Assembly (NCBI GenBank): GCA_013298075.1
Contig: JAAFJG010000011.1
Coordinates: 1 to 64,000, forward strand
Length of the DNA: 64,000 bases
Direction of reading: 5' to 3'
Source of the DNA: Cytophagales bacterium
Lineage (GTDB): Bacteria > Bacteroidota > Bacteroidia > Cytophagales > Microscillaceae
A program made the translations under genes and the position numbers. This document shows positions 1 to 64,000 of the stretch, one piece after another (the stretch's first letter is position 1; the number at the start of each line of letters is the position of its first letter). The notes beneath the pieces are model-generated. The model searched no databases and was not told the origin of the DNA. It saw nothing but the letters and a program-made list of their open reading frames with translations.

Positions 1-344
1 ATTTGTCAGGTAAATTATTTTACAAATCAAAATATAATTTGCCAAATCTATAAGATTTTCAAAAAATTATAGATTTTTTACAGAATATTATACAAGTTAA
101 TTTCTATTTTATTTGTTAAAAAAAAAGAATTTAACAACACTGACCCCAGCCCAGCCCAAAGGTGAGGGAGTTTTTTTGGGTATAATATTTTCTACTTAGT
201 CCCTAAAGCAAACAAAACTTCTAAAAATATATATTTATTGGTAAACTTACAAAAATTGCAAAATCAAAATGAATAAATTATTATTTTTTCATTCTATTTT
301 ATATGTTACTATTGATTTTATAAATATAAAAAATAATAGTTTTT
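1..344. other. AT-rich non-coding stretch
   Basis: No convincing gene is seen on either strand. The only compositional break is a short C/G-rich patch at about 143-170 (runs of CCCAGC, then GGTGAGGGAG). It resembles the arms of the inverted repeat between rplU and rpmA at 16431-16504 and may be a decayed copy of that type of repeat. Confidence 0.5.
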
Positions 345-376
345 TTTGCATTTTACAAAAGTTATTTCTAATTTTG
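345..376 (+). promoter_or_regulatory. Bacteroidota-type promoter for the DksA-like gene
   Basis: TTTG at 345-348, exactly 20 bases, then TAATTTTG at 369-376 match the Bacteroidota primary sigma consensus TTTG-N(17-23)-TAnnTTTG. The first plausible start codon is about 165 bases downstream, implying a long leader. Confidence 0.6.
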
Positions 377-540
377 CACTTCTAAAAATTAAGGTGTGTT
401 TTATTTTACGAAAAATAATCAAAAAATATTTTTCATTTTTTCATTTTTTTTTGAATATAAACGTTTTATTAGTAACAAAATATTACATCATTTTTTTAGT
501 ATATATAATATAATATTCACTTTTCTAATTTATTTTTAAA

Positions 541-927
541 ATGGAGGTAATGAACGAAACTATTGTGGCTCGTTATTCAGACCAAGACCTGAGAGAATTT
601 GAAATTCTAATCAGCGATAAACTCAAAGAAGCAAAACAAGAGTTTGATTATATGAAAGGCAGACTTTCTCGTAGAAACGATGGCGACTTAGATTATAACT
701 CAGGAAGCAAGCCTATGGAAGACGGGGCTGAAACAGCAGAAAAAGAAAATTTAAACCAATTAGCAGCACGCCAACAAAAATTTATTCACCAATTAGAACT
801 AGCCATGGTAAGAATAAAAAACAAAACGTATGGCGTTTGTATTGATACAGGTAAACTAATTCCAGTACAAAGATTAAAATTTGTGCCACATACACAACAT
901 TCTATCGAAGCTAAAGTAAAAAGATAA
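541..927 (+). CDS. TraR/DksA-family zinc-finger-like regulator
   Basis: A 128-residue protein with a helical N-terminal region (a DksA-like coiled coil, about residues 15-95) and a C-terminal segment YGVC.DTGKLIP typical of the short Bacteroidota TraR/DksA proteins. Only one cysteine of the canonical zinc finger remains, which is usual in this lineage. Family members bind RNA polymerase in the secondary channel and adjust transcription during starvation; that role is inferred. Two starts are possible: ATG 541 and ATG 550. The bases GGAGGT lie just before the second, and Bacteroidota rarely need such a signal, so the choice is open. A good promoter lies at 345-376. Confidence 0.85.
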   Translation: MEVMNETIVARYSDQDLREFEILISDKLKEAKQEFDYMKGRLSRRNDGDLDYNSGSKPMEDGAETAEKENLNQLAARQQKFIHQLELAMVRIKNKTYGVCIDTGKLIPVQRLKFVPHTQHSIEAKVKR

Positions 928-1051
928 AAAAATTATATTGGTTATTTTATCAAAAATGATAAAATAACCATTTTTTTCAGTTATCAATGTCGAAGACTTG
1001 ACAACCTGAAAAAATGGAATTATTACAACACCAACTGAAAAAAGTCTATTT

Positions 1052-2779
1052 TTACTTTTTAGAGAATGTATCTTTATTAAAAATAATCGTAATAAAATTA
1101 AATAAATAAGATAAAACAATTACAAAAAACGTTCCGACTACATTTAACCACAAATAAGCAATATCTACCGCAGGAAAAACATCAAAATCAATCGCAATAA
1201 TTAAAATTTCTGTGATAATAGTTGCCAAAAAAACAGCATTACTTTTTAGATTTTTACTAAAAAATGCCAATAAAAATACCCCTAAAATTGTCCCATAAAA
1301 CCAAGAACCCAACATATTGACTACCTCGACCAATGTGCCTAAATGCAAAGATAATTGAGCAATAAATATCGCCAAAGCACCCCATAAAATTGTCATAATT
1401 TTGGACACTAAAATATAATGTTTGTCCGAACCATTATCAAAAAACAAACGTTTATACATATCGACCATACCCGTAGAAGTCAAGGCATTAAGTTCGGAAG
1501 CAGTGGTGGACATAGAAGCAAACAAAATCACTGCAATCAAAAGCCCTACCATTCCCACAGGGATATGATTGGTAACAAAAGTCAGAAAAATATAGTTTGC
1601 GTCGTTTATATTGGCATCTTTATCATTTTTTTTGATGATTTTTCCTGCTTCTTTTTTAGTTTCTTGAAATATTTTTTCTTTCTCTAAAAATTCTTTTTCG
1701 GCTTTTTCGATATGAGTTTGATTATTTTCTTGGAAAGATTTTACTAAACTTTGGCTTGCTTTTTTTCTTTCTACAAATGCTTTATCATATTTATTTTCTA
1801 CTTGTGCAAATTCTACACCATAATCACTTTTTGATATTTTTTGTAATTCTACTTTATCAAAAAAAATGGGCGGTTGTTCGTGTTGATAAAAAACAAATAA
1901 TAACACGCCAATCAATAAAATTCCAAATTGCATCGGTAATTTAAACATACCATTAAACAAAAGTCCCATGCGTGATTGCGTGATAGTGCTTCCACCCAAA
2001 TATCTCCCGACTTGTGATTGGTCTGTGCCAAAATACGCCATTTGCAAGAAAAAACCACCTATTAAACCCGACCAAATTGTATATTTATTATGCCAATCAA
2101 AACTCCAATCTATCGTGTTCAATTTTCCACTCGTACCCGCCACACGCAAAGCATCAACAAAACCTATTTCTTTGGGCAATAAATGAACAACCAAATAACC
2201 TGCCGCCACCATACCCGCCAAAATAATTATCATTTGTAATTTTTGGGTTTGGCTAATGGCATCTGAGCCACCCAAAACCGTATATAAAACAACTAAACTT
2301 CCTACAATAATATTGGTATAGTAAAAATTCCAGCCTAACATCACAGAAAGAACAATAGAAGGAGCAGCCAAACTAATGCCGGCCGCTAAACTACGTTGAA
2401 TTAAAAAGAAAAATGCGATTAAAACTCTTACTTTGGCATCAAATTTTGTTTCTAAAAATTGATAAGCTGTTACAATATTTAATCGATAATAAACAGGTAA
2501 AATAAATACACAAATAAAAACCATCGCCAAAGGCATACCCAAATAAAACAATACAAACCTCATTCCATCAGTATAACCTTGCCCCGGCACAGATAAAAAT
2601 GTAACCGCACTTGCTTGCGTAGAAATCACAGAAAGTGAAATGGTAAACCAAGAAAGCGTATGCCCTGAACGCAAATAAGTGCCAATATCTTGTTCTTCTT
2701 CTTGTTTATTTTTCCAAAGTCCATAAATAATGATGAATAATGTAGTGCCGCAAAGTACAAGCCAATCTAAAAGTTGCAT
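1052..2779 (-). CDS. Sodium:solute symporter (SSS family)
   Basis: A 575-residue, multi-spanning membrane protein of the SSS (SLC5-like) family, expected to import a solute with Na+. Family hallmarks include the early segment around residues 50-75 (SVISTQASAVTF, then PGQGYTDG) and a GGSDAISQTQ loop near residue 170. Between two membrane spans, residues about 301-395 form a charged, Lys/Glu-rich, coiled-coil-like insertion with no obvious transport role; such insertions occur in Bacteroidota members of the family. The substrate cannot be told from sequence. A 41-residue membrane protein gene (2853-2978) ends 73 bases upstream on the same strand and carries the nearest promoter, so the two are probably co-transcribed. 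Confidence 0.9.
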   Translation of the reverse strand: MQLLDWLVLCGTTLFIIIYGLWKNKQEEEQDIGTYLRSGHTLSWFTISLSVISTQASAVTFLSVPGQGYTDGMRFVLFYLGMPLAMVFICVFILPVYYRLNIVTAYQFLETKFDAKVRVLIAFFFLIQRSLAAGISLAAPSIVLSVMLGWNFYYTNIIVGSLVVLYTVLGGSDAISQTQKLQMIIILAGMVAAGYLVVHLLPKEIGFVDALRVAGTSGKLNTIDWSFDWHNKYTIWSGLIGGFFLQMAYFGTDQSQVGRYLGGSTITQSRMGLLFNGMFKLPMQFGILLIGVLLFVFYQHEQPPIFFDKVELQKISKSDYGVEFAQVENKYDKAFVERKKASQSLVKSFQENNQTHIEKAEKEFLEKEKIFQETKKEAGKIIKKNDKDANINDANYIFLTFVTNHIPVGMVGLLIAVILFASMSTTASELNALTSTGMVDMYKRLFFDNGSDKHYILVSKIMTILWGALAIFIAQLSLHLGTLVEVVNMLGSWFYGTILGVFLLAFFSKNLKSNAVFLATIITEILIIAIDFDVFPAVDIAYLWLNVVGTFFVIVLSYLFNFITIIFNKDTFSKK

Positions 2780-2852
2780 GTGATATGAAGTGTGTGTAAA
2801 AGTATGAAATTAAGCGTTTATATTTATGAAAATATGGTTGCTTATTTCAGAC

Positions 2853-2978
2853 TTATTTATTAAAAGTATATGAAAACCAGATTAAAAAACCAATAAAAAT
2901 AAATAAATATACATAAGTAAAACCGTATAAAAACGCAAGATTGGGCGTTTTTTCGTTATTTTCAATTTCTTTTTTCAT
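2853..2978 (-). CDS. 41-residue single-span membrane protein, likely symporter partner
   Basis: This small reading frame starts with a charged stretch (MKKEIENNEKTP) followed by about 23 hydrophobic and aromatic residues ending in TFNK, which is one transmembrane helix with a cytoplasmic N-terminus. A TATTTTTG -7 box lies at 2999-3006, about 20 bases before the ATG, and the symporter gene follows 73 bases downstream. Small one- or two-span accessory subunits encoded beside SSS transporters are known (for example YhdT beside PanF). No homology can be claimed by eye; the case rests on the promoter, the composition and the position. Confidence 0.6.
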   Translation of the reverse strand: MKKEIENNEKTPNLAFLYGFTYVYLFIFIGFLIWFSYTFNK

Positions 2979-2998
2979 AATGTATTATTTTTAATTAG

Positions 2999-3006
2999 CA
3001 AAAATA
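2999..3006 (-). promoter_or_regulatory. -7 box for the small membrane protein / symporter unit
   Basis: TATTTTTG on the minus strand fits TAnnTTTG and lies about 20 bases before the start at 2978. No exact TTTG -33 element is found at the usual distance. Confidence 0.45.
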
Positions 3007-3087
3007 TGATTTTTATAGCGAATAATCATTGTGTTTTCAAATCTTTAACAAAAAAGAATAAATAAATAAAAAAAATCTACGTTTTTT

Positions 3088-3951
3088 CTATACTTTTTCT
3101 AAAACCGTTTCAATCATATTTTTTACGATTTGAGTTGGATTTTCTGCAAATTGTCCTGTATATCGATTGGCTAAAAGTGCGTTAATAGAAATAATTTGAT
3201 GTCCAAATAAACGCGCAAAAGCATAATATCCCGCCGTTTCCATTTCTAAATTGGTGAGTTTAAAACCTTCATAATCAAATGAATAATATTTTTGTTTTAA
3301 ATTGTCAAATGAATTTTTAAGGCGCAATTCTCTGCCTTGTGGTGCATAAAAACCAGGGCAAGTCAACGTATTTCCTATGATAAAATTTGTTTTTTGTTGC
3401 CATTCTTCAAACCATTTCTCGTGTGCTTGTGTGCAGGAAGGCGTAAATCCGAATGAAAAATAATCGGTTAATTGTTGAGAAATTTCTTTTTCTTTTTTGG
3501 TTTGATTTTGTTGATAAAAATACATCAAATTATCCAAACCAATCGCAAATTCGGTTATCAAAATATTTCCAACTTCAATTTCTGGTCTTAAACTTCCCGA
3601 TGTTCCCAATCGAATCATTTGCAAAGAAGTAAGATTTGGTTTGATAATTCGAGTATCAAGGTCAATATTAACCAAAGCATCTAATTCTGTCAAAACAATT
3701 TCTACATTGTCTGTTCCGATGCCCGAAGAAATCACAGAAAGCCTTTTTTTGCCTATATAACCTGTATGCGTAACAAATTCTCGGTGCTGAATTTGGTATT
3801 CAATGCTATCAAAATAAGCAGAAACATCTTTTACTCTATCAGGATCACCCACCAAAAGAATTGTGTTTGCGATATGTTCAGGGCGTAAATGCAAGTGATA
3901 AACACTTTTATCAGGATTTAAAATAAGTTCAGTATTTGCTAATGGAGTCAT
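3088..3951 (-). CDS. Nucleoside phosphorylase (uridine phosphorylase-like)
   Basis: This protein belongs to the PNP/UDP phosphorylase superfamily, which cleaves nucleosides with phosphate to free base and ribose-1-phosphate. Visible motifs are LLVGDPDRV (phosphate-binding glycine loop), an SSGIGTDN segment, IRLGTSGSL, and the C-terminal NLEMETAGYYAFARL ribose-binding motif with its Met-Glu pair. An in-frame upstream start at 4038 would add 29 Lys/Asn-rich residues without family similarity, so the start at 3951 (287 residues) is preferred. Many Bacteroidota members are annotated as uridine phosphorylase or generic nucleoside phosphorylase; specificity is not resolved here. Confidence 0.85.
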   Translation of the reverse strand: MTPLANTELILNPDKSVYHLHLRPEHIANTILLVGDPDRVKDVSAYFDSIEYQIQHREFVTHTGYIGKKRLSVISSGIGTDNVEIVLTELDALVNIDLDTRIIKPNLTSLQMIRLGTSGSLRPEIEVGNILITEFAIGLDNLMYFYQQNQTKKEKEISQQLTDYFSFGFTPSCTQAHEKWFEEWQQKTNFIIGNTLTCPGFYAPQGRELRLKNSFDNLKQKYYSFDYEGFKLTNLEMETAGYYAFARLFGHQIISINALLANRYTGQFAENPTQIVKNMIETVLEKV

Positions 3952-4162
3952 AAATAATGAAGTGAAATGATTTTTTTTTACTTTTTGATTTTGTTTTCTA
4001 ATATTTTGCAAATCTAATATTTTTTTTAAGTAATTCAAAAAAATATGATATAATAAAAAGCATTATAAACAAAATCTAATCATCAAAAGAATAACTTTCG
4101 AATAAATTCATAAAGAGTAACAAAAATTATTTACTCTTTCACAATTATAAAAAGAAATTTTT

Positions 4163-4170
4163 TAACTTTG
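4163..4170 (+). promoter_or_regulatory. -7 box for the DUF4132 gene
   Basis: TAACTTTG matches TAnnTTTG and overlaps an in-frame TTG at 4168. That TTG therefore cannot be the start, and the downstream ATG at 4201 is favoured. Confidence 0.5.
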
Positions 4171-4200
4171 CATTATTCCAAAATAAAATTTTCTATTTTT

Positions 4201-6057
4201 ATGATACAAGACGAACAAAAACTAGCACAAGCTATGCCTGATGCGTTTGCAGATAGGAACTCAATCAGATATATACTTTTTCAACACTTTTTAAGTTTTG
4301 GAATTAAAAAAAATCCTTCGCAAAAATGGGAAAAAAATTTGCAAGAATTATTACAACAATTTAATCCAAATGAACTCAAAGAAACACTTTTTTTTATCGT
4401 AGAATTTGTTTTAGAGAATAAAGAATGGTTTTATACAGACAATCGTCCCGCTTTTATCAAAGGTTTATTATGGACTTTCAAAAATTATATAAACGAAAAA
4501 AGAACTTTTATTGCTATTGAAAAAATAGTTCAAACGGCTTTCAAAAAAGATAAAATTCAAGGCGTTTTGTCGACAAGTATTGGTAAAACAGGTTTACAAA
4601 TTTTAACAGATTTTGCGAATTTAGAAAGTTTTAAATCTTTAAATTTTTTACAAAATAACATCAAAGAAAATAGTTTTAAAAAAATTATTCATAGTTTTTT
4701 GGAAGAATTTGAAAAAAAAACAAATATTTCTTGTGCAATTTGGGAAGATAGATTGTTATTAGCATTAGATTTTGGAATTAAAAATGGTATTTTTGAACAA
4801 AAAATTGGAGAATTTACGTATCAATTACACATCAAATCTTATCAAAAATTTGAAATAATTTGGATAAAACCTAATGGCGAAACACAACAAAGTGAGCCTG
4901 CTATCCTCAAAAAAGAACACGCATTAGCCTTAGAAAATCTAAAAAATATGACCGCAGATATTCGAAAAACGTTGCAAATTCAAAGGCATCATTTAGAAGA
5001 TAGTTGGCGAAAAAATACGATTTGGAACATCTCAGATTGGATAAATATTTATCAAAAACATAGTTTGCTTTCTTATTTATCAGAAAATTTAATTTGGAAA
5101 ATAATATCAAAAGAAAATAAAATTTGTATTTTATATCAAAATAATTTACAAAATTTGGAAAATGAAATGATTATTCCTGACCAAAATGATACCATAACTT
5201 TGTGGCATCCTGTCGAGAGCGAAGTTGAAATCACGTTGGCTTGGCGAAGTTTTTTGTATCAAAAAAAAATAATTCAACCTTTCAAACAAGCATTTAGAGA
5301 AGTGTATGTTTTGACTGCTGCTGAGCAAAAAACAAATACTTATTCTTTGCGATTTGCGGCACATATTTTAGTACAAAAAAAGATGTTGGCGTTGCTTAAT
5401 CAAAGAAATTGGAAGTTTGATTTTGTAGAAAATGAATGTTTTTTACAACTCAAAAGTTCGGATTTGAAAATAGTTTGGGGAATGGAATATGCGAGTAATG
5501 ATTATTTTTCTTCTCAAAAATTAAGTTTTTTGCAAATGGTTGGCATTGATAAAAAAACAATTCCTTTGGTAAATATTCCTGCTATTTTTTTCTCTGAAAT
5601 GATGCGAGATATTGATTTATTTGTGGCAGTTTGTAGCATTGGAAGCGACCCATATTGGCAAGGAGAAAATCGTTTAGAAGATTATTGGAACGCCTTTTCT
5701 TTTGGTGAAAAATCAGAAACTGCCTCTGCCAAAGTAAGAAAAGAAGTATTAGAAAAAATAGTTCCTACGTTAAAAATTGGTCATTTATGTAGTTTTGAGA
5801 AAAATTTTTTGGTAGTAGAAGGTAAAATTAGAACTTATAAAATCAATATTGGAAGTGGAAATATTTTGATGAAACCCAATGACGAATATTTATGTATTGT
5901 TCCCGAAAGAAAAAAACACAATCCTTTGGAGCATATTTTTTTGCCTTTTGATACAGATAATTTATTGAGTTTGATTTTGAGCAAAGCATTTTTATTAGTT
6001 GATGATGATAAAACAGAAGACGCAACTATTTTAAGCCAAATAAAAAGACGAAAATAA
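4201..6057 (+). CDS. DUF4132-family protein
   Basis: A 618-residue soluble protein. The C-terminal half carries features of DUF4132 proteins: PFKQAFREVYVLT followed by a Thr-Tyr-Ser/Arg-Phe-Ala-Ala-His segment, and near the end an IGSGNILMKPNDEYLCIVP block. Such domains occur in MolR-like and WGR-associated proteins whose biochemical activity is not established. The N-terminal 250 residues are helical and unrecognised. It stands alone, has its own -7 box, and is followed within about 10 bases by a MITE-like repeat (6066-6269). The function is unknown. Confidence 0.7.
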   Translation: MIQDEQKLAQAMPDAFADRNSIRYILFQHFLSFGIKKNPSQKWEKNLQELLQQFNPNELKETLFFIVEFVLENKEWFYTDNRPAFIKGLLWTFKNYINEKRTFIAIEKIVQTAFKKDKIQGVLSTSIGKTGLQILTDFANLESFKSLNFLQNNIKENSFKKIIHSFLEEFEKKTNISCAIWEDRLLLALDFGIKNGIFEQKIGEFTYQLHIKSYQKFEIIWIKPNGETQQSEPAILKKEHALALENLKNMTADIRKTLQIQRHHLEDSWRKNTIWNISDWINIYQKHSLLSYLSENLIWKIISKENKICILYQNNLQNLENEMIIPDQNDTITLWHPVESEVEITLAWRSFLYQKKIIQPFKQAFREVYVLTAAEQKTNTYSLRFAAHILVQKKMLALLNQRNWKFDFVENECFLQLKSSDLKIVWGMEYASNDYFSSQKLSFLQMVGIDKKTIPLVNIPAIFFSEMMRDIDLFVAVCSIGSDPYWQGENRLEDYWNAFSFGEKSETASAKVRKEVLEKIVPTLKIGHLCSFEKNFLVVEGKIRTYKINIGSGNILMKPNDEYLCIVPERKKHNPLEHIFLPFDTDNLLSLILSKAFLLVDDDKTEDATILSQIKRRK

Positions 6058-6065
6058 TTGAAAAA

Positions 6066-6269
6066 CGAAATAATATTTTTTGAAATATATTTTTTGAATT
6101 GCCTCCAGATTTATCTGGAGGATAACATAAAATTCAATCGTTGGCTTTAGCCAAAATCTTTGTGTTTCTCAAATGAATATTTTTCTATATTTTCAAAAGA
6201 AATGATATTTATGCCATTCCTATTCACAGCAGAATAAAATTAGATGCGCAATAATTTCCCAAGAACTAA
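6066..6269 (+). repeat. MITE-like dispersed element, copy A
   Basis: It contains the palindrome CCTCCAGATTTATCTGGAGG (8-bp stem, 4-base loop), then TTGGCTTTAGCCAA, a long AT-rich arm, and the right tip GCAATAATTTCCCAAGAAC. The left terminal repeat is decayed. It begins almost at the stop codon of the DUF4132 gene, in the same orientation relative to that gene as copies D, E and F relative to theirs. Confidence 0.8.
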
Positions 6270-6300
6270 AAAATATTATATCTATTTTTTTTATATAATT

Positions 6301-6513
6301 TTATTTTTCTTGGATTTTACTATTTTTTGCTTTCGTTAATAATTCATTATACATATCCATTTTTTTTTCGGACATTTCCAATTCTTCATCTACATCTTCA
6401 GGAAAATTATCTACTAAAATAATATCTTTTGTATTTTTTAGTACATTTTCCGCCTTTGTTTTTGTTAATAGTGAATTAGCCAAATCCACTATACTTGTTC
6501 CTTTTTTGTTCAT
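6301..6513 (-). CDS. Small partner (possible antitoxin) of RelE/HigB-like toxin
   Basis: A 70-residue acidic, helical protein with no recognisable DNA-binding motif. Its ATG overlaps the TGA of the preceding toxin reading frame (ATGA), a strong sign of translational coupling. In HigBA-type modules the toxin gene comes first and the antitoxin second, which fits this order. The assignment as antitoxin is inferred from position only. The upstream toxin gene is frameshifted, so this gene may be a remnant. Confidence 0.5.
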   Translation of the reverse strand: MNKKGTSIVDLANSLLTKTKAENVLKNTKDIILVDNFPEDVDEELEMSEKKMDMYNELLTKAKNSKIQEK

Positions 6514-6861
6514 TGTTGTAAAAAATTTAAAAGTCTTTGTAAAGCTATTTCTATTTCATTTTCAGGTGTTTTTTGCGAAGTTTTACGGAATATTCGTAGC
6601 ATTAACCACTCATCTGATGATATTCTATGCACAAATATTCTAAAATCTCCTATTCTTAATCTTCCAAAATCTACTTTAATATTGGTAAATTTTTTGTAAC
6701 TGGGTGATTTTAATACATCTACATTAGACCAATATACTATTTTTTTTTAATATTTGTGTTATTTCTGTTTGTGTAAATTCTGCTAATTCTATTCTAAATA
6801 CTTGAACATCATCCCATTCAAAAGCAATAAATTTTCTCTTGTGAATATTTTTTTTAGCCAT
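6510..6861 (-). pseudogene. RelE/HigB (Gp49-like) toxin, frameshifted in a 9-base homopolymer
   Basis: The first 41 codons from ATG 6861 (MAKKNIHKRK...) are followed, in the next frame, by 76 codons containing DFGRLRIGDFRIFV and RIFRKTSQKTPENEIEIA. That tail is the signature of Gp49/HigB-type RelE-superfamily mRNA interferases. The frames meet at a run of nine T on the plus strand (6740-6748). Removing one base gives an uninterrupted 116-residue protein of normal family length whose stop overlaps the start of the next gene. The interruption could be a real mutation, a slippage site, or a sequencing error in the homopolymer. Confidence 0.7.
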
Positions 6862-7020
6862 AATATTTCCTATACACTATAACGAAAACATTACCAACAA
6901 AAATATATTCCTAAGAAACAAAAAATAATCAAAAAAAATATACAGAAAAAAAATAATTTTTTGTCTATATATATCGTTAAAGACAAATAGTATATTCTAT
7001 AATTTTTTAAATTTCTACAA

Positions 7021-7962
7021 ATGAAATTAAAACATCTATCTATCTTCGCTCTCAGCATTATGCTTTTGAGTAATTGCGGAGAAAAAGCGGGCAAAAAAGA
7101 AGCAGAAAAAACTGATGAAAAATCAGAAAAAACTGAAAAAAAATCTGACGAAAACGTAAGTCAAAAATCAGATGAAAAAGAAGAAAAGAAAAGCGAAGAA
7201 ACAAATAAAGCAGTTGTAACTGCTAAAAACGGCTTATCTTTGAGAGAATCGTCTGACCGAAAATCAAAATTAGTAACCGTTTTGCCTTCAAGTGCTATTG
7301 TCGAAATAGTCGAAAAAGGCACAGAAGAAATGAGTATTGGTAGCAAAAAAGCACCTTTTCACAAAGTAAAATACGGAAAATATGAAGGATATGCTTTTGC
7401 GGCTTATCTTAAAACAGGGCAAAAAATAGAAGTAAGCAACAATGCAAACGCCAAAACTGCCACAGAAAATACTGAAAAAACCGATTTTAGTAGTGTCATT
7501 CAAAAAGGGTTAGTCGTAGCAAAATCAGGCTTAACTTTGAGAGAAAAACCCGATGCAAAAAGCAAAAGTTTAGGCATTATTCCTAAAAATCAAGAAATAG
7601 GAGTAATAGAATTTTTAGATAAATTCGTAGAAATTGGTGGTATTTCTGGTGATTGGTGCAAAGTGCGTTATGGCAAAAAAGAAGGTTATTTATTCAGCGG
7701 TTTCATCAACTTTTCAATAGCAAAAGTGAAAGCAAAATCAGGTTTAAAACTAAGAAAAGACCCTAATACAGACGGAGAGCAAATTACTGTAATCCCGTCA
7801 GGAGCAGATGTATATATGATTTTTACGCCTGCAACTGATGATAATGCTGAAAATACTGACGTGATAGATGATGGCACAGGGCATCTTTGGTACAAAGTTC
7901 GTTATGGAAAATACGAAGGATATGCGTATGGTGAATTTTTAGAAATTGAAGCAGGTTGTTAA
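7021..7962 (+). CDS. Lipoprotein with three bacterial SH3 domains
   Basis: The N-terminus is a lipoprotein signal (hydrophobic stretch, then LLSNC lipobox, Cys at residue 19), so the mature protein is lipid-anchored in the envelope. A Lys/Glu/Ser-rich linker (about residues 20-65) leads to three SH3b repeats. Each starts with a V.AK.GL.LRE/K motif (about residues 66, 160 and 238) and ends with a KVRYGKYEGYA.G-like turn. SH3b domains commonly bind cell-wall peptides or proteins; no enzyme domain is present. A rho-independent terminator follows at 7983-8016. Confidence 0.85.
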   Translation: MKLKHLSIFALSIMLLSNCGEKAGKKEAEKTDEKSEKTEKKSDENVSQKSDEKEEKKSEETNKAVVTAKNGLSLRESSDRKSKLVTVLPSSAIVEIVEKGTEEMSIGSKKAPFHKVKYGKYEGYAFAAYLKTGQKIEVSNNANAKTATENTEKTDFSSVIQKGLVVAKSGLTLREKPDAKSKSLGIIPKNQEIGVIEFLDKFVEIGGISGDWCKVRYGKKEGYLFSGFINFSIAKVKAKSGLKLRKDPNTDGEQITVIPSGADVYMIFTPATDDNAENTDVIDDGTGHLWYKVRYGKYEGYAYGEFLEIEAGC

Positions 7963-7982
7963 TTTTAACGCCTAAAAAAAAT

Positions 7983-8016
7983 AAAACCTTGTTTTTGATA
8001 AAATAACAAGGTTTTT
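7983..8016 (+). terminator. Rho-independent terminator after SH3 lipoprotein
   Basis: AAAACCTTGTT at 7983-7993 pairs with AACAAGGTTTTT at 8005-8016 across an 11-base loop, followed by a short T tract. Confidence 0.7.
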
Positions 8017-8054
8017 CAAATAAATTTAATCATTATTTTCTACATTATATTAGT

Positions 8055-8429
8055 ATGAAAAAAATACTTTTATTGTCTTTACTATTTATTTTTTCTTTGG
8101 GCATTATTACAGCACAAAAAAAAGAGCAACTAAAAAAAATTGATGTTACCTACGAAAATTGTACGGTTTACACAGGAAAAACAGATTATTTATTTAAAAG
8201 AATAGATAATAAACAAGAAATTACGGTGGTGGTTTCTGCTCCACAATTTGTAGAAAAAGGTACAAAAGTTCCTTCATTACCCAAAGGTTTGGTAGATGAT
8301 AGCAAAAATTTGGAAGGCTTACCCGGTGCTAATCCTAAAATGGTTGGAAAACCTTTTGTTATTTTTTATGACAAAGATGAAAACATTGTTAAGGTAGTTA
8401 AAAAAGGTGATTCTAAAAAGAAAAAATAA
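8055..8429 (+). CDS. Small secreted hypothetical protein
   Basis: A 124-residue protein with a clear signal peptide (MKKILLLSLLFIFSLGIITAQ, cleavage near residue 20). The mature part is short, Lys-rich and probably beta-rich, ending in a poly-Lys tail. No family is recognised. It lies 92 bases after the SH3 lipoprotein behind that gene's terminator and has its own terminator hairpin downstream, so it is probably a single-gene unit. Confidence 0.65.
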   Translation: MKKILLLSLLFIFSLGIITAQKKEQLKKIDVTYENCTVYTGKTDYLFKRIDNKQEITVVVSAPQFVEKGTKVPSLPKGLVDDSKNLEGLPGANPKMVGKPFVIFYDKDENIVKVVKKGDSKKKK

Positions 8430-8439
8430 ATATAAATCG

Positions 8440-8484
8440 TAGGAATTAAACAAAATAAAATTTGCTTAATTCCTATATTTTTTA
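8440..8484 (+). terminator. Terminator-like hairpin
   Basis: TAGGAATTAA at 8440-8449 pairs perfectly with TTAATTCCTA at 8466-8475 and is followed by a T-rich tract. Its 3' side touches copy B of the MITE-like repeat. Confidence 0.65.
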
Positions 8485-8655
8485 TTCATAGGAATTTATT
8501 GTGGAGCTAATTTTATTCTACTATAAATAGCTATTTATTTTGAAAATATAGAAAAATATCAATTTGAAAAATAGAGAGATTTTGGCTAAAGCCAACGATT
8601 GAATTTTATAATATCCTCCAGATAAATCTGGAGGCAATTCAAAAAAAAATAGATG
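8480..8655 (-). repeat. MITE-like dispersed element, copy B
   Basis: It carries the family's internal blocks in reverse: the AT-rich arm with TTTTGAAAATATAGAAAAATAT, TTTTGGCTAAAGCCAACGATT, and the CCTCCAG...CTGGAGG palindrome. The tip beyond GCAATTC is degenerate. Read on the minus strand it lies 83 bases after the TonB receptor stop, in the usual orientation. Confidence 0.75.
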
Positions 8656-8737
8656 TCATTATCAAAGTAATTATTTTTGAATTTAAAATATAAATTTTTT
8701 TAAAAAAAAAGATACATTTTAAATTCGTTTTTTTATG

Positions 8738-10975
8738 TTAAAAATTAATTCTAACATTTAAAATAAGATTTCTACCGGGCGAATGTACGCCTGATGAAAA
8801 AGTACGATAACTTTGGTCTAAAATATTTTCTACACCTGCTTGTGCCGTTAGTTTATCATTGAATTGATAAGAGGCTTTAAAATTAAAAGTGTACCATTCA
8901 GGCATACCTGCGTCTTTGACCGCATATTGTAAATTATCCTCACCTGATGTGCTATAATCAGCCAAATTTTTCCAGCCATTAAAAATCGTATAAGCAGATA
9001 ATTCTAATTTTTTAGTTTGATAATTTAAAAAGAAACTACCAAAAAGCGGTGGAATATGGTCAAGCGGTGATTGTGCGGTTAAATCTCTGCCCCAAGTATA
9101 AGAAATATTGGCACGCATAGAAAAAGCCTCACTAAGTTTAGCAGAAATACGCGCCGAAAAACCCCAAATTTCAGCCAAACCTGTATTGACTGTGGTTTGA
9201 TAAAAATAAGTACGTGGCGGAATGTTCACGCTAAATTGCCCATTTACACTCGTATTTCTCAACACAATCGCATCATTCAAACGGCTATAAAAAGCAGTTC
9301 CTTCTATTTGAAATTTATTTTCTTTCGAATAAATCAAAGTTATTTCATTGTTCCAAACAAATTCGGGTTTTAGATTTGTGTTAGGAATGGTTAAACGGAG
9401 TTGATTAGCACTATTTCCAATTTGAGTAGAAACAAATAATTTTGTCATATCATCTACATTTGGATTTCTAAAACCAGATGAACTCAAAACACTTACTCTA
9501 AAATTTCCCAATTTTCCAACGATACTTGCTTGATGGCTCAAAGCACCATTTTTTTGAGAAACATTGGCATTTAATGTATTTAAGACAGGAAAAAATTGTG
9601 AATTAAAACTCGAATTTAACCAAAAATAAGAATAACGTAAACCTACATTCAATACCCATTTTGGCGTAATTTCCCAATTTTGTGAAAAATAAATACCCAA
9701 TAAATCATATCTTGATTGATCAGGATAACGCGTAACAATCGGAATATTTACCTCTGATAAAATATTTCGATTCAATGCACTACTTCCTACATAATTTGAA
9801 TTGACTTCTATTCCATATCTAATTTCACGTTTGTTATCATTTTTTTGAAAATCGATATTCATACTATAAATATTGACTTGTTCGACGTTTTCGCTACGTA
9901 TGTTACTTTTAAAACGTCTTATCAAACGACTTTCTTCTATAAATTGATACGAAGGCATCACCCGCATTTTATCAAAAAAAGGATTATTTTCTGTTTCTAA
10001 GGTATATTGATAAGAAACCAAAGACCTAATTTGAGGTCCATAATTCCATTCTGCAAAGACTAAATTCCCTGCTGAATTTCTATCTGTTAATCTATCATAT
10101 CTTGGGACATTATTCGTAGTAGAAAATTGCAAATTAAGTAAATGTTGTTGTTTTTTAGAAGATGAAAAACGAACTTTTTGTAATACATCAATTTGTTTGT
10201 AACCTGTTTGAATCTGCACATCTGGATTTGGATTGACAACCATTGTATCTAAACCTAAAATTTGTGTAGCATAATGATTAGACATTCCAAACGTTTCAAA
10301 TCCTTTGATTGAATTTGTTCCTTTTTTTAAATCATCAAAAGAAGACATCGTAATCGAGGTCAAACTTGCCCATTTATTGCCCGCAAAATTAAAATCTGTA
10401 TGGATTGTATTTTCTGAATTGGCTGATGAATATCGCACAAAAGCACTACCTTTAAATTTTTTACCATCGTTTTCTGCTATCAATAAAGGATTTTTGGTAT
10501 AAATACTCATCACGCCACCTAATGCATCAGAGCCATACATTACCGCACCTGTTCCGTTCAAAACCTCGATTCTTTCTAAAATATTGGGGTCAAAACTAAT
10601 AATATTTTGTAAATGTCCACCACGATAAATGGCATTATTCATTCTGACACCATCAACGACAATCAAGACTTTATTTGCTTCAAAACCACGAATCACAGGA
10701 CTTCCTCCGCCCATTTGTGAGCGTTGCACAAATACATTTCCCAAATTTTGTAGCACATCACCTGTGGTTTGAAAATTTCCAAATTTAATTTGAGAAGATT
10801 TAATCAAGGTAACAGGTTGTGCAATATCGATTCGTTTTTCGCCTGTTCTGCTCGCAGAAATAATTACTTCTTGTAAATCGGTAATTTTCAAAGTATCATT
10901 ATTATCGATATTTTGAGCGTTTATCATATTTATAAATAAACATAAAAATAAGAATGAATATAAAATTTTTTGCAT
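8738..10975 (-). CDS. TonB-dependent outer-membrane receptor, heme/siderophore type
   Basis: A 745-residue receptor with a signal peptide ending near NAQ (residue 21), a possible TonB box region (LQEVIISASR), a plug domain about residues 50-160, and a 22-strand barrel ending in aromatic Phe. The plug contains GGGSPVIRGFEANKVLIVVD and VRMNNAIYRGGHLQN, close to what is seen in heme/hemoglobin-type receptors, so import of heme or an iron chelate is likely but not certain. There is no CarboxypepD_reg-like domain. A divergent small His-rich gene (11094-11390) and an inverted repeat (11011-11050) lie upstream. Confidence 0.85.
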   Translation of the reverse strand: MQKILYSFLFLCLFINMINAQNIDNNDTLKITDLQEVIISASRTGEKRIDIAQPVTLIKSSQIKFGNFQTTGDVLQNLGNVFVQRSQMGGGSPVIRGFEANKVLIVVDGVRMNNAIYRGGHLQNIISFDPNILERIEVLNGTGAVMYGSDALGGVMSIYTKNPLLIAENDGKKFKGSAFVRYSSANSENTIHTDFNFAGNKWASLTSITMSSFDDLKKGTNSIKGFETFGMSNHYATQILGLDTMVVNPNPDVQIQTGYKQIDVLQKVRFSSSKKQQHLLNLQFSTTNNVPRYDRLTDRNSAGNLVFAEWNYGPQIRSLVSYQYTLETENNPFFDKMRVMPSYQFIEESRLIRRFKSNIRSENVEQVNIYSMNIDFQKNDNKREIRYGIEVNSNYVGSSALNRNILSEVNIPIVTRYPDQSRYDLLGIYFSQNWEITPKWVLNVGLRYSYFWLNSSFNSQFFPVLNTLNANVSQKNGALSHQASIVGKLGNFRVSVLSSSGFRNPNVDDMTKLFVSTQIGNSANQLRLTIPNTNLKPEFVWNNEITLIYSKENKFQIEGTAFYSRLNDAIVLRNTSVNGQFSVNIPPRTYFYQTTVNTGLAEIWGFSARISAKLSEAFSMRANISYTWGRDLTAQSPLDHIPPLFGSFFLNYQTKKLELSAYTIFNGWKNLADYSTSGEDNLQYAVKDAGMPEWYTFNFKASYQFNDKLTAQAGVENILDQSYRTFSSGVHSPGRNLILNVRINF

Positions 10976-11010
10976 ATTTTTTTATTTTTTTTATGTTATG
11001 AAAAAATTAT

Positions 11011-11050
11011 GATTTATATTTGAACAAATATTTTTATTCAAATATTTATC
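11011..11050. promoter_or_regulatory. Inverted repeat between divergent genes, possible operator
   Basis: GATTTATATTTGAA (11011-11024) and TTCAAATATTTATC (11037-11050) form an inverted repeat matching at 12 of 14 positions. It sits in the 118-base gap between the TonB receptor and the small His-rich gene. The symmetry and position suit a shared regulator, but in such AT-rich DNA chance cannot be excluded. Confidence 0.35.
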
Positions 11051-11093
11051 ACATATTAAAAGTAGTTGCAAATATCTTTAAAATTATTTATTT

Positions 11094-11390
11094 ATGCAAA
11101 AAAATAATAAATTTATCAAAGCATTATTATTGTTTTGGTCGTGTAGTTTTGTGATAATTATATATTTTTGTAGTTTTTTTGGCATAAAATCACCTCAAAA
11201 TTGGGTTGAAAAAAAAGTATTAGCAGAAAAATTATTATTGACAGATTATTGTTTGAGTACAGAATCGAGACATACAAGACATTTTACGATGCCTGATTAT
11301 TTTGCTCCATTTCAAGATTTTCCTGCGTATCACGAACATTTTCCTTCGTCTTCATTTTTTCCAATGATTATGCATAAAAAAAGAAAATAA
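11094..11390 (+). CDS. Small membrane-anchored or secreted protein, His-rich C-terminus
   Basis: A 98-residue protein with an N-terminal hydrophobic stretch (residues about 10-30) acting as signal or anchor. The C-terminal 45 residues are rich in His, Phe and Pro (SRHTRHFTM..., YHEHFPSSSF, MIMHKKRK), which could bind metal. No family is recognised. It is divergent from a heme/siderophore-type TonB receptor, which suggests a shared role in metal acquisition; this is inference only. A weak TATCTTTA box precedes the start. Confidence 0.5.
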   Translation: MQKNNKFIKALLLFWSCSFVIIIYFCSFFGIKSPQNWVEKKVLAEKLLLTDYCLSTESRHTRHFTMPDYFAPFQDFPAYHEHFPSSSFFPMIMHKKRK

Positions 11391-11526
11391 GAGAAAGAAA
11401 ATGAGAATAAAAGAAAAATGGCAAAATTTTAGTTAGTTATTGGTGAGTATAAGATAATGTTATTGTTTTTATTTTTCTGTATATATTTATTATTATCGTT
11501 TATTTTTATATTGGCTTTACCGATTT

Positions 11527-14109
11527 ATGAAAAAAAATACAATTCAATCAAGATTAAATTCTTTTATTATATCTTCTATTGTTCTGACAACAATTGGGCT
11601 TGCTTTTGGTTTATTTTCATGGTTTAATGCCACAGATGCAATTCCTTATTTTTTATTGATTATCATAGGTATTGGTAATTTTTTGGTGCAGTATATTTTG
11701 TGGCAATGTTTGTTGCGATACATAGATGAGCCATTGCGTCAATTAAACCAAGTGACTATGTCAATTATTGAGGGTGATTTAGATGTTCAAATTACTATTC
11801 CTACAGAATTTGAAATGAAAAATATCACGAAAAATACATTAGAATTAGCTAATAGTATGAAAAAAGCAAGAGATTTTAGCCAAAAAATTGGAAAAGGAGA
11901 TTATGATATAGACGATTTAACCTCCGATAATGTAACAGTAAATAACGAAGGAACATTATTTGGCTCACTGCAAATGATGAAAAATCAACTCCAAACTTTA
12001 TCAGAAATAGAAAGAAAAGAAAATTGGATAACGATGGGAATGGCTAATTTTACTGAAATTTTGAGGTCTGATGATACCGATTTACGTCACCTTTCTCAAA
12101 AAATTGTGAATAATTTAGTCGAATATTTAGAGGCAGGTAATGGCGGATTATATGTGTTAGATGAAGATAATAACCAAAATCAATATTTAGAACTCACAGC
12201 AGGCTACGCCTATCCAGAACATAAAAAATATCATCAAAAAATTATTATCAAAGATAATTTTGGAGAAGGACTAGTGGGGCAAACTTTTTTAGAAAAAACA
12301 ACTTTACACTTGACTAATGTGCCTGCTGATTACGTAAAAGTTACTTCGGGCTTGGGACAGGCAATTCCTAATACGATTTTAATTGTACCGTTACAACTTA
12401 ACGGAAAAATGGAAGGAGCAGTAGAATTAACGGCTTTTAAACCTTTTGAAAAATATCAAATTACATTCGTAGAAAAAATATCTGAAAATATCGCCTCAGC
12501 CATTTTATCTATCAAAGTCAATGCTCATACCAAAAAATTATTACAAGAATCTCAGGAATTAACCCAAAAATTGCAAGTCCAAGAAGAAGAAATGCGACAA
12601 AATTTTGAGGAGTTAAGAGCAACACAAGAAATGGTGGAAAGAAAAAATTCACTTATCGAAAATCAAAAAGGAGAAATTGAAAAAGCATTGGCAGAACAAA
12701 CCCAAAAATCTGAACTATTATTGATGCAAGAAAAACAAATGCAGCAAAATATGGAGATGTTGGTATTGACCCAAGAACAGATGACCATCGCACAAACTGA
12801 ACTTGACGGACAATTAAATGCCATTAATTCGAGTACGATTGCTAAAATTGAATTTGATTTAGAAGGGGTAATTATTTCTGCCAATGATAGTTTTTGCGAT
12901 ATGATTAAATGTGAAATTAATATACTCAAAGGGCAAAAACACGAAAGATTTTTAGACCAAAAACATCTCGATAATAATGGATATGAAAAATTTTGGCAAA
13001 AATTAAAAAATGGAAAACCTCAATATGGCGAATATTGTTTTGTTGATTGGAATGGTAATAATTTTTGGATAAATGCTATTTTTTCGCCTGTTTTTGATAC
13101 CAATAATAAAGTTTCAAAAGTAATTTCGTTGGCTTTTGATATTACTCAAAATAAAAAATTATTAGAAGAAACACAATCACAAGCCAATACTTTGCAATTA
13201 CAAGAGCAAGAATTGAGAAAAAATATGTCAAATCTTCAAACCGCACAAGACGAAATCAACGCAAAAAATCAAGCCATTATCCAAATAAAAGAAAAAGAAG
13301 CATTCAATTTACAAACTAAAAATAAAGAAATTGAAACCAAAAATCAAATGATTACTTCGAGTATCAATTATGCTCAAAATATCCAACGAGCAATTTTGCC
13401 TGCTGATGATAAAATGAGAGAAACCGTACAAGATTATTTTGTCGTTTATTTGCCTAAAGATATTGTTTCGGGTGATTTTTATTGGTTTAGTCGAATTGAA
13501 GATAAAGCATTTTTTGCAGTCGTAGATTGCACAGGTCATGGCGTTCCGGGTGCTTTTATGTCTATTATTGGCAATACTTTATTGAATGAAATTGTGAATG
13601 TGCAGCAAGTTTTTGAGCCACATAAAATTTTAGAATTGTTACATTTGGGTGTGAGAAGTAAATTAAGACAAGGAGAAACCACTAATCAAGATGGAATGGA
13701 CGTTGCCTTGTGTAGAATTGATAATTTTTTAAGTTCAGAAGCGACCATTACTTTTACAGGAGCGAAACGTTCTTTGTATTATTATTCTCAAAAAGAAAAT
13801 GATTTATTAGAATTGAAAGGCGATAGAAAATCTATCGGTGGTTGGCAAGGTGAAGATTATAGAGCATTTACGCAAGAAACAGTTACTTTACAAGCGGGAG
13901 ATATGCTTTATTTGACAAGCGATGGAATGATGGATACGCCTAATTTACAACGAAAAAAATATGGTGTAAAAAGATTTAGAGAAGTTATTTTAGAAAATAT
14001 TAACAGAAGTATGAAACAACAAAAATCTATTATGCTCACCGAAATTATAGAACATCAACAAGGCTCCGAACAACGCGATGATATTACAATTATGGGCGTA
14101 AAACTTTAG
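11527..14109 (+). CDS. Membrane GAF-PAS-SpoIIE (PP2C) serine phosphatase
   Basis: An 860-residue signalling protein: two membrane spans (about 13-35 and 40-60) with almost no periplasmic loop, a HAMP-like linker (about 60-115), GAF domain (about 165-330), coiled coil (335-430), PAS domain (430-545), second coiled coil, then a C-terminal SpoIIE/PP2C phosphatase (about 630-860). The phosphatase shows the metal-binding motifs DIVSGDFYWF, VDCTGHGVPGAFMS and LTSDGMMDTPN. Such proteins dephosphorylate anti-anti-sigma or SiaC-like partners. A siaB-siaC pair at 62.7-63.7 kb is a candidate partner. The GAF region is a close paralogue of that in the 40258-42195 sensor. Confidence 0.85.
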   Translation: MKKNTIQSRLNSFIISSIVLTTIGLAFGLFSWFNATDAIPYFLLIIIGIGNFLVQYILWQCLLRYIDEPLRQLNQVTMSIIEGDLDVQITIPTEFEMKNITKNTLELANSMKKARDFSQKIGKGDYDIDDLTSDNVTVNNEGTLFGSLQMMKNQLQTLSEIERKENWITMGMANFTEILRSDDTDLRHLSQKIVNNLVEYLEAGNGGLYVLDEDNNQNQYLELTAGYAYPEHKKYHQKIIIKDNFGEGLVGQTFLEKTTLHLTNVPADYVKVTSGLGQAIPNTILIVPLQLNGKMEGAVELTAFKPFEKYQITFVEKISENIASAILSIKVNAHTKKLLQESQELTQKLQVQEEEMRQNFEELRATQEMVERKNSLIENQKGEIEKALAEQTQKSELLLMQEKQMQQNMEMLVLTQEQMTIAQTELDGQLNAINSSTIAKIEFDLEGVIISANDSFCDMIKCEINILKGQKHERFLDQKHLDNNGYEKFWQKLKNGKPQYGEYCFVDWNGNNFWINAIFSPVFDTNNKVSKVISLAFDITQNKKLLEETQSQANTLQLQEQELRKNMSNLQTAQDEINAKNQAIIQIKEKEAFNLQTKNKEIETKNQMITSSINYAQNIQRAILPADDKMRETVQDYFVVYLPKDIVSGDFYWFSRIEDKAFFAVVDCTGHGVPGAFMSIIGNTLLNEIVNVQQVFEPHKILELLHLGVRSKLRQGETTNQDGMDVALCRIDNFLSSEATITFTGAKRSLYYYSQKENDLLELKGDRKSIGGWQGEDYRAFTQETVTLQAGDMLYLTSDGMMDTPNLQRKKYGVKRFREVILENINRSMKQQKSIMLTEIIEHQQGSEQRDDITIMGVKL

Positions 14110-14245
14110 CATAAAATCAATCATTTTACTTTTATATTCTATCATTTTAGAAAATAAGGAATAAATAAAATAAACTTTTTTGAGATAAAAAACGTTATAA
14201 TTTTGTAAGATTTTTCGATATTTGAGGTACTAAAGTCTAAAATAT

Positions 14246-14443
14246 TTGGTTCATGGGAAATTATTGCGAATATAATTTTATTTTGTATGAATATTTCTTA
14301 AAAAACAATTTGAAAAATCCAGAGATTTCGGCTAAAGCCAATGATTGAATTTTTTATTATCCTCCAGATAAATCTGGAGGCAATTCAAAAAACATATTTC
14401 AAAAAAATATTTTTATTTTCCGCACAAGTTTCCTAAAAACCAC
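14246..14443 (-). repeat. MITE-like dispersed element, copy C
   Basis: A complete copy with tips TTGGTTCATGGGAAATTATT at the left and GCACAAGTTTCCTAAAAACC at the right, which are imperfect inverted repeats. Internal blocks are TTCGGCTAAAGCCAA and the CCTCCAG/CTGGAGG palindrome. It ends only about 16 bases before the DUF262 start codon, so it supplies that gene's leader. It fills most of the 349-base gap after the phosphatase gene. Confidence 0.85.
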
Positions 14444-14458
14444 TAAATAAAACAACCA

Positions 14459-15616
14459 ATGATTACAAAAGAACAAGTTGCTACATCAGAGCAACAGATA
14501 TATATGTTAAGAAAAAATGTTCGGTATGATATTCGTGAACTAATAGTCGAAATCATGGTGAGTAAGTATCAAAAAGGTTTGGATTATCAAGAAGATGATG
14601 ACTTTTTAGATAAATCTACTTTTTATAGTGTATTATTTATTCCTGATTATCAACGAGATTTTACTTGGGATAATGTTAGACAATCAAGATTTATTGAGTC
14701 TATTCTACTTGGGCTACCTATTCCTCTTGTTTTTGTAGCGGAAAATAAGCATGGTGCTTGGGAAATAGTAGATCGCTCACAACGAATTAGAACACTACAT
14801 GCCTTTTTGAATAATAAATTAACACTCAATAGTCTTGAAAAAATAGATGCTTTAAACGGCTTTCAGTTTAAGGATTTAGACGTTTCGCGTCAAAGCAAGT
14901 TTATAGGTACTCCTTTGCGAATGATTGTACTTTCAGAAGATGCCAATGACGAAGTAAAAAGAGATATGTTTGAACGTATTAACCGTGGTAGTGATTTATT
15001 AAAACCTATGGAAAAACGAAAAGGAGATAAAACAGGTAAATTTACTGATTTTATATATGCTATTTGTGCAAGCGAGGATAAAGTAACAGATAAATATCAA
15101 GAAGTAAATACACTTTTACGTGAATTAGCCCCTATTGATAAGTGGTTAGAAAATAGGCAAGAAAGAGAAGAACTTGTTTTAAGATATTTTGCACTATCAG
15201 ATTCTGATAGATATAAGCATTTCCCAAGAGACACAGGCATTGCCAAATTTCTCGATGCTTACTTAGAAAATAAAAATACGGAGTTAAACTTAATGAATGA
15301 AAATCAACTTGACACACTTTTACAAAAATATTTAGATGAATTTTTCAAGATGCTAAAATTTGTAAAACAATATTCAACTTATGGATTTAGAATAACTCAC
15401 AATCCACAAACCAAACGTGTTATATTTGAGTCTATTTCTGTTGGTGTTTATGTGGCATTAAAGCAAAATTCAGATTTAAGTATAACAACAGAGAAAATGA
15501 CAAATATTTTAAATTCTAATGAATTTAGAAAATATTGGCAAGGAAATACCAAAGTACACGAATCATTAAAAGTAAAAGAAAGGATTGAATTAATTACAAA
15601 CCAACTTTTAGGATAA
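14459..15616 (+). CDS. DUF262 (ParB/Srx-fold, GmrS-like) protein
   Basis: A 385-residue protein with the DUF262 hallmarks PDYQRDFTW (about residues 60-68), FIESILLGLPIP and the ParB-like phosphate-binding motif. The last reads VDRSQRIRTL (Asp105-Arg106) where the family usually has DG.QR, so the nucleotide-binding glycine is replaced by arginine (codon CGC), possibly inactivating it. DUF262 is the N-terminal domain of GmrSD-type restriction enzymes and is also commonly paired with a HEPN nuclease gene. Here a following frame starts inside the stop codon (TAATG) but stays HEPN-like for only about 20 codons. The gene lies directly behind MITE-like copy C with no clear promoter. Confidence 0.8.
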   Translation: MITKEQVATSEQQIYMLRKNVRYDIRELIVEIMVSKYQKGLDYQEDDDFLDKSTFYSVLFIPDYQRDFTWDNVRQSRFIESILLGLPIPLVFVAENKHGAWEIVDRSQRIRTLHAFLNNKLTLNSLEKIDALNGFQFKDLDVSRQSKFIGTPLRMIVLSEDANDEVKRDMFERINRGSDLLKPMEKRKGDKTGKFTDFIYAICASEDKVTDKYQEVNTLLRELAPIDKWLENRQEREELVLRYFALSDSDRYKHFPRDTGIAKFLDAYLENKNTELNLMNENQLDTLLQKYLDEFFKMLKFVKQYSTYGFRITHNPQTKRVIFESISVGVYVALKQNSDLSITTEKMTNILNSNEFRKYWQGNTKVHESLKVKERIELITNQLLG

Positions 15617-15777
15617 TGATACAAATAATAAAACAAGAGTTTTCTGATAGAGTAGAAGAAATTAATAGATATTATTACAAAAAAAAAAAAGACTATTACC
15701 AAAAAAAATTTGGAATAGTCTTTTTTATAATTTTACGAACAAAATATGATTATTTGCCCAATGCAGCCAAAGCTTGA
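15616..15777 (+). pseudogene. Truncated start of a HEPN-type partner of DUF262
   Basis: The ATG overlaps the DUF262 stop codon (TAATG), a typical coupled arrangement. The first 20 residues (MIQIIKQEFSDRVEEINRYY) resemble the N-terminus of MAE_28990/MAE_18760-like HEPN proteins, which accompany DUF262 genes. After this the frame enters the A-rich arm of the ribosomal operon terminator and then reads antisense into the DUF4295 gene, so the rest of the protein is missing. A HEPN pseudogene lacking exactly its N-terminus lies at 43739-44237. Confidence 0.5.
15677..15726. terminator. Bidirectional terminator between DUF262 region and ribosomal operon
   Basis: A-run plus AGACTATT (5' arm) pairs with AATAGTCTTTTTT (3' arm), and an inner CCAAA/TTTGG pair closes the loop. 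It can terminate both the plus-strand DUF262 unit and the minus-strand rplU operon. Confidence 0.7.
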
Positions 15778-15902
15778 TCTGCTAATACAATTTCTTCGCG
15801 AAACACATAAGCACCTGTTTTTTCAGATCTTACAGTTTTGATGATTTTTGTATAAGCTTTTGCATCAGCTTTTTTGAGGGTTGCAACTACTTTCTTTGCC
15901 AT
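15750..15902 (-). CDS. DUF4295 family small protein
   Basis: A 50-residue basic protein beginning MAKKVVATLKK and ending AALGK. It lies 8 bases after rpmG on the same strand. DUF4295 proteins are Bacteroidota-specific and are found directly after rpmG, suggesting a ribosome-associated role that is not established. The last gene of this operon, it is followed by the bidirectional terminator. Confidence 0.85.
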   Translation of the reverse strand: MAKKVVATLKKADAKAYTKIIKTVRSEKTGAYVFREEIVLADQALAALGK

Positions 15903-15910
15903 ATTATAAG

Positions 15911-16093
15911 TTATTTAATTTCTTTGTGAACAGTATAACGTTTTAAAATAGAATTATATTTACGTAATTCCATACGTGCCGTAGTATTTTTACGGTTTTT
16001 GGTAGTGATATATCTTGACATACCTGCTACACCACTATTTTTATGTTCGGTACATTCTAAAATGACTTGTACACGATTACCTTTTTTTGCCAT
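15911..16093 (-). CDS. rpmG: 50S ribosomal protein L33
   Basis: A 60-residue L33 ([17 protein letters not shown]...) with the Y.T.KN..N...R.EL.KY core. It has a single cysteine, so it is the zinc-free type. It lies 38 bases after rpmA on the same strand and 8 bases before the DUF4295 gene. In many Bacteroidota rpmG follows rpmB, which is not present here. Confidence 0.95.
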
Positions 16094-16131
16094 GATAATT
16101 TTTTAATTGAATGATGAATAGATATGACAAA

Positions 16132-16416
16132 CTATGCTCCTGCAACTACTGGCTCCAATACTGAAATTGGTTCAATAGATACAAAAGATTTATTATCACG
16201 ACCTTTTTTAAAATGAACAACGCCTGTTACCAATGCAAACAATGTGTGGTCTTTTCCTACACCTACACCTGTGCTTGGGTTATGAACAGTACCTCTTTGA
16301 CGAACTATAATGTTACCAGCTTTGGCAAATTGACCGCCATATATCTTTACGCCTAAGCGTTTGCTGTGTGATTCACGACCATTGCGTGAACTACCAGCAC
16401 CTTTTTTATGTGCCAT
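16132..16416 (-). CDS. rpmA: 50S ribosomal protein L27
   Basis: A 94-residue L27 starting [16 protein letters not shown] with the usual basic N-terminal arm that reaches the peptidyl transferase centre, and the [22 protein letters not shown] core. There is no N-terminal cleavable extension of the Firmicutes kind. It lies second in the rplU operon. The 98-base gap to rplU holds a long imperfect hairpin (16431-16504). Confidence 0.97.
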
Positions 16417-16430
16417 TGTATATATTTAAC

Positions 16431-16504
16431 TCCCTACCCCGCAAGGGAAAATTTTAAATATTTTTGTATAATTTTTTCATTATGTTTCCCTTTGGGGTGA
16501 GGGA
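16431..16504. repeat. Long inverted repeat between rplU and rpmA
   Basis: TCCCTACCCCGCAAGGGAAA (16431-16450) and TTTCCCTTTGGGGTGAGGGA (16485-16504) pair imperfectly over 20 bases with a 34-base AT-rich loop. The arms are far more G/C-rich than the surroundings and look like a REP-type element. A partial look-alike occurs near 143-170. The hairpin would form in the rplU-rpmA mRNA and could affect processing or read-through. Confidence 0.6.
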
Positions 16505-16514
16505 ATAGCATAAT

Positions 16515-16826
16515 TTAGCCTTGAATATCTTGAATTACAATTTTTGTCAATGCTTGTCTGTGTCCATTCAATTTTTGATACCCTTTGCGGCGTTTCTTTT
16601 TGAACACAAGCACTTTATCACCTTTTACGTGGGCTAAAACTTTAGCCGTTACTTTCGCACCACTTACGGTGGGTGCGCCAATAGTTACAGAACCGTCGCG
16701 GTCTATCAAAAGTACTTTATCGAAAGAGATTTCCTCTCCTTCGGGTGTAGATAAGCGGTGTGCATACAAATACTTATCTTTTTCTACTTTGAATTGTTGA
16801 CCAGCGATTTCAACGATAGCGTACAT
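16515..16826 (-). CDS. rplU: 50S ribosomal protein L21
   Basis: A 103-residue L21 ([21 protein letters not shown]) with the C-terminal [19 protein letters not shown]-binding motif. It is the first gene of the rplU-rpmA-rpmG-DUF4295 operon and has an exact Bacteroidota-type promoter at 16865-16896. Confidence 0.97.
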
Positions 16827-16864
16827 ACAATTATATTAAAATAATGAATTATTAAAAACGAGTG

Positions 16865-16896
16865 CAAAATTATATAAATTTTGTATCACTTGCAAA
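16865..16896 (-). promoter_or_regulatory. Promoter of the rplU ribosomal operon
   Basis: On the minus strand TTTG (16896-16893), 20 bases, then TAATTTTG (16872-16865) match the Bacteroidota consensus exactly. The rplU start is 39 bases downstream. Confidence 0.75.
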
Positions 16897-16940
16897 TAAT
16901 TTTTGTTATTTTTTATAGAATATTTTTTTTATTTCAATAT

Positions 16941-17411
16941 TTATTTTGAATATGTAATTTTAATCGTTTTTAAAGGCTGTAAAAAACCTTTTTTTTGTGA
17001 AAGATTAAGTTCATTTTTTTTCATTTCTACCATTAAGTCATCATTATCTGACGCATATTCAGGTTTGAGTTTGAATTTTTTGATTTTTTTGAAATTAATT
17101 TTTTCACCTTCTTTGAGTTCTAAAAACTTGGTCATAAAAACAATTTCTTCGCCTTCACTCTCTGGTTTAAGCGAATGTTTTTTGTCATCAATTATCATAG
17201 AAATCCCTGCTTCGTTGGGTTTTTCTTTCTCAGTTACTACCCATTTTTTAGTTGATTTATTAAAATTGAGCATCAATGTAATATTTTTGTTCATTTCCGC
17301 ATCAAAAAAAACAACTTCGCCTTTTTTGTCTATCGGAATAAATTGTGTAGCCATATACAAGGCTATAATAAAACCATATTGTACCATATTATTACTATAA
17401 TCCATTATCAT
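16941..17411 (-). CDS. Hypothetical protein
   Basis: A 156-residue Lys/Glu-rich soluble protein without recognised motifs or signal peptide. The N-terminus is mildly hydrophobic (YGFIIALYMATQFIPI) and a later start at the internal Met (MVQYGF, residue 9) is possible. An exact promoter at 17441-17472 precedes it, which supports a real gene. The function is unknown. Confidence 0.6.
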   Translation of the reverse strand: MIMDYSNNMVQYGFIIALYMATQFIPIDKKGEVVFFDAEMNKNITLMLNFNKSTKKWVVTEKEKPNEAGISMIIDDKKHSLKPESEGEEIVFMTKFLELKEGEKINFKKIKKFKLKPEYASDNDDLMVEMKKNELNLSQKKGFLQPLKTIKITYSK

Positions 17412-17440
17412 TGAGAATTTTTTTTATGTTTATTAGGAAA

Positions 17441-17472
17441 CAAAGTTAAAAAAATATTTTTAGTTTTACAAA
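17441..17472 (-). promoter_or_regulatory. Promoter of the hypothetical gene at 16941-17411
   Basis: On the minus strand TTTG (17472-17469), 20 bases, then TAACTTTG (17448-17441) match the consensus exactly. Confidence 0.7.
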
Positions 17473-17561
17473 TATTTTGCATTATTTTTTAGTTCTTTTT
17501 ATTTTTTTAGAAATTGATTAAAAAAACTACATAAAAATTTTTATAAGTAAATCAAATTGTA

Positions 17562-17569
17562 TATTTTTG
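17562..17569 (+). promoter_or_regulatory. -7 box for the type III mod gene
   Basis: TATTTTTG fits TAnnTTTG and lies 22 bases before the ATG at 17592. The -33 position holds only TTTT. Confidence 0.5.
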
Positions 17570-17591
17570 CAAAAAAATAAAAAAAATAAAT

Positions 17592-20135
17592 ATGAATTAT
17601 TATCAAATAAGAACCGCATTTTTTAAAGTATTAAAAGATATTTTTATTGGCGCTACCATCGAAGGCGATTCGGGATACGTCAATTTAATGAAAATTAAAA
17701 GCAAATATTATAAATCATTCGAAACAAAATTATCACAAGATATTGATACCGAATTCCAAGAAATTAAAGCAAAAGACGAAGCAAAATTATATATACTCGA
17801 ACATTTATATACTTTTTTTAATAAATATTTCTCTGAAAGCGGGTCTATATTTTTTGCACAAACAAGATTTAAAGACAAAATTAACGAAAAAGTTTATCAA
17901 AATGATAAAGATGTTTCTTTGTTTTGGAAAACTCACATGCTTTACTACGTAAAAACGGACAGACTTTATAAAGATTTTTTGATAGAAGATGAAAACGGTA
18001 TTATTCAATATTTTTTTAGCGTCCAAAATCTTCCTCTCAAACAAAATAACGAAAGAAAAGACCTCGTCTTCGAATTTGATAATATCGAAACCATAGAAGA
18101 AGAAGCAGAAACAAAAGAAATTATCATTAAAATCAATTTTAACGTCAAATATGCCGAAAAAGGAAACAAAACTAAAACTGATGAAATCTTAAAAACATTG
18201 ATAAAACAAGAAAAAAAATGTAAAATTATCACTGAAAAAGACCTCGAACAAAAATTTAGTATATTTAAAAAACAAACCGAAGTCGATTTCTTTATCAATA
18301 AAGACGCAAAAAAATTTTTGAGCGAGCAACTCAGTATGTATATCAATAATTATCTCCTCGAAGATGATACCATATTCGAAGTCATAAAACTCAATCAAAT
18401 CAAAACAATTAAAAAAATTGGTATCAAAATTATCAATATTGTAAGTCAATTTGAGGACGAATTAGTAAAGATTTGGAATAAACCAAAATTTGCCCACTCG
18501 TCTAATTATGTCATCACCTTAGATAAAATAAAAGATGAAAATCTACTCGATAAAATTATAAGCCATAAAAATATAAACAAACAAATAGAAGAATGGATAC
18601 AACTCGGATTCTTTGAATCTATCAACATAGAAAATATTCGCGAACAAAAAAATAAATTTTTACCGATTGATACCAAATATTTTAAAGATATTGAACTCGA
18701 TATTTTGATGACTTTTGATGACCTCGATAAACAAATTGACGGCTGGCTTATCCATTCTGAAAACTACCAAGCACTCAAAACAATAGAAAATAAATTTAAA
18801 GAAAAAATACAAACTATTTATATTGATCCTCCTTATAATACAAAAAATGAAGAATTTATTTACAAAGATAATTATAGACATGCTTCTTGGTTGTCTTTGA
18901 TGGAAAATAGAATGATAATCTCAAGAAATTTTTTAAAAGATACAGGAAGTATTTTTGTGAGTATAGATGATAATGAAGTATCTAATTTAAAAAATTTATT
19001 AGAAGATATTTTTGGGGAGGATAATTTTATATCTCAACTAATATGGGAGAAAAATTTCGCACCTAAAAATGATAGTCGATTATTTTCTAACTCACATGAA
19101 TATGTTTATTTATTTAGCAAGAAAAAAAATGATTTTATTTTAATACCTTTGGAGAGGACAGAAAAACATAATAAAGATTATAAAAATCCCGATAATGATA
19201 GCAGAGGTCTTTGGAGTTCTGGTTCTATGCTTGCTACTACTTTTAGCGAAAAATATGTTTTTGGCATAGAGAAACCAAATAAGAGCGTAGTATTTCCACC
19301 TAAGGGAAGATGTTGGCGATATAGTGCAACTAAGGTTGAAGAATTGATAAATAATAATCGTGTTTGGTTTGGAGAAGAAGGAAAAAATGTCCCAAGAATC
19401 AAAAGGTTTTTAAATGAGTTGAAAGAAGGTGTAGTTCCTATGACAATATTAAAAAATACCGATTTTGGAAATGGACAAGATGCATCATCTCAAATAAAAA
19501 AAATGTTTAATAATGCAGGAGCTTTTAATTTTTCAAAACCAATAAAACTTATAAGTAAACTACTTTATTTTTCTTCACAAAAAAATAGTTTTATTCTTGA
19601 TTACTTTGCAGGCAGTGGCACAACCGCCCACGCCACCATAGAATTAAACAAAAAAGATGATGGAGAGAGAAAATATATTTTAGTAGAAATGGGAAAACAT
19701 TTTCAAGATGTGATTATTCCTCGTCTAAAAAAAGTATGTTTTTCGGATAAATGGAAAGAAGGCAAAGCCCAAGAAAAAGGAGAAGGTGTAAGTCAATTTT
19801 TCAAATATTTTTCTTTGGAGCAATACGAGGAGGTTTTAAAAAAAGTAGTTTATGAAGATAAATCACCAATGGTAGGTGATATTTATCAGCAATATATTTT
19901 TATGAAAGATTTGAAATTATCGAGTGTGATTGCAGAAATAGACGATTCAGAGGAGCGTGTGGCAATAGACCTCACCAAATTACATTCAAAAATAGATATA
20001 GCCGAAACTTTGAGCCATTCGCGTGGAAAGTTTATCAAACAAATCACAGCCGAGAAAGTAGTTTTTGAAGATGGAGAGGAATTATTTTTTGCTGATTTGA
20101 GCCATAAAGACGTTAAAAAGTTAGTTTTTTGGTAA
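17592..20135 (+). CDS. mod: Type III restriction-modification methyltransferase (Mod)
   Basis: An 847-residue DNA N6-adenine methyltransferase of the beta class: catalytic DPPYNT (Asp412-Tyr415) precedes the SAM-binding DYFAGSGTT motif (about 670-678). About 410 residues precede the catalytic motif, longer than in classic EcoP1/EcoP15 Mod proteins (about 640 residues in total). The N-terminal part may be an added domain; I do not recognise it. The segment between the two motifs is the likely target-recognition region. The res gene follows 178 bases downstream on the same strand, making a complete system. No simple-sequence tract that would make it phase-variable is seen in the coding region. 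Confidence 0.9.
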   Translation: MNYYQIRTAFFKVLKDIFIGATIEGDSGYVNLMKIKSKYYKSFETKLSQDIDTEFQEIKAKDEAKLYILEHLYTFFNKYFSESGSIFFAQTRFKDKINEKVYQNDKDVSLFWKTHMLYYVKTDRLYKDFLIEDENGIIQYFFSVQNLPLKQNNERKDLVFEFDNIETIEEEAETKEIIIKINFNVKYAEKGNKTKTDEILKTLIKQEKKCKIITEKDLEQKFSIFKKQTEVDFFINKDAKKFLSEQLSMYINNYLLEDDTIFEVIKLNQIKTIKKIGIKIINIVSQFEDELVKIWNKPKFAHSSNYVITLDKIKDENLLDKIISHKNINKQIEEWIQLGFFESINIENIREQKNKFLPIDTKYFKDIELDILMTFDDLDKQIDGWLIHSENYQALKTIENKFKEKIQTIYIDPPYNTKNEEFIYKDNYRHASWLSLMENRMIISRNFLKDTGSIFVSIDDNEVSNLKNLLEDIFGEDNFISQLIWEKNFAPKNDSRLFSNSHEYVYLFSKKKNDFILIPLERTEKHNKDYKNPDNDSRGLWSSGSMLATTFSEKYVFGIEKPNKSVVFPPKGRCWRYSATKVEELINNNRVWFGEEGKNVPRIKRFLNELKEGVVPMTILKNTDFGNGQDASSQIKKMFNNAGAFNFSKPIKLISKLLYFSSQKNSFILDYFAGSGTTAHATIELNKKDDGERKYILVEMGKHFQDVIIPRLKKVCFSDKWKEGKAQEKGEGVSQFFKYFSLEQYEEVLKKVVYEDKSPMVGDIYQQYIFMKDLKLSSVIAEIDDSEERVAIDLTKLHSKIDIAETLSHSRGKFIKQITAEKVVFEDGEELFFADLSHKDVKKLVFW

Positions 20136-20136
20136 G

Positions 20137-20200
20137 ATTTTTTTTTGATTTATCCGTAAAATTTGCGTTATTTGTGTGCAATTTCGTTTCATTTTCTAAA
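20137..20200 (-). repeat. Degenerate copy of dispersed repeat R2 between mod and res
   Basis: ATCCGTAAAATTTGCGTTAT and GTGTGCAATTTCGTTTCATT align with the core of the repeat at 43615-43750 (ATCCGCTAAATTCGTGTTAT, then GTGCTAAAATCTCTTTCATT). Only the central part is recognisable. Confidence 0.4.
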
Positions 20201-20313
20201 AATAAAATAGTCTATTATTTCTGTGCAAAAAATTACTTAAATAAAAATATCAATAAAAAATAAAACCATCTAAATTTTTGTTTTAGGTGTGTTTTTTTAC
20301 CTATATATTTATT

Positions 20314-23300
20314 ATGAACCATAGCATTTATTATAAAATTATCGAGAGTTTTGGGTTTGATAACATTCCGTCTGAGTGGAAAGTAATTGACTTTGATAAT
20401 TTTTCTGTTGGCAAAAAAATGTACGATTATCAAAAAGATGCGTTAAAAAATGCGTTATTGATTTTGTACAAATACTATAATTTTTCACGTGATAATACTG
20501 AGGTTCAGAAGCAATCATTTTTAAAATTATTGTCTTCAAATGGTTTAGAAAAGGTTTTTCAAGAGAAACATTTTGCTTATACAGATATAAAAAGCAAGGC
20601 TTATTCGATATTGCGTGATTATTTTGAGGCTGATTCTATACAATCTAAACCAGATTTGCCTGCGTATCATTTTGTGAATCGAATGAGTTTTTGGATGGCA
20701 ACAGGAAGTGGTAAAAGTATTGTGTTAGTTAAATTGATAGATATGCTATATAATTTGATGCACTTTGATTTATTGCCTCAAAAAGATATATTATTTTTGA
20801 CTTTGCGTCCTGATTTGATATTGCAATTAAAATCACAATTCAAAGAATTTAACGATTTTGCCCGCATAGAATACGGCTATGAGTTTGTGTTATGCGAGAT
20901 AAAAGAGATATTCAAACACAAAAATCAAGGGCAGGTTTTTCGTAATAATCAAATTCATATTTATTATTATCGGTCAGATTTGGTAGAGGATATTGGCAAA
21001 GAAAATAAAATTGATTTTAAAGATTATGAAAACGATGGCAATTGGTTTGTGATATTAGATGAGGCACACAAAGGCGAAAGTGATGAAAGTAAACGCAAAC
21101 AATATTATAATATTTGGAGTAGAAATGGTTTTTTGTTCAATTTTTCGGCTACTTTTACAGACGAAATAGACAAATTGACTACGGTTTATAATCTGAATTT
21201 GGCGGCATATATTCGCAAAGGTTTTGGAAAACATTTGTATTTATTTCAAGAAGAGTTTAAAGATTTTAAAGCAAATAAAAAAGAAGAAAAGTTAGATTTT
21301 GAGGAGGAACAAAAAGTAAAAATTGTTTTGATGTCTTTGATTCAATTTGCTTTTGTATCCAAAAAAGCGGACTATATTCGGTCTCAGACCAATCAACTAA
21401 AATATCATCAACCTTTATTAGTTACTTTGGTTAATTCTGTGAGCAAAAAAGAGTCTGATTTAGATTTATTTTTTCAGCAATTAAAAAAAATTATTGCTGA
21501 TGAAATATCGCCACAAATTTTTGAGGAGTCAAAACAATTATTAGCCAGTAATTTTTATGGTGATAACAATAAATTGCAATTTGAGGATACCGAAAAAGCC
21601 TTAGATGATATTTTGATGATACAAGAAATAGAAGCGATTACTTTGAAAGAAGTATTGCTATATGTTTTTAATACGGAGCATTTTGGAGAATTAGAAGTAA
21701 GGCGTAATCCTAAAAATAAACAGGAGTTATCTTTGAGCGTCAAATCAGGCGAGGCAGGTTCTCCTTTTGCGTTGATAAAAATTGGAGAAATTGATGGTTT
21801 TATTAAAAATAATTTAGCAGATTATACCATTCAAGAGGCTTTTGTTACCGAAACTTATTTTGAAAACATTGATAATAGTGAAATTAGAATTTTGTTAGGC
21901 AGTCGTGCTTTTTATGAAGGTTGGGACAGCACACGTCCTAATGTGATTAATTTTGTTAATATTGGCACACAATCAGATTCAAAAAAATTTATTTTGCAAT
22001 CTTTGGGGCGTGGGATTCGGATTGAACCCAAAAAAAATCAAAGAAAAAGATTAGTGCATATATCAAATGAAAACAACGAAGTTTTTCCAAATATTGATAA
22101 AATAAAAAATGAATGTAAAATTATCGAAACTTTATACGTATTTGGTACGAATAAAAAAGCGATTCAATCGGTTTTAGAAACTTTGGAAAATGAAGAGCCA
22201 GAAAAAGAATATCCGTTATCATCTTTTGCGGCTTTGAATATTCAAAAAACGTTATTTATTCCTACGTATAAAGACGTTCCTAAAAATGCAAAAAGTATTC
22301 AAAGAAGTCGTTATCAAATCAATGTAGATGATTTTGAAGTGTTGGATAATTATTTATCTGAAACAGAAGATGTAAGTATTTTGTATCAATATAATTTAAA
22401 ATATGAGGATATAAAATTGTTACGAACTAAATATACTCAAAATAATTTTATAAAAAGCAAAGACAATAAATTGGGCAAAATAGATATGATTATTCGCCAT
22501 TTTTTAAATTATTATCATACTATTCCGCAAGAATTAGATACTTTTACGGCATTGACCGATGAAATCAAACATTATCAAAGCATCAAAGTAAGAGTAGCCA
22601 AAGAAGGTTCGAAAGATATTTCTCGCACTGCGATTACTTTTCGAGAATATGAGCGATTACAAAAAGATATTTCTTTGGTCAAAGAGCAAAAGAATACTTA
22701 TGAACCTGAAGAATTTAATAATTTAGTACGTGATTTGCAGGTGCAATATGGTGATAATCCTTCTAAATTGATGTCAGAAATGATGAAATTGAATGATAAA
22801 ATAAGCGAAAAAAACAAAGAAATAAAGTTTACAAACTATCGAACTGAATCTATTATCATCAAAAAATTACTCAATCATTACTATTTTCCAACTATTCAAG
22901 GAGAGAGCCAAAAAATTTCTTGGCTAAAACATATTATTGATACAGAAAGTGAAATTATTTTTGTCAATCAATTAGAAAAATATGTAAGCCAAAAAAATAA
23001 TGTTTTAAATTATTTTGATTGGTGGTATTTTAGTAAAATAGACCATACTTTAGACAAAAAAATTTATATTCCTTATATAGATGCCAAAGTTGGTAAGCGT
23101 GATTTTTTACCTGATTTTGTTTTTTGGTTACAAAAAGATGACCGTTATTATATTTTATACATTGACCCAAAAGGGACGAGAGATTCTGGATATTTAGATA
23201 AAATCAAAGGATATGTTGATTTGTTTGAGGAAAATAATCGTCCTAAAATTTTTAAATTTGATAACAAACAAATAAGCGTTCATTTGCGTTTAGTTACTGA

Positions 23301-23397
23301 TGATTTATCTAATGTTTCTGATGCTATCGAATATAAACGTTTTTGGGCTGAATCTGATAAATTATCCAACTTATTCGAAAATATAATCCATCAATAA
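20314..23397 (+). CDS. res: Type III restriction enzyme (Res) helicase-nuclease
   Basis: A 1027-residue SF2 helicase-nuclease, partner of the preceding Mod. Walker A ATGSGKS is at residues 129-135 and the DEAH box at 249-252. SF2 motif VI appears as QSLGRGIRIEPKK in the middle of the protein. The C-terminal PD-(D/E)XK nuclease shows Pro-Asp934 and then Asp951-Pro-Lys953. An upstream GTG (20287) would add nine residues; the ATG at 20314 gives the conventional N-terminus. Type III enzymes cut after ATP-dependent communication between two inversely oriented unmethylated sites. All expected motifs are intact, so the system looks active. Confidence 0.9.
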   Translation: MNHSIYYKIIESFGFDNIPSEWKVIDFDNFSVGKKMYDYQKDALKNALLILYKYYNFSRDNTEVQKQSFLKLLSSNGLEKVFQEKHFAYTDIKSKAYSILRDYFEADSIQSKPDLPAYHFVNRMSFWMATGSGKSIVLVKLIDMLYNLMHFDLLPQKDILFLTLRPDLILQLKSQFKEFNDFARIEYGYEFVLCEIKEIFKHKNQGQVFRNNQIHIYYYRSDLVEDIGKENKIDFKDYENDGNWFVILDEAHKGESDESKRKQYYNIWSRNGFLFNFSATFTDEIDKLTTVYNLNLAAYIRKGFGKHLYLFQEEFKDFKANKKEEKLDFEEEQKVKIVLMSLIQFAFVSKKADYIRSQTNQLKYHQPLLVTLVNSVSKKESDLDLFFQQLKKIIADEISPQIFEESKQLLASNFYGDNNKLQFEDTEKALDDILMIQEIEAITLKEVLLYVFNTEHFGELEVRRNPKNKQELSLSVKSGEAGSPFALIKIGEIDGFIKNNLADYTIQEAFVTETYFENIDNSEIRILLGSRAFYEGWDSTRPNVINFVNIGTQSDSKKFILQSLGRGIRIEPKKNQRKRLVHISNENNEVFPNIDKIKNECKIIETLYVFGTNKKAIQSVLETLENEEPEKEYPLSSFAALNIQKTLFIPTYKDVPKNAKSIQRSRYQINVDDFEVLDNYLSETEDVSILYQYNLKYEDIKLLRTKYTQNNFIKSKDNKLGKIDMIIRHFLNYYHTIPQELDTFTALTDEIKHYQSIKVRVAKEGSKDISRTAITFREYERLQKDISLVKEQKNTYEPEEFNNLVRDLQVQYGDNPSKLMSEMMKLNDKISEKNKEIKFTNYRTESIIIKKLLNHYYFPTIQGESQKISWLKHIIDTESEIIFVNQLEKYVSQKNNVLNYFDWWYFSKIDHTLDKKIYIPYIDAKVGKRDFLPDFVFWLQKDDRYYILYIDPKGTRDSGYLDKIKGYVDLFEENNRPKIFKFDNKQISVHLRLVTDDLSNVSDAIEYKRFWAESDKLSNLFENIIHQ

Positions 23398-23421
23398 AAA
23401 ATAAAAAATAAACAAAAAAAA

Positions 23422-24924
23422 ATGAAAAAATCACTTTATTTCAAAGAAGAACACGAACTTTTTAGACAATCTTTGCAAGATTTTTTTAAAAAAGAAATTT
23501 TACCACATACGCATACGTGGGAAGAAAATAGACAAATTCCCAGAAATATTTGGGAAAAAATGGGAGAAATGGGATATTTGGGCATTTGTCACGAAGAAAA
23601 ATATGGCGGAGTTGGTCTTGATTTTTGGTATAATGTTGTTTTTTTAGAAGAATTAGCCAAAACAAATGCAGGTTTTAGTGGAAATATTAGCGTTCACATG
23701 TATATGGCAACCAATCATATTGCCAAAGCAGGAAATGAAGCCCTCAAATTAAAATATTTACCTGATGCGATTGCAGGAAAAAAAATTGCGGCTTTGGCAA
23801 TTTCAGAACCTAATGCAGGCTCAGATGTGGCGGCTTTGCGCACTTCTGCGAGGCGTGAAGGCGATAATTTTATCATCAACGGACAAAAATTGTGGATAAC
23901 CAACGGCACTTATTGTGATTTTTATTGTACCGCAGTCAAAACCGAAAAAGGTTTGAGTTTGATAGTTATTGATGCAGATTCAGAAGGAGTAACTCGTAGA
24001 AAATTGAATAAAATGGGCTTGCATAGTTCGGATACAGCAGAAGTTTTTTTTGATAATGTGAAAGTTCCTGTGAGCAATTTGGTAGGAGAAGAAGGCAAAG
24101 GTTTTGCGTATATTATGGATAGTTTTCAGTTAGAAAGATTGACGATTGGCATTGGTTTGATAGGTGGCAATGAATGGATTTTAGCAGAAACTTTACAATA
24201 TATGTCTGAAAGAGAAACTTTTGGAAAACCTATCAATAAATATCAAGCATTAAGGCATACTATTGCTCAGTTAGCGTCTGAAATTGAACAAAATAAACAA
24301 TTTATTTATCATACTTGTTGGCTTTTTTCGCAAGGCGAATATGTAGTAAAAGAATGTTCGATGATAAAACTATTATCTACAGAATTGAATAAAAAAGTAA
24401 TCGATGAATGTTTACAAATGTTTGGTGGTTATGGATATTCGGAAGATTTTGTAGTTTGTCAAGCATACAGAGATACGCGTGTGGGTACGATTGCGGGCGG
24501 AACTTCTCAAATTATGCGTGAAATTATTGCTAAAATGGTGATTGATAATGTTTCGTACCAAAAAGCATATTCTGAAACGGACTCCAAAACTGACAAACCA
24601 ATTTTGATTGCGAAAGAAATTATTTTATCTTTGTCTGATAGATTTCGACCTGAAAAAGCCCTTGATTATCAAAGCATTGTGCATTATGATATTACAGGAA
24701 ATAATGGTGGAAAATATACGATACATATTCAAAATGGCGTTTGTGAAGTCAAACAAGGCTTAGAAGGACAACCAAAATGTATTATTTCTGTGAAAGATAA
24801 TATTTATGAAGGATTAGAACTAGGCAAAATCAATCCACAAGATGCGTTAATGAATGGCGAAATTATTATCAGTGATTTAGGAGAAATGATGAAATTTACG
24901 AAAGTTTTTAAGCGTTTGTCATAA
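23422..24924 (+). CDS. Acyl-CoA dehydrogenase fused to an SCP2 sterol-carrier domain
   Basis: A 500-residue protein. Residues about 1-385 are a flavin acyl-CoA dehydrogenase: AISEPNAGSDVAAL (FAD/substrate loop), NGQKLWITNG, ERLTIGIGLIGG and the C-terminal QMFGGYGYSEDF.V and R.GTIAGGTSQIMREIIAK segments. Residues about 400-500 are an SCP2-like lipid-binding domain (GKYTIHIQNGVCEVKQG..., ending KINPQDALMNGEIIISD...). It would oxidise acyl-CoA in fatty-acid or amino-acid breakdown, with the SCP2 part presumably holding the acyl substrate. It begins 24 bases after res, so it may share read-through transcription, but no functional link is implied. Confidence 0.85.
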   Translation: MKKSLYFKEEHELFRQSLQDFFKKEILPHTHTWEENRQIPRNIWEKMGEMGYLGICHEEKYGGVGLDFWYNVVFLEELAKTNAGFSGNISVHMYMATNHIAKAGNEALKLKYLPDAIAGKKIAALAISEPNAGSDVAALRTSARREGDNFIINGQKLWITNGTYCDFYCTAVKTEKGLSLIVIDADSEGVTRRKLNKMGLHSSDTAEVFFDNVKVPVSNLVGEEGKGFAYIMDSFQLERLTIGIGLIGGNEWILAETLQYMSERETFGKPINKYQALRHTIAQLASEIEQNKQFIYHTCWLFSQGEYVVKECSMIKLLSTELNKKVIDECLQMFGGYGYSEDFVVCQAYRDTRVGTIAGGTSQIMREIIAKMVIDNVSYQKAYSETDSKTDKPILIAKEIILSLSDRFRPEKALDYQSIVHYDITGNNGGKYTIHIQNGVCEVKQGLEGQPKCIISVKDNIYEGLELGKINPQDALMNGEIIISDLGEMMKFTKVFKRLS

Positions 24925-25070
24925 ATAAATTTGGTTTTATTTTACCTAAAAATTATTTCAAAAAATATATTTTCAAAAATATTTTCAAAAAAAAATAAGT
25001 TTGCATATTTTTTGAAATAATACCTTATACAAAAAAAGATTATCGTAACGAATTATCATCATCTAAAAAT

Positions 25071-25529
25071 ATGACCAAAGTTTTATTTGTTTGTTTAGGA
25101 AATATTTGTCGCTCTCCTTTGGCAGAAGGAATTTTAAGACAACAAGCAGCCACAGAAAATATAATGATTGACTGCGATTCTGCGGGAACTTCTACCTATC
25201 ATATTGGCGAACTTCCTGATGATAGAGCGCAACAAATGGCACAAAAAAATAATATGATTTTGACGCATAGAGCTCGCCAAATTCAAAAAGAGGATTTTGA
25301 AAAATATGATTATATTATTGCCATGGATAGGTCTGTGTATCAAAATATATTAAGTTATAAAACAAGAGTGAGTATTGCTACTGAAACTAATATTATGTTA
25401 ATGCGTAGTTTTGACGATACAAAAGGCGTTTTAGATGTAGCAGACCCTTATTATGGCACTTTTAAAGATTTTGAGGAGATGAACTCAGTATTACAGCGTT
25501 GTGTCAAAAACTTTTTAAAATTTTTGTAG
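25071..25529 (+). CDS. Low-molecular-weight protein tyrosine phosphatase
   Basis: A 152-residue LMW-PTP with the CX5R active-site loop (Cys8-Leu-Gly-Asn-Ile-Cys-Arg14-Ser) at the N-terminus and the general-acid Asp125 in DPYYG. It dephosphorylates phosphotyrosine proteins in the cytosol. Its length is normal for the family. It stands alone between the acyl-CoA dehydrogenase and the convergent cdd gene, with only 25 bases to the latter's stop. Confidence 0.9.
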   Translation: MTKVLFVCLGNICRSPLAEGILRQQAATENIMIDCDSAGTSTYHIGELPDDRAQQMAQKNNMILTHRARQIQKEDFEKYDYIIAMDRSVYQNILSYKTRVSIATETNIMLMRSFDDTKGVLDVADPYYGTFKDFEEMNSVLQRCVKNFLKFL

Positions 25530-25554
25530 GAATAAATACAATTTTTTTAAGAAA

Positions 25555-26040
25555 TTATATGCCCAAGCTTGTCGAATTGAATTGCAAAGGCAATAAATCT
25601 GACACGGTTTCGATGATATAATATTCATTTTCAGTTCCTTTAAAAAGCACTTGTAAAGGTGTTTTTTGTTTATTTTCGAATTCTATCATTACTTGTCGGC
25701 ACGCACCGCAAGGCGTAACAGGAATAATTTGTGGATTTTCTGCCCGTCTGGCTGCTATTGCCATCATTTTTATTGTTTGATTTGGGAATAATATTCCTGC
25801 ACTAAAAAGGGCTACTCTTTCCGCACATAAACCCGAAGGATAGGCGGCATTTTCTTGGTTTACGCCTTCGATTATTTCATTGTTTTCTAATAAAATAGCC
25901 ACTCCTACCCAAAAATTAGAATAAGGAGCATACGCTTTTTCACAAGTTTTTGAGGCTATTTCCCAAAGTTTTTGCCAATCAGCAGAAAGTGTTTGCAAAT
26001 TTTGATGGGCTTCGATTTGCAATTCCCATTTTTTTATCAT
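25555..26040 (-). CDS. cdd: Cytidine deaminase
   Basis: A 161-residue homotetrameric-type cytidine deaminase converting cytidine or deoxycytidine to uridine forms. Zinc and catalytic residues are visible: Cys72-Ala-Glu74 (CAERVALF) and Cys111-Gly-Ala-Cys114 (PCGACRQ). The start lies 14 bases after the YbjN-like gene on the same strand, so they form an operon. Confidence 0.92.
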   Translation of the reverse strand: MIKKWELQIEAHQNLQTLSADWQKLWEIASKTCEKAYAPYSNFWVGVAILLENNEIIEGVNQENAAYPSGLCAERVALFSAGILFPNQTIKMMAIAARRAENPQIIPVTPCGACRQVMIEFENKQKTPLQVLFKGTENEYYIIETVSDLLPLQFNSTSLGI

Positions 26041-26054
26041 TATTTTTTATTTAT

Positions 26055-26501
26055 TTAATACATATTTGGGAACATTGATTGCAATTCACCGTCTAATTTA
26101 TCAGCCCACCATTCCAAATCAGCAATACAAGTAGATAATTCGTCATAATCCATTCCTTTAATATCTCTTTCATAAGTCGCAAAAACCCAATTACTATTGG
26201 GCATAATACTTAATTTTACGCCCAAATTGGAGTCGTTTGATTCTAATAAGTATCTAAAAAAACTTAATTCATTTCCTACTGGTGTTTGTATCAATGGAGA
26301 AAAAATTCTCAAATAATCACGTGAATAACCACCTCCGCTTACTCTTGTTTCGATATATACGTGAATAGTAGCCGAGCCTATTCGCCAAGTCCAAGATTGT
26401 TTTAAAGCATTATAAGCGTCTGTTAATTTTAATCCTACTGATTGTACATAAGAATGTATCATTTCAATAACATCTTCTTTTTGTTTTGGATTTAATTCCA
26501 T
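26055..26501 (-). CDS. YbjN-like domain protein
   Basis: A 148-residue protein whose fold-pattern (helix, beta-sheet with SATIHVYIE and YLRIFSPLI, helices, Trp-rich C-terminus EWWADKLDGEL) resembles YbjN/type III chaperone-like domains. No catalytic residues are present. It lies 14 bases upstream of cdd. A TATATTTG -7 box at 26577-26584 and a hairpin at 26538-26571 lie in front of it. The role is unknown; the family assignment is tentative. Confidence 0.5.
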   Translation of the reverse strand: MELNPKQKEDVIEMIHSYVQSVGLKLTDAYNALKQSWTWRIGSATIHVYIETRVSGGGYSRDYLRIFSPLIQTPVGNELSFFRYLLESNDSNLGVKLSIMPNSNWVFATYERDIKGMDYDELSTCIADLEWWADKLDGELQSMFPNMY

Positions 26502-26537
26502 TTTTTATATTTCTGGTTTTATAATATATGCATAAAA

Positions 26538-26571
26538 TTTTTGTGTACTTAATTGAATAAATACACAAAAA
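26538..26571. terminator. Hairpin downstream of nhaD
   Basis: TTTTTGTGTA (26538-26547) pairs perfectly with TACACAAAAA (26562-26571). It lies 3' of nhaD and immediately after the -7 box of the YbjN-like gene, so it may be the nhaD terminator or a leader structure. Confidence 0.45.
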
Positions 26572-26576
26572 TCATA

Positions 26577-26584
26577 CAAATATA
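26577..26584 (-). promoter_or_regulatory. -7 box for the YbjN-like/cdd unit
   Basis: TATATTTG on the minus strand fits TAnnTTTG. The YbjN-like start is 76 bases downstream. The nearest TTTG is 24 bases upstream, slightly far. Confidence 0.4.
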
Positions 26585-26593
26585 ATGATTATT

Positions 26594-27877
26594 TTATTGC
26601 GCAATAAACAAATATTCTACTAAATAAACCGCTACGCCTGCAAAATAACCTAATAAAGCAGCCAAAGAAACTTTTTTAACATACCAAAAGAAATCAATTT
26701 TTTCCATACCCATAACTGCCACGCCTGCAGCCGAGCCAATAATCAAAATACTACCCCCTGTTCCTGCACAATACGCCAATAATTCCCATAATTTATGGTC
26801 GGTTGGATATTGAGCAATTGGGTACATTCCTTGTGCTGCTGCCACCAAAGGCACATTATCAACCACAGCCGAAGCCAAACCGATAAATATCATAATTACT
26901 TCGGTATAACCTAAATAATTATCCAAAGTTTTGGCAAATGCAACCAAAACTCCCGTAGATGCCAACGAGCCAATCGCTACTAAAATTCCTAAGAAAAATA
27001 AAATACTTGACGTATCGATGCGTGAAAGTGCGTGAGGTACTGAATGTCTTTTGCCTATTGTTTCATCTTTACTACCATTCAAAAGTTCAGAAGTTACCCA
27101 CATTACACCTAAACCAAATAAAATTCCCATATAAGGAGGCAGATGCGTTACGGTTTTGAAAATAGGTACAAATAATAATGCCCCAATTCCCATCACAAAC
27201 ATAATCATTGCTTCTTTTGGATTTTCTATTTGTTCTTTTTTAACTTCTCCTTTCAAATCTCCTTTCATAAAAAGTGAAATCCATAAAACAGGTACAATCA
27301 AAGAAACTAAACTTGGCAAAAATAATTCTCCCATAATGTTAAGAGCCGTAATCTGATTGCCAATCCAAAGCATGGTCGTGGTTACATCTCCAATAGGCGA
27401 CCAAGCACCACCTGCATTGGCAGCAATAATCACCACGCCCGCATATAATTTTCTTTGTTCCGAATCGTTTACTAATTTTTTTAACAAGGAAACCATTACA
27501 ATCGCAGTCGTTAAATTATCTAAAGCAGCTGATAAAAAGAAAGTTAAAATACTAATTACCCACAATAATTTTACTTGATTACGTGTTTTTATCCTATCAG
27601 TCAAAATCCTAAATCCTTCATAAGAGTCAATCAACTCAACAATAGTCATCGCCCCTAATAAGAAAAATAAAATTTCGGCAATTTTTGATAAATCTTCTGA
27701 AAGATGTTTATTGATGAACGCATGCCCATGATGATGGTCAAACAATATATAAACCGTCCAACAAAGCACGCCTGTCAAAAGAGCAGTGGCGGTTTTGTTG
27801 ATATGAATGTTGTGTTCAATCGTAATGAGCGTGTAGCCGACGATAAAAATGGCTATGATAATCAGTGTATAGTCCAT
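26594..27877 (-). CDS. nhaD: Na+/H+ antiporter NhaD
   Basis: A 427-residue membrane protein of the ion-transporter (IT) superfamily, NhaD type, expected to export Na+ or Li+ in exchange for H+. Typical segments are SAALDNLTTAIVMVSL, ANAGGAWSPIGDVTTTMLWI and, in the second half, AVVDNVPLVAAAQGMY with its repeated Asp-Asn motif. Eleven to twelve spans are visible, and a His-rich loop (DHHHGHAF) is near residue 48. It stands as a single gene. Confidence 0.9.
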   Translation of the reverse strand: MDYTLIIIAIFIVGYTLITIEHNIHINKTATALLTGVLCWTVYILFDHHHGHAFINKHLSEDLSKIAEILFFLLGAMTIVELIDSYEGFRILTDRIKTRNQVKLLWVISILTFFLSAALDNLTTAIVMVSLLKKLVNDSEQRKLYAGVVIIAANAGGAWSPIGDVTTTMLWIGNQITALNIMGELFLPSLVSLIVPVLWISLFMKGDLKGEVKKEQIENPKEAMIMFVMGIGALLFVPIFKTVTHLPPYMGILFGLGVMWVTSELLNGSKDETIGKRHSVPHALSRIDTSSILFFLGILVAIGSLASTGVLVAFAKTLDNYLGYTEVIMIFIGLASAVVDNVPLVAAAQGMYPIAQYPTDHKLWELLAYCAGTGGSILIIGSAAGVAVMGMEKIDFFWYVKKVSLAALLGYFAGVAVYLVEYLFIAQ

Positions 27878-28052
27878 AAAAAGTTAGGAATAAAAAGATA
27901 GTTATTATTTTAAGCGTAAATTTAAAATCTTTTTATGAAAAAATACAAATAATGTAAGAAAAATTATAAAAAAAAATATAAATGATGTTCTTTTTTTATT
28001 TTTCTGTAATGAAATTTGGGTTTTTTGGTTGTTTTATTGTTTTTAATTTTTA

Positions 28053-28610
28053 TTATTTAATTCTATCAGGATTATTTTTTATAAATGCTCCCCAACCTCC
28101 TGATGTTTTTGGTTCTGTACTAATTCCCAACGAAGTTTGGAAATAATGACAAACCGCCACGCCCAAGGCATCTGTTGCATCAATAATAATTTTATCGTCT
28201 TTGAGTTCTAATAAATTTTTTAACATAGAGGCAACTTGTTCTTTTGATGCTTCGCCCTGTCCTGTAACTGATTGTTTTATTTTTCGAGGAGCATATTCTG
28301 CGATAGGAATTTCTTTGACCAAAGCCGCCGCCATTGCTACGCCTTGCGCCCTGCCCAATTTGATGGCAACTTGTACGTTTTTGCTATAAAAAGGTGCTTC
28401 TAATGCCATTTCGTCAGGCGCATATTGTTCTATCAATTCGCTCACTCTTTCAGAAATTTTTTTTAATTTCAGGGCGTGATTTTTTAATTTTGATAAATCA
28501 ATAATGCCATATAAAATACATTTCATTTTACCATTTTTGACTTCTATGATGCCGTAGCCCATTATTTTGGTACCAGGGTCAATGCCCATAATAATTCTTT
28601 CCTTTTGCAT
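28053..28610 (-). CDS. ruvC: Holliday junction resolvase RuvC
   Basis: A 185-residue RuvC with the acidic active-site residues Asp11 (GIDPGT), Glu71 (LEAPFYSKN), and Asp144/Asp147 (DATDALGVAVCH). It cleaves Holliday junctions during recombinational repair together with RuvAB, which are not in this window. A TATTTTTG -7 box lies at 28627-28634, just upstream. Confidence 0.95.
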   Translation of the reverse strand: MQKERIIMGIDPGTKIMGYGIIEVKNGKMKCILYGIIDLSKLKNHALKLKKISERVSELIEQYAPDEMALEAPFYSKNVQVAIKLGRAQGVAMAAALVKEIPIAEYAPRKIKQSVTGQGEASKEQVASMLKNLLELKDDKIIIDATDALGVAVCHYFQTSLGISTEPKTSGGWGAFIKNNPDRIK

Positions 28611-28626
28611 ATATTTATTTTTTATG

Positions 28627-28634
28627 CAAAAATA
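28627..28634 (-). promoter_or_regulatory. -7 box for ruvC
   Basis: TATTTTTG on the minus strand fits TAnnTTTG and lies 17 bases before the ruvC ATG. No TTTG is at the -33 position. Confidence 0.4.
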
Positions 28635-28703
28635 ATTCTATTTTTTATAAATTGCTAAAAAAAACCATAAAATATAATTTTTTTTAGCAATTTAAAATAT
28701 TAG

Positions 28704-29792
28704 TTACACAAAAGGCAATTTTACGACTTCTGCTCTCCAATTTTTTTGTCTAATTTTAATAAAAACTTCTCCACCCACGTTGGCATATTCCAAAGGAACA
28801 TACCCTAAACCTACACCAATGTTCAAAACAGGCGATAAAGTTCCCGAAGTAACTTCTCCAATATTTTCACCTTTTTCGTTTACAATTTCGTAATGACTTC
28901 GAGGAATACCACCATTTTCAGGAATTTTAAACGCAATGAGTTTTCTTTTGATGCCTTCTTCTTTTTGTTTTTTGAGATTTTCGTGATTGATAAATTCTTT
29001 TGTAAATTTTGTAACCCAACCCAAACCTGCTTCTAAAGGTGAAATTGTATCGCTTAGTTCGTGACCATACAAACAATAACCCATTTCCATACGCAATGTA
29101 TCACGCGCACCCAATCCGATTGGTTTGATATTAAATTCTGCTCCTGCTTCAAATATTTTTTTCCAAACTAATTCAGCATCTTGTTTGGGTACAAAAACCT
29201 CAAAACTTCCTGAACCTTTTTTAGTATAACCCGTAGAAGCAATCGTAATATTATCAATGCCTGCAAAAGTAATATGAGCAATCGCATAATAAGGCATTTC
29301 TGCTAAATCTGTGGTTGTTAATTTTTGTAAAGAGGCGACAGCGTGCGGTCCTTGCACTGCAAACAAACAAATATCATCAGAAATATTTTGAATATCTGCT
29401 TTTATTTCTTCATTCCAACGACTTACCCAAGCCCAATCTTTGTCAATATTAGACGCATTGACTACCATCAAATAGTCTTCTTCTGCTTTTTTATAGACAA
29501 TCAAATCATCGACAACTCCACCATTTTCATTGGGAAAATAATTATATTGTGCTTTTCCGATAGGTAAATTTGCAATGTCATTAGAGCATATTTTTTGCAA
29601 TAAAGTCAAAGCATTTTTACCTTTGAAAGTAAATTCGCCCATGTGAGAAACATCAAAAACGCCTACGGAATTTCTGACCGCTAAATGTTCTTCTTTGTCC
29701 GAACTATATCTTACAGGCATCAAAAATCCGCCAAATTCTGTCATTTTTGCACCTAAACTTTCGTGTAAGTCGCTTAAAGGTATTTTTTTCAT
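28704..29792 (-). CDS. gcvT: Aminomethyltransferase, glycine cleavage T protein
   Basis: A 362-residue folate-binding protein with NSVGVFDVSHMGEF at the N-terminal side and a conserved GLGARDTLRMEMGYCLYGHEL motif in the last third, both typical of GcvT. It transfers the methylene group from the lipoyl-bound intermediate to tetrahydrofolate and releases ammonia. gcvP and gcvH are not nearby. A TAACTTTG -7 box is at 29827-29834. Confidence 0.95.
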   Translation of the reverse strand: MKKIPLSDLHESLGAKMTEFGGFLMPVRYSSDKEEHLAVRNSVGVFDVSHMGEFTFKGKNALTLLQKICSNDIANLPIGKAQYNYFPNENGGVVDDLIVYKKAEEDYLMVVNASNIDKDWAWVSRWNEEIKADIQNISDDICLFAVQGPHAVASLQKLTTTDLAEMPYYAIAHITFAGIDNITIASTGYTKKGSGSFEVFVPKQDAELVWKKIFEAGAEFNIKPIGLGARDTLRMEMGYCLYGHELSDTISPLEAGLGWVTKFTKEFINHENLKKQKEEGIKRKLIAFKIPENGGIPRSHYEIVNEKGENIGEVTSGTLSPVLNIGVGLGYVPLEYANVGGEVFIKIRQKNWRAEVVKLPFV

Positions 29793-29826
29793 TGGTAATA
29801 TATCAATTTTTTTTGTATAATGGTTA

Positions 29827-29834
29827 CAAAGTTA
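29827..29834 (-). promoter_or_regulatory. -7 box for gcvT
   Basis: TAACTTTG on the minus strand, 34 bases before the ATG. A TTTG lies 16 bases further upstream, one base short of the usual spacing. Confidence 0.5.
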
Positions 29835-30003
29835 GAGATAAAAATACAAACAAATAAAAAATAAAAGTTTTTTTTTTGATAGGTGAATTGAAAAATGATT
29901 TTTTGGTAGATTTGTGGTTGTTTTAAAATATTTTATATTGGTCTTCCTTTTCAAATATTGAAATTATTTTTTCAATGAGTTTAGGGGAGAATTTTTTTTA
30001 AGT

Positions 30004-30128
30004 AGTATTTTTTAAATGAAAGAGATTTTAGCACACACATAACACGGATTTAGCGGATTAATACGGATTTTTTTTTTCTTGAATTTTTAATGATTCTTGT
30101 CAATTTTTGGCTACCATTTAAAGAACTC
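30004..30128 (+). repeat. Dispersed repeat R2, copy 1
   Basis: About 125 bases, from AGTATTTTTTAAATGAAAGA through AACACGGATTTAGCGGATTA to TTGGCTACCATTTAAAGAAC. They recur in inverse orientation at 43615-43750 with scattered substitutions. No open frame or terminal inverted repeats are evident. It occupies part of the 601-base gap upstream of gcvT; the remainder (30130-30315) shows nothing but AT-rich sequence. Confidence 0.8.
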
Positions 30129-30316
30129 TAATTTATTTTTTTTATAGACTTATATACTTTCAAAAGGTTTAAAAGTAAGTTAAAAAATAGTTATCTTTTT
30201 TATATGAAATAAAAACATATCTGAAATAAATAAAAAAACTTCATTTTTAGTGTTTTGGTTATGTATTTTTAAGAAAAAAAAATAAAATATATTCTCAAAA
30301 AAAATATCAAAATAAA

Positions 30317-30349
30317 AAAAAACTTCATTCCAAAAGAATAAAGTTTTTT
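30317..30349 (-). terminator. Terminator of the TonB receptor/lipoprotein operon
   Basis: AAAAAACTTCATTC (30317-30330) pairs with GAATAAAGTTTTTT (30336-30349) with one mismatch. It lies 45 bases after the lipoprotein stop codon and has T-rich 3' sides in both directions. Confidence 0.65.
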
Positions 30350-30393
30350 GATTTTTTAGACAAAATTGTTATTATTTTGTTATTTTTAAACGA

Positions 30394-31797
30394 TTAGTAA
30401 TCCGTATTTTGAGGGTCGAAATTAGTCCAACCTGCTGTCCAATTCGTAGTTCCGAATGCACCTCTAAAATTAGCTGGTGACCAAAAATTATTAGTAGGCA
30501 AAGTAGCCGCTGCTGAGGCAGTTAATAAAGGTGAACTAGCTTGCGGTAAGAAATTAGGGGCTGTCAAGTTAAATGTATTTGCATTTAATAACAATGTAGT
30601 CAAATCACCACTTGCTATTGCCGTATTCATACGATTAGGGTTGGTTGCACTATTGAAATAATCGGTGGCTTGTTGGTCTGTTACAGTAGTTGCTCCTGCA
30701 ATATTTTTGGTCATATTTGCCAATACAATACCTCTTAATTCTAAGGTAGGAGTGGTAGCAGTTGCGTTCGCATAAGTAGAACTTCCATCTAATCTCAAAC
30801 CTTCAGGATAACCTACAAATACACTGTTATAAATGCTAATAGAAGTATTTCTACGTAAGTGCATAGCACGACCATAACCACCAGAGCCTGATTGTGTGGT
30901 AGCAGAAGGGGTTCCTGTTGTTACAAATACGCTCATATTCGCAAAAGTTGGTTGTGTCAAAGGTAAACCATTATTATTACCTGTAGCAGGAGTTCCGGGG
31001 TCAAAATTATCAGATTCAAAAGCATTAGAAGTAGATAGGTCAGCAAAAGCAGGGTCACGCAATGAAACGCCAAATTGTACTTTTCCTATATAGCCGTGGT
31101 CTGTATCAAAATCATCATCCCAACCTCTATGGGCTACTAAATATTTACAATTTACTGTGCCACCAAACCATTCAAAAGAATCATCTCCTGAGTAAGAAAC
31201 TTGCACATATTCGATGGTCGTACCTGCCCCTACGCCATACATTGTTAAACCATTTACTTCACTATTACCATTTGGAGTAAGGGCTACGCCTGCAAATTCA
31301 ATTCTTACATAGCGTAAAGTGCCTGAATTATCATTTGCATCGCTAAAAGTACCATATTCACCTCTTATACCTCCTTCATAGGCGCGAGAGGTTTGTTGAT
31401 TGTGCGGGGCTTTACCAATAAGTACTATTCCTCCCCAATCACCATAAGTTCTTTGTCCTCTTGGACGATTAGAAGTAAATATGATTGGGTTTGTAGATGT
31501 TCCATTGGCTTCAATTTTTCCACCTTTTTCTACAATTAAAGTCCCTTTACTGTCTTTATCTCCAAATATAACTGTGCCTGCAGGAATGGTAAGTGTTACT
31601 GTTTCTTTTACATAGACAAAACCTTTCAGTAAATATTTTCTTGTGGCATCTAAGGTACGATTAGATGTAATTTCACCTTCTAATACGATTAAACTTGCAT
31701 CTACAGGTGTGGTTGTATCAGTGTTGTTTTTCGTACAAGCCGAGAATGTTGCTACCATAGCAACGAATAAAATCAATAAAAAAGATATTTTTTTCAT
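30394..31797 (-). CDS. Surface lipoprotein with right-handed beta-helix repeats
   Basis: A 467-residue protein with a lipoprotein signal (hydrophobic stretch then FSAC, Cys21). The mature part has repeating short strands (LTIPAGTVIFG, GTLIVEKGGKIEANG, PIIFTSN, LRYVRIEFAGVAL, IEYVQVSYSGDDSFEWFGG), the look of a right-handed parallel beta-helix. The final residues (NWTAGWTNFDPQ) are typical of a Bacteroidota lipoprotein family often found beside TonB receptors. It starts 48 bases after the TonB receptor gene on the same strand, so it probably acts as that receptor's surface partner, binding or trimming the ligand. The ligand is unknown. Confidence 0.7.
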   Translation of the reverse strand: MKKISFLLILFVAMVATFSACTKNNTDTTTPVDASLIVLEGEITSNRTLDATRKYLLKGFVYVKETVTLTIPAGTVIFGDKDSKGTLIVEKGGKIEANGTSTNPIIFTSNRPRGQRTYGDWGGIVLIGKAPHNQQTSRAYEGGIRGEYGTFSDANDNSGTLRYVRIEFAGVALTPNGNSEVNGLTMYGVGAGTTIEYVQVSYSGDDSFEWFGGTVNCKYLVAHRGWDDDFDTDHGYIGKVQFGVSLRDPAFADLSTSNAFESDNFDPGTPATGNNNGLPLTQPTFANMSVFVTTGTPSATTQSGSGGYGRAMHLRRNTSISIYNSVFVGYPEGLRLDGSSTYANATATTPTLELRGIVLANMTKNIAGATTVTDQQATDYFNSATNPNRMNTAIASGDLTTLLLNANTFNLTAPNFLPQASSPLLTASAAATLPTNNFWSPANFRGAFGTTNWTAGWTNFDPQNTDY

Positions 31798-31845
31798 GAG
31801 AGTAAATATATAAAAATTTATTTTTGTTTTTATTTTAAAAGAATA

Positions 31846-34701
31846 TTAAAAATTATAATTAAAACCTATACTAAAATATTGTCCACGTCTAAACGTTCTG
31901 ATATTTTTGTCTTGGGCATTTATTTGATTGTCTTTGTTCGAATCTTGTTTGATTAAGAATGGTTGATTTAATAAATCTTGTATGCCTAATCGAAGTTCTG
32001 CTTTTTTATTTATTTTTTTAGCAATAGATAAATCAATAATATTTCGAGGCATTTCGTACATAGTAGAATTATCAATATTCCCTACTGCAAAAATTCTTTT
32101 GCCAAAAACATTGTATAATATGCTTGCTTGCCAGCCTGAAGTTTCATCTGTATAATAAAGACCTGCATTGATTAAAAAAGGAGATTGATATACCATCGGT
32201 CTTTCTTTATCTTGACTATCTTTTACATTTGTAGAGATAATACTTCCATCTGTTTGTGGGGCGCGAACTATATCTCCCAAATCTACGCTACTTTTTATAA
32301 AAGATGCGTTTCCACTGAAACTCAAATTATCAAAAAACTTTCCATCTATCAAACCTGCAAATGATTTTTTAAATTCTACTTCTAAACCATAATTAGTAGC
32401 CGTTTTTGCGTTAATAAAACTATATCCAAAATTATTTGCTCCTCCTGTTGAAAGCAATAAAAATGTTTCAATTGGATTAGTAAAATGTTTATAAAATGCT
32501 CCCACAGATATTAATTCACCCACAGAAGGATAATATTCCCAACGTAAATCAACGTTTTGAATAGTTGCTGTTTTTAATTCAGGATTTCCAATCACAAACG
32601 CATTAAAATTAAAATCAAAGAAATCAAAAGGTACTAATTCTCTAAATTCAGGTCGATTGATAGTCATTGAATAAGCGGTACGTAACAAAGATTTGCTCGT
32701 TAATTCATAAGTAATATTAACAGAAGGTAAAGGCGAAGTAATAGGATTACTTACTTCTACTTTATCACCATTTAATTTTTTCCCAAATACTTGTTGTAAG
32801 TTATATTCTAATCTTAGGCTTGTAGCAATGGTTAATTTAGGCGTGATAGGAAATGAAGCACCTATATAAGCGGCTGCCAAAGTATTATCTGCTATATATT
32901 TGTCTTGCGGTCTTGTGCCTTCTTCCATAGTCAAACTTCCTTGTTGCCCTGTTACGTTTTGTGGTAAAAAAGCCTGTCCCAAAGGCAACCCTGTAATAGA
33001 TGTAATATTACCCAAACCTTTATACCCAAAAAATCTTGCTTCAAAATTTCTATCTTTTCTTTCTAAATAAAAACCTGAACGGATTTTAATAGATTTATCT
33101 TTGTCTTTCGTACCCAAAGCCCATTCTGCATTCGAAGCAAAAGTAAGAATATTTTCATTCAAATTTGAGAAAAATCGCCCTGCATCAGTAATATTAGGAG
33201 AGGGTGCAATAGAAATACGATAAGGTTCGTTTGTATTTGATGGACGCTCAGTTTTTACTCTACGCCAGTCTGGTTCTTGTCGATTGGTATAAGCATATCC
33301 TAATTGCCAACCTACATTCAATCTATCTTTCAAAAAATTATGTCTTCCAACTAATTGTCCACTATAAATACTTCTATTTTCAAAACGGAATGAATAATTA
33401 CGAAGATCTCTGTCATTTGGAATATCTACTTGGTCTCTGATAACGGTTTCAGAAAAAGTAAGTTGATTAAATAAATTTTTAAACTCAATTGTATGATTGT
33501 TATTAAATTTAAAAGACCAGTTATGTAAAATCCCCAGACGTATATTGTTCGTAATTTGTTTATCTAATGCACTCAAATTCAACCTTGTAAAGTTATTATT
33601 ATCATTGTTTTCTTGCACATATAATCCTAAATCTACTTCTGCAAATTGTTGTGTATTACTATAATTGATACTTGTAATTGTGCCAATATTTATACCACCT
33701 GCTTTTAATCTTCTACCAATAGAAAAATTCAAACGCAAATCAGGCATTACATTTTGATTATTGATACCCCAACCGCCTTGAAATTTATTCATCATACTTG
33801 CTCTTTCTTCATTGCTCAAATTTCCACTCACGCGTGCAGGTAAATTAGGCAAACCTCTTCCACCATCATCAAAACCTAAAAAATCTAAACTTCCTCCTTT
33901 GTATTTGGCTACTTCTTGAAATGTAGTACCCAATCTAAAACCAGTACTAATACCGAAATTCATAAAATTGTGGTCAGGTGCATTTTTAGTATAAATTTTT
34001 ACTACTCCTCCTGCAAAATCACCGGGTATTTCACCTGCACCCGATTTATAAACCATTATTCTATCGATAATATTAGTAGGCACAACATCAAAAGAAAAGG
34101 CTCTTGCATCTACTTCGGAACTTGGCGTAATAATATCATTTAATAAAACCGTATTATATCTTTGTCCCAAACCTCTTACCATTATAAAACGATTATCAAT
34201 CAATGAAACCCCCGGCACTCTGCGTACTGCTTGTGCTGCATCTCTATCTTGGCTTTTACTGATTTGCTCGCCAGAAATACCTACGGCAACATTTTGAGCG
34301 GTTTTAATTTCAGAAACGACAGAAAGTTCTGAAAAAGTTTCTCTTTGAGCCGTCACAGTTGCTTCTCCTAATACGTTGGCATCTTCTTCAATTTCTACAT
34401 TTAATTCTGTAACTTTGGTGGCGTAAATTTCTACGTTCTCAACAATTTTTGTTTTATAACTAATGTAATTGACAACTACATTGCATTTTCCTATTTTGAT
34501 ATTGGGCAATATAAAATTTCCATCAATGTCTGTGGAAGTAGCAATGGCTGTATTTTCAATCATAACGGTTGCACCCACTAATACTTCTTTGTTAGAAATA
34601 TCTTTAATTTGTCCTTTCAAAGAACCAGTTTGAGCAAAAGAATAAGCACTAAAAAAAATGGTATTTAACAAAAAGCCTAAAAATAGTAATAATTTTTTCA
34701 T
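31846..34701 (-). CDS. TonB-dependent receptor with CarboxypepD_reg-like domain
   Basis: A 951-residue outer-membrane receptor: signal peptide ending SFAQ, a CarboxypepD_reg-like beta-sandwich (about residues 25-110, GQIKDISNKEVLVGATV..., DIDGNFILPNI), plug domain (about 140-250, RRVPGVSLIDNRFIMVRGLGQRYN), and a barrel ending in Phe. It is not the long SusC type, lacks the SusC signature, and has no susD beside it. The start at 34701 gives a proper signal peptide; an in-frame start at 34740 would sit inside the -7 box (34738-34745). It forms an operon with the beta-helix lipoprotein downstream. Confidence 0.88.
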   Translation of the reverse strand: MKKLLLFLGFLLNTIFFSAYSFAQTGSLKGQIKDISNKEVLVGATVMIENTAIATSTDIDGNFILPNIKIGKCNVVVNYISYKTKIVENVEIYATKVTELNVEIEEDANVLGEATVTAQRETFSELSVVSEIKTAQNVAVGISGEQISKSQDRDAAQAVRRVPGVSLIDNRFIMVRGLGQRYNTVLLNDIITPSSEVDARAFSFDVVPTNIIDRIMVYKSGAGEIPGDFAGGVVKIYTKNAPDHNFMNFGISTGFRLGTTFQEVAKYKGGSLDFLGFDDGGRGLPNLPARVSGNLSNEERASMMNKFQGGWGINNQNVMPDLRLNFSIGRRLKAGGINIGTITSINYSNTQQFAEVDLGLYVQENNDNNNFTRLNLSALDKQITNNIRLGILHNWSFKFNNNHTIEFKNLFNQLTFSETVIRDQVDIPNDRDLRNYSFRFENRSIYSGQLVGRHNFLKDRLNVGWQLGYAYTNRQEPDWRRVKTERPSNTNEPYRISIAPSPNITDAGRFFSNLNENILTFASNAEWALGTKDKDKSIKIRSGFYLERKDRNFEARFFGYKGLGNITSITGLPLGQAFLPQNVTGQQGSLTMEEGTRPQDKYIADNTLAAAYIGASFPITPKLTIATSLRLEYNLQQVFGKKLNGDKVEVSNPITSPLPSVNITYELTSKSLLRTAYSMTINRPEFRELVPFDFFDFNFNAFVIGNPELKTATIQNVDLRWEYYPSVGELISVGAFYKHFTNPIETFLLLSTGGANNFGYSFINAKTATNYGLEVEFKKSFAGLIDGKFFDNLSFSGNASFIKSSVDLGDIVRAPQTDGSIISTNVKDSQDKERPMVYQSPFLINAGLYYTDETSGWQASILYNVFGKRIFAVGNIDNSTMYEMPRNIIDLSIAKKINKKAELRLGIQDLLNQPFLIKQDSNKDNQINAQDKNIRTFRRGQYFSIGFNYNF

Positions 34702-34737
34702 AATAAAAGTAACAAACGTGTTTAAAATTTGATGCTG

Positions 34738-34745
34738 CAAAGGTA
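34738..34745 (-). promoter_or_regulatory. -7 box for the TonB receptor/lipoprotein operon
   Basis: TACCTTTG on the minus strand fits TAnnTTTG, 37 bases before the chosen start. Confidence 0.5.
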
Positions 34746-34882
34746 AACTTGATTTGTTATTTCTGTCTTACCTAAAAATTAAGGTTTTATTATGAATGTA
34801 AAAAATCTATTCATAATTTCTTAACATAGATAAATTTTGGTATAATTTTTTGCATATTTTTCAAAACTCCCTATAAATTAAC

Positions 34883-34890
34883 TATCTTTG
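34883..34890 (+). promoter_or_regulatory. -7 box for the WG-repeat gene
   Basis: TATCTTTG fits TAnnTTTG and is 42 bases before the ATG at 34932. Confidence 0.5.
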
Positions 34891-34931
34891 CAAGGTCAAA
34901 GCAATTTCAAACACATTTTTCATCAAAAATA

Positions 34932-36089
34932 ATGTCAAAATATATACTTTTATTCTTTTGTTTTCTTTTCAATAGTGATTTATTTGCTCAAAATAAAGTT
35001 TGGATTCCTTATCGAAATGTTGATAAATGGGGCTACACGCACCTAGAACGTGGTGTGTCTGTTACGTTGGATTATGACGAAACGTATCCTTTTGTCGAAA
35101 ATTTGGCGCGTGTACGTACAGGTAAAAAATATGGTTATATCAATCTCGAATTAAAAGAAGTTGTGCCTTGTACTTATTATTTTGCGACAGATTTTGAGAA
35201 TGGTTTGGCAAGAGTTTGGTTGAATGGACGTTATGGATTGATGAATTTGGAGGGAAAAGAAATCACAAAAATTGATTATCAAGAAATTGGAGAATTTAAA
35301 GAAGGATTAGCATCTATCCGAAAAAATAATCTTTGTGGATTTATCAATAATAAGGGAAAAGAAGTAATTAAACCACAATATGACAACGTAAGTTATTTTA
35401 ATAATGGTTTGGCGGCTTTCAAAATTGGTTATTTGTGGGGGTATATCAATCAAGATGGACAAGAAATTATGCCCGCACAATTTGATTTTGCTTTGCCATT
35501 TCGAGAGGAATTGGCAGGAGTAAAATTGAATGGAAAATGGGGTTTTATCAATACAAAGAAAAAATTGATTATTCCTTATAAATATACAGCCGTTGAAAAT
35601 TTTTTTGAAGGATATGCCAGAGTTGAATACGAAAATTTATGGCGATTTGTAGATAAAAATGGCAAAGAAAATGCAGAAGTGTATGCGTCTGTATTGAGTT
35701 TTAAAGAAGATTTAGCGCCCGTTTTTGTGAGAGGTTTTTGGGGATATATAGATAAAACAGGTAAAAACGTAATTTCTTGCAAATATAATGTAGCAGAATC
35801 TTTTAAAAATGGATTAGCAAAAGTCAAAACTTCGTCAGGTTGGGGTTTTATCAATGCCAAAGGCGAGGAAATTGTACCTATTAGATATAACCAAGTCAGT
35901 GATTTTGTTGATGAAATGGTGGCGGTTCAATTAAGTGGAAAATGGGGTTTTATGGATAAAAACGGCAATATTTTGATTTATATTCGCTATCAAGAAGTAG
36001 GAGATTTTAAAAATGGATTAGCAAAAATTACTCACGACAAAAAAACAGGATATATTGATAAAAAAGGTAAAGAATATTTTAAAGAGTGA
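34932..36089 (+). CDS. Secreted WG-repeat protein
   Basis: A 385-residue protein with a signal peptide (cleavage near DLFAQ) and about ten WG (KWG-type) repeats of about 33 residues, each with a core like L.G.WGFIN..GKE.I...Y. WG repeats form beta-rich repeat folds; no enzymatic activity is established. It is found alone, followed by an inverted repeat at 36092-36147 that could end transcription. Confidence 0.85.
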   Translation: MSKYILLFFCFLFNSDLFAQNKVWIPYRNVDKWGYTHLERGVSVTLDYDETYPFVENLARVRTGKKYGYINLELKEVVPCTYYFATDFENGLARVWLNGRYGLMNLEGKEITKIDYQEIGEFKEGLASIRKNNLCGFINNKGKEVIKPQYDNVSYFNNGLAAFKIGYLWGYINQDGQEIMPAQFDFALPFREELAGVKLNGKWGFINTKKKLIIPYKYTAVENFFEGYARVEYENLWRFVDKNGKENAEVYASVLSFKEDLAPVFVRGFWGYIDKTGKNVISCKYNVAESFKNGLAKVKTSSGWGFINAKGEEIVPIRYNQVSDFVDEMVAVQLSGKWGFMDKNGNILIYIRYQEVGDFKNGLAKITHDKKTGYIDKKGKEYFKE

Positions 36090-36091
36090 TT

Positions 36092-36147
36092 TTTGATGTT
36101 GTCCCAAATTTGTTGCAAAAAAATCGCAACGAATTTGGGACAGTATC
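36092..36147. repeat. Inverted repeat R3 with IS-end appearance
   Basis: GATGTTGTCCCAAATTTGTTGC and its near-complement GCAACGAATTTGGGACAGTATC flank a 10-base A-rich loop. A single arm of the same sequence (GATGCTGTCTCAAATTAGTT) recurs at 49511-49535. The pair may serve as terminator between the WG gene and the Rpn locus, or be abutted ends of an insertion sequence. Confidence 0.55.
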
Positions 36148-36154
36148 TAATTTT

Positions 36155-36406
36155 TTATGAAATCATTACAATAATTTTATTTACTTTATCAATCGTTGTG
36201 TTTAATTTTTTTGCTATTTCTTCTATAGAAATTTTTTGTTTGTATAAAGAAATAACAGCGTAAAAAAACTCTTCAGTGCGATTTTCACCGATTTCGATAC
36301 CTTTTTTCTCACCAATTTCGATGCCTTTTTTCTCACCTTTTTTCTCACCAATTTCGATGCCTTCGATGTATCGAATATCAGTTTCTAAATCATAAATGAA
36401 TGCCAT
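36155..36406 (-). CDS. Stand-alone copy of the C-terminal domain of Rpn-like nuclease 1
   Basis: An 83-residue protein that repeats residues 214-284 of the upstream nuclease almost letter for letter: MAFIYDLETDIRYIEG at the start and ...KLNTTIDKVNKIIVMIS at the end. It has 12 extra residues of the tetrapeptide repeat (GEKK/GIEI). It has no nuclease motif. Its ATG lies 5 bases after the nuclease stop codon, so translation is likely coupled. By analogy with the internally initiated RpnS products of E. coli, it may bind and inhibit the nuclease. That function is inference. Confidence 0.75.
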   Translation of the reverse strand: MAFIYDLETDIRYIEGIEIGEKKGEKKGIEIGEKKGIEIGENRTEEFFYAVISLYKQKISIEEIAKKLNTTIDKVNKIIVMIS

Positions 36407-36411
36407 AGTTT

Positions 36412-37266
36412 TTATGAAATCATTACAATAATTTTATTTACTTTATCAATTGTTGTGTTTAATTTTTTTGCTATTTCTTCTATAGAAATTTTTTGTTTAT
36501 ATAAAGAAATAACAGCGTAAAAAAACTCTTCAGTGCGATTTTCGCCGATTTCGATGCCTTTTTTCTCGCCGATTTCGATGCCTTCGATGTATCGAATATC
36601 AGTTTCTAAATCATAAATGAATGCCATATTATTACTTTTTTGTTTAGTGATTTCTTGAATGTTTCTTAATTTTGATAAAACTTCCAAATGCACAGCACAT
36701 TTTTCTTTTCTATCTACCGCAATATTCATAGAAACTATTTTTTGTAAAATAATATCTACAATATCTTCAGGATTTTTGCCTTTATAATTTGCTAAAACTG
36801 CCAATATAATTTCTTCAGGTTGTTTAGAATTAACAAATAATTCATAATCATAATCCTCAAAATTAAGCAAATTATATTTAAAATCTATATCTGTTTCTTT
36901 GATAAAGTTTTTCATACGTGATTTTCCCTTACCTAAATAGAAAACGTATTGCAGTACATTAATATTGTATTCAGACCTCAAAAATGCTTGATAAAAATTC
37001 ATTCGGTTGTGCATTTTAGGATTATCCGCTACTTGAAATTCTATGTGCAAAATGTAATCTAACTTTTTATTTTTATGTTTTATTTTCATCAAAAAATCAG
37101 GTTCACGCTCTAATGTTTTTTGCTTTTTAGTGGGCAAAATTTCACTATTTGTGCTGTTTATTTTAATGCCCAACAAAAGATTTATCAATGTTTTTGAAAT
37201 AGTTTCAATATTTTCTTTGAGTAATTTGTCATACTCATTATCATAGATTCTTCGTTTTTTTGCCAT
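36412..37266 (-). CDS. Rpn-like PD-(D/E)XK nuclease 1
   Basis: A 284-residue member of the Rpn/PDDEXK 'transposase'-type nucleases. The active-site pattern is visible as PDFLM (Asp57) and IEFQ (Glu76-x-Gln78). Residues about 80-210 are helical. From Met214 the C-terminal domain holds a tetrapeptide-repeat helix (GIEIGEKKGIEIGEN) and a small helix-turn-helix-like end (ISIEEIAKKLNTTIDKVNKI). That whole domain is repeated as a separate gene 5 bases downstream. E. coli relatives are toxic DNA nucleases that promote recombination and defend against phage. Confidence 0.8.
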   Translation of the reverse strand: MAKKRRIYDNEYDKLLKENIETISKTLINLLLGIKINSTNSEILPTKKQKTLEREPDFLMKIKHKNKKLDYILHIEFQVADNPKMHNRMNFYQAFLRSEYNINVLQYVFYLGKGKSRMKNFIKETDIDFKYNLLNFEDYDYELFVNSKQPEEIILAVLANYKGKNPEDIVDIILQKIVSMNIAVDRKEKCAVHLEVLSKLRNIQEITKQKSNNMAFIYDLETDIRYIEGIEIGEKKGIEIGENRTEEFFYAVISLYKQKISIEEIAKKLNTTIDKVNKIIVMIS

Positions 37267-37418
37267 TTTTATTCGTTTTTATGTGAAAATTTATCGTTTT
37301 TAATGATTTATTTAACTAATTTGATTTTCAAAATTTACTTCTATAATTAAGCAAAGCGTTACTTACTTTCTAGAAAATATTTTGTGAATAACGTTCAATT
37401 TTATAGTTTGTAACTAAT

Positions 37419-37459
37419 AAAAAATGGTACTTCATCATCAAAATAAAAGTACCATTTTT
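37419..37459 (-). terminator. Terminator of sufS
   Basis: AAAAATGGTACTT pairs with AAGTACCATTTTT across a 14-base loop directly after the sufS stop codon; T tracts are present on both sides. Confidence 0.7.
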
Positions 37460-37466
37460 CAAAAAA

Positions 37467-38675
37467 CTATCTCAACATTTTAATTACTTTTTGCAAAGCA
37501 ATCATAAAAACATCAATTTCTTCTTTGGTATTATACAAAGCAAAAGAAATTCTGGACGTGCCTAATAAACCCAATCTACTCATCAAAGGTTGCGTACAAT
37601 GATGACCTGTACGAATCGCAATGCCTTCCATATCTAATAAAGTACCAATATCCGAATGATGAACGCCCTCAATCACAAAAGAAATAACGCTAATTTTTTC
37701 TTTGGCTGTACCGATAATTTTCAAGCCTTCGATTTGCGATATTTTTTCGGTAGCATATAATAACAACTCGTTTTCGTGCTGCCTAATTTTTTCTTTTCCG
37801 ATATTTTGAACGTATTCTAAAGCATATTTAAAAGCAATTACATCAGCAATATTGGGAGTTCCAGCCTCAAATTTATGCGGAATTGTATTAAAAGTTGTCC
37901 CATTTTCAAAGCTGACATCTTTTATCATTTCCCCTCCTCCGTGATAAGGTGGCATATTTTCTAACAATTCTTTTTTGCCATACAACGCACCAATGCCCGT
38001 AGGTGCATAGACTTTATGCCCCGAAAAAGCATAAAAATCACAATCCAATTCCTGCACATCTATATCCAAATGTACGCTTGCTTGCGCTCCATCTAAAAAT
38101 ATTTTTGTGCCATTTTGTTTTGCTTTTTCGATGATTTTTTTGACAGGATTCACAGTCCCGAGTGCGTTAGATACGTGTACGAGAGAAATAATTTTGGTGC
38201 GAGGTGAGAGTAATTTTTCAAATTCATCGAGTTTTAATTCGCCTTCATCAGTAATTGGAATTACTTTTATTTTCGCTCCTTTTTCTTGTGCCAATAGTTG
38301 CCAAGGCACAATATTAGAATGATGCTCCATTTCTGATAAAATAATTTCATCATCTTTCTGAATATTTTGCCTGCCCCAAGTGCTTGCTACTAAATTAACT
38401 GCTTCGGTAACTCCTCTTACAAAAATAATTTCTTCTACCCATTTTGCGTTCAAAAATTGTCGAATTACTTCTCTTGTTTCTTCATAATCACCCGTTGATT
38501 TGGCTGCCAAATAATGCGCCCCTCTGTGAATATTAGCATTTTGGGTTTGATAATAACGGCTCAAAGCATCAATTACTATGGTTGGTTTTTGAGAAGTAGC
38601 CGCATTATCAAAATATATGAGTGATTTGTTTTGATGAATTTTTTGGTGTAATATCGGAAAATCTTGTCTATACAT
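37467..38675 (-). CDS. sufS: Cysteine desulfurase, SufS type
   Basis: A 402-residue PLP enzyme that takes sulfur from cysteine for Fe-S cluster assembly. The PLP lysine is Lys221 (SGHKVYAPTG), and the catalytic cysteine is Cys360 in RTGHHC, the short SufS-type loop. DNAATSQKP at the N-terminus is also typical. No other suf genes are adjacent in the window, which is unusual because sufS often sits with sufBCD. Confidence 0.92.
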   Translation of the reverse strand: MYRQDFPILHQKIHQNKSLIYFDNAATSQKPTIVIDALSRYYQTQNANIHRGAHYLAAKSTGDYEETREVIRQFLNAKWVEEIIFVRGVTEAVNLVASTWGRQNIQKDDEIILSEMEHHSNIVPWQLLAQEKGAKIKVIPITDEGELKLDEFEKLLSPRTKIISLVHVSNALGTVNPVKKIIEKAKQNGTKIFLDGAQASVHLDIDVQELDCDFYAFSGHKVYAPTGIGALYGKKELLENMPPYHGGGEMIKDVSFENGTTFNTIPHKFEAGTPNIADVIAFKYALEYVQNIGKEKIRQHENELLLYATEKISQIEGLKIIGTAKEKISVISFVIEGVHHSDIGTLLDMEGIAIRTGHHCTQPLMSRLGLLGTSRISFALYNTKEEIDVFMIALQKVIKMLR

Positions 38676-38772
38676 TTTCTTAAAATTTATTTTTTTGGAA
38701 TGAAATGATTTATTGTATTATATCTCATAAACCATAAATAACTAAAAATAGTTTGAGAAATAATATAAAAAA

Positions 38773-39000
38773 TTGGTTCATGGGAAATTATCGCAGCTAT
38801 AATTTTATTCTGTATGAGTAGAAATAGCATTTATGCCACTTATTTAAAAAAAATAAAAATATCAATTTAAAAAATGGAGAGATTTTGGCTAAAGCCAACA
38901 ATTGAATTTTTTATTATCCTCCAGATAAATCTGGAGGCAATTCAAAAAACATATTTCAAAAAACATATTTTTATTTTCCGCAAAATTTCCTAAAAACCAA
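38773..39000 (-). repeat. MITE-like dispersed element, copy D (most complete)
   Basis: A 228-base copy bounded by TTGGTTCATGGGAAATTATC and, inverted, TTGGTTTTTAGGAAATTTTG, which match at 15 of 20 positions. Internal blocks TTTTGGCTAAAGCCAACAATT and the CCTCCAG/CTGGAGG palindrome are intact. It ends 11 bases from the stop codon of the RNA methyltransferase gene and fills the 335-base gap to sufS. Confidence 0.88.
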
Positions 39001-39010
39001 AAAATCAAAA

Positions 39011-40159
39011 TCAATCTACACACAAAACCAAACCTTTTAAATATTCTCCTTCTGGGTGATAAATATTGATAGGATGGTCTAAAGGTTGTGTTAATTGATG
39101 AATCACTCGCACAGGTCTTCTCACTTCTGAGGCGGCTGCAAAAACCATTTTTCGAAATAAATCTTTATCCACATGCCCCGAACACGAAAAAGTAAATATC
39201 AAACCACCTTTTTTTATTTTTCTGATAGCCAATTCATTCAAACTAATATAACCTCTGGCGGCTTTTTTGATAGATTGTTTGTTTTTGGCAAATGCAGGTG
39301 GGTCTAAAACAATAATATCAAAATTTTCTTCTGTATTTTTCAAATAATCGAAACAATCGCCAATGTGCGTGCTGTGTTTTTCTGTATTGGGTATATTTTT
39401 TTGAATTATTTTTTCACAATTTTCGATTGCCTCTTTTGAAATATCTGCAGAAATTACTTTTTCTGCACCTCCCGCCAACGCATACACACTAAATCCGCCT
39501 GTATAAGCAAAAGTATTTAAAACACTTTTTCCTTTGCTATATTGAGCCAAAAGAGAACGATTTTCTCTTTGGTCGAGGAAAAAACCTGTTTTTTGGCTTT
39601 TTTCTAAATCAATACAAAAATCTAAATTATTTTCTTTTATCCAAATAATATTGTCTTTATAAGGTTCAGTCAGCCATTTTTGCGAACCTTTATTTTTTAG
39701 ATAAATATATTTGAAACCTAATTTTTCGAAAGATTTTTGAATGTGTGGAAATATTTTTTCAATTCCTTCACTCAAAATCTGCACAACCATCACTTCATTA
39801 TATACATCGGCAACAATACTCGGTAAAAAATCTCCTTCGGCGTGCAATAATCTGTACGCATTTGTATTTGAATTGAGTACATATTTTTGTCTTAATTCGA
39901 AGGCATTTTTAATTTTATCAAACCAAAAATTTTCATCTAAGACGATAGGATTTTTACCAAAATAAAATAATTTGGCTGTAATTTGACTTTGTGCATCAAA
40001 AAATCCGAAACCTAAAAAAGATTGTTTACTATCTCTAATTTCTATAATATCGCCTGTTTGAGCCACAGGCATTGTCAAAACTCCTCCCGAAAAAATCCAA
40101 GGATGTTGTTGTAAAATTGATTTTTCTCTTTGTGGTTTGAGAACTAAAATTGGATACAT
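39011..40159 (-). CDS. PUA-domain SAM-dependent RNA methyltransferase (RlmI-like)
   Basis: A 382-residue protein: N-terminal PUA-like domain (residues 1-75, HPWIFSGGVL...), middle RNA-binding segment, and a class I methyltransferase with NTFAYTGGFSVYAL (motif I, SAM site) and VLDPPAFAKNK (motif IV). Homologue RlmI makes 5-methylcytosine in 23S rRNA, using a cysteine near the end; here FSCSGH carries that cysteine. An upstream in-frame start (40204) would read through the terminator hairpin of the preceding sensor gene, so 40159 is preferred. Confidence 0.85.
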   Translation of the reverse strand: MYPILVLKPQREKSILQQHPWIFSGGVLTMPVAQTGDIIEIRDSKQSFLGFGFFDAQSQITAKLFYFGKNPIVLDENFWFDKIKNAFELRQKYVLNSNTNAYRLLHAEGDFLPSIVADVYNEVMVVQILSEGIEKIFPHIQKSFEKLGFKYIYLKNKGSQKWLTEPYKDNIIWIKENNLDFCIDLEKSQKTGFFLDQRENRSLLAQYSKGKSVLNTFAYTGGFSVYALAGGAEKVISADISKEAIENCEKIIQKNIPNTEKHSTHIGDCFDYLKNTEENFDIIVLDPPAFAKNKQSIKKAARGYISLNELAIRKIKKGGLIFTFSCSGHVDKDLFRKMVFAAASEVRRPVRVIHQLTQPLDHPINIYHPEGEYLKGLVLCVD

Positions 40160-40192
40160 TGTATATGAATAATTGATTTTTGTATATGAAAG

Positions 40193-40247
40193 AAAATTAC
40201 ACATTCAAAGTAAATTATATCTATTTTGAATGTGTAATTTTTTATTT
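40193..40247 (-). terminator. Terminator of the GAF sensor gene
   Basis: AAAATTACACATTCAAA pairs with TTTTGAATGTGTAATTTT across about 14 bases, followed by T-rich sequence. It lies 11 bases after the sensor stop. Confidence 0.75.
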
Positions 40248-40257
40248 TATTTCTATT

Positions 40258-42195
40258 TTATGCAAATTTATTAGCGTTCATTTCATCAAAAATGAATAAG
40301 TATTTACTTATTTCCCCGTTTTGTTGTCTAATAGCAGCACAAGCCATATTTACATTGATTTTTTTATCGCCTTTTCCTTTGATAGTGCCGTATCCTTTCG
40401 AAATTTCACCTTTTGAAATAGTATCTTTGGCTACATTTATTTTTTCTATATCTGTAAATAAATAATCGATTCCCAAACCTTTCAATTCTCCGTGAGAGAA
40501 CTCTAAATTTTTTAATAATACGTCGTTGAGCATAATCATCGCAAATTTTAAATCTGTTTCGATAATCATATACGAAACCTCTAATAATTTTTGTATTTCT
40601 TTTGCTTCTCTTTGTGAAGTTTCCATCAATTCTTGGGCAGTTTGTAAAGATTCCATATTTTGCAACATTTCTTCTTCTTGTGCTTGCATTTGAAGTGCAT
40701 ATTGGCGTGAATCATCTAATAATTTTTGATTTTTTTCACTATTTCTTACGTTTGAGATAGAAGTAGCGATATTTTCTGCAATTTTTTCTACGAATGAAAT
40801 TTCGTATGGTTCAAAAATTTTAAAAGACGCTAATTCTACTACACCATATACTTTGTCATTACTTTTCAAAGGCACAATCAAAATACAATTTGGATTTGAT
40901 TCGCCTAAGCCAGAAGTAATTCTGATATATCCTTCAGGCACATCGGTCAAACAAATAGTTGCTTGCTCTTGCCAAGTTTGCCCTACTAATCCATCTCCTT
41001 GATATACTTTTTGTTGCAAATAACTTTTGTCTGTATCCCATGCGTAACACGCGGAAAGTGATAAATAAGGGTCTTTTTTAGTTTCTTCTTCTACAATAAA
41101 TAATGCTCCTTGATTTCCTTTCAAATATTTCACTAAATTTGAAATTACTTTTTCAGAAAGCGTTTGTAATTCATTATTATTTTTAAGAATATCACTAAAT
41201 AATACTAAACCTTCATTTGTCCAAGTACGGATACTTTCTTCTTCTGCTACTTTTTGTAAGTTATCTTTCATACTCACTAAAGCTGTTCCTAATAGATCTT
41301 TATTACTAATGGGTTGATAAGTTGTTTCGTATTCTCCTTTTCCGATTTGTCCTGCAAAAGTAGAAGTATTTTTTAAGTTGATAATTAGTTTATCTGCAGA
41401 AGTTGCCATTTCACCAATTTCATCACTATTAAATTTATAATGTCTATCATCAGGAATTTCTCCTAGTCCTAATTTTACGAAAACGCTATTAATATATTTA
41501 ATTGGTCTTACAATTTGTCGTCTTGTCCACCAGTTTACCATAAATCCGATAAAAATCAAACCTACTTGAAACACGATAATCAAATTACTCAAATTATTGA
41601 AAGAAGTTAATAAAATATCTTCTTTACTTTCTCTATTTTGTCTTTTTTGATTTGTCAAACCACTCAAATTAGCAATCAAAGCATCAGTTTCGGGTAGAAT
41701 AATCGTATTTAATATTTTTTCTGCTTTTTGAGATTTATCAGTTCTCATATAATCTTCGCCTTCTGCCAAGATTTCCATGATTTCTTCTTGATTTTTTTTG
41801 ATATTTTCAAATTTAGTAATCGCAGAATCTAATTGTCTAATCAGCCCAAGAGATGACCATTTTTTACTCAATGCAATCAATTTATCTTTAAACTCAGGAA
41901 AATCTTCGTGTAATTTTTTGAGTGCTTTTTTATCTTGAGCACGCACATTGGTTTGTTCATACACCCAACTAAAAGTATATGCTTCTGCTTGTGTAACTTT
42001 TAGCCTAAATTCTTCTAATTTATCAATCGAAAGATTGATAACTTTACCAATGGTTTTGGTTTGCGAAGAACTTTGGTTTAAAGTAACTAAACTAATTATT
42101 CCCATTACAATAAACAAAATGTAAATGAAAATAAAACCTGCTATGATTTTTTGGCTGATGCTACTAAAACGAAAGAGTTGAGAAAACTTTTTCAT
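40258..42195 (-). CDS. Membrane sensor with HAMP, GAF and PAS domains, no output enzyme
   Basis: A 645-residue protein: first span about residues 15-37, a helical periplasmic sensor (about 40-200, four-helix-bundle like), second span about 200-225, HAMP-like region, GAF domain (about 330-480), coiled coil (about 480-535) and a C-terminal PAS-like domain. There is no kinase, phosphatase, cyclase or methyl-accepting output domain. The GAF segment is strongly similar to that of the SpoIIE phosphatase at 11527-14109 (shared GLVGQT, TSGLG, ILIVPL, FVEKI.ENIA). It may act as an adaptor in the same signalling network. Confidence 0.75.
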   Translation of the reverse strand: MKKFSQLFRFSSISQKIIAGFIFIYILFIVMGIISLVTLNQSSSQTKTIGKVINLSIDKLEEFRLKVTQAEAYTFSWVYEQTNVRAQDKKALKKLHEDFPEFKDKLIALSKKWSSLGLIRQLDSAITKFENIKKNQEEIMEILAEGEDYMRTDKSQKAEKILNTIILPETDALIANLSGLTNQKRQNRESKEDILLTSFNNLSNLIIVFQVGLIFIGFMVNWWTRRQIVRPIKYINSVFVKLGLGEIPDDRHYKFNSDEIGEMATSADKLIINLKNTSTFAGQIGKGEYETTYQPISNKDLLGTALVSMKDNLQKVAEEESIRTWTNEGLVLFSDILKNNNELQTLSEKVISNLVKYLKGNQGALFIVEEETKKDPYLSLSACYAWDTDKSYLQQKVYQGDGLVGQTWQEQATICLTDVPEGYIRITSGLGESNPNCILIVPLKSNDKVYGVVELASFKIFEPYEISFVEKIAENIATSISNVRNSEKNQKLLDDSRQYALQMQAQEEEMLQNMESLQTAQELMETSQREAKEIQKLLEVSYMIIETDLKFAMIMLNDVLLKNLEFSHGELKGLGIDYLFTDIEKINVAKDTISKGEISKGYGTIKGKGDKKINVNMACAAIRQQNGEISKYLFIFDEMNANKFA

Positions 42196-42266
42196 AAATA
42201 TATTTTTAAAATATGAATATCAAACGAAATTTGCTTTTATTATTTTTTACTTTTTTATTATTTTTG

Positions 42267-42274
42267 CAAAATTA
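42267..42274 (-). promoter_or_regulatory. -7 box for the GAF sensor
   Basis: TAATTTTG on the minus strand, 71 bases before the sensor ATG and just past the hslV stop codon. Confidence 0.4.
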
Positions 42275-42288
42275 GTACCATAAAAAAA

Positions 42289-42828
42289 TTATCCAACTTC
42301 TTCTATCACAAAATTATGATTGGTATAAATACAAATATCAGCCGCAATAGTTAAACTTTCCTTTACCATTTCTGCTGCGCTCAAGTGCGAAGCATGTTTT
42401 TTGAGTGATAAAGCCGCTGCTTGTGCGTACATACTGCCTGAGCCAATGGTCGCTACATCGGTATCTGGCTCCAACACATCACCCGTACCCGAAACGATTA
42501 AAATTTCTTCTTTATTGACCACGATTAACATTGCTTCTAATTGTCTTAAATATTTATCAGTACGCCATTCTTTTGCCAATTCGATGGCTGCCCGTTTCAT
42601 ATTTTGTCCGTGTGAGGCTAATTTATCTTCAAATTTTGCTAATAAAGTAAAAGCATCGGCGGTTGAGCCTGCAAAACCTGCGACAATACTTCCATTGCCA
42701 ATTTTACGAATTTTTTTTACATTACTTTTCGCAATCGTGTTGCCCATTGTGGCTTGTCCGTCTGCTCCTATGGCTACTTTTCCGTTATGTCTTACTGCAC
42801 AAACAGTCGTTGAATGAATTATTTGCAT
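42289..42828 (-). CDS. hslV: ATP-dependent protease subunit HslV
   Basis: A 179-residue proteasome-like peptidase. The N-terminal catalytic threonine follows a six-residue propeptide (MQIIHS, then TT), and GADGQATMGN, GFAGSTADAFTL and the C-terminal NHNFVIEE are typical. It pairs with the HslU ATPase, which is not adjacent here. A TATCTTTG -7 box is at 42848-42855. Confidence 0.95.
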   Translation of the reverse strand: MQIIHSTTVCAVRHNGKVAIGADGQATMGNTIAKSNVKKIRKIGNGSIVAGFAGSTADAFTLLAKFEDKLASHGQNMKRAAIELAKEWRTDKYLRQLEAMLIVVNKEEILIVSGTGDVLEPDTDVATIGSGSMYAQAAALSLKKHASHLSAAEMVKESLTIAADICIYTNHNFVIEEVG

Positions 42829-42847
42829 TTTTAGGGTATTTTTTATG

Positions 42848-42855
42848 CAAAGATA
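42848..42855 (-). promoter_or_regulatory. -7 box for hslV
   Basis: TATCTTTG on the minus strand, 19 bases before the hslV ATG. Confidence 0.5.
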
Positions 42856-42965
42856 TATTTTTTTTCGAATAAAAAAAAAGTTATCTTTATTTTTTTGTGA
42901 TTTATGGTAAAATTTAAGTAATTTTTAGACGTTGAATAAATATTTTCTAAACTAAAAAAAATAAA

Positions 42966-42997
42966 TTTGGAAAATAAAGAAAAATATGGTATATTTG
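42966..42997 (+). promoter_or_regulatory. Promoter of the cNMP-binding domain gene
   Basis: TTTG at 42966-42969, 20 bases, then TATATTTG at 42990-42997: an exact Bacteroidota consensus, 60 bases before the ATG at 43058. Confidence 0.75.
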
Positions 42998-43057
42998 CAT
43001 TATAGTTTTTTTTTACGAACGAATATAATCAACATTCACTCAAAATCAGCCTAAAAA

Positions 43058-43588
43058 ATGTTTTCTTTTAAGCGTAAGTTTTCAGCCATAGAAATTGAAT
43101 TATTAAATTTTCTACAAAATGTACGATTGTTTCAAGATTTATCTGATACACAAAAATTATCATTTGCTACTTATTTACATATTCGGAGTTATAAACAAAA
43201 TGAAGTCGTTTTTTTTAGAAATGATCCAAGTCAAGCGTTATATCTTATCAAAGAAGGAAAATTAAGTTTAGAATTGGATATTAAAGAACATTTTGAATCG
43301 GTTATTCAATTAGAAACTTTTGCTTCTTTTGGGCATAATTCACTTTTACCAAAAACAAAACGCATTTTTAATGCCTTTGTAATTTCACCTCTATGTCAGA
43401 TTTATGTGTTACCCCAAGTCAATATTACTGATGTTTTTAAAAGAAATCCTGAGATAAAAGCACAAGTTTTAGAAAATTTAAGTTGTATTTATAATCAAAA
43501 TTTATATGATTTATGCAAAATATATAGGGAAAAACAAGGTTTTTTTGAACTAAACGAAATGTTTATGAATGTAGTTTGGGGAACATAA
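43058..43588 (+). CDS. Cyclic nucleotide-binding-domain protein without DNA-binding domain
   Basis: A 176-residue protein with one cNMP-binding (CRP-like) beta-barrel, about residues 12-130. It shows F..LS..QKLSFA, F.RND.S.ALYLIKEGKLSL and a later FGHNSLL segment where CRP proteins have the phosphate-binding cassette. The canonical Gly-Glu and Arg-Ser pairs are not evident, so ligand binding is uncertain. There is no C-terminal helix-turn-helix, so it is not a CRP-type regulator by itself. Confidence 0.75.
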   Translation: MFSFKRKFSAIEIELLNFLQNVRLFQDLSDTQKLSFATYLHIRSYKQNEVVFFRNDPSQALYLIKEGKLSLELDIKEHFESVIQLETFASFGHNSLLPKTKRIFNAFVISPLCQIYVLPQVNITDVFKRNPEIKAQVLENLSCIYNQNLYDLCKIYREKQGFFELNEMFMNVVWGT

Positions 43589-43614
43589 TATTAAAAAAAA
43601 CGAGATTAAAATAA

Positions 43615-43750
43615 TAATAGAGTTTTTTAAATGGTAGCCAAAAATTGACAAAAATCATTAAAAATTTGAGAAAAAAGAAAAAAAAATCCGTATTAATCCG
43701 CTAAATTCGTGTTATCTATGTGCTAAAATCTCTTTCATTTAAAAAATACT
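43615..43750 (-). repeat. Dispersed repeat R2, copy 2
   Basis: Inverse copy of the 30004-30128 repeat, sharing GGTAGCCAAAAATTGACAAA, ATCCGTATTAATCCGCTAAA and TTTCATTTAAAAAATACT. It overlaps the 3' end of the HEPN pseudogene, whose reading frame stops within the repeat. Confidence 0.8.
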
Positions 43751-44237
43751 ATTATATAAAAATAGAAAAACATCAACACTCACATTTTCTCTATTTCCAT
43801 GTGCTATTTTATTTCTTTTATCTAATAACATTTCAATAACAGTTTTTTCTTTTCCTTCATAAAAAGAATAATCAAAGCCTAATTTTTTAATAATCTCTTT
43901 CAAAACATCTACTTTTAAATTAGATTTTGTATCTATTTCATCAACTAAAAAAGTTGCCTTTTCATTACTATTTAGAAAGGTAATTATATCTTGAAGTGTT
44001 TCGAATTTAGTTTGTTCTATTGTTTTAAACTTCTTTTTAAGTGTTAATGCAACAATATTATCTTTTAATAATGAAATATTTTTTCCTAAAAATTCAATAT
44101 AACTTAAATAAGCGGTTCCCGAATTTTTTTACAAAACCTTCCCATTGAGCATATAAATAAGGAATGGCTAATCGTACTAAAAATTCTGAATTTTTACTAT
44201 TATCATCTACCAATTTTTTTAAGGTTATTAAATCTAT
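43739..44237 (-). pseudogene. HEPN-domain (MAE_28990-like) nuclease, truncated at both ends and frameshifted
   Basis: Translation shows FLVRLAIPYLYAQWEGFVK, then after a one-base shift SGTAYLSYIEFLG..., DEIDTKSNLKVDVLKEII and the HEPN active motif RNKIAHG (R-x4-H type). The shift lies in a run of seven T (44124-44130 on the plus strand). There is no start codon: coding ends exactly where MITE-like copy E begins (44238). At the other end the frame stops inside repeat R2. MAE_28990-like HEPN proteins are predicted RNases that accompany DUF262 genes. An N-terminal piece of that type sits beside the DUF262 gene at 15616. Confidence 0.75.
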
Positions 44238-44455
44238 TTGGTTCTTAGAAAATTATTGCGGAGATAATTTTGTTCTATTATGAATAATCATTTATTTTGA
44301 AAATATAGAAAAATATTAATCTGAAAAATACAAAAATTTCGGATAGAGCCAACGATTAAATTGTATATTATCCTCCAGATAAATCTGGAGGCAATTCAAA
44401 AAACACATTTCAAAAAATATATTTTCATTTTCCACACAAACTTCCCAATAACCAA
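44238..44455 (-). repeat. MITE-like dispersed element, copy E
   Basis: A 218-base copy with tips TTGGTTCTTAGAAAATTATT and CACAAACTTCCCAATAACCA. The first internal palindrome is mutated (GGATAGAGCC); the CCTCCAG/CTGGAGG palindrome is intact. It ends 6 bases from the stop codon of the MBOAT gene and on the other side interrupts the HEPN pseudogene. Confidence 0.85.
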
Positions 44456-44460
44456 AAATC

Positions 44461-46266
44461 CTAAAACTGAAAATAAATAAAAGGTTGTGTTTCGGCAGTT
44501 CTTGCTTGATACAACAAAACAATCACCAAAGTTATGAGTAATGCTTTGCCAATATCAGGAATTTTTCCAAATATATTTTGAGCCGAAATTTTGAAATGTT
44601 TAGGAAGCCAATGTAATAAATAACCCAATAACATCAAACCAAAAACTATCGAATAACCTGACACAATTTGTGGAAATATATGTGCATTGAAAGAAAAAGC
44701 CATTTTTTCTAACATCAAATTAACCGTTGATAAGTCTTTCGCTCTGAAAAATATCCAACAAAAACAAACAAAATGAAAGGTAATAAATTGTCCAATAAAT
44801 TTCCTAAAACCTATTATTTTTGTATTTTTTGAGGCTGTGCTATCCATATATAATTTATGAACCGCTAATGCTACGCCATGCAAAGCACCCCAAATAATAA
44901 AAAGAGAACTTGCTCCGTGCCAAAGTCCGCCCAAAAGCATCGTGATTGTTAAATTAGCATACGTAGTAACTGCATTTTTTAAGTTTGGTTTTATCAATAA
45001 TAATAATTGAAAAATAAACATAAAACTTAAACCTACTACAGAATAAATTTGTCGTTCTATTCCCAAATAAATAATTAAACTGAGTATAAAAGGTACATTT
45101 ATCCACGCCACAAATTTTAATTTACTGAATAAATAAATTGCCCAAATTAAAATAATAATCGTGATAAAAACACCATTTTGAGCGTTTATTCCTATTTTAT
45201 ATCCATCTGCAAACCATAAACTATACAACACAATCGGCAAACTCATATATGTAAAAATCGATGCACCACGATTGCCACCCAAAGGAATATACAAATAATC
45301 TCGCAACCAACTCGATAAAGAAATATGCCATCTCCTCCAAAATTCTGTGATGCTCGCAGACACATAAGGCGAGTCAAAATTAAGATTTAATTTGAAACCT
45401 AACAACAAAGATAAACCTATCGCAATATCTGTATAACCCGAAAAATCACAATAAATTTGCAACGCATAACCATATACGCCCAATAAAACTTCGATGCCCG
45501 AAAATGCCGTAGGATTTTCAAAAATTCTATCTACAAAATTGGTAGAAAGATAATCAGAAATCAACATTTTTTTTATCAATCCATTGATTATCAAGAAAAT
45601 AGCGTGATTATATTCGGCTTTGGTGAGTTCGTATTTACTATAAATTTGTGGGATAAAATCCGAAGCACGCACAATCGGACCTGCCACTAATTGTGGAAAA
45701 TAAGTTACAAAAAAAGCAAAATCAATGATATTTTTAGTGGGTGCTAATTCTTTTTTATAAATATCAATCGAATAACTTAATGTTTGAAAAGTATAAAAAG
45801 AGATACCAACAGGCAAAATTATTTTATCTACTACCAAATTGGACGCAAATAATTGATTGCAAGCCAACGCTAAATAATCTAATAATTGAATATTGGTTTG
45901 AAAAGTTTGGTTGAATGTATCGGTGAAAAAATAGGCGTATTTATAATAGGCTAATAAACCTAAATTAACCACTAAACTCGCCACTAATAACCATAATCGC
46001 TTGCCTTTGTGTTCGGTTTTGTGCAATGCCCAGCCTATTCCATAATCTAAAACGGTGGAAAAAACGAGCAGAAAGAAAAAATATCCGCCTGATTTATAAT
46101 AAAAATAAAGACTAAATACGGTTAAAAATAAATTTCGCCAAAAAATACGACTATGTAAAAATTGATACGCAATAATAATCAATGCAAACCAAAACCAAAA
46201 CAAACCTGTCGTAAAAATAAGTGGTTCTTTTGGATTATAAATCCAAAGATTTTCCCAAAAAGTCAT
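44461..46266 (-). CDS. MBOAT-family membrane O-acyltransferase (AlgI/DltB-like)
   Basis: A 601-residue protein with about 13 spans. Signature segments are FWRRWHISLSSWLRDYLYIPLGGNRG and LLGGLWHGASSLFIIWGALHG, containing the active-site histidine of MBOAT enzymes. AlgI-type members transfer acetyl groups to exported polysaccharides. It is longer than typical AlgI (about 470-520) because of extra hydrophobic residues around position 340-430. No partner SGNH/AlgJ-like gene lies beside it. MITE-like copy E follows 6 bases downstream. Confidence 0.88.
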   Translation of the reverse strand: MTFWENLWIYNPKEPLIFTTGLFWFWFALIIIAYQFLHSRIFWRNLFLTVFSLYFYYKSGGYFFFLLVFSTVLDYGIGWALHKTEHKGKRLWLLVASLVVNLGLLAYYKYAYFFTDTFNQTFQTNIQLLDYLALACNQLFASNLVVDKIILPVGISFYTFQTLSYSIDIYKKELAPTKNIIDFAFFVTYFPQLVAGPIVRASDFIPQIYSKYELTKAEYNHAIFLIINGLIKKMLISDYLSTNFVDRIFENPTAFSGIEVLLGVYGYALQIYCDFSGYTDIAIGLSLLLGFKLNLNFDSPYVSASITEFWRRWHISLSSWLRDYLYIPLGGNRGASIFTYMSLPIVLYSLWFADGYKIGINAQNGVFITIIILIWAIYLFSKLKFVAWINVPFILSLIIYLGIERQIYSVVGLSFMFIFQLLLLIKPNLKNAVTTYANLTITMLLGGLWHGASSLFIIWGALHGVALAVHKLYMDSTASKNTKIIGFRKFIGQFITFHFVCFCWIFFRAKDLSTVNLMLEKMAFSFNAHIFPQIVSGYSIVFGLMLLGYLLHWLPKHFKISAQNIFGKIPDIGKALLITLVIVLLYQARTAETQPFIYFQF

Positions 46267-46375
46267 AATAAATACTAATTTTCAAAGATGAGTTTCAAAA
46301 ATATAAGCTGTTAAATATAATAAGTTGCAAAAGTAATAAAAATATTTTACAAAAATATAATGCAAAACTTATTTT

Positions 46376-47092
46376 TTAAAAGGCTAATAAATTCTTCATC
46401 GATAAAATTCCTTTTTTGTCTTTTGAAAACTCGGCTGCTATCACCGCACCCAACGCAAAACCTTTTCGAGAATGGGCTGTATGTTTTATTTCAATAGTAT
46501 CTTCTTCTGAGGTATAAAAAATGGTATGCGTTCCCGCCACATTCGCCTCACGCACAGAAATAATAGGCAATTCGTCTGCTATATTTGTTTCTCCTTTTGT
46601 CCATTTTGATTTTTGAGAAAGAGCCGATAACATTCCTTCAGCCAAAGTAATGGCAGTTCCGCTTGGTGTATCTTTTTTTTCTGTGTGATGAATTTCCTCG
46701 ATATATGAATTATAGTTTGGAAAATTGTTCATCAAATCTGCTAATTTTTGATTGAGATGAAAAAAAATATTTACGCCCACACTAAAATTAGACGCATAAA
46801 AAAGCGTTCCATGTTGGTTTTCGCAAGCATTTTTTACATTTTCCCATTCATGATGCCAACCTGTTGTACCTGATACCACAGGAATATTTTTTTCAAAACA
46901 TTTCAAAATATTATTGACAGCACTTTCTGGTTGCGTAAATTCGATGGCTATATCGGTATTGTTAAGATTGATTTTTTCAAAATCAGATTTATTATCTTCT
47001 CCAATTTTATAACTAATGCTATGCCCACGTTCCAAAGCAATACTTTCTATTACTTTTCCCATTTTTCCGTAGCCAATCAATGCAATTTTCAT
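46376..47092 (-). CDS. dapB: 4-hydroxy-tetrahydrodipicolinate reductase
   Basis: A 238-residue DapB with an N-terminal Rossmann fold (IGYGKMGK) and the signature EEIHHTEKKDTPSGTA (His135/His136, Lys140). It reduces the diaminopimelate/lysine pathway intermediate with NAD(P)H. It follows the exonuclease gene by 28 bases on the same strand and is the last gene of a cmk-exonuclease-dapB group. Confidence 0.95.
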   Translation of the reverse strand: MKIALIGYGKMGKVIESIALERGHSISYKIGEDNKSDFEKINLNNTDIAIEFTQPESAVNNILKCFEKNIPVVSGTTGWHHEWENVKNACENQHGTLFYASNFSVGVNIFFHLNQKLADLMNNFPNYNSYIEEIHHTEKKDTPSGTAITLAEGMLSALSQKSKWTKGETNIADELPIISVREANVAGTHTIFYTSEEDTIEIKHTAHSRKGFALGAVIAAEFSKDKKGILSMKNLLAF

Positions 47093-47120
47093 TTTTTTAT
47101 GTATATTATTTGATTAAAAT

Positions 47121-47933
47121 TTACTTATTTAATTTTGCAGCACGCAATTTAATTTGTGTTAATTTTCTTTTCGTATCCAAAGGAAAATCACCATTCATCA
47201 TCCATTCATAATAAGTAGGTTCTTTTTTAAGTGCGTCCAAAACAGGAATATTTTTATGTTTTCCAAAGTTAAAAACCTCAATTCCTTGTGCATTAAAAAT
47301 CATTCTTTGTGCAAAATCAACCATTTTTGCAGCCGTTAATTCGTGCAAAACATTCATATCATTTTGGACAGGATTATATTCTTTTCCATTGTGGTCTTTC
47401 AAAATTACTCCTTCATAATGGTCTATTTGTGCGTTCAAAACCTCAAAAGTCGCTATCGTGTCCGCTTCCGCAGTGTGTGCATCTTCTAAATCCTTTTTGC
47501 AATAAAATTTATACGCAGCCGACAAATTTCTTGGCTCCATCAAATGATAAATTCTTTGTGCATCAACAATTTTTCTATTGCCCACTTCAAAATCTATACC
47601 TGCTCTCAAAAATTCTTCAACTAACATTGGCACATCAAATCTAAGAATATTAAAGCCCGCCAAATCACAACCTTCGATAAATTGTGCCAACGATTTGGCT
47701 ACTTGTTTAAAAGTTGATTCGTCTTTTACATCATCATCATAAATTCCATGAATTAAACTTGATTCGATTGGAATAGGCATTTCAGGGTTTATTTTGCGTG
47801 TTTTTTGTATGACTTCTCCGTTGGGCATCGCTTTCAAAAATGATAATTCTACGATTCTATCTTTTGAAATATTGATACCTGTTGTTTCTAAATCAAAACA
47901 AACAAGAGGAGTTTTTAATTTTAATGAGTGCAT
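47121..47933 (-). CDS. DnaQ-like 3'-5' exonuclease
   Basis: A 270-residue DEDD-superfamily exonuclease. ExoI DLETTG (Asp14-x-Glu16), ExoII NILRFDVPML and ExoIII AHTAEADTIAT are present, with the His-x4-Asp spacing of the DEDDh subtype. The C-terminal part (about 190-270) has the short conserved FNFGKHKN.PV segment found in Bacteroidota homologues. It acts in proofreading or repair of DNA, or in RNA processing; the substrate is not resolved. It lies between cmk and dapB. Confidence 0.88.
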   Translation of the reverse strand: MHSLKLKTPLVCFDLETTGINISKDRIVELSFLKAMPNGEVIQKTRKINPEMPIPIESSLIHGIYDDDVKDESTFKQVAKSLAQFIEGCDLAGFNILRFDVPMLVEEFLRAGIDFEVGNRKIVDAQRIYHLMEPRNLSAAYKFYCKKDLEDAHTAEADTIATFEVLNAQIDHYEGVILKDHNGKEYNPVQNDMNVLHELTAAKMVDFAQRMIFNAQGIEVFNFGKHKNIPVLDALKKEPTYYEWMMNGDFPLDTKRKLTQIKLRAAKLNK

Positions 47934-47980
47934 TTTTAAGGGGAATTTAGTTTGAATGAAAGTTAAAGTTAAATTAAAAT

Positions 47981-48781
47981 TTATATTTTTGGTAAAAAAT
48001 TTGAGAATATTTCGTGAAAAGTAACGTTTTCAAGCGTTTCTAAATGATTTAGATTTTCTAACATACTTATCGGATTTGACATTTCTACGGTGTGTATTCT
48101 ACCTATTTTTAAAGACTTGGCTAAATAAATTACATAATTAGCTTGTTGTTCGAAAGTTAAAAACGTAGAATCCAACATAAAAGCGTCTTCTGCAAGTTTC
48201 AAAGGGTTTTCTGCTCTTGTTGTATCTATCAAATCACGTTTTTTTAGATTATTTATAATATCTTCCAAAGAAATATTTTCCCCCTTTTCTTCTAATTCTA
48301 TTTGTCTTCTTTTGGCTCTAATTTCTACCTCAGAAGTCATAAAAATTTTCAATTCAGCCTCAGGAAAAACATTTGTACCAATATCTCTGCCGTCCATCAC
48401 TACGCCTTTTTCTTCGCCTAATCTTTGTTGCTGCTCCACCATCGCCACTCTTACTTCGTGTATTACACTTACTTCGCTTACTTTATCAGAAATATACATT
48501 TTTCTGATTTCTTTTTCGATGTTTTTTTCATTCAAATAAATATCATTTCGTCCTTTTTCAGGATTCCATTCGAAGTGAATATGAATATTTTTGAGTGCGT
48601 TTTCGATTTGTTTGAGGTTATCAAACTCAATTTGATTTTCTAAAAAATAGTAAGTAACAGCACGATACATAGCACCAGAGTCGATATACGTATAGCCCAA
48701 AACTTGTGCTACTTTTTGAGCAGTAGTGCTTTTTCCACAACCAGAATAGCCATCAATGGCAATAATAATCTTTTTTTCCAT
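47981..48781 (-). CDS. cmk: Cytidylate kinase
   Basis: A 266-residue CMP kinase with P-loop GYSGCGKST (11-19), the IDSGAMYRAV CMP-binding segment and MDGRDIGTNVFP. It phosphorylates CMP and dCMP. It is about 35-40 residues longer at the C-terminus than typical short-form Cmk (about 225); the extension ends ...LENVTFHEIFSNFLPKI and is unrecognised. A TACCTTTG -7 box is at 48804-48811. Confidence 0.93.
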   Translation of the reverse strand: MEKKIIIAIDGYSGCGKSTTAQKVAQVLGYTYIDSGAMYRAVTYYFLENQIEFDNLKQIENALKNIHIHFEWNPEKGRNDIYLNEKNIEKEIRKMYISDKVSEVSVIHEVRVAMVEQQQRLGEEKGVVMDGRDIGTNVFPEAELKIFMTSEVEIRAKRRQIELEEKGENISLEDIINNLKKRDLIDTTRAENPLKLAEDAFMLDSTFLTFEQQANYVIYLAKSLKIGRIHTVEMSNPISMLENLNHLETLENVTFHEIFSNFLPKI

Positions 48782-48803
48782 TGTCCTATTGAAAATTTTA
48801 GTG

Positions 48804-48811
48804 CAAAGGTA
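48804..48811 (-). promoter_or_regulatory. -7 box for cmk
   Basis: TACCTTTG on the minus strand, 22 bases before the cmk ATG, in the 63-base gap to the acetyltransferase gene. Confidence 0.45.
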
Positions 48812-48844
48812 AATATTTTTTTTTGAAATCGAAATATTTTTTGG

Positions 48845-49447
48845 TTAAATAATCACATTTTTTTTAATTTTGGCAGGCACTCCATACGCCACACAAAAAT
48901 CAGGAATATCTTTATTGACTACTGCTCCCGCTCCAATTACGCACCATTTTCCGATTTTAATTTTTGGCAAAATAGTAGCAGACAAACCTATCAAAGTTCC
49001 TTCGCCTATTTCTACGCCACCTCCCAAAGTCGCATGGGGAGCAATATGCACAAAATTATCTATGTTACAATCGTGTTCAATGGTCGAATTTGTGTTCAAA
49101 ATCACGTGTTTACCTATATGTGTATATGCCTGCACGACCGCAAAAGGCAAAATCATAAGTCCTTCTTCGATGTGTGCAAAAGGAGAAATACAACTATGAC
49201 TATGCACAACTTTTCCGATTTGGTGGGTAATTTTTTGGCTTAATTCTTTTCTAATTTGATTATTTCCAATGGCAATAATTATTTTTTTGCCGGACAGAAT
49301 AGACATTTGGTATTGTCCCAAAAAATCAAAATTACCAAAATTCATTTCTTTTACGTTATCATCAAAAAAACCATTAATTTCTGTATTTTGTGAATATAAA
49401 CAATCTACTATTACTTTTGAATGTTCGCCTACGCCATAAATGAGCAT
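48845..49447 (-). CDS. NeuD/PglD-like sugar O/N-acyltransferase
   Basis: A 200-residue protein: N-terminal Rossmann-like domain (IYGVGEHSKVIVDCL), then left-handed beta-helix hexapeptide repeats (IEHDCNIDNFVHIAPHATLGGGVEIGEGTLIGLSATI and onward, from about residue 85). The catalytic His of the family is in EHDC or VHIAPHA. Such enzymes acetylate amino-sugars for surface polysaccharides or glycans. It could work in envelope glycan synthesis, but no other sugar genes are close. Confidence 0.85.
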   Translation of the reverse strand: MLIYGVGEHSKVIVDCLYSQNTEINGFFDDNVKEMNFGNFDFLGQYQMSILSGKKIIIAIGNNQIRKELSQKITHQIGKVVHSHSCISPFAHIEEGLMILPFAVVQAYTHIGKHVILNTNSTIEHDCNIDNFVHIAPHATLGGGVEIGEGTLIGLSATILPKIKIGKWCVIGAGAVVNKDIPDFCVAYGVPAKIKKNVII

Positions 49448-49510
49448 ATTTTTTGAGATTTAATTAAATATTTTTCATTAAAACGCTTATTTTGTGTAAA
49501 TATTTGATGC

Positions 49511-49535
49511 TGTCTCAAATTAGTTGCAACTTTAT
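49511..49535. repeat. Single arm of repeat R3
   Basis: GATGCTGTCTCAAATTAGTTGCAA matches one arm of the inverted repeat at 36092-36147 with about three differences. No second arm is nearby. Confidence 0.45.
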
Positions 49536-49574
49536 TTTTACAAAAAATAGGTCAAAAAATTTTTGATGTAAAAA

Positions 49575-49609
49575 AATAACCTATTCAAAATCTATGAATA
49601 GGTTATTTG
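49575..49609. terminator. Strong terminator hairpin
   Basis: AAATAACCTATTCA (49575-49588) pairs perfectly with TGAATAGGTTATTT (49596-49609) with a 7-base loop. It can end transcription of the small ORF pair at 49681-49993. Confidence 0.7.
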
Positions 49610-49680
49610 GTGTAAAAAAACTATTTTTGTATTAATAATGAATAAATTATCTTATTTTTCTGGTTAAAAAAAGTGAATAT

Positions 49681-49812
49681 TTATTTTTTTTCGTTACCTT
49701 TGCTATGTTTATAAAGCATTGATAATTTCTTTTTTAGTTCTGCCGTTTGTTCTTTCAATAACTCTAAATGTTTGAGTTGTGAAGATATTCCTGGATTTGA
49801 TTGAATTTCCAT
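49681..49812 (-). CDS. 43-residue helical protein, second of a small pair
   Basis: MEIQSNPGISSQLKHLELLK continues as an amphipathic helix ending KHSKGNEKK. A longer in-frame reading from 49956 overlaps the first small ORF and is low-complexity Asn/Tyr-rich, so the internal Met is preferred. It shares charge pattern and size with the preceding 45-residue ORF and lies between that ORF and a strong terminator. No family is recognised. Confidence 0.45.
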   Translation of the reverse strand: MEIQSNPGISSQLKHLELLKEQTAELKKKLSMLYKHSKGNEKK

Positions 49813-49855
49813 AATGATAAAAAATATTATTGGGTATAAATTATGTAAATTGTAA

Positions 49856-49993
49856 TTATGATTTTGGATATATATTATGTTTTTGAGCCAATTCCAATAA
49901 TTTTGTTCTTGTTTCAGATGCTCTTTGTTTGATAAATTCCATTCTTTCTTTATCAAGAGAATTTGCGTTAGTAGTATTTAGATTTTGCATCAT
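49856..49993 (-). CDS. 45-residue helical protein, first of a small pair
   Basis: A short frame (MMQNLNTTNANSLDKERMEF, then a charged helix ending ELAQKHNIYPKS). A TACCTTTG -7 box lies 58 bases upstream (50051-50058), a second small ORF follows 43 bases downstream, and a perfect terminator hairpin closes the unit. The two proteins look weakly alike (a conserved L...K.....L..L..KH pattern). The function is unknown; a small regulatory protein is possible. Confidence 0.45.
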   Translation of the reverse strand: MMQNLNTTNANSLDKERMEFIKQRASETRTKLLELAQKHNIYPKS

Positions 49994-50050
49994 AAAAAAT
50001 GTTTAATAGTGTTTAAATAATTGAAAGATAGATTTTTATTGTTCTTAATG

Positions 50051-50058
50051 CAAAGGTA
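50051..50058 (-). promoter_or_regulatory. -7 box for the small ORF pair
   Basis: TACCTTTG on the minus strand fits TAnnTTTG; no TTTG at the -33 distance. Confidence 0.45.
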
Positions 50059-50160
50059 TAACGAAATTTTGAATTAAAATTTGATAATCGACCAAATGCA
50101 AATAAACTTCGATAAAATAACTAAAAAAAACGACAAAGAGTTTTTCCAATAAAAAATAAA

Positions 50161-50595
50161 ATGCAAAAAGTTAAAATTATTCATCAAAATAATCACGTAT
50201 TACCTGAGTATGCAACCGAAGGTTCAGCAGGAATGGACGTAAGAGCAAACCTCGAAATAGCTATCACTATCAAACCTTTGGAAAGAGTTTTGATTCCGAC
50301 AGGAATTTTTATCCAACTTCCAATAGGATACGAAGCACAAATTAGACCCAGAAGTGGATTGGCTTATAAATACGGAATTACGGTTTTAAATTCACCGGGC
50401 ACCATCGATAGCGATTATATAGGCGAAATAAAAATATTATTAGTGAATTTATCTCAAGAAAATTTTGTTATCGAAAGCGGAGAAAGAATTGCACAAATGA
50501 TAATAGCACCTTACACAAAAATAGATTGGGAAGTAGTAGAAATACTTTCAGCAACAGAACGAGGCGAAGGCGGATTTGGTAGCACAGGCAAATGA
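50161..50595 (+). CDS. dut: dUTP diphosphatase
   Basis: A 144-residue trimeric dUTPase with the five family motifs: [43 protein letters not shown] and the C-terminal [11 protein letters not shown]-loop-like tail. It hydrolyses dUTP to dUMP, keeping uracil out of DNA. It is divergent from the small ORF pair. Confidence 0.96.
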
Positions 50596-50746
50596 TAGTT
50601 GTTAAAATTATTATTTAATACATTGTTAATAAGACTAATAATTTTAACTTATTTTGTATTTTTTCGTAAATATCAATAAAAAAAAATTTTTTTTTTAGAA
50701 TTATAAAATAAAACTCTTTTCACTTACGTTTAACTATTGTACTGCG

Positions 50747-51343
50747 ATGAAAAAAAGCGGGCTTAATGATGGCGAGTTAGTCATCAAATATAAAGATGGC
50801 GATGATAATGCTTTTGCTGAGCTTTTGAATCGTCATAAAACAAAGGTCTTTACAACAATATTGATTATTGTAAAAGACCATTATTTAGCCGAAGATTTGA
50901 TGCAAGATACATTCGTCAAAGCGGTCAAAACCATTAAGTCAGGACGTTATAATGAGGAAGGTAAATTTTTGCCTTGGATAATTAGAATCGCCCACAACTT
51001 AGCCATAGATTATTTTAGGAAAGAAAAACGCTATCCTGAAGTAGATTTAGATGACCATATAAAGACACTCAATAATATGTATTTTTCTGAAGATTCAGCA
51101 GAGGCTGCGCAAATCAAAAAAGAAAATTATAGCCGTTTGCGTATGTCAATTCAAGTTTTGCCCGAAAAACAACGTGAAGTGTTGATTATGAGGCATTATG
51201 CTGAAATGAGTTTTCAAGAAATAGCAGAAGTAACTGATGTGAGTGTAAATACAGCTTTGGGGCGAATGAGATATGCTTTGATAAATCTAAGGAAGCAAAT
51301 GACAAAAACCCCTTTACAATATGATAAAGATGCTCACCCATGA
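50747..51343 (+). CDS. RNA polymerase sigma factor, ECF type
   Basis: A 198-residue sigma-70 family protein with region 2 (DHYLAEDLMQDTFVKAVK..., WIIRIAHNLAIDYFRKEKR) and region 4 (LPEKQREVLIMRHYAEMSFQEIAEVTDVSVNTALGRMR). Only regions 2 and 4 are present. The next gene overlaps its end and starts before the stop codon, suggesting a co-translated regulator of this sigma factor. Confidence 0.9.
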   Translation: MKKSGLNDGELVIKYKDGDDNAFAELLNRHKTKVFTTILIIVKDHYLAEDLMQDTFVKAVKTIKSGRYNEEGKFLPWIIRIAHNLAIDYFRKEKRYPEVDLDDHIKTLNNMYFSEDSAEAAQIKKENYSRLRMSIQVLPEKQREVLIMRHYAEMSFQEIAEVTDVSVNTALGRMRYALINLRKQMTKTPLQYDKDAHP

Positions 51344-51557
51344 GGATGTTATCCGTTATGCTTACAATGAATGTAATGCCGAAGAAGCCGATATTATTCA
51401 GGCTTTTATTGATACGGATAAAAAATTGAGGCTATTCTATGATCGCCTTGCGGATACGCAAAAGAATTTAGATAGTCTGAATCGACAGCCATCTGCTGAG
51501 GTAATTGAGAAAATTCTTAATTATTCAAGAAGAATTGATGATGTATATTCTGTGTAA
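51330..51557 (+). CDS. Small partner of the ECF sigma factor, possible anti-sigma-like protein
   Basis: A 75-residue protein starting MLTHEDVIRYAYNECNAEEA, which resembles the first helices of anti-sigma domains (L..ED...Y......EEA). It lacks a zinc motif and any membrane span. Its ATG lies 14 bases inside the sigma factor gene; an alternative start is 51321. The overlap and similarity of the N-terminus suggest a cytosolic sigma-binding protein; this is inference. Confidence 0.6.
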   Translation: MLTHEDVIRYAYNECNAEEADIIQAFIDTDKKLRLFYDRLADTQKNLDSLNRQPSAEVIEKILNYSRRIDDVYSV

Positions 51558-51584
51558 AAATATCTTTTGACACTTTTTAGTAAG

Positions 51585-51614
51585 CCGTTTTTGTGGAAAA
51601 GACGGTTTTTTTTT
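51585..51614 (+). terminator. Terminator of the sigma factor unit
   Basis: CCGTTTTT and AAAAGACGG form an imperfect stem with a GTGG loop, followed by nine or more T. Confidence 0.55.
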
Positions 51615-51655
51615 ATTTTTATAGGATTTTTAAAAAAAAAAATTCTTAGAAAGTT

Positions 51656-51869
51656 ATGTTTCTTAGGAAATTTGTGCAGAAAATGAATTTTTTTTGAAAT
51701 GTATTTTTTGAGTTGCCTCCAGATTTATCCGGAGGTTAATATAAAATTCAATTCTTGGCTTTAGCCCAAATTTTTATGTTTCTCAAATAGATACTTTTCT
51801 ATATTTTTAAAATAAAAAGATATTCATATATAGACCAAAATTAGCTCCGCAATAATTTCCAATGAACCA
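51656..51869 (+). repeat. MITE-like dispersed element, copy F
   Basis: A 214-base copy with left tip GTTTCTTAGGAAATTTGTGC and right tip GCAATAATTTCCAATGAACC. The palindrome has one compensable change (TTTATCCGG). It is downstream of the sigma factor unit in the family's usual orientation. The rest of the 465-base gap (to 52022) shows nothing further. Confidence 0.85.
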
Positions 51870-52022
51870 AAAGGTTTACCAAACATATAATTACTAATCC
51901 TTTTGTATTACTTCTTATGGCTTAAATATTAAAAACCACAACAAAAATACAATTCCTATTTTTAGAAATTGTGTTTTTGTTTTTTTAGTATAAAATTTTG
52001 AATATATAAAAATCAAATAAAA

Positions 52023-53564
52023 TTACATACCAAATCCATAATAATATTCTGTATTCGAATCATCATCAGCATAAAAACCGCTTAATAAAACGCCACCTTT
52101 TGAGATTTTGAGTTTATTTAATAAATCATCAGCATCTTTAATAGGTTGTCCATTTAATTTAGTAATAATAAATCCTTCACGAATATCAGTTTGTTGTCCA
52201 ATTTTTCCGCCTGTAATATTTTCTACTTTTGCACCTCCAGAAATATTCAAACTACTTTTTTCTTTGGCACTAAGATTAGAAAAATCTGCTCCTAATGATT
52301 TTTGAACGTCTGTGCTTGATTTTTTTCCGATTAAACCTTTTTTGCCTTCTTCGTTTTTAAGATAAACATTGATAGTTTTTTCGCTTGAACCTCTTTTGAC
52401 AGACAAAGATAATTTATCATTTGGACGGCGTTTAGCAATTTCTTCTAATAATTCTGCACTCGATTTTATTTTTTTTCCATCAACGCCTATGATAATATCG
52501 CCCTCTTTTAATCCACCTTCTGAGGCTGCACTTTCATCTTGTACGCTCTCGATATATGCCCCTTGCGTGAGGTCTTTGATGCCTTTTTCTTCGGCTAATT
52601 TTCCATCTAAATCTCTGATTGATGCTCCTAAATAACCTCTTTGGACTGCTCCAAATTCGATTAAATCTTTGACAATTTTTTTCACCAAATTAGAAGGAAC
52701 TGCAAAAGAATATCCTGCAAAACTACCTGTAGGAGAAGCAATGGCTGTATTGATACCAATTAGTTCGCCTTTCGTATTGACTAATGCCCCACCAGAATTA
52801 CCAGGATTTACGACTGCATCAGTTTGAATAAAAGACTCTACAGGTGCTAATTTTGTGCCATTATCTCTACCATTTTTGTCATTTTTTAATAAATTCAAAT
52901 TTCTACCTTTTGCACTCACAATTCCCGCCGTAACCGTAGATTGTAAATTGAAAGGATTACCTACCGCCACTACCCATTCTCCTACTTTCAAAATATCAGA
53001 ATTACCAAAAGAAAGCGAGCCTAAACCTTTTTCTTTAATTTTGATAACCGCCAAATCTGTGGCAGGCGAAGTACCAATTACTTCTGCTTTGTAAGTACGT
53101 TTGTCATTCAAAGAAACTTCAATTTCTGAGGCATCAGCCACTACGTGATTATTGGTAACAATATACCCATCGTCTGTAATAATTACGCCAGAGCCAGTTG
53201 CTTCGCCTCTTTGTCTTGGCATTTGTCCAAATGGATCACCACCATCACCAAAAAAATCTCTGAACAAATCATTGATATTATTTTGTCTATTATTATTGTT
53301 ACGTTTGTTGTTTGTAGCATTTTGGTTGCCATATTTAGCGGTAATATGCACAACGGCTGTGGTTGTTTTTTGTGCAATTTCTGTGAAGTCAAGCGGCACC
53401 AACATATCACCTTTTCGTGTTAGTTTTGCTAAAGATTCTTTACTTTCTCCGTCTTGTAAAACAACTGAACGACGTTCAAAGCCTAATGTTTTGTATAAAA
53501 TTAGCGTAAATAAACTGCTAAAAACAGCTACAGCTATCAATTTTAACCAAGATTTATTTTCCAT
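52023..53564 (-). CDS. Periplasmic serine protease, HtrA/DegQ family
   Basis: A 513-residue Do-like protease: N-terminal membrane anchor or signal (residues 7-25), trypsin-like domain with catalytic His140 (TNNHVVADA), Asp170 (ATDLAVIKI) and Ser257 ([10 protein letters not shown]), then PDZ1 (about 310-400) and a second PDZ (about 430-510). An Asn-rich stretch (residues about 80-97) is in the LA-loop region. It degrades or refolds damaged envelope proteins. Confidence 0.93.
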
Positions 53565-53735
53565 AATTTTTTAAAGTTATTAAAATTTTTTTGAATTTAT
53601 TTGAATGAATTTTTTTAATTTATTTTCTTTACTCATATAACTACAAAAATCATTTACAAGTTGCATACCGATATTATTTTTAACTTTAATTAACACAAAA
53701 AACGACAAATTGTCAGTTTTATTTTTTAATTTTCA

Positions 53736-54776
53736 CTATTTTTCATTTTTTTCTGCTATTTTTTTCTTATAATAAGCCAAATAAACATTACTTTCGCAAC
53801 AATTTTTTTGTTTCATACCCATTCCTTCGTGTGGGCGTACTTGCGTAGGAATGGGTTCGGGCAATTCTTTTTCTAATTTTTCTTTCCATTCCTCATTCAA
53901 AAGTCCATCTAAATCAGGTTGTCCTGCCTCTACCCAACACGTAAACCAAAAATTTCCAACCATTTTAATAGCTGCTCTCATTTGTCTTTCGACTTGTCCA
54001 TTGAGCGATTGATGATAACTTTTGGCAAATTCTAAAGAATAAGTTCGCCCTAAAACGCTGTTTCTTTCCTCAAAAGCATATTTTTTGTCTAATGGAAATT
54101 GAAAAGATAATTTTTTCTCAAATTTCAACACAGAATCTAACGCCAAATGTGCGTTAGTAACAGATTCCCAAATAGAAAGTTGTGGATTTTTAAGAAATAT
54201 GGCTTGCCCAACAAAAAAATCATAATCATTCGAAAATAATTCTACCAAACGAGATTCCCACAAACCGTGAATACCGACTTGATTAGTGAGTTGCCCGTTA
54301 TAATTTTCTGTGGTATGCAAAGGCACATTCGCATCTCCAATATAATGTCCCAAATCTGCAGAAAGTGTCAAAATACGTCCAATATCTCTTTTTTTAAATG
54401 CTTCTACGAGCTGATAACGCATTCTATTCACGTGCCAAGGCACAATTCCGTAGGCTTGCAAAGTATCTTCTGAATGTTTTTCAACGGCTTGATTCCAATA
54501 TCTTGGCATTTTAAAAATGGCACTATCTTGATAAAATTTGTTATAAATATCAATATCGATATAATGTCGTGGTGCTTCTCCTTTGACTGCATAACGTCTT
54601 TTGTCAGGATTGACCGAATTTTCAGTCAAAAAACTGATATGATATTTATAAAAACGCAACATTTCAGGTGGCAAAGTAAAAACCGCCAAACGATTGATGC
54701 GTTGATGTCCAAAAAATCCCCACGCTTTTGCACTGAAAGGAAGTAATAAAAACGACAAAAAAATGATAGTTTTCAT
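53736..54776 (-). CDS. Secreted zinc-dependent phospholipase C / S1-P1 nuclease-family protein
   Basis: A 346-residue protein with a signal peptide ending AKA; the mature protein begins with Trp19, as in this zinc family where the N-terminal Trp binds metal. His-rich metal motifs follow: FGHQRIN, HYIDIDI, DLGHYIGDANVPLHTTEN and GIHGLWESRL. It should hydrolyse phosphodiesters (phospholipids or single-stranded nucleic acid) outside the inner membrane. The start abuts the stop codon of queE on the same strand with no gap, so the two are co-transcribed. Confidence 0.85.
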   Translation of the reverse strand: MKTIIFLSFLLLPFSAKAWGFFGHQRINRLAVFTLPPEMLRFYKYHISFLTENSVNPDKRRYAVKGEAPRHYIDIDIYNKFYQDSAIFKMPRYWNQAVEKHSEDTLQAYGIVPWHVNRMRYQLVEAFKKRDIGRILTLSADLGHYIGDANVPLHTTENYNGQLTNQVGIHGLWESRLVELFSNDYDFFVGQAIFLKNPQLSIWESVTNAHLALDSVLKFEKKLSFQFPLDKKYAFEERNSVLGRTYSLEFAKSYHQSLNGQVERQMRAAIKMVGNFWFTCWVEAGQPDLDGLLNEEWKEKLEKELPEPIPTQVRPHEGMGMKQKNCCESNVYLAYYKKKIAEKNEK

Positions 54777-55388
54777 CTAAGGGATATTTAAAAATTTATG
54801 CGTTTGCAAAGTAATCCTCCATTTTGGATTTTCTTTCACATATTCTATAATAGAAGGCAACATTTTTTCAGATTTTTCCCATTCAGGTTGCAAAAAAAGT
54901 TTACAATCAGAATTGACTTCATTTGCCCATTCTTCTGCAAATTTGAAATCAGACGCATTAAAAATAATTACTTTTAATTCATCTGCTTTTTTGGCTACTT
55001 CTTCGAGTGGTTTTTTAAATTTTTTTGGTGAAAAACAAACCCAATCCCACGTACCTGTGAGGGTATATGCGCCCGAAGTTTCGATATGAGTTCTAAAATT
55101 TTTCTCTTTCAAATAAGCCGTTAAATCTGTTAAATCGTACATTAAAGGCTCTCCACCTGTAATTACTGCCAAACGAGCAGGAAATTCTGACGCATCTTTT
55201 ACAATATTTTCGATAGAAATTGGTGGGTGTTTGGTAGCGTCCCAAGAATCTTTGACATCGCACCACACACAACCTACATCACAACCGCCTAGACGAATAA
55301 AATACGCAGCACTTCCTTGAAAAAAACCTTCTCCTTGCAATGTATAAAAAGCCTCCATAATTGGAAGTTTTGTATCAATTTGTATCAT
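54777..55388 (-). CDS. queE: 7-carboxy-7-deazaguanine synthase
   Basis: A 203-residue radical-SAM enzyme of queuosine/7-deazapurine synthesis. The cluster motif C-x3-C-x2-C is Cys36, Cys40, Cys43 (GGCDVGCVWCD), followed by the TGGEPLMYDL SAM segment. Other que genes are not in the window. It lies 2 bases after a small secreted-protein gene and directly before the phospholipase/nuclease gene. Confidence 0.92.
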   Translation of the reverse strand: MIQIDTKLPIMEAFYTLQGEGFFQGSAAYFIRLGGCDVGCVWCDVKDSWDATKHPPISIENIVKDASEFPARLAVITGGEPLMYDLTDLTAYLKEKNFRTHIETSGAYTLTGTWDWVCFSPKKFKKPLEEVAKKADELKVIIFNASDFKFAEEWANEVNSDCKLFLQPEWEKSEKMLPSIIEYVKENPKWRITLQTHKFLNIP

Positions 55389-55390
55389 TT

Positions 55391-55828
55391 TTATTGTTTA
55401 AAAGGTGCTAATTTCCAGAGATTGCCCTTTTTTTCATCAGCCAAATCTTCTAAAACAAGTTCACTTTTATTTAATTTTATAATTTTTAATAACCATTTTA
55501 CAGGTGATTCTACAAAAGTTGGATTTTTTTCGATGGCTTGAATAATTGTTTTTTCTTTATCCAAAAACTTCCAATCATACACAATACTTTTTTCTATCAT
55601 TGGCACAAAAATTTGCAATTCTGTTTCATTCACAAATTGAAATTTCATTTGTGCAGCCATTCTATTCGAGAAATCGGCTTTGTCTTTGGGCGTATTTTTA
55701 TCTGCTAATTGCAAAGAAATAGGTTTCCAAACCTGATACAATCTTTTGTATTTGATTTGTGCGACAGCGATATTTGATATAAAAATATACACAAATACGA
55801 ATAATACGAAATTTTTAATTTTTTTCAT
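55391..55828 (-). CDS. Secreted hypothetical protein
   Basis: A 145-residue protein with a signal peptide (cleavage near NIAVAQ, residue 23). The mature part alternates short strands and has a lipocalin-like feel, but no family is recognised. It is 2 bases upstream of queE, forming a three-gene unit with queE and the phospholipase/nuclease. Confidence 0.65.
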   Translation of the reverse strand: MKKIKNFVLFVFVYIFISNIAVAQIKYKRLYQVWKPISLQLADKNTPKDKADFSNRMAAQMKFQFVNETELQIFVPMIEKSIVYDWKFLDKEKTIIQAIEKNPTFVESPVKWLLKIIKLNKSELVLEDLADEKKGNLWKLAPFKQ

Positions 55829-55901
55829 TGATTTTTTTATTTTTAATATTGATTTTTTTTAGATTTTGAGTATGATAATTTTCTAAAACTTGAAAAATAT
55901 T

Positions 55902-56198
55902 TTAGGTATTTTCTTTTCTAATTTTTATTATTTGTTCAATAGATAAACCAGAAACATCTTGAATGAAATTATCATCAAAACCTCTTTTTATGAGATTTAA
56001 GGCAATTTCTTGGGCTTTACTTTGCTCACCTTCGATTTTTCCTTCGATTTTTCCTATTTTTTCACCTTTGATTATTCCTTCTTTTTCAGCGGTAGCAACA
56101 CTATTAGTGAAATCAATTAAGTTTTTTAGACTACTTTCGTATTCATTTAATTCTTCATTCGTATAACTCGATACTTGTGATTTTGCAAATACTTTCAT
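55902..56198 (-). CDS. Stand-alone C-terminal domain copy 2 of Rpn-like nuclease 2
   Basis: 98 residues, nearly identical to copy 1 and to the last 106 residues of the nuclease (MKVFAKSQVSSYTNEELNEY... to ...LSIEQIIKIRKENT). The Lys/Glu/Gly tetrapeptide tract is shorter (GEKIGKIEGKIEG) and is followed by EQSKAQ, which the full-length protein lacks. It retains 26 bases of sequence that precede the internal Met in the nuclease gene. It probably makes a nuclease-binding antitoxin; this is inference. Confidence 0.75.
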   Translation of the reverse strand: MKVFAKSQVSSYTNEELNEYESSLKNLIDFTNSVATAEKEGIIKGEKIGKIEGKIEGEQSKAQEIALNLIKRGFDDNFIQDVSGLSIEQIIKIRKENT

Positions 56199-56244
56199 AA
56201 AAATTTCATCTTGTAATGTTGAAAATAATCAATTAAAAAATATT

Positions 56245-56553
56245 TTAGGTATTTTCTTTTCTAATTTTTATTATTTGTTCAATAGATAAACCAGAAACAT
56301 CTTGAATGAAATTATCATCAAAGCCTCTTTTTATAAGATTTAAGGCAATTTCTTGGGCTTTACTTTGCTCACCTTCGATTTTTCCTATTTTTTCACCTTC
56401 GATTTTTCCTATTTTTTCACCTTTTTTTATTCCTTCTTTTTCAGCGGTAACAACACTATTAGTGAAATCAAGTAAATTTTTTAGACTACTTTCGTATTCA
56501 TTTAATTCTTCATTTGTATAACTCGATACTTGTGATTTTGCAAATACTTTCAT
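56245..56553 (-). CDS. Stand-alone C-terminal domain copy 1 of Rpn-like nuclease 2
   Basis: 102 residues, repeating the C-terminal third of the nuclease that ends 46 bases upstream. The tetrapeptide tract reads GEKIGKIEGEKIGKIEG and is followed by EQSKAQ. The start is the same Met that lies at residue 210 of the nuclease. No nuclease motif is present. The spacer carries the bases that would form the ribosome-loading region of the internal start. Confidence 0.75.
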   Translation of the reverse strand: MKVFAKSQVSSYTNEELNEYESSLKNLLDFTNSVVTAEKEGIKKGEKIGKIEGEKIGKIEGEQSKAQEIALNLIKRGFDDNFIQDVSGLSIEQIIKIRKENT

Positions 56554-56599
56554 AAAAATTTCATCTTGTAATGTTGAAAATAATCAATTAAAAAATATT

Positions 56600-57547
56600 T
56601 TAGGTATTTTCTTTTCTAATTTTTATTATTTGTTCAATAGATAAACCAGAAACATCTTGAATGAAATTATCATCAAAACCTCTTTTTATAAGATTTAAGG
56701 CAATTTCGATTTTTCCTTCGATTTTTCCTTCGATTTTTCCTTCGATTTTTCCTATTTTTTCACCTTTGATTAGTCCTTCTTTTTCACCTTTAATTATTCC
56801 TTCTTTTTCAGCAGTAGCCACACTATTAGTGAAATCAATTAAATTTTTTAGACTACTTTCGTATTCATTTAATTCTTCATTTGTATAACTCGATACTTGT
56901 GATTTTGCAAATACTTTCATAAAAATTTCATCTTGTAATGTTGGAGGAAGATTTTGTAATTTTGGTATATTTTTTAAAACAAATAACCACTTTTCATAGC
57001 GAGTTGTCAAATCTTTTATTTTCTTATTAAAATTTGGCATCTCTAAATAAATAAACTGCAATTTGTTATAAAATATTGTATTATCTTCAATATCTTTCAA
57101 CATAATGTGGTGTTTTACTTTTTGGATAGGATTAGAATCATCGAATTTAAAATTCATAATGGCAATAGAATACACGCTTTTTAGTTCATAAGTCCATTGA
57201 ATACCATTTTTTTTCGAGTCTTTTATGGCTTGATTTTGAATCGGAAAAGTTGCATAATAAATCGTTCTATCTTTGAAAAACTCTTGCTTGGCATTTTGCA
57301 TTTCTACGACAAAAAATTCACCATTAATAGTTTTACAATGTATATCAAAAATGGCTTTTCTATCCGATTCTGTTCTGCCTGCGTGGTCATTTTTGAGATA
57401 AGTAATATCTGCAATTTTATCTTCTTTTTCCAATAAAAGTGCATTCAAAAAATCAATCAATACGTCTTTACTATCTTCTTGACCAAACAATTTTTTGAAA
57501 CCAAAATCTGTAAAAAGATTGATGTATGTGCCTAATTTTCTTTTCAT
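56600..57547 (-). CDS. Rpn-like PD-(D/E)XK nuclease family transposase 2
   Basis: A 315-residue protein of the PDDEXK_2 type (begins with the family's FTDFGFKKLFG). Active-site residues are Asp68 (FDIHC) and Glu82-x-Gln84 (VEMQ). From Met210 the C-terminal domain has a Lys/Glu/Gly tetrapeptide helix (IKGEKEGLIKGEKIGKIEGK...) and a terminal LNLIKRGFDDNFIQDVSGLSIEQIIKI segment. An upstream in-frame start at 57574 lies inside the -7 box, so 57547 is chosen. Two tandem copies of the C-terminal domain follow. It is only distantly related to nuclease 1 at 36412. Confidence 0.82.
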   Translation of the reverse strand: MKRKLGTYINLFTDFGFKKLFGQEDSKDVLIDFLNALLLEKEDKIADITYLKNDHAGRTESDRKAIFDIHCKTINGEFFVVEMQNAKQEFFKDRTIYYATFPIQNQAIKDSKKNGIQWTYELKSVYSIAIMNFKFDDSNPIQKVKHHIMLKDIEDNTIFYNKLQFIYLEMPNFNKKIKDLTTRYEKWLFVLKNIPKLQNLPPTLQDEIFMKVFAKSQVSSYTNEELNEYESSLKNLIDFTNSVATAEKEGIIKGEKEGLIKGEKIGKIEGKIEGKIEGKIEIALNLIKRGFDDNFIQDVSGLSIEQIIKIRKENT

Positions 57548-57571
57548 TTTTCTATCTTTTGTTTTACTTTG

Positions 57572-57579
57572 CAAATCTA
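57572..57579 (-). promoter_or_regulatory. -7 box for Rpn-like nuclease 2
   Basis: TAGATTTG on the minus strand fits TAnnTTTG, 25 bases before the start at 57547. Confidence 0.5.
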
Positions 57580-57619
57580 CTATTTTTTTTGATATTAGTA
57601 AAAAAAAATACGAATAAAT

Positions 57620-58249
57620 TTATTTATTTTCTTTTCCATCTTTGATTGCCCACAAATAAAGGCACGCAATAGTTCGATAAGGTTGCCAATTTGTAGCTAT
57701 TTTTTCAATCGAATTAAGCATTATTTTTCCTTTTTTTTCTTCTAATTCGTATAAATCGATGATAGCATTTTGAATGGCAATATCTAAAACAGGAAAAATA
57801 TCTAATCTTTTAAAATCAAACATTAATAACATTTGTACCGTCCAAACGCCAATTCCTTTGATTTGAGTGAGATATTTTATAATTTCTTGGTCTGATAAAG
57901 TATCAATATAATCAAAATCTAAATTATTATTTTCTGCAAATTGTGCTAAATTTTTTAGATATAAAATTTTTTGTCTGGATATACCGATTCCTTTATACAT
58001 TTCATCTTCTGTTTCGATTATTTTTTGAGTAGTTAATTCATTCTCAAACAAATTTATCAATCTTTGATGAATTACGCTAGCAACTTTTGCTGATAATTGT
58101 TGATAAATAATGGCTCTTATCAAAGAGGTGAAGATATTTTTGTCCGAATACCAAGTATTATTTTCATCAATTTCAATATCTAAATGCATAATTTGACTTA
58201 AAATTTTGTCTTTACTCAAATGTGCTGTAATGTCAGGCGTTACTTTCAT
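57620..58249 (-). CDS. DNA-3-methyladenine glycosylase, AlkA/HhH-GPD family
   Basis: A 209-residue helix-hairpin-helix glycosylase. The hairpin IKGIGVWTVQMLLMF (about 130-144) and catalytic Asp156 (FPVLD) are present, along with IYQQLSAKVAS. It removes alkylated bases in base-excision repair. It lacks the AlkA N-terminal beta-sheet domain, matching the short bacterial form. Its start overlaps the HAD hydrolase gene by 17 bases. Confidence 0.88.
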   Translation of the reverse strand: MKVTPDITAHLSKDKILSQIMHLDIEIDENNTWYSDKNIFTSLIRAIIYQQLSAKVASVIHQRLINLFENELTTQKIIETEDEMYKGIGISRQKILYLKNLAQFAENNNLDFDYIDTLSDQEIIKYLTQIKGIGVWTVQMLLMFDFKRLDIFPVLDIAIQNAIIDLYELEEKKGKIMLNSIEKIATNWQPYRTIACLYLWAIKDGKENK

Positions 58250-58913
58250 CGTTTATATTTTTTAAATGCCATTGATTTTGATTATCTTTTTCAAAGAAAT
58301 TTACGATTTCTTTTTCTTTGGGAATAACTAAAAAACTATGAATTTGAATTGATTTTGCACTTTGAATGTTATCAAAATTATCATCAAAAAAAGCAGTTTC
58401 ATTTGCTAATAAATTATTTTCTTTCAAGACTTGTTCATAAATTTCTGCGTCAGGTTTTCTCATTCCCATTTTTTGAGAATAATAAACTTTCTCAAAAAGC
58501 GTTTGTAACGTTTGATATTGCTGATTTGAATTTTTACGCAAAATATTTTCTACTTCAATAATATGAATATCATTTGTATTGCTCAATAAAAAAGTGCGAT
58601 ATTTTTTTTGTTGATTTAATTCATCTATCAAAACTAATCTTTCCATCAAAAAATCGCCTAAAATTGTATTCCAAACAATATCCAACGCATTATCATCGAT
58701 ATTTGTTTGCAAAAAATCTTTCAGTTTTATCCTAAACTCGTCATTTGATAACCAACCTTTTTCAAAATCATTAAAAAAATCAGGTTTTTTATCGCTGATA
58801 GCATAAGCGTTTTCAGCCATATTTCCATTGATATTTCTGAGTGCATTTTGGGCGGCTTTTATATTGAGGTCAATGATTACATCTCCTAAATCAAAAATTA
58901 AATTTTTTATCAT
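58233..58913 (-). CDS. HAD-superfamily hydrolase
   Basis: A 226-residue HAD protein with motif I IFDLGDVIIDLN (Asp9 as nucleophile, although the second acid of DxD is at +3 as in many HAD-IA members), motif II LLSNTNDIH, the KMGMRKPDAEIY lysine segment and FFDDNFDNIQSAKS as motif IV. It is probably a small-molecule phosphatase. An exact promoter lies at 58956-58987; the glycosylase gene overlaps its 3' end. Confidence 0.85.
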   Translation of the reverse strand: MIKNLIFDLGDVIIDLNIKAAQNALRNINGNMAENAYAISDKKPDFFNDFEKGWLSNDEFRIKLKDFLQTNIDDNALDIVWNTILGDFLMERLVLIDELNQQKKYRTFLLSNTNDIHIIEVENILRKNSNQQYQTLQTLFEKVYYSQKMGMRKPDAEIYEQVLKENNLLANETAFFDDNFDNIQSAKSIQIHSFLVIPKEKEIVNFFEKDNQNQWHLKNINDESNA

Positions 58914-58955
58914 ATTTGATAACTAATAAATATTTTTTTAAATAAAATAATGATG

Positions 58956-58987
58956 CAAAAATAATCATTTTTTTTGATTTGTACAAA
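58956..58987 (-). promoter_or_regulatory. Promoter of the HAD hydrolase/glycosylase unit
   Basis: TTTG (58987-58984), 20 bases, then TATTTTTG (58963-58956) on the minus strand, 43 bases before the ATG. This is an exact consensus. Confidence 0.7.
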
Positions 58988-59146
58988 AATTAAATGCTAT
59001 TCATTTACTCAATATATGAATATAAAAATAATACAATTTTAATTTATTTTTTCTCTAAAAAATTATATTTAAAATTAAATAAATCTCACTCAAAAAAATA
59101 TTTTCAAAAATATTTTTAAGATTATGTATTATTGTCAAAAAAACCT

Positions 59147-59154
59147 TACATTTG
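59147..59154 (+). promoter_or_regulatory. -7 box for the papain-like protease gene
   Basis: TACATTTG fits TAnnTTTG. It lies after an in-frame TTG at 59132 and 41 bases before ATG 59195, which favours the latter start. Confidence 0.5.
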
Positions 59155-59194
59155 TGAAACGTTTTTTATACATTTTTATACACATCTTTTTTTT

Positions 59195-60520
59195 ATGGAA
59201 CACGAATTTTTAGGTTATAAATTTATGAAAGCGGCTCCTAATACCAAAACGTATAAAGCCTCTTCAAGAATAGCCTCTTCAAGTTTACCCAATAAAGTAG
59301 ATTTGAGACCTTATATGACCACCGTCGAAAATCAAGGACAAGTAGGTAGTTGTACTGCCAATGCTGTGGTGGGTGCTTGCGAATATTTAATTAAAAAAGC
59401 AGCTCCGAAAAAATTTTTTGATGTAAGTCGTTTATTTGTTTATTATAATGCCCGTTGGCGCGGCAATTCTCAAGACAAAGATTCTGGCTCTGTCATTCAA
59501 TATGCTGTCGAAAGTTTACAAAAATTTGGAGCGTGTTCAGAAAAAACTTGGAAATATGATACAAGTAAAGTTTTGACTAAACCCAATGAAAATTCATATC
59601 AAGAAGCAGCCAATTTTAAAATATCAGACTATCAAAAAGTACCCGTTGAATTAGAAACGTGGAAAAAATGTTTGGCAGATGGTTATCCAATTATTTTTGG
59701 TTGTTTATTATTTGGTAGTTTTGATGAATGTAGTAAAAAAGGCGGAATTGTCGGAATGCCCTCGCCTGATGAAGCAGGACGCAAAGCACACGGAGCGCAT
59801 GCGATGTTGTGTGTAGGATATTCTGATGTCGATCAAATGTTTATCATTAGAAATTCTTGGGGTGCTGATTGGGGCGAAAGAGGTTATTGTTATATGCCTT
59901 ATAAATATTTGATGAATGCAAAATTTAATTTAGGTGATTGTTGGATGCTCAAAAGCACAGGAAACATTCCTGATAATCAAGAAACTTGGGATAATGGAGA
60001 TACTACTATTATCAATGATGGTGATGGTTTTGATTGGTTTGATGCTGACGAAGCAAATGATTTTGATGAAGATGCTTTTGAGGATTTTGATGTAGATTCT
60101 ATCATTGATGATTTATTTGGAGATGATGCCGAATATGACGAAGAAGAACCTGAAGAATACGAAGAATCTTTTTGGGAAGGCGATGAATCTCTTTCTTTTG
60201 GTGATGATGATGAAGAAGAAGATGAAGACCAAGAATATGACGAAGATGGAAATCCAATAGATGTCGCATCTATGGGAGCGGGCGAAGATGAGGAGGAGGA
60301 ATATGACGAGGACGAATCTGAAGAGGACGAGGAAGAATATGACGAGGAATCTGAAGAAGAGGAGGGAGAACCTGAAGAGGACGAGGAAGAAGAGCCTGAA
60401 GAAGAGGAAGAATATGAGGAGGAGGAAGAAGAACCTGAAGAGGAAGAGCCTGAAGAGGAGGAATATGAGGAAGAAGAACCTGAAGAAGAGGAGGAAAGTG
60501 ATGAGGAAGAAGAGGAATAA
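59195..60520 (+). CDS. Papain-like (C1A) cysteine protease with long acidic tail
   Basis: A 442-residue protein. The peptidase domain (about 30-255) has the oxyanion Gln47 (ENQGQVGSC), catalytic Cys53, His202 (GAHAMLCVGY) and Asn220 (IRNSWGADWGE), all intact. There is no signal peptide or classical propeptide, so it is presumably cytosolic or exported by another route. Residues about 265-442 are extremely rich in Asp and Glu, ending in repeats of the type EEPEEEE that look expanded at the DNA level (GAGGA/GAAGA units). It stands alone and is closed by a perfect terminator. Confidence 0.88.
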   Translation: MEHEFLGYKFMKAAPNTKTYKASSRIASSSLPNKVDLRPYMTTVENQGQVGSCTANAVVGACEYLIKKAAPKKFFDVSRLFVYYNARWRGNSQDKDSGSVIQYAVESLQKFGACSEKTWKYDTSKVLTKPNENSYQEAANFKISDYQKVPVELETWKKCLADGYPIIFGCLLFGSFDECSKKGGIVGMPSPDEAGRKAHGAHAMLCVGYSDVDQMFIIRNSWGADWGERGYCYMPYKYLMNAKFNLGDCWMLKSTGNIPDNQETWDNGDTTIINDGDGFDWFDADEANDFDEDAFEDFDVDSIIDDLFGDDAEYDEEEPEEYEESFWEGDESLSFGDDDEEEDEDQEYDEDGNPIDVASMGAGEDEEEEYDEDESEEDEEEYDEESEEEEGEPEEDEEEEPEEEEEYEEEEEEPEEEEPEEEEYEEEEPEEEEESDEEEEE

Positions 60521-60528
60521 TTGATAAC

Positions 60529-60572
60529 AAAAAAAGAAACTGACTAAAATTTTTGGTCAGTTTCTTTTTTTT
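60529..60572. terminator. Bidirectional terminator after the papain-like gene
   Basis: AAAAAGAAACTGAC (60531-60544) pairs with GTCAGTTTCTTTTT from 60556 onward across an 11-base loop; A and T tracts serve both strands. Confidence 0.8.
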
Positions 60573-60576
60573 ATAT

Positions 60577-61245
60577 TTATACTAAATTTTTTATTCCGAA
60601 ATTTTCTGTATTTTTGTAATGATAATCTCGCATCAAACTAAAAACAATCCAAATATTAAGCAAAAATAAGGTATTCAAAAATACGCTCATCAAAATATAC
60701 CCAAAAGATGGATTTTGAAAATGAATGATATAATATGCTTTGTATTGCATATACATACTCATTAAAATAGTATTAACTAACGAAACTCCATTTAGTTTTA
60801 ATTGAGGTTGATTATCTTTATTTTTGATGGCAAAATAAACCACAGAACCTAATTGAAAAACAATCAATCCAATAAAAAAAGTAGATACATAAAATAAATT
60901 ATTAACATTAGACAACAAAAAATATAAACTAATTACTAATAAAAGTACAAATATTATTTTGTTTCTCTCTGTAAAATACGTTTTTAAAGCACCAAAATAA
61001 TCTTTTATTCCGATTTTAAATTCGTTGTTTAAAAAACTTTGTTCCAATGCTATTATTTTTTCTGTGCCACCAAATTTATGAAATGTTTGCTCCAAAGCAT
61101 TGTCAAAAGTAATATTTTTAGCATCAATTTCTCGAATTTCATCAACAAATTGATTACTTGTTTTGGTGATAAATACTTCGTTTGTAACCCAATGTTGTCG
61201 CAAATATCTTTTTATTTTGTCTATTTCAAAAGTTGTTATTTCCAT
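60577..61245 (-). CDS. Hypothetical membrane protein
   Basis: A 222-residue protein with a soluble N-terminal helical part (about 1-90, FEIDKIKRYLRQHWV...) and four to five spans in the rest. The layout (cytosolic helical domain before spans) recalls DUF1700/HAAS-type proteins, but no family can be named. It follows anmK by 14 bases on the same strand. Confidence 0.65.
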   Translation of the reverse strand: MEITTFEIDKIKRYLRQHWVTNEVFITKTSNQFVDEIREIDAKNITFDNALEQTFHKFGGTEKIIALEQSFLNNEFKIGIKDYFGALKTYFTERNKIIFVLLLVISLYFLLSNVNNLFYVSTFFIGLIVFQLGSVVYFAIKNKDNQPQLKLNGVSLVNTILMSMYMQYKAYYIIHFQNPSFGYILMSVFLNTLFLLNIWIVFSLMRDYHYKNTENFGIKNLV

Positions 61246-61259
61246 TTTTTTGATATTTA

Positions 61260-62462
61260 TTAAATAGGAAAAGAAATTTTACCAAATGAAACTGCAGGAA
61301 TTTTCAAATCTCCACGCCCTAAATTCAAAGGTTCGTTAGATAAAGTTTCGTTTGCCAAAACGGCAAATAAAATTGCCTCTTTGGCATCAGCCGAATAACC
61401 CAATTCATCAAATCTATGCAAATGATAATGTGGCATCAAATCTTTCAACCAATTCATCAAAGTTAAATTTTTTGCTCCTCCTCCGCTTACATACACATTG
61501 CATTGCGTACCAACAGGCATAATACTTGCGATGGTTTCTGCAATAGTTTCAGCCGTAAAACGCGTTAAAGTCGCAATCACATCTCCTGCTGATAAATCCA
61601 AAGTATTCGAACTTGCTTGAGCAGATTGAACAAAATTAAGATTAAATAATTCTTGTCCTGTGGTTTTAGGAGCAGATTGTAAGAAAAAAGGGTGATTTTT
61701 GAGCGTTTGTAAAAGTGCTTGACTAACTTGATGCTCACCTGCAATTTTTCCACCCTCATCAAATTGTTTTGGTGGCATAAATTGTCTTATAATCGTATCA
61801 ATCAACGTATTTCCTGCGCCTGTATCTGTCGAAAAAACTTCATTGGCTACAAATCCTGCGGGCAAATAAGTAAAATTAGCAATTCCTCCAATATTTAATA
61901 AGACTCGATTTTCGTCCTCACTTCCAAACAATAAATAATCTCCATAAACCGCCAAAGGTGCGCCCTCTCCGCCTGCTGCAATGTGTTTTTGGCGAAAATC
62001 ACTAATCGTAATAATGCCTGTTTTATATGCCAAATGGTCAGCATCGCCTAATTGCAAAGTTGAATTAGTGAAATGTGGTTTGAGATGTAATCTTTTAGGA
62101 GCGTGATAAATTGTTTGTCCATGGCTTGCCATTATGTCTATTTCTTCTGGAGAAACGCCCCATTCTTGCAACGTAGAAAGTATCATTCTTGCGTGTACGT
62201 TAGCAATGCGTGAATGTAATAAACAAACTTGTTGTAATTTTACGGCATCTTTGGCAAAAACTTCCCTGATTTTGTGTTGTAAAGATTCGGAATAAGGATA
62301 AGTACTAAATTTTAAAACTTCTACTTTTGTATCTAATCCAAATCCTTTGACTTTGCACAACGCCAAATCAAGCCCATCTAAAGATGTGCCTGACATCAAA
62401 CCAAGAATAATTTTTTCGTCTTTTTGGCTAATTTCAGCAAGTTTCTTTATATTTTGATTCAT
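61260..62462 (-). CDS. anmK: Anhydro-N-acetylmuramic acid kinase
   Basis: A 400-residue kinase of peptidoglycan recycling. The ATP-binding GLMSGTSLDGLDLA motif is near residue 22, followed by ASHGQTIYH and the NIGGIAN and STDTGAGN segments. It converts anhydroMurNAc to MurNAc-6-phosphate. The following membrane protein gene is 14 bases away on the same strand. Confidence 0.93.
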   Translation of the reverse strand: MNQNIKKLAEISQKDEKIILGLMSGTSLDGLDLALCKVKGFGLDTKVEVLKFSTYPYSESLQHKIREVFAKDAVKLQQVCLLHSRIANVHARMILSTLQEWGVSPEEIDIMASHGQTIYHAPKRLHLKPHFTNSTLQLGDADHLAYKTGIITISDFRQKHIAAGGEGAPLAVYGDYLLFGSEDENRVLLNIGGIANFTYLPAGFVANEVFSTDTGAGNTLIDTIIRQFMPPKQFDEGGKIAGEHQVSQALLQTLKNHPFFLQSAPKTTGQELFNLNFVQSAQASSNTLDLSAGDVIATLTRFTAETIAETIASIMPVGTQCNVYVSGGGAKNLTLMNWLKDLMPHYHLHRFDELGYSADAKEAILFAVLANETLSNEPLNLGRGDLKIPAVSFGKISFPI

Positions 62463-62700
62463 ATAATTAATGTATGTAAGGCTTAATTAAGCTTAATTTA
62501 TTTTTTGCATAAATTTTCGCATAAAATTAAGTTAAAATTATATTGTTAGCAAATTTTTTTATAAATAAATATAAAAAAACATTTTAAAATATAATATTTA
62601 TATAAAATGAATTTAGATTGTGAAGATAGTTATGATACAAAAATATAGCGTAATAGTATTTATAAATATTTTTTTAGCAGAATAAAAAAGTTAAAATTTT

Positions 62701-63099
62701 TTAATCTTCTAATGGAACAAGTTCAAATTCAAGTCCTGATTCTGCGATTAAATCTTCCGCATCTTCAAACATATCTGTATCATTTTCGCGATAATGCCAT
62801 TTCATTTCTACCTTCCCACCACTTTCTTGATAGGCTTTGAGTTCTTTCAAAATAATCAAAATACTTTTAGAACTACTACTATTCATATAAGTTAGTTTTA
62901 CATCAAAAATCAAATCACCTTTTATTTCAGTGATATAATTTTGAATCCATTGTCTTATTGGGTGATAAAAAGAATAAGCATCTTCTACGTGAGATTCGCC
63001 TTCTATGCTACATTTTCCTGTCGTTCCATCAAAATGTACTTTGGGGACGTAATAAATACCACGTTTTCCTTCTATTTCTAAATCTTTAATGTTTGCCAT
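62701..63099 (-). CDS. siaC: SiaC-family regulatory phosphoprotein
   Basis: A 132-residue DUF1987/SiaC-like protein. The core has FDGTTGKCSIEGES, FYHPIRQWIQNYI and FDVKLTYMNSSSSKSIL, the last containing the Ser/Thr region that is phosphorylated in the family. It starts 7 bases after siaB; a longer in-frame start (63186) would overlap siaB and lacks family similarity. In Pseudomonas SiaC is phosphorylated by SiaB, dephosphorylated by the PP2C SiaA, and activates a diguanylate cyclase. Confidence 0.88.
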   Translation of the reverse strand: MANIKDLEIEGKRGIYYVPKVHFDGTTGKCSIEGESHVEDAYSFYHPIRQWIQNYITEIKGDLIFDVKLTYMNSSSSKSILIILKELKAYQESGGKVEMKWHYRENDTDMFEDAEDLIAESGLEFELVPLED

Positions 63100-63106
63100 T
63101 TTATTG

Positions 63107-63691
63107 TTATGTTGTCGAATTAGTACTAAATAAATTTTTTTTTGCCATAGAAAATAAGGCTGTAAGCGTAAAAAAGTATAAATCATTTTCTATTTTAACA
63201 AAATCTATACTCAACGGATTGTCTGATACTGTAATAGCTTTAATCATTCCAATTCCAGCACTTGACTCATCTTCTTTTTTTGCTGCATCCATTCTTTGGG
63301 TTCTTTTACGAGACCTTAGTTCTTCAGGAGATAAATTATGAAGATAATCTAATTTTTGCCTTAATGCTAATAAATTTTCTTCGGTGATCAAATTACCTGT
63401 GGTAAGATTATAACTATTTTCAGATTGACTTAAAATAATTAAACCAATAGATTCTTTTGCAAAACTATCAGTAAGATATTTATCTGCTGCATAATAAATT
63501 TGATTTTGAACCAACTCTATAAATGTACTAAATATTTTCCGATTATAAACCTCTTCTATATCTAATTTTTGCCTAATATCTTCACATATTTCCATTAAAA
63601 CTGCATCATTAACTGCTCCTTTGTACGAAAAAAGAACATTTTCATCATCTCTAATACGATTATAATAATTAAAATAATTGAGTTTTCCCAT
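63107..63691 (-). CDS. siaB: SiaB-family protein kinase
   Basis: A 194-residue SiaB/DUF6272-like kinase, related to GHKL anti-sigma kinases. The ELVQNQIYYAADKY segment resembles the N-box, and AGIGMIKAITVSDNPL resembles the G-rich ATP lid. It phosphorylates the SiaC partner encoded 7 bases downstream. An exact promoter is at 63723-63753. The natural phosphatase partner may be the SpoIIE protein at 11527-14109. Confidence 0.85.
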   Translation of the reverse strand: MGKLNYFNYYNRIRDDENVLFSYKGAVNDAVLMEICEDIRQKLDIEEVYNRKIFSTFIELVQNQIYYAADKYLTDSFAKESIGLIILSQSENSYNLTTGNLITEENLLALRQKLDYLHNLSPEELRSRKRTQRMDAAKKEDESSAGIGMIKAITVSDNPLSIDFVKIENDLYFFTLTALFSMAKKNLFSTNSTT

Positions 63692-63722
63692 AACATTATT
63701 AAATAAATGTATAAACTTATTA

Positions 63723-63753
63723 CAAAATTAAACGTTTTTTTTTAATTTACAAA
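63723..63753 (-). promoter_or_regulatory. Promoter of siaB-siaC
   Basis: TTTG (63753-63750), 19 bases, then TAATTTTG (63730-63723) on the minus strand; 31 bases before the siaB ATG. It overlaps the 3' end of cobS. Confidence 0.7.
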
Positions 63754-64000
63754 AAAAATATCCAAATTTTCGCATATAAAATTGGAAAACCCAATAAAAT
63801 TAAATAGATTGTTACTTCATTGATTTGTTGTAATGCACCTAAACAATCGCCTGTATAACCACCCAAAAATTTTGAAAAATAATTTGCCCAATATATTCTA
63901 CTCATTTCTATGAATAAAATTATCAACATAAAAAGAAAATAATCAGGTAAAAATAATAATACACTCAAAAAAGCAATCAAAGTCGAAAATAAATAATCTA
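63747..64000 (-). CDS. cobS: Cobalamin-5'-phosphate synthase CobS, C-terminal part (runs off the window)
   Basis: The last 84 codons of a membrane protein, open to the window edge. The segment FLGGYTGDCLGALQQINEV near the end is the CobS signature, followed by a final hydrophobic span. CobS joins adenosylcobinamide-GDP to alpha-ribazole in vitamin B12 assembly. The N-terminal two-thirds and any neighbouring cob genes lie beyond position 64000. Confidence 0.85.
   Translation of the reverse strand, partial: DYLFSTLIAFLSVLLFLPDYFLFMLIILFIEMSRIYWANYFSKFLGGYTGDCLGALQQINEVTIYLILLGFPILYAKIWIFFL

Follow-up and report, generated by a model that had tools for sequence, protein, structure and literature searches.

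A short gene at positions 2853–2978 on the minus strand of the window (the whole stretch of 64,000 nucleotides that was analyzed) probably encodes a real single-pass membrane protein of 41 residues that serves as an accessory subunit of the adjacent symporter of the SSS family. SSS symporters (SLC5 in humans) are mostly regarded as single-chain machines. The precedent of SGLT2 and MAP17 indicates that a single helix can be an essential partner of such a symporter, and if many bacteria pair one subfamily of symporters with partners of 40 residues, these would offer a simple system for probing what the helix does. The case is built on conservation, gene order, co-occurrence, a purifying pattern of substitutions and the predicted SSS fold of the partner, from which we infer physical binding between the two proteins. 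A small subunit had already been proposed in the initial annotation; conservation and co-occurrence with the symporter support that proposal, and its status as a physically bound subunit is the conditional part.

The Short Gene in the Window and in Its Genus

The gene, whose product is MKKEIENNEKTPNLAFLYGFTYVYLFIFIGFLIWFSYTFNK, is defined by the list of open reading frames, by its conservation in the genus and by the family alignments described below. It is separated by a gap of 73 nt (2780–2852, minus strand) from the ATG of the symporter gene on the same strand, so that position, length, strand and spacing are exactly those first annotated. The -7 box with which the frame had been credited is also present: a TAnnTTTG element, TATTTTTG, lies at 3006–2999 on the minus strand, 20 nt before the ATG. 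Such boxes occur in the window about 0.15 times per 100 nt and strand, and no clear -33 element was seen by eye upstream of the frame. The charged start and the single hydrophobic helix are likewise found, with a Kyte–Doolittle maximum over 19 residues of 2.08 after a charged N-terminus. Taken alone, the frame is unremarkable. The window has 30% GC and contains 96 ATG-started frames of 35–60 residues, 31 of them with a 19-residue hydropathy maximum of at least 1.6 and 15 with one of at least 2.0; chance frames of this type are not rare, and it is conservation that distinguishes this one. The plasmid records searched gave no match to an annotated copy of the small protein.

The frame is kept at the same place and free of indels in all three species of the genus (that of the window, G001 and G002), which also share the -7 box, as well as much of the sequence that precedes the ATG. 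The pairwise dN/dS values are 0.38, 0.23 and 0.16 (range 0.16–0.38), each of them a rough ratio because the sequences are short, and the differences at codon positions 1/2/3 amount to 5/3/7, 8/1/12 and 5/3/15 for the three species pairs. The spacing to the symporter is not conserved: the 73 nt of the window compare with 84 nt in one sister species and 21 nt in the other. The gene further upstream is different in each species: a nucleoside phosphorylase (3088–3951) in the window, a protein with a T9SS-type (Por secretion) sorting tail in G001, and in G002 a protein that, as we read its sequence, looks HisG-like. The phosphorylase had suggested a nucleoside as the substrate of the symporter; nucleoside transport was set aside because G001 and G002 carry other genes at that position.

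A Family of One-Helix Proteins Upstream of the Symporter

Reading the sequence upstream of the symporter at a first set of 30 loci with orthologues revealed an adjoining one-helix ORF in 24 of them, at most about 390 nt away (L007), with the pattern PPFxxTWxxxYxxVxxxLxxLIxLFYxFTxxF. The other six (L006, L008, L009, L016, L017 and L022) lack one beside the symporter. Alignment A1 was formed by 21 of the 30 loci, window included, with ORF starts picked by eye; L020 and L025, which are near-copies of L019 and L023, and the distant case L007 were omitted.

A second set was gathered by similarity to the symporter only (alignment A2). Its 80 named loci are the best 80 of 584 confirmed relatives, for which reason close relatives are favored, and at least L110 and L111 belong to A1 as well. 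They come mostly from Bacteroidota, with a few bins of Calditrichia, Ignavibacteria, Acidobacteria, Aminicenantes, Myxococcales and others. The small-ORF profile matched at E ≤ 0.01 in 79 of the 80 loci, always on the strand of the symporter; in 78 the ORF lies directly upstream, no farther than 190 nt, in L154 it is 3.7 kb away, and L176 gave no match. The initial annotation had made the gene depend on the recurrence of the short frame before orthologous symporters, and a related one-helix ORF is indeed found there in 78 of 80 loci, besides the purifying pattern within the genus. As a control, 20 distant SSS paralogues were scanned in the same way; none has an upstream match at E ≤ 0.05, the best value being 0.088.

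The copies share more than their position. A tyrosine before the helix is present in 79 of 80 aligned copies (the 79 matches plus the window), with a histidine in L160. A tryptophan, likewise before the helix, occurs in 78 of 80, the exceptions being the window and its sister species L110. Alignment A3 has 52 members, namely the window and 51 of the 79 matches, whereas the residue counts just given used all 79 and the window. In the 52 proteins the part that precedes the helix has on average 3.4 Lys/Arg and 2.7 Asp/Glu residues, and the part that follows it 0.2 Lys/Arg; by the positive-inside rule, the excess of Lys/Arg suggests an N-in/C-out topology. No Pfam family was found for the 52 proteins, only scattered matches with a best value of 0.0011 (DUF2976, five members) among 25 of 28 families listed, and no NCBIfam family either, the best of the scattered matches being 0.0012 among 18 families at E ≤ 1. 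Related one-helix ORFs also immediately precede the genes of a second subfamily of SSS symporters, which are 35–38% identical (L210, L211 and L212; G005:C260 and G014:C34).

Membership of the Window Gene in the Family

The match of the window ORF to the profile based on A1 is circular, and not evidence of homology, since the window is part of A1. Using profiles from which the genus was excluded, with the default bias correction, the window ORF was not found among the six-frame segments of the window, apparently because of the correction for composition bias: with it, 338 of 2000 window shuffles score as high as the window ORF, while 229 and 76 of the same shuffles reach the scores of G001 and G002. 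Without the correction, 0 and 7 of 3000 shuffles match the window ORF with two genus-excluded profiles, the second of which (78 rows) was gathered with A1, which contains the genus, and is thus not wholly independent. The corresponding numbers of shuffles as good are 1 and 40 for G001, and 0 and 2 for G002. These 3000 shuffles preserved the regions, with the N-terminal part and the helix shuffled separately.

The weakness of the match once the genus is excluded, along with the loss of the tryptophan, could mean that this genus carries an unrelated or decaying short frame where the small gene used to be. We consider this very unlikely, given that the three species show a purifying pattern, no indels and a common -7 box, that the score exceeds those of nearly all shuffles when no bias correction is applied, and that the position and hydrophobic layout of the family are retained. 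Its position and layout, together with a modest signal in the sequence, lead us to regard the window ORF as a diverged member of the family.

Co-occurrence with the Symporter in Whole Genomes

A match to the small-ORF profile at E ≤ 1e-3 was obtained in at least 57 of 296 genomes of the phylum, that of the window included; this is a lower bound because at most 24 candidates were scored per genome. Of the 30 best-scoring loci fetched in this search, 27 had not been used for A1, and all 27 have the symporter directly downstream. Among the 57 small-ORF loci fetched, 53 have a symporter within the 1.5-kb flank. The small gene stands apart from the symporter in G013, G017, G036 and G051 (L081, L082, L084 and L087), where symporters are encoded elsewhere in the genome, and there are weaker candidates of this kind in G004 and G009.

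Counting by genome, the small gene (E ≤ 0.01) is present in 37 of 41 symporter-positive genomes (E ≤ 1e-130) versus 1 of 15 symporter-negative ones (G035). The Fisher p of 7e-9 refers to 56 scorable genomes of 57 relatives, own genome included, treated as independent and uncorrected for phylogeny, and the profile behind it included members from 21 of the counted genomes. G019 was left out of the count, as it has a symporter fragment only. The four misses were viewed directly: in G021 and G039 a weak ORF runs up to the start of the symporter, in G054 there is a weaker one, and in G015, where the symporter is present, inspection gave no small ORF.

These data also bear on the idea that the ORF is a cis-acting upstream frame or leader that serves, by being translated, to open or couple symporter translation while the peptide itself is idle. 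In 59 of the 79 copies the small ORF overlaps the symporter start by 4 nt (57 times as ATGA), which is the usual sign of coupling. Nevertheless, we regard an idle leader as quite unlikely. Its peptide would not call for residues as conserved as the tyrosine and the tryptophan, the window genes are 73 nt apart with a gap that varies within the genus, and the unlinking of the small gene from the symporter in six relatives argues against an element that acts purely in cis. The symporter is the constant partner, the helix region is conserved and the gene survives unlinked; therefore, these facts are in our opinion best explained by an accessory subunit that acts in trans.

The Partner Symporter

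The symporter gene (1052–2779, minus strand) encodes 575 residues and had been assigned to the SSS family from the outset, an assignment that domain models and predicted fold confirm. The protein scores above the curated cut-offs of both PF00474 (107.7 bits, cut-off 22.8, E 8.5e-31) and TIGR00813 (203.4 bits, cut-off 184, E 6.3e-60). Its AlphaFold model (pLDDT 84.9) has a LeuT-type fold with the SSS arrangement and matches SiaT 5nva with Z 43.6 and an rmsd of 2.3 over 463 aligned residues. Further fold matches are SMCT1 (Z 41.5), NIS (Z 41.3) and the SGLT2 chain of SGLT2–MAP17 complexes (Z 37.2 at best), and the leading matches in sequence searches are SMVT, NIS, SMCT1 and SiaT. The partner is thus an SSS protein by domain models and fold, with a putative sodium coupling. 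A helical hairpin insert of about 75 residues, near residues 309–385, is confidently predicted between two core helices, and the same insert is present in the model of the distant relative L130.

In a linked AlphaFold model of the small protein and the symporter the helix was formed with a pLDDT near 55, with no confident docking. None of the 50 rows listed for the linked model overlays the small helix, and the 50 entries listed for the symporter model include no experimental structure of a bacterial SSS protein together with a small partner. An alignment that combined rows of the small protein only with rows of the symporter only was dropped, as the small rows were apparently misplaced and the sole invariant column fell inside the symporter.

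Proposed Role and Known Systems

We envisage that the small protein would be made together with the symporter from one transcript and that, in most relatives, the two would be translationally coupled at the 4-nt overlap. Its helix would probably insert into the membrane N-in/C-out and pack against the symporter from outside. There it could help the symporter to fold, to stay stable or to keep a fixed scaffold, as is thought for MAP17 and SGLT2.

Two-subunit SSS symporters of the VC_2705 type are those with a TIGR03648 large subunit and a TIGR03647/DUF4212 small subunit. Their small subunit is a short membrane protein with two helices, encoded beside the SSS symporter gene. The adjoining arrangement is similar to that in the window, but the window symporter reaches 44.8 bits against TIGR03648, far from the cut-off of 320.75. 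For the 52 small proteins, the model for the small subunit of this type appears neither among the 18 NCBIfam families at E ≤ 1 nor in the Pfam listing, which gave 25 of 28 families.

The closer parallel is MAP17 (PDZK1IP1), an auxiliary subunit of human SGLT2 (SLC5A2) with one transmembrane helix. MAP17 is reported to belong to a fixed scaffold that helps to stabilize SGLT2, to dock on TM13 and to have extra- and intracellular regions in addition (PMC10803289). In both cases a small one-helix protein is paired with a transporter of SSS/SLC5 fold, and the symporter model matches the fold of SGLT2. The proteins of the window family are little more than a helix, unlike MAP17 with its additional regions. 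The PDB matches of the A3 profile at E ≤ 10 include no MAP17 chain, in a comparison limited by the shortness of the sequences. Moreover, the symporter model aligns only to about residue 550 of SGLT2 and ends with that helix. TM13 of SGLT2 presumably lies beyond residue 550, and the symporter would then lack TM13, so that the small protein would dock in a manner different from MAP17. The resemblance would be one of function, homology not being implied.

Binding of membrane transporters by proteins of less than 50 residues is already known from AcrZ and MgtS, whose targets are an RND pump, a P-type ATPase and a phosphate transporter (PMC10710835). The likeness lies in a membrane protein of under 50 residues that partners a transporter, and the difference in the kind of transporter targeted. 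No family of the AcrZ/MgtS type is found among the NCBIfam matches or the listed Pfam matches of the 52 small proteins. With small transporter partners already on record (PMC10710835), the novelty would be the small-protein family, its tie to a symporter subfamily and the module with a PIG-L deacetylase. A search of open-license PMC papers found no description of a PIG-L/small protein/symporter module or of small SSS partners.

PIG-L Neighbor and Genomic Context

In 62 of the 80 named loci, the genes that precede the symporter on its strand include one for a homologue of an 840-residue PIG-L protein of G017 (PF02585, 7.6e-15), and some of the other 18 have little upstream sequence. In 54 of the 62 the PIG-L gene ends within 400 nt of the symporter start. 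Among ORFs of at least 110 residues at the 80 loci, no other same-strand neighbor is as constant. This frequency suggests a three-gene module. The G017 protein has, by eye, a signal-peptide-like start, and the deacetylase is probably secreted. In the genome of the window, a PIG-L homologue (44%) is located on another contig (G000:C113:8076-10541).

It could be argued that PIG-L is the main partner of the small protein, which would anchor or recruit the deacetylase at the membrane beside the symporter. Apart from the 62 of 80 loci, three genomes of one genus speak for this, with the small gene behind PIG-L (the domain being shown for one of them) and the symporter elsewhere. We find it unlikely, however, when the loci are centered on the small gene, for a PIG-L-type protein lies within the 1.5-kb flank in 31 of 57 of them versus 53 of 57 for the symporter. 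The separate contig in the window genome also counts against it, as does the second symporter subfamily, where the 2.0–2.4 kb fetched upstream at three loci gave no PIG-L match.

In most relatives, the PIG-L deacetylase of the module would presumably make a solute in the periplasm, which the symporter would then import. Going further, we put forward tentatively, and as less than an even chance, a three-part uptake system present in several phyla, in which a compound in the periplasm would be trimmed by a secreted PIG-L and the product imported by an SSS symporter with a hairpin insert, to which a one-helix subunit would be joined as an obligatory part. Such a system would be a bacterial counterpart of SGLT2–MAP17 with a docking site of its own. 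The finding points to a likely uptake module of PIG-L, small protein and symporter, and also to a family of proteins to which neither Pfam nor NCBIfam was found to assign a model.

Other features of the loci may be mentioned. In L016, L017 and L022, from one genus, the symporter follows a gene resembling a SusD/RagB lipoprotein, as read from the translation, and the small gene is behind PIG-L elsewhere. On the far side of the symporter, 35 of the 80 loci L110–L189 have a gene that is nearly always on the opposite strand. In the window, a short plus-strand ORF of 128 residues is found at 541–927, with a product that we take to resemble a TraR/DksA-type protein.
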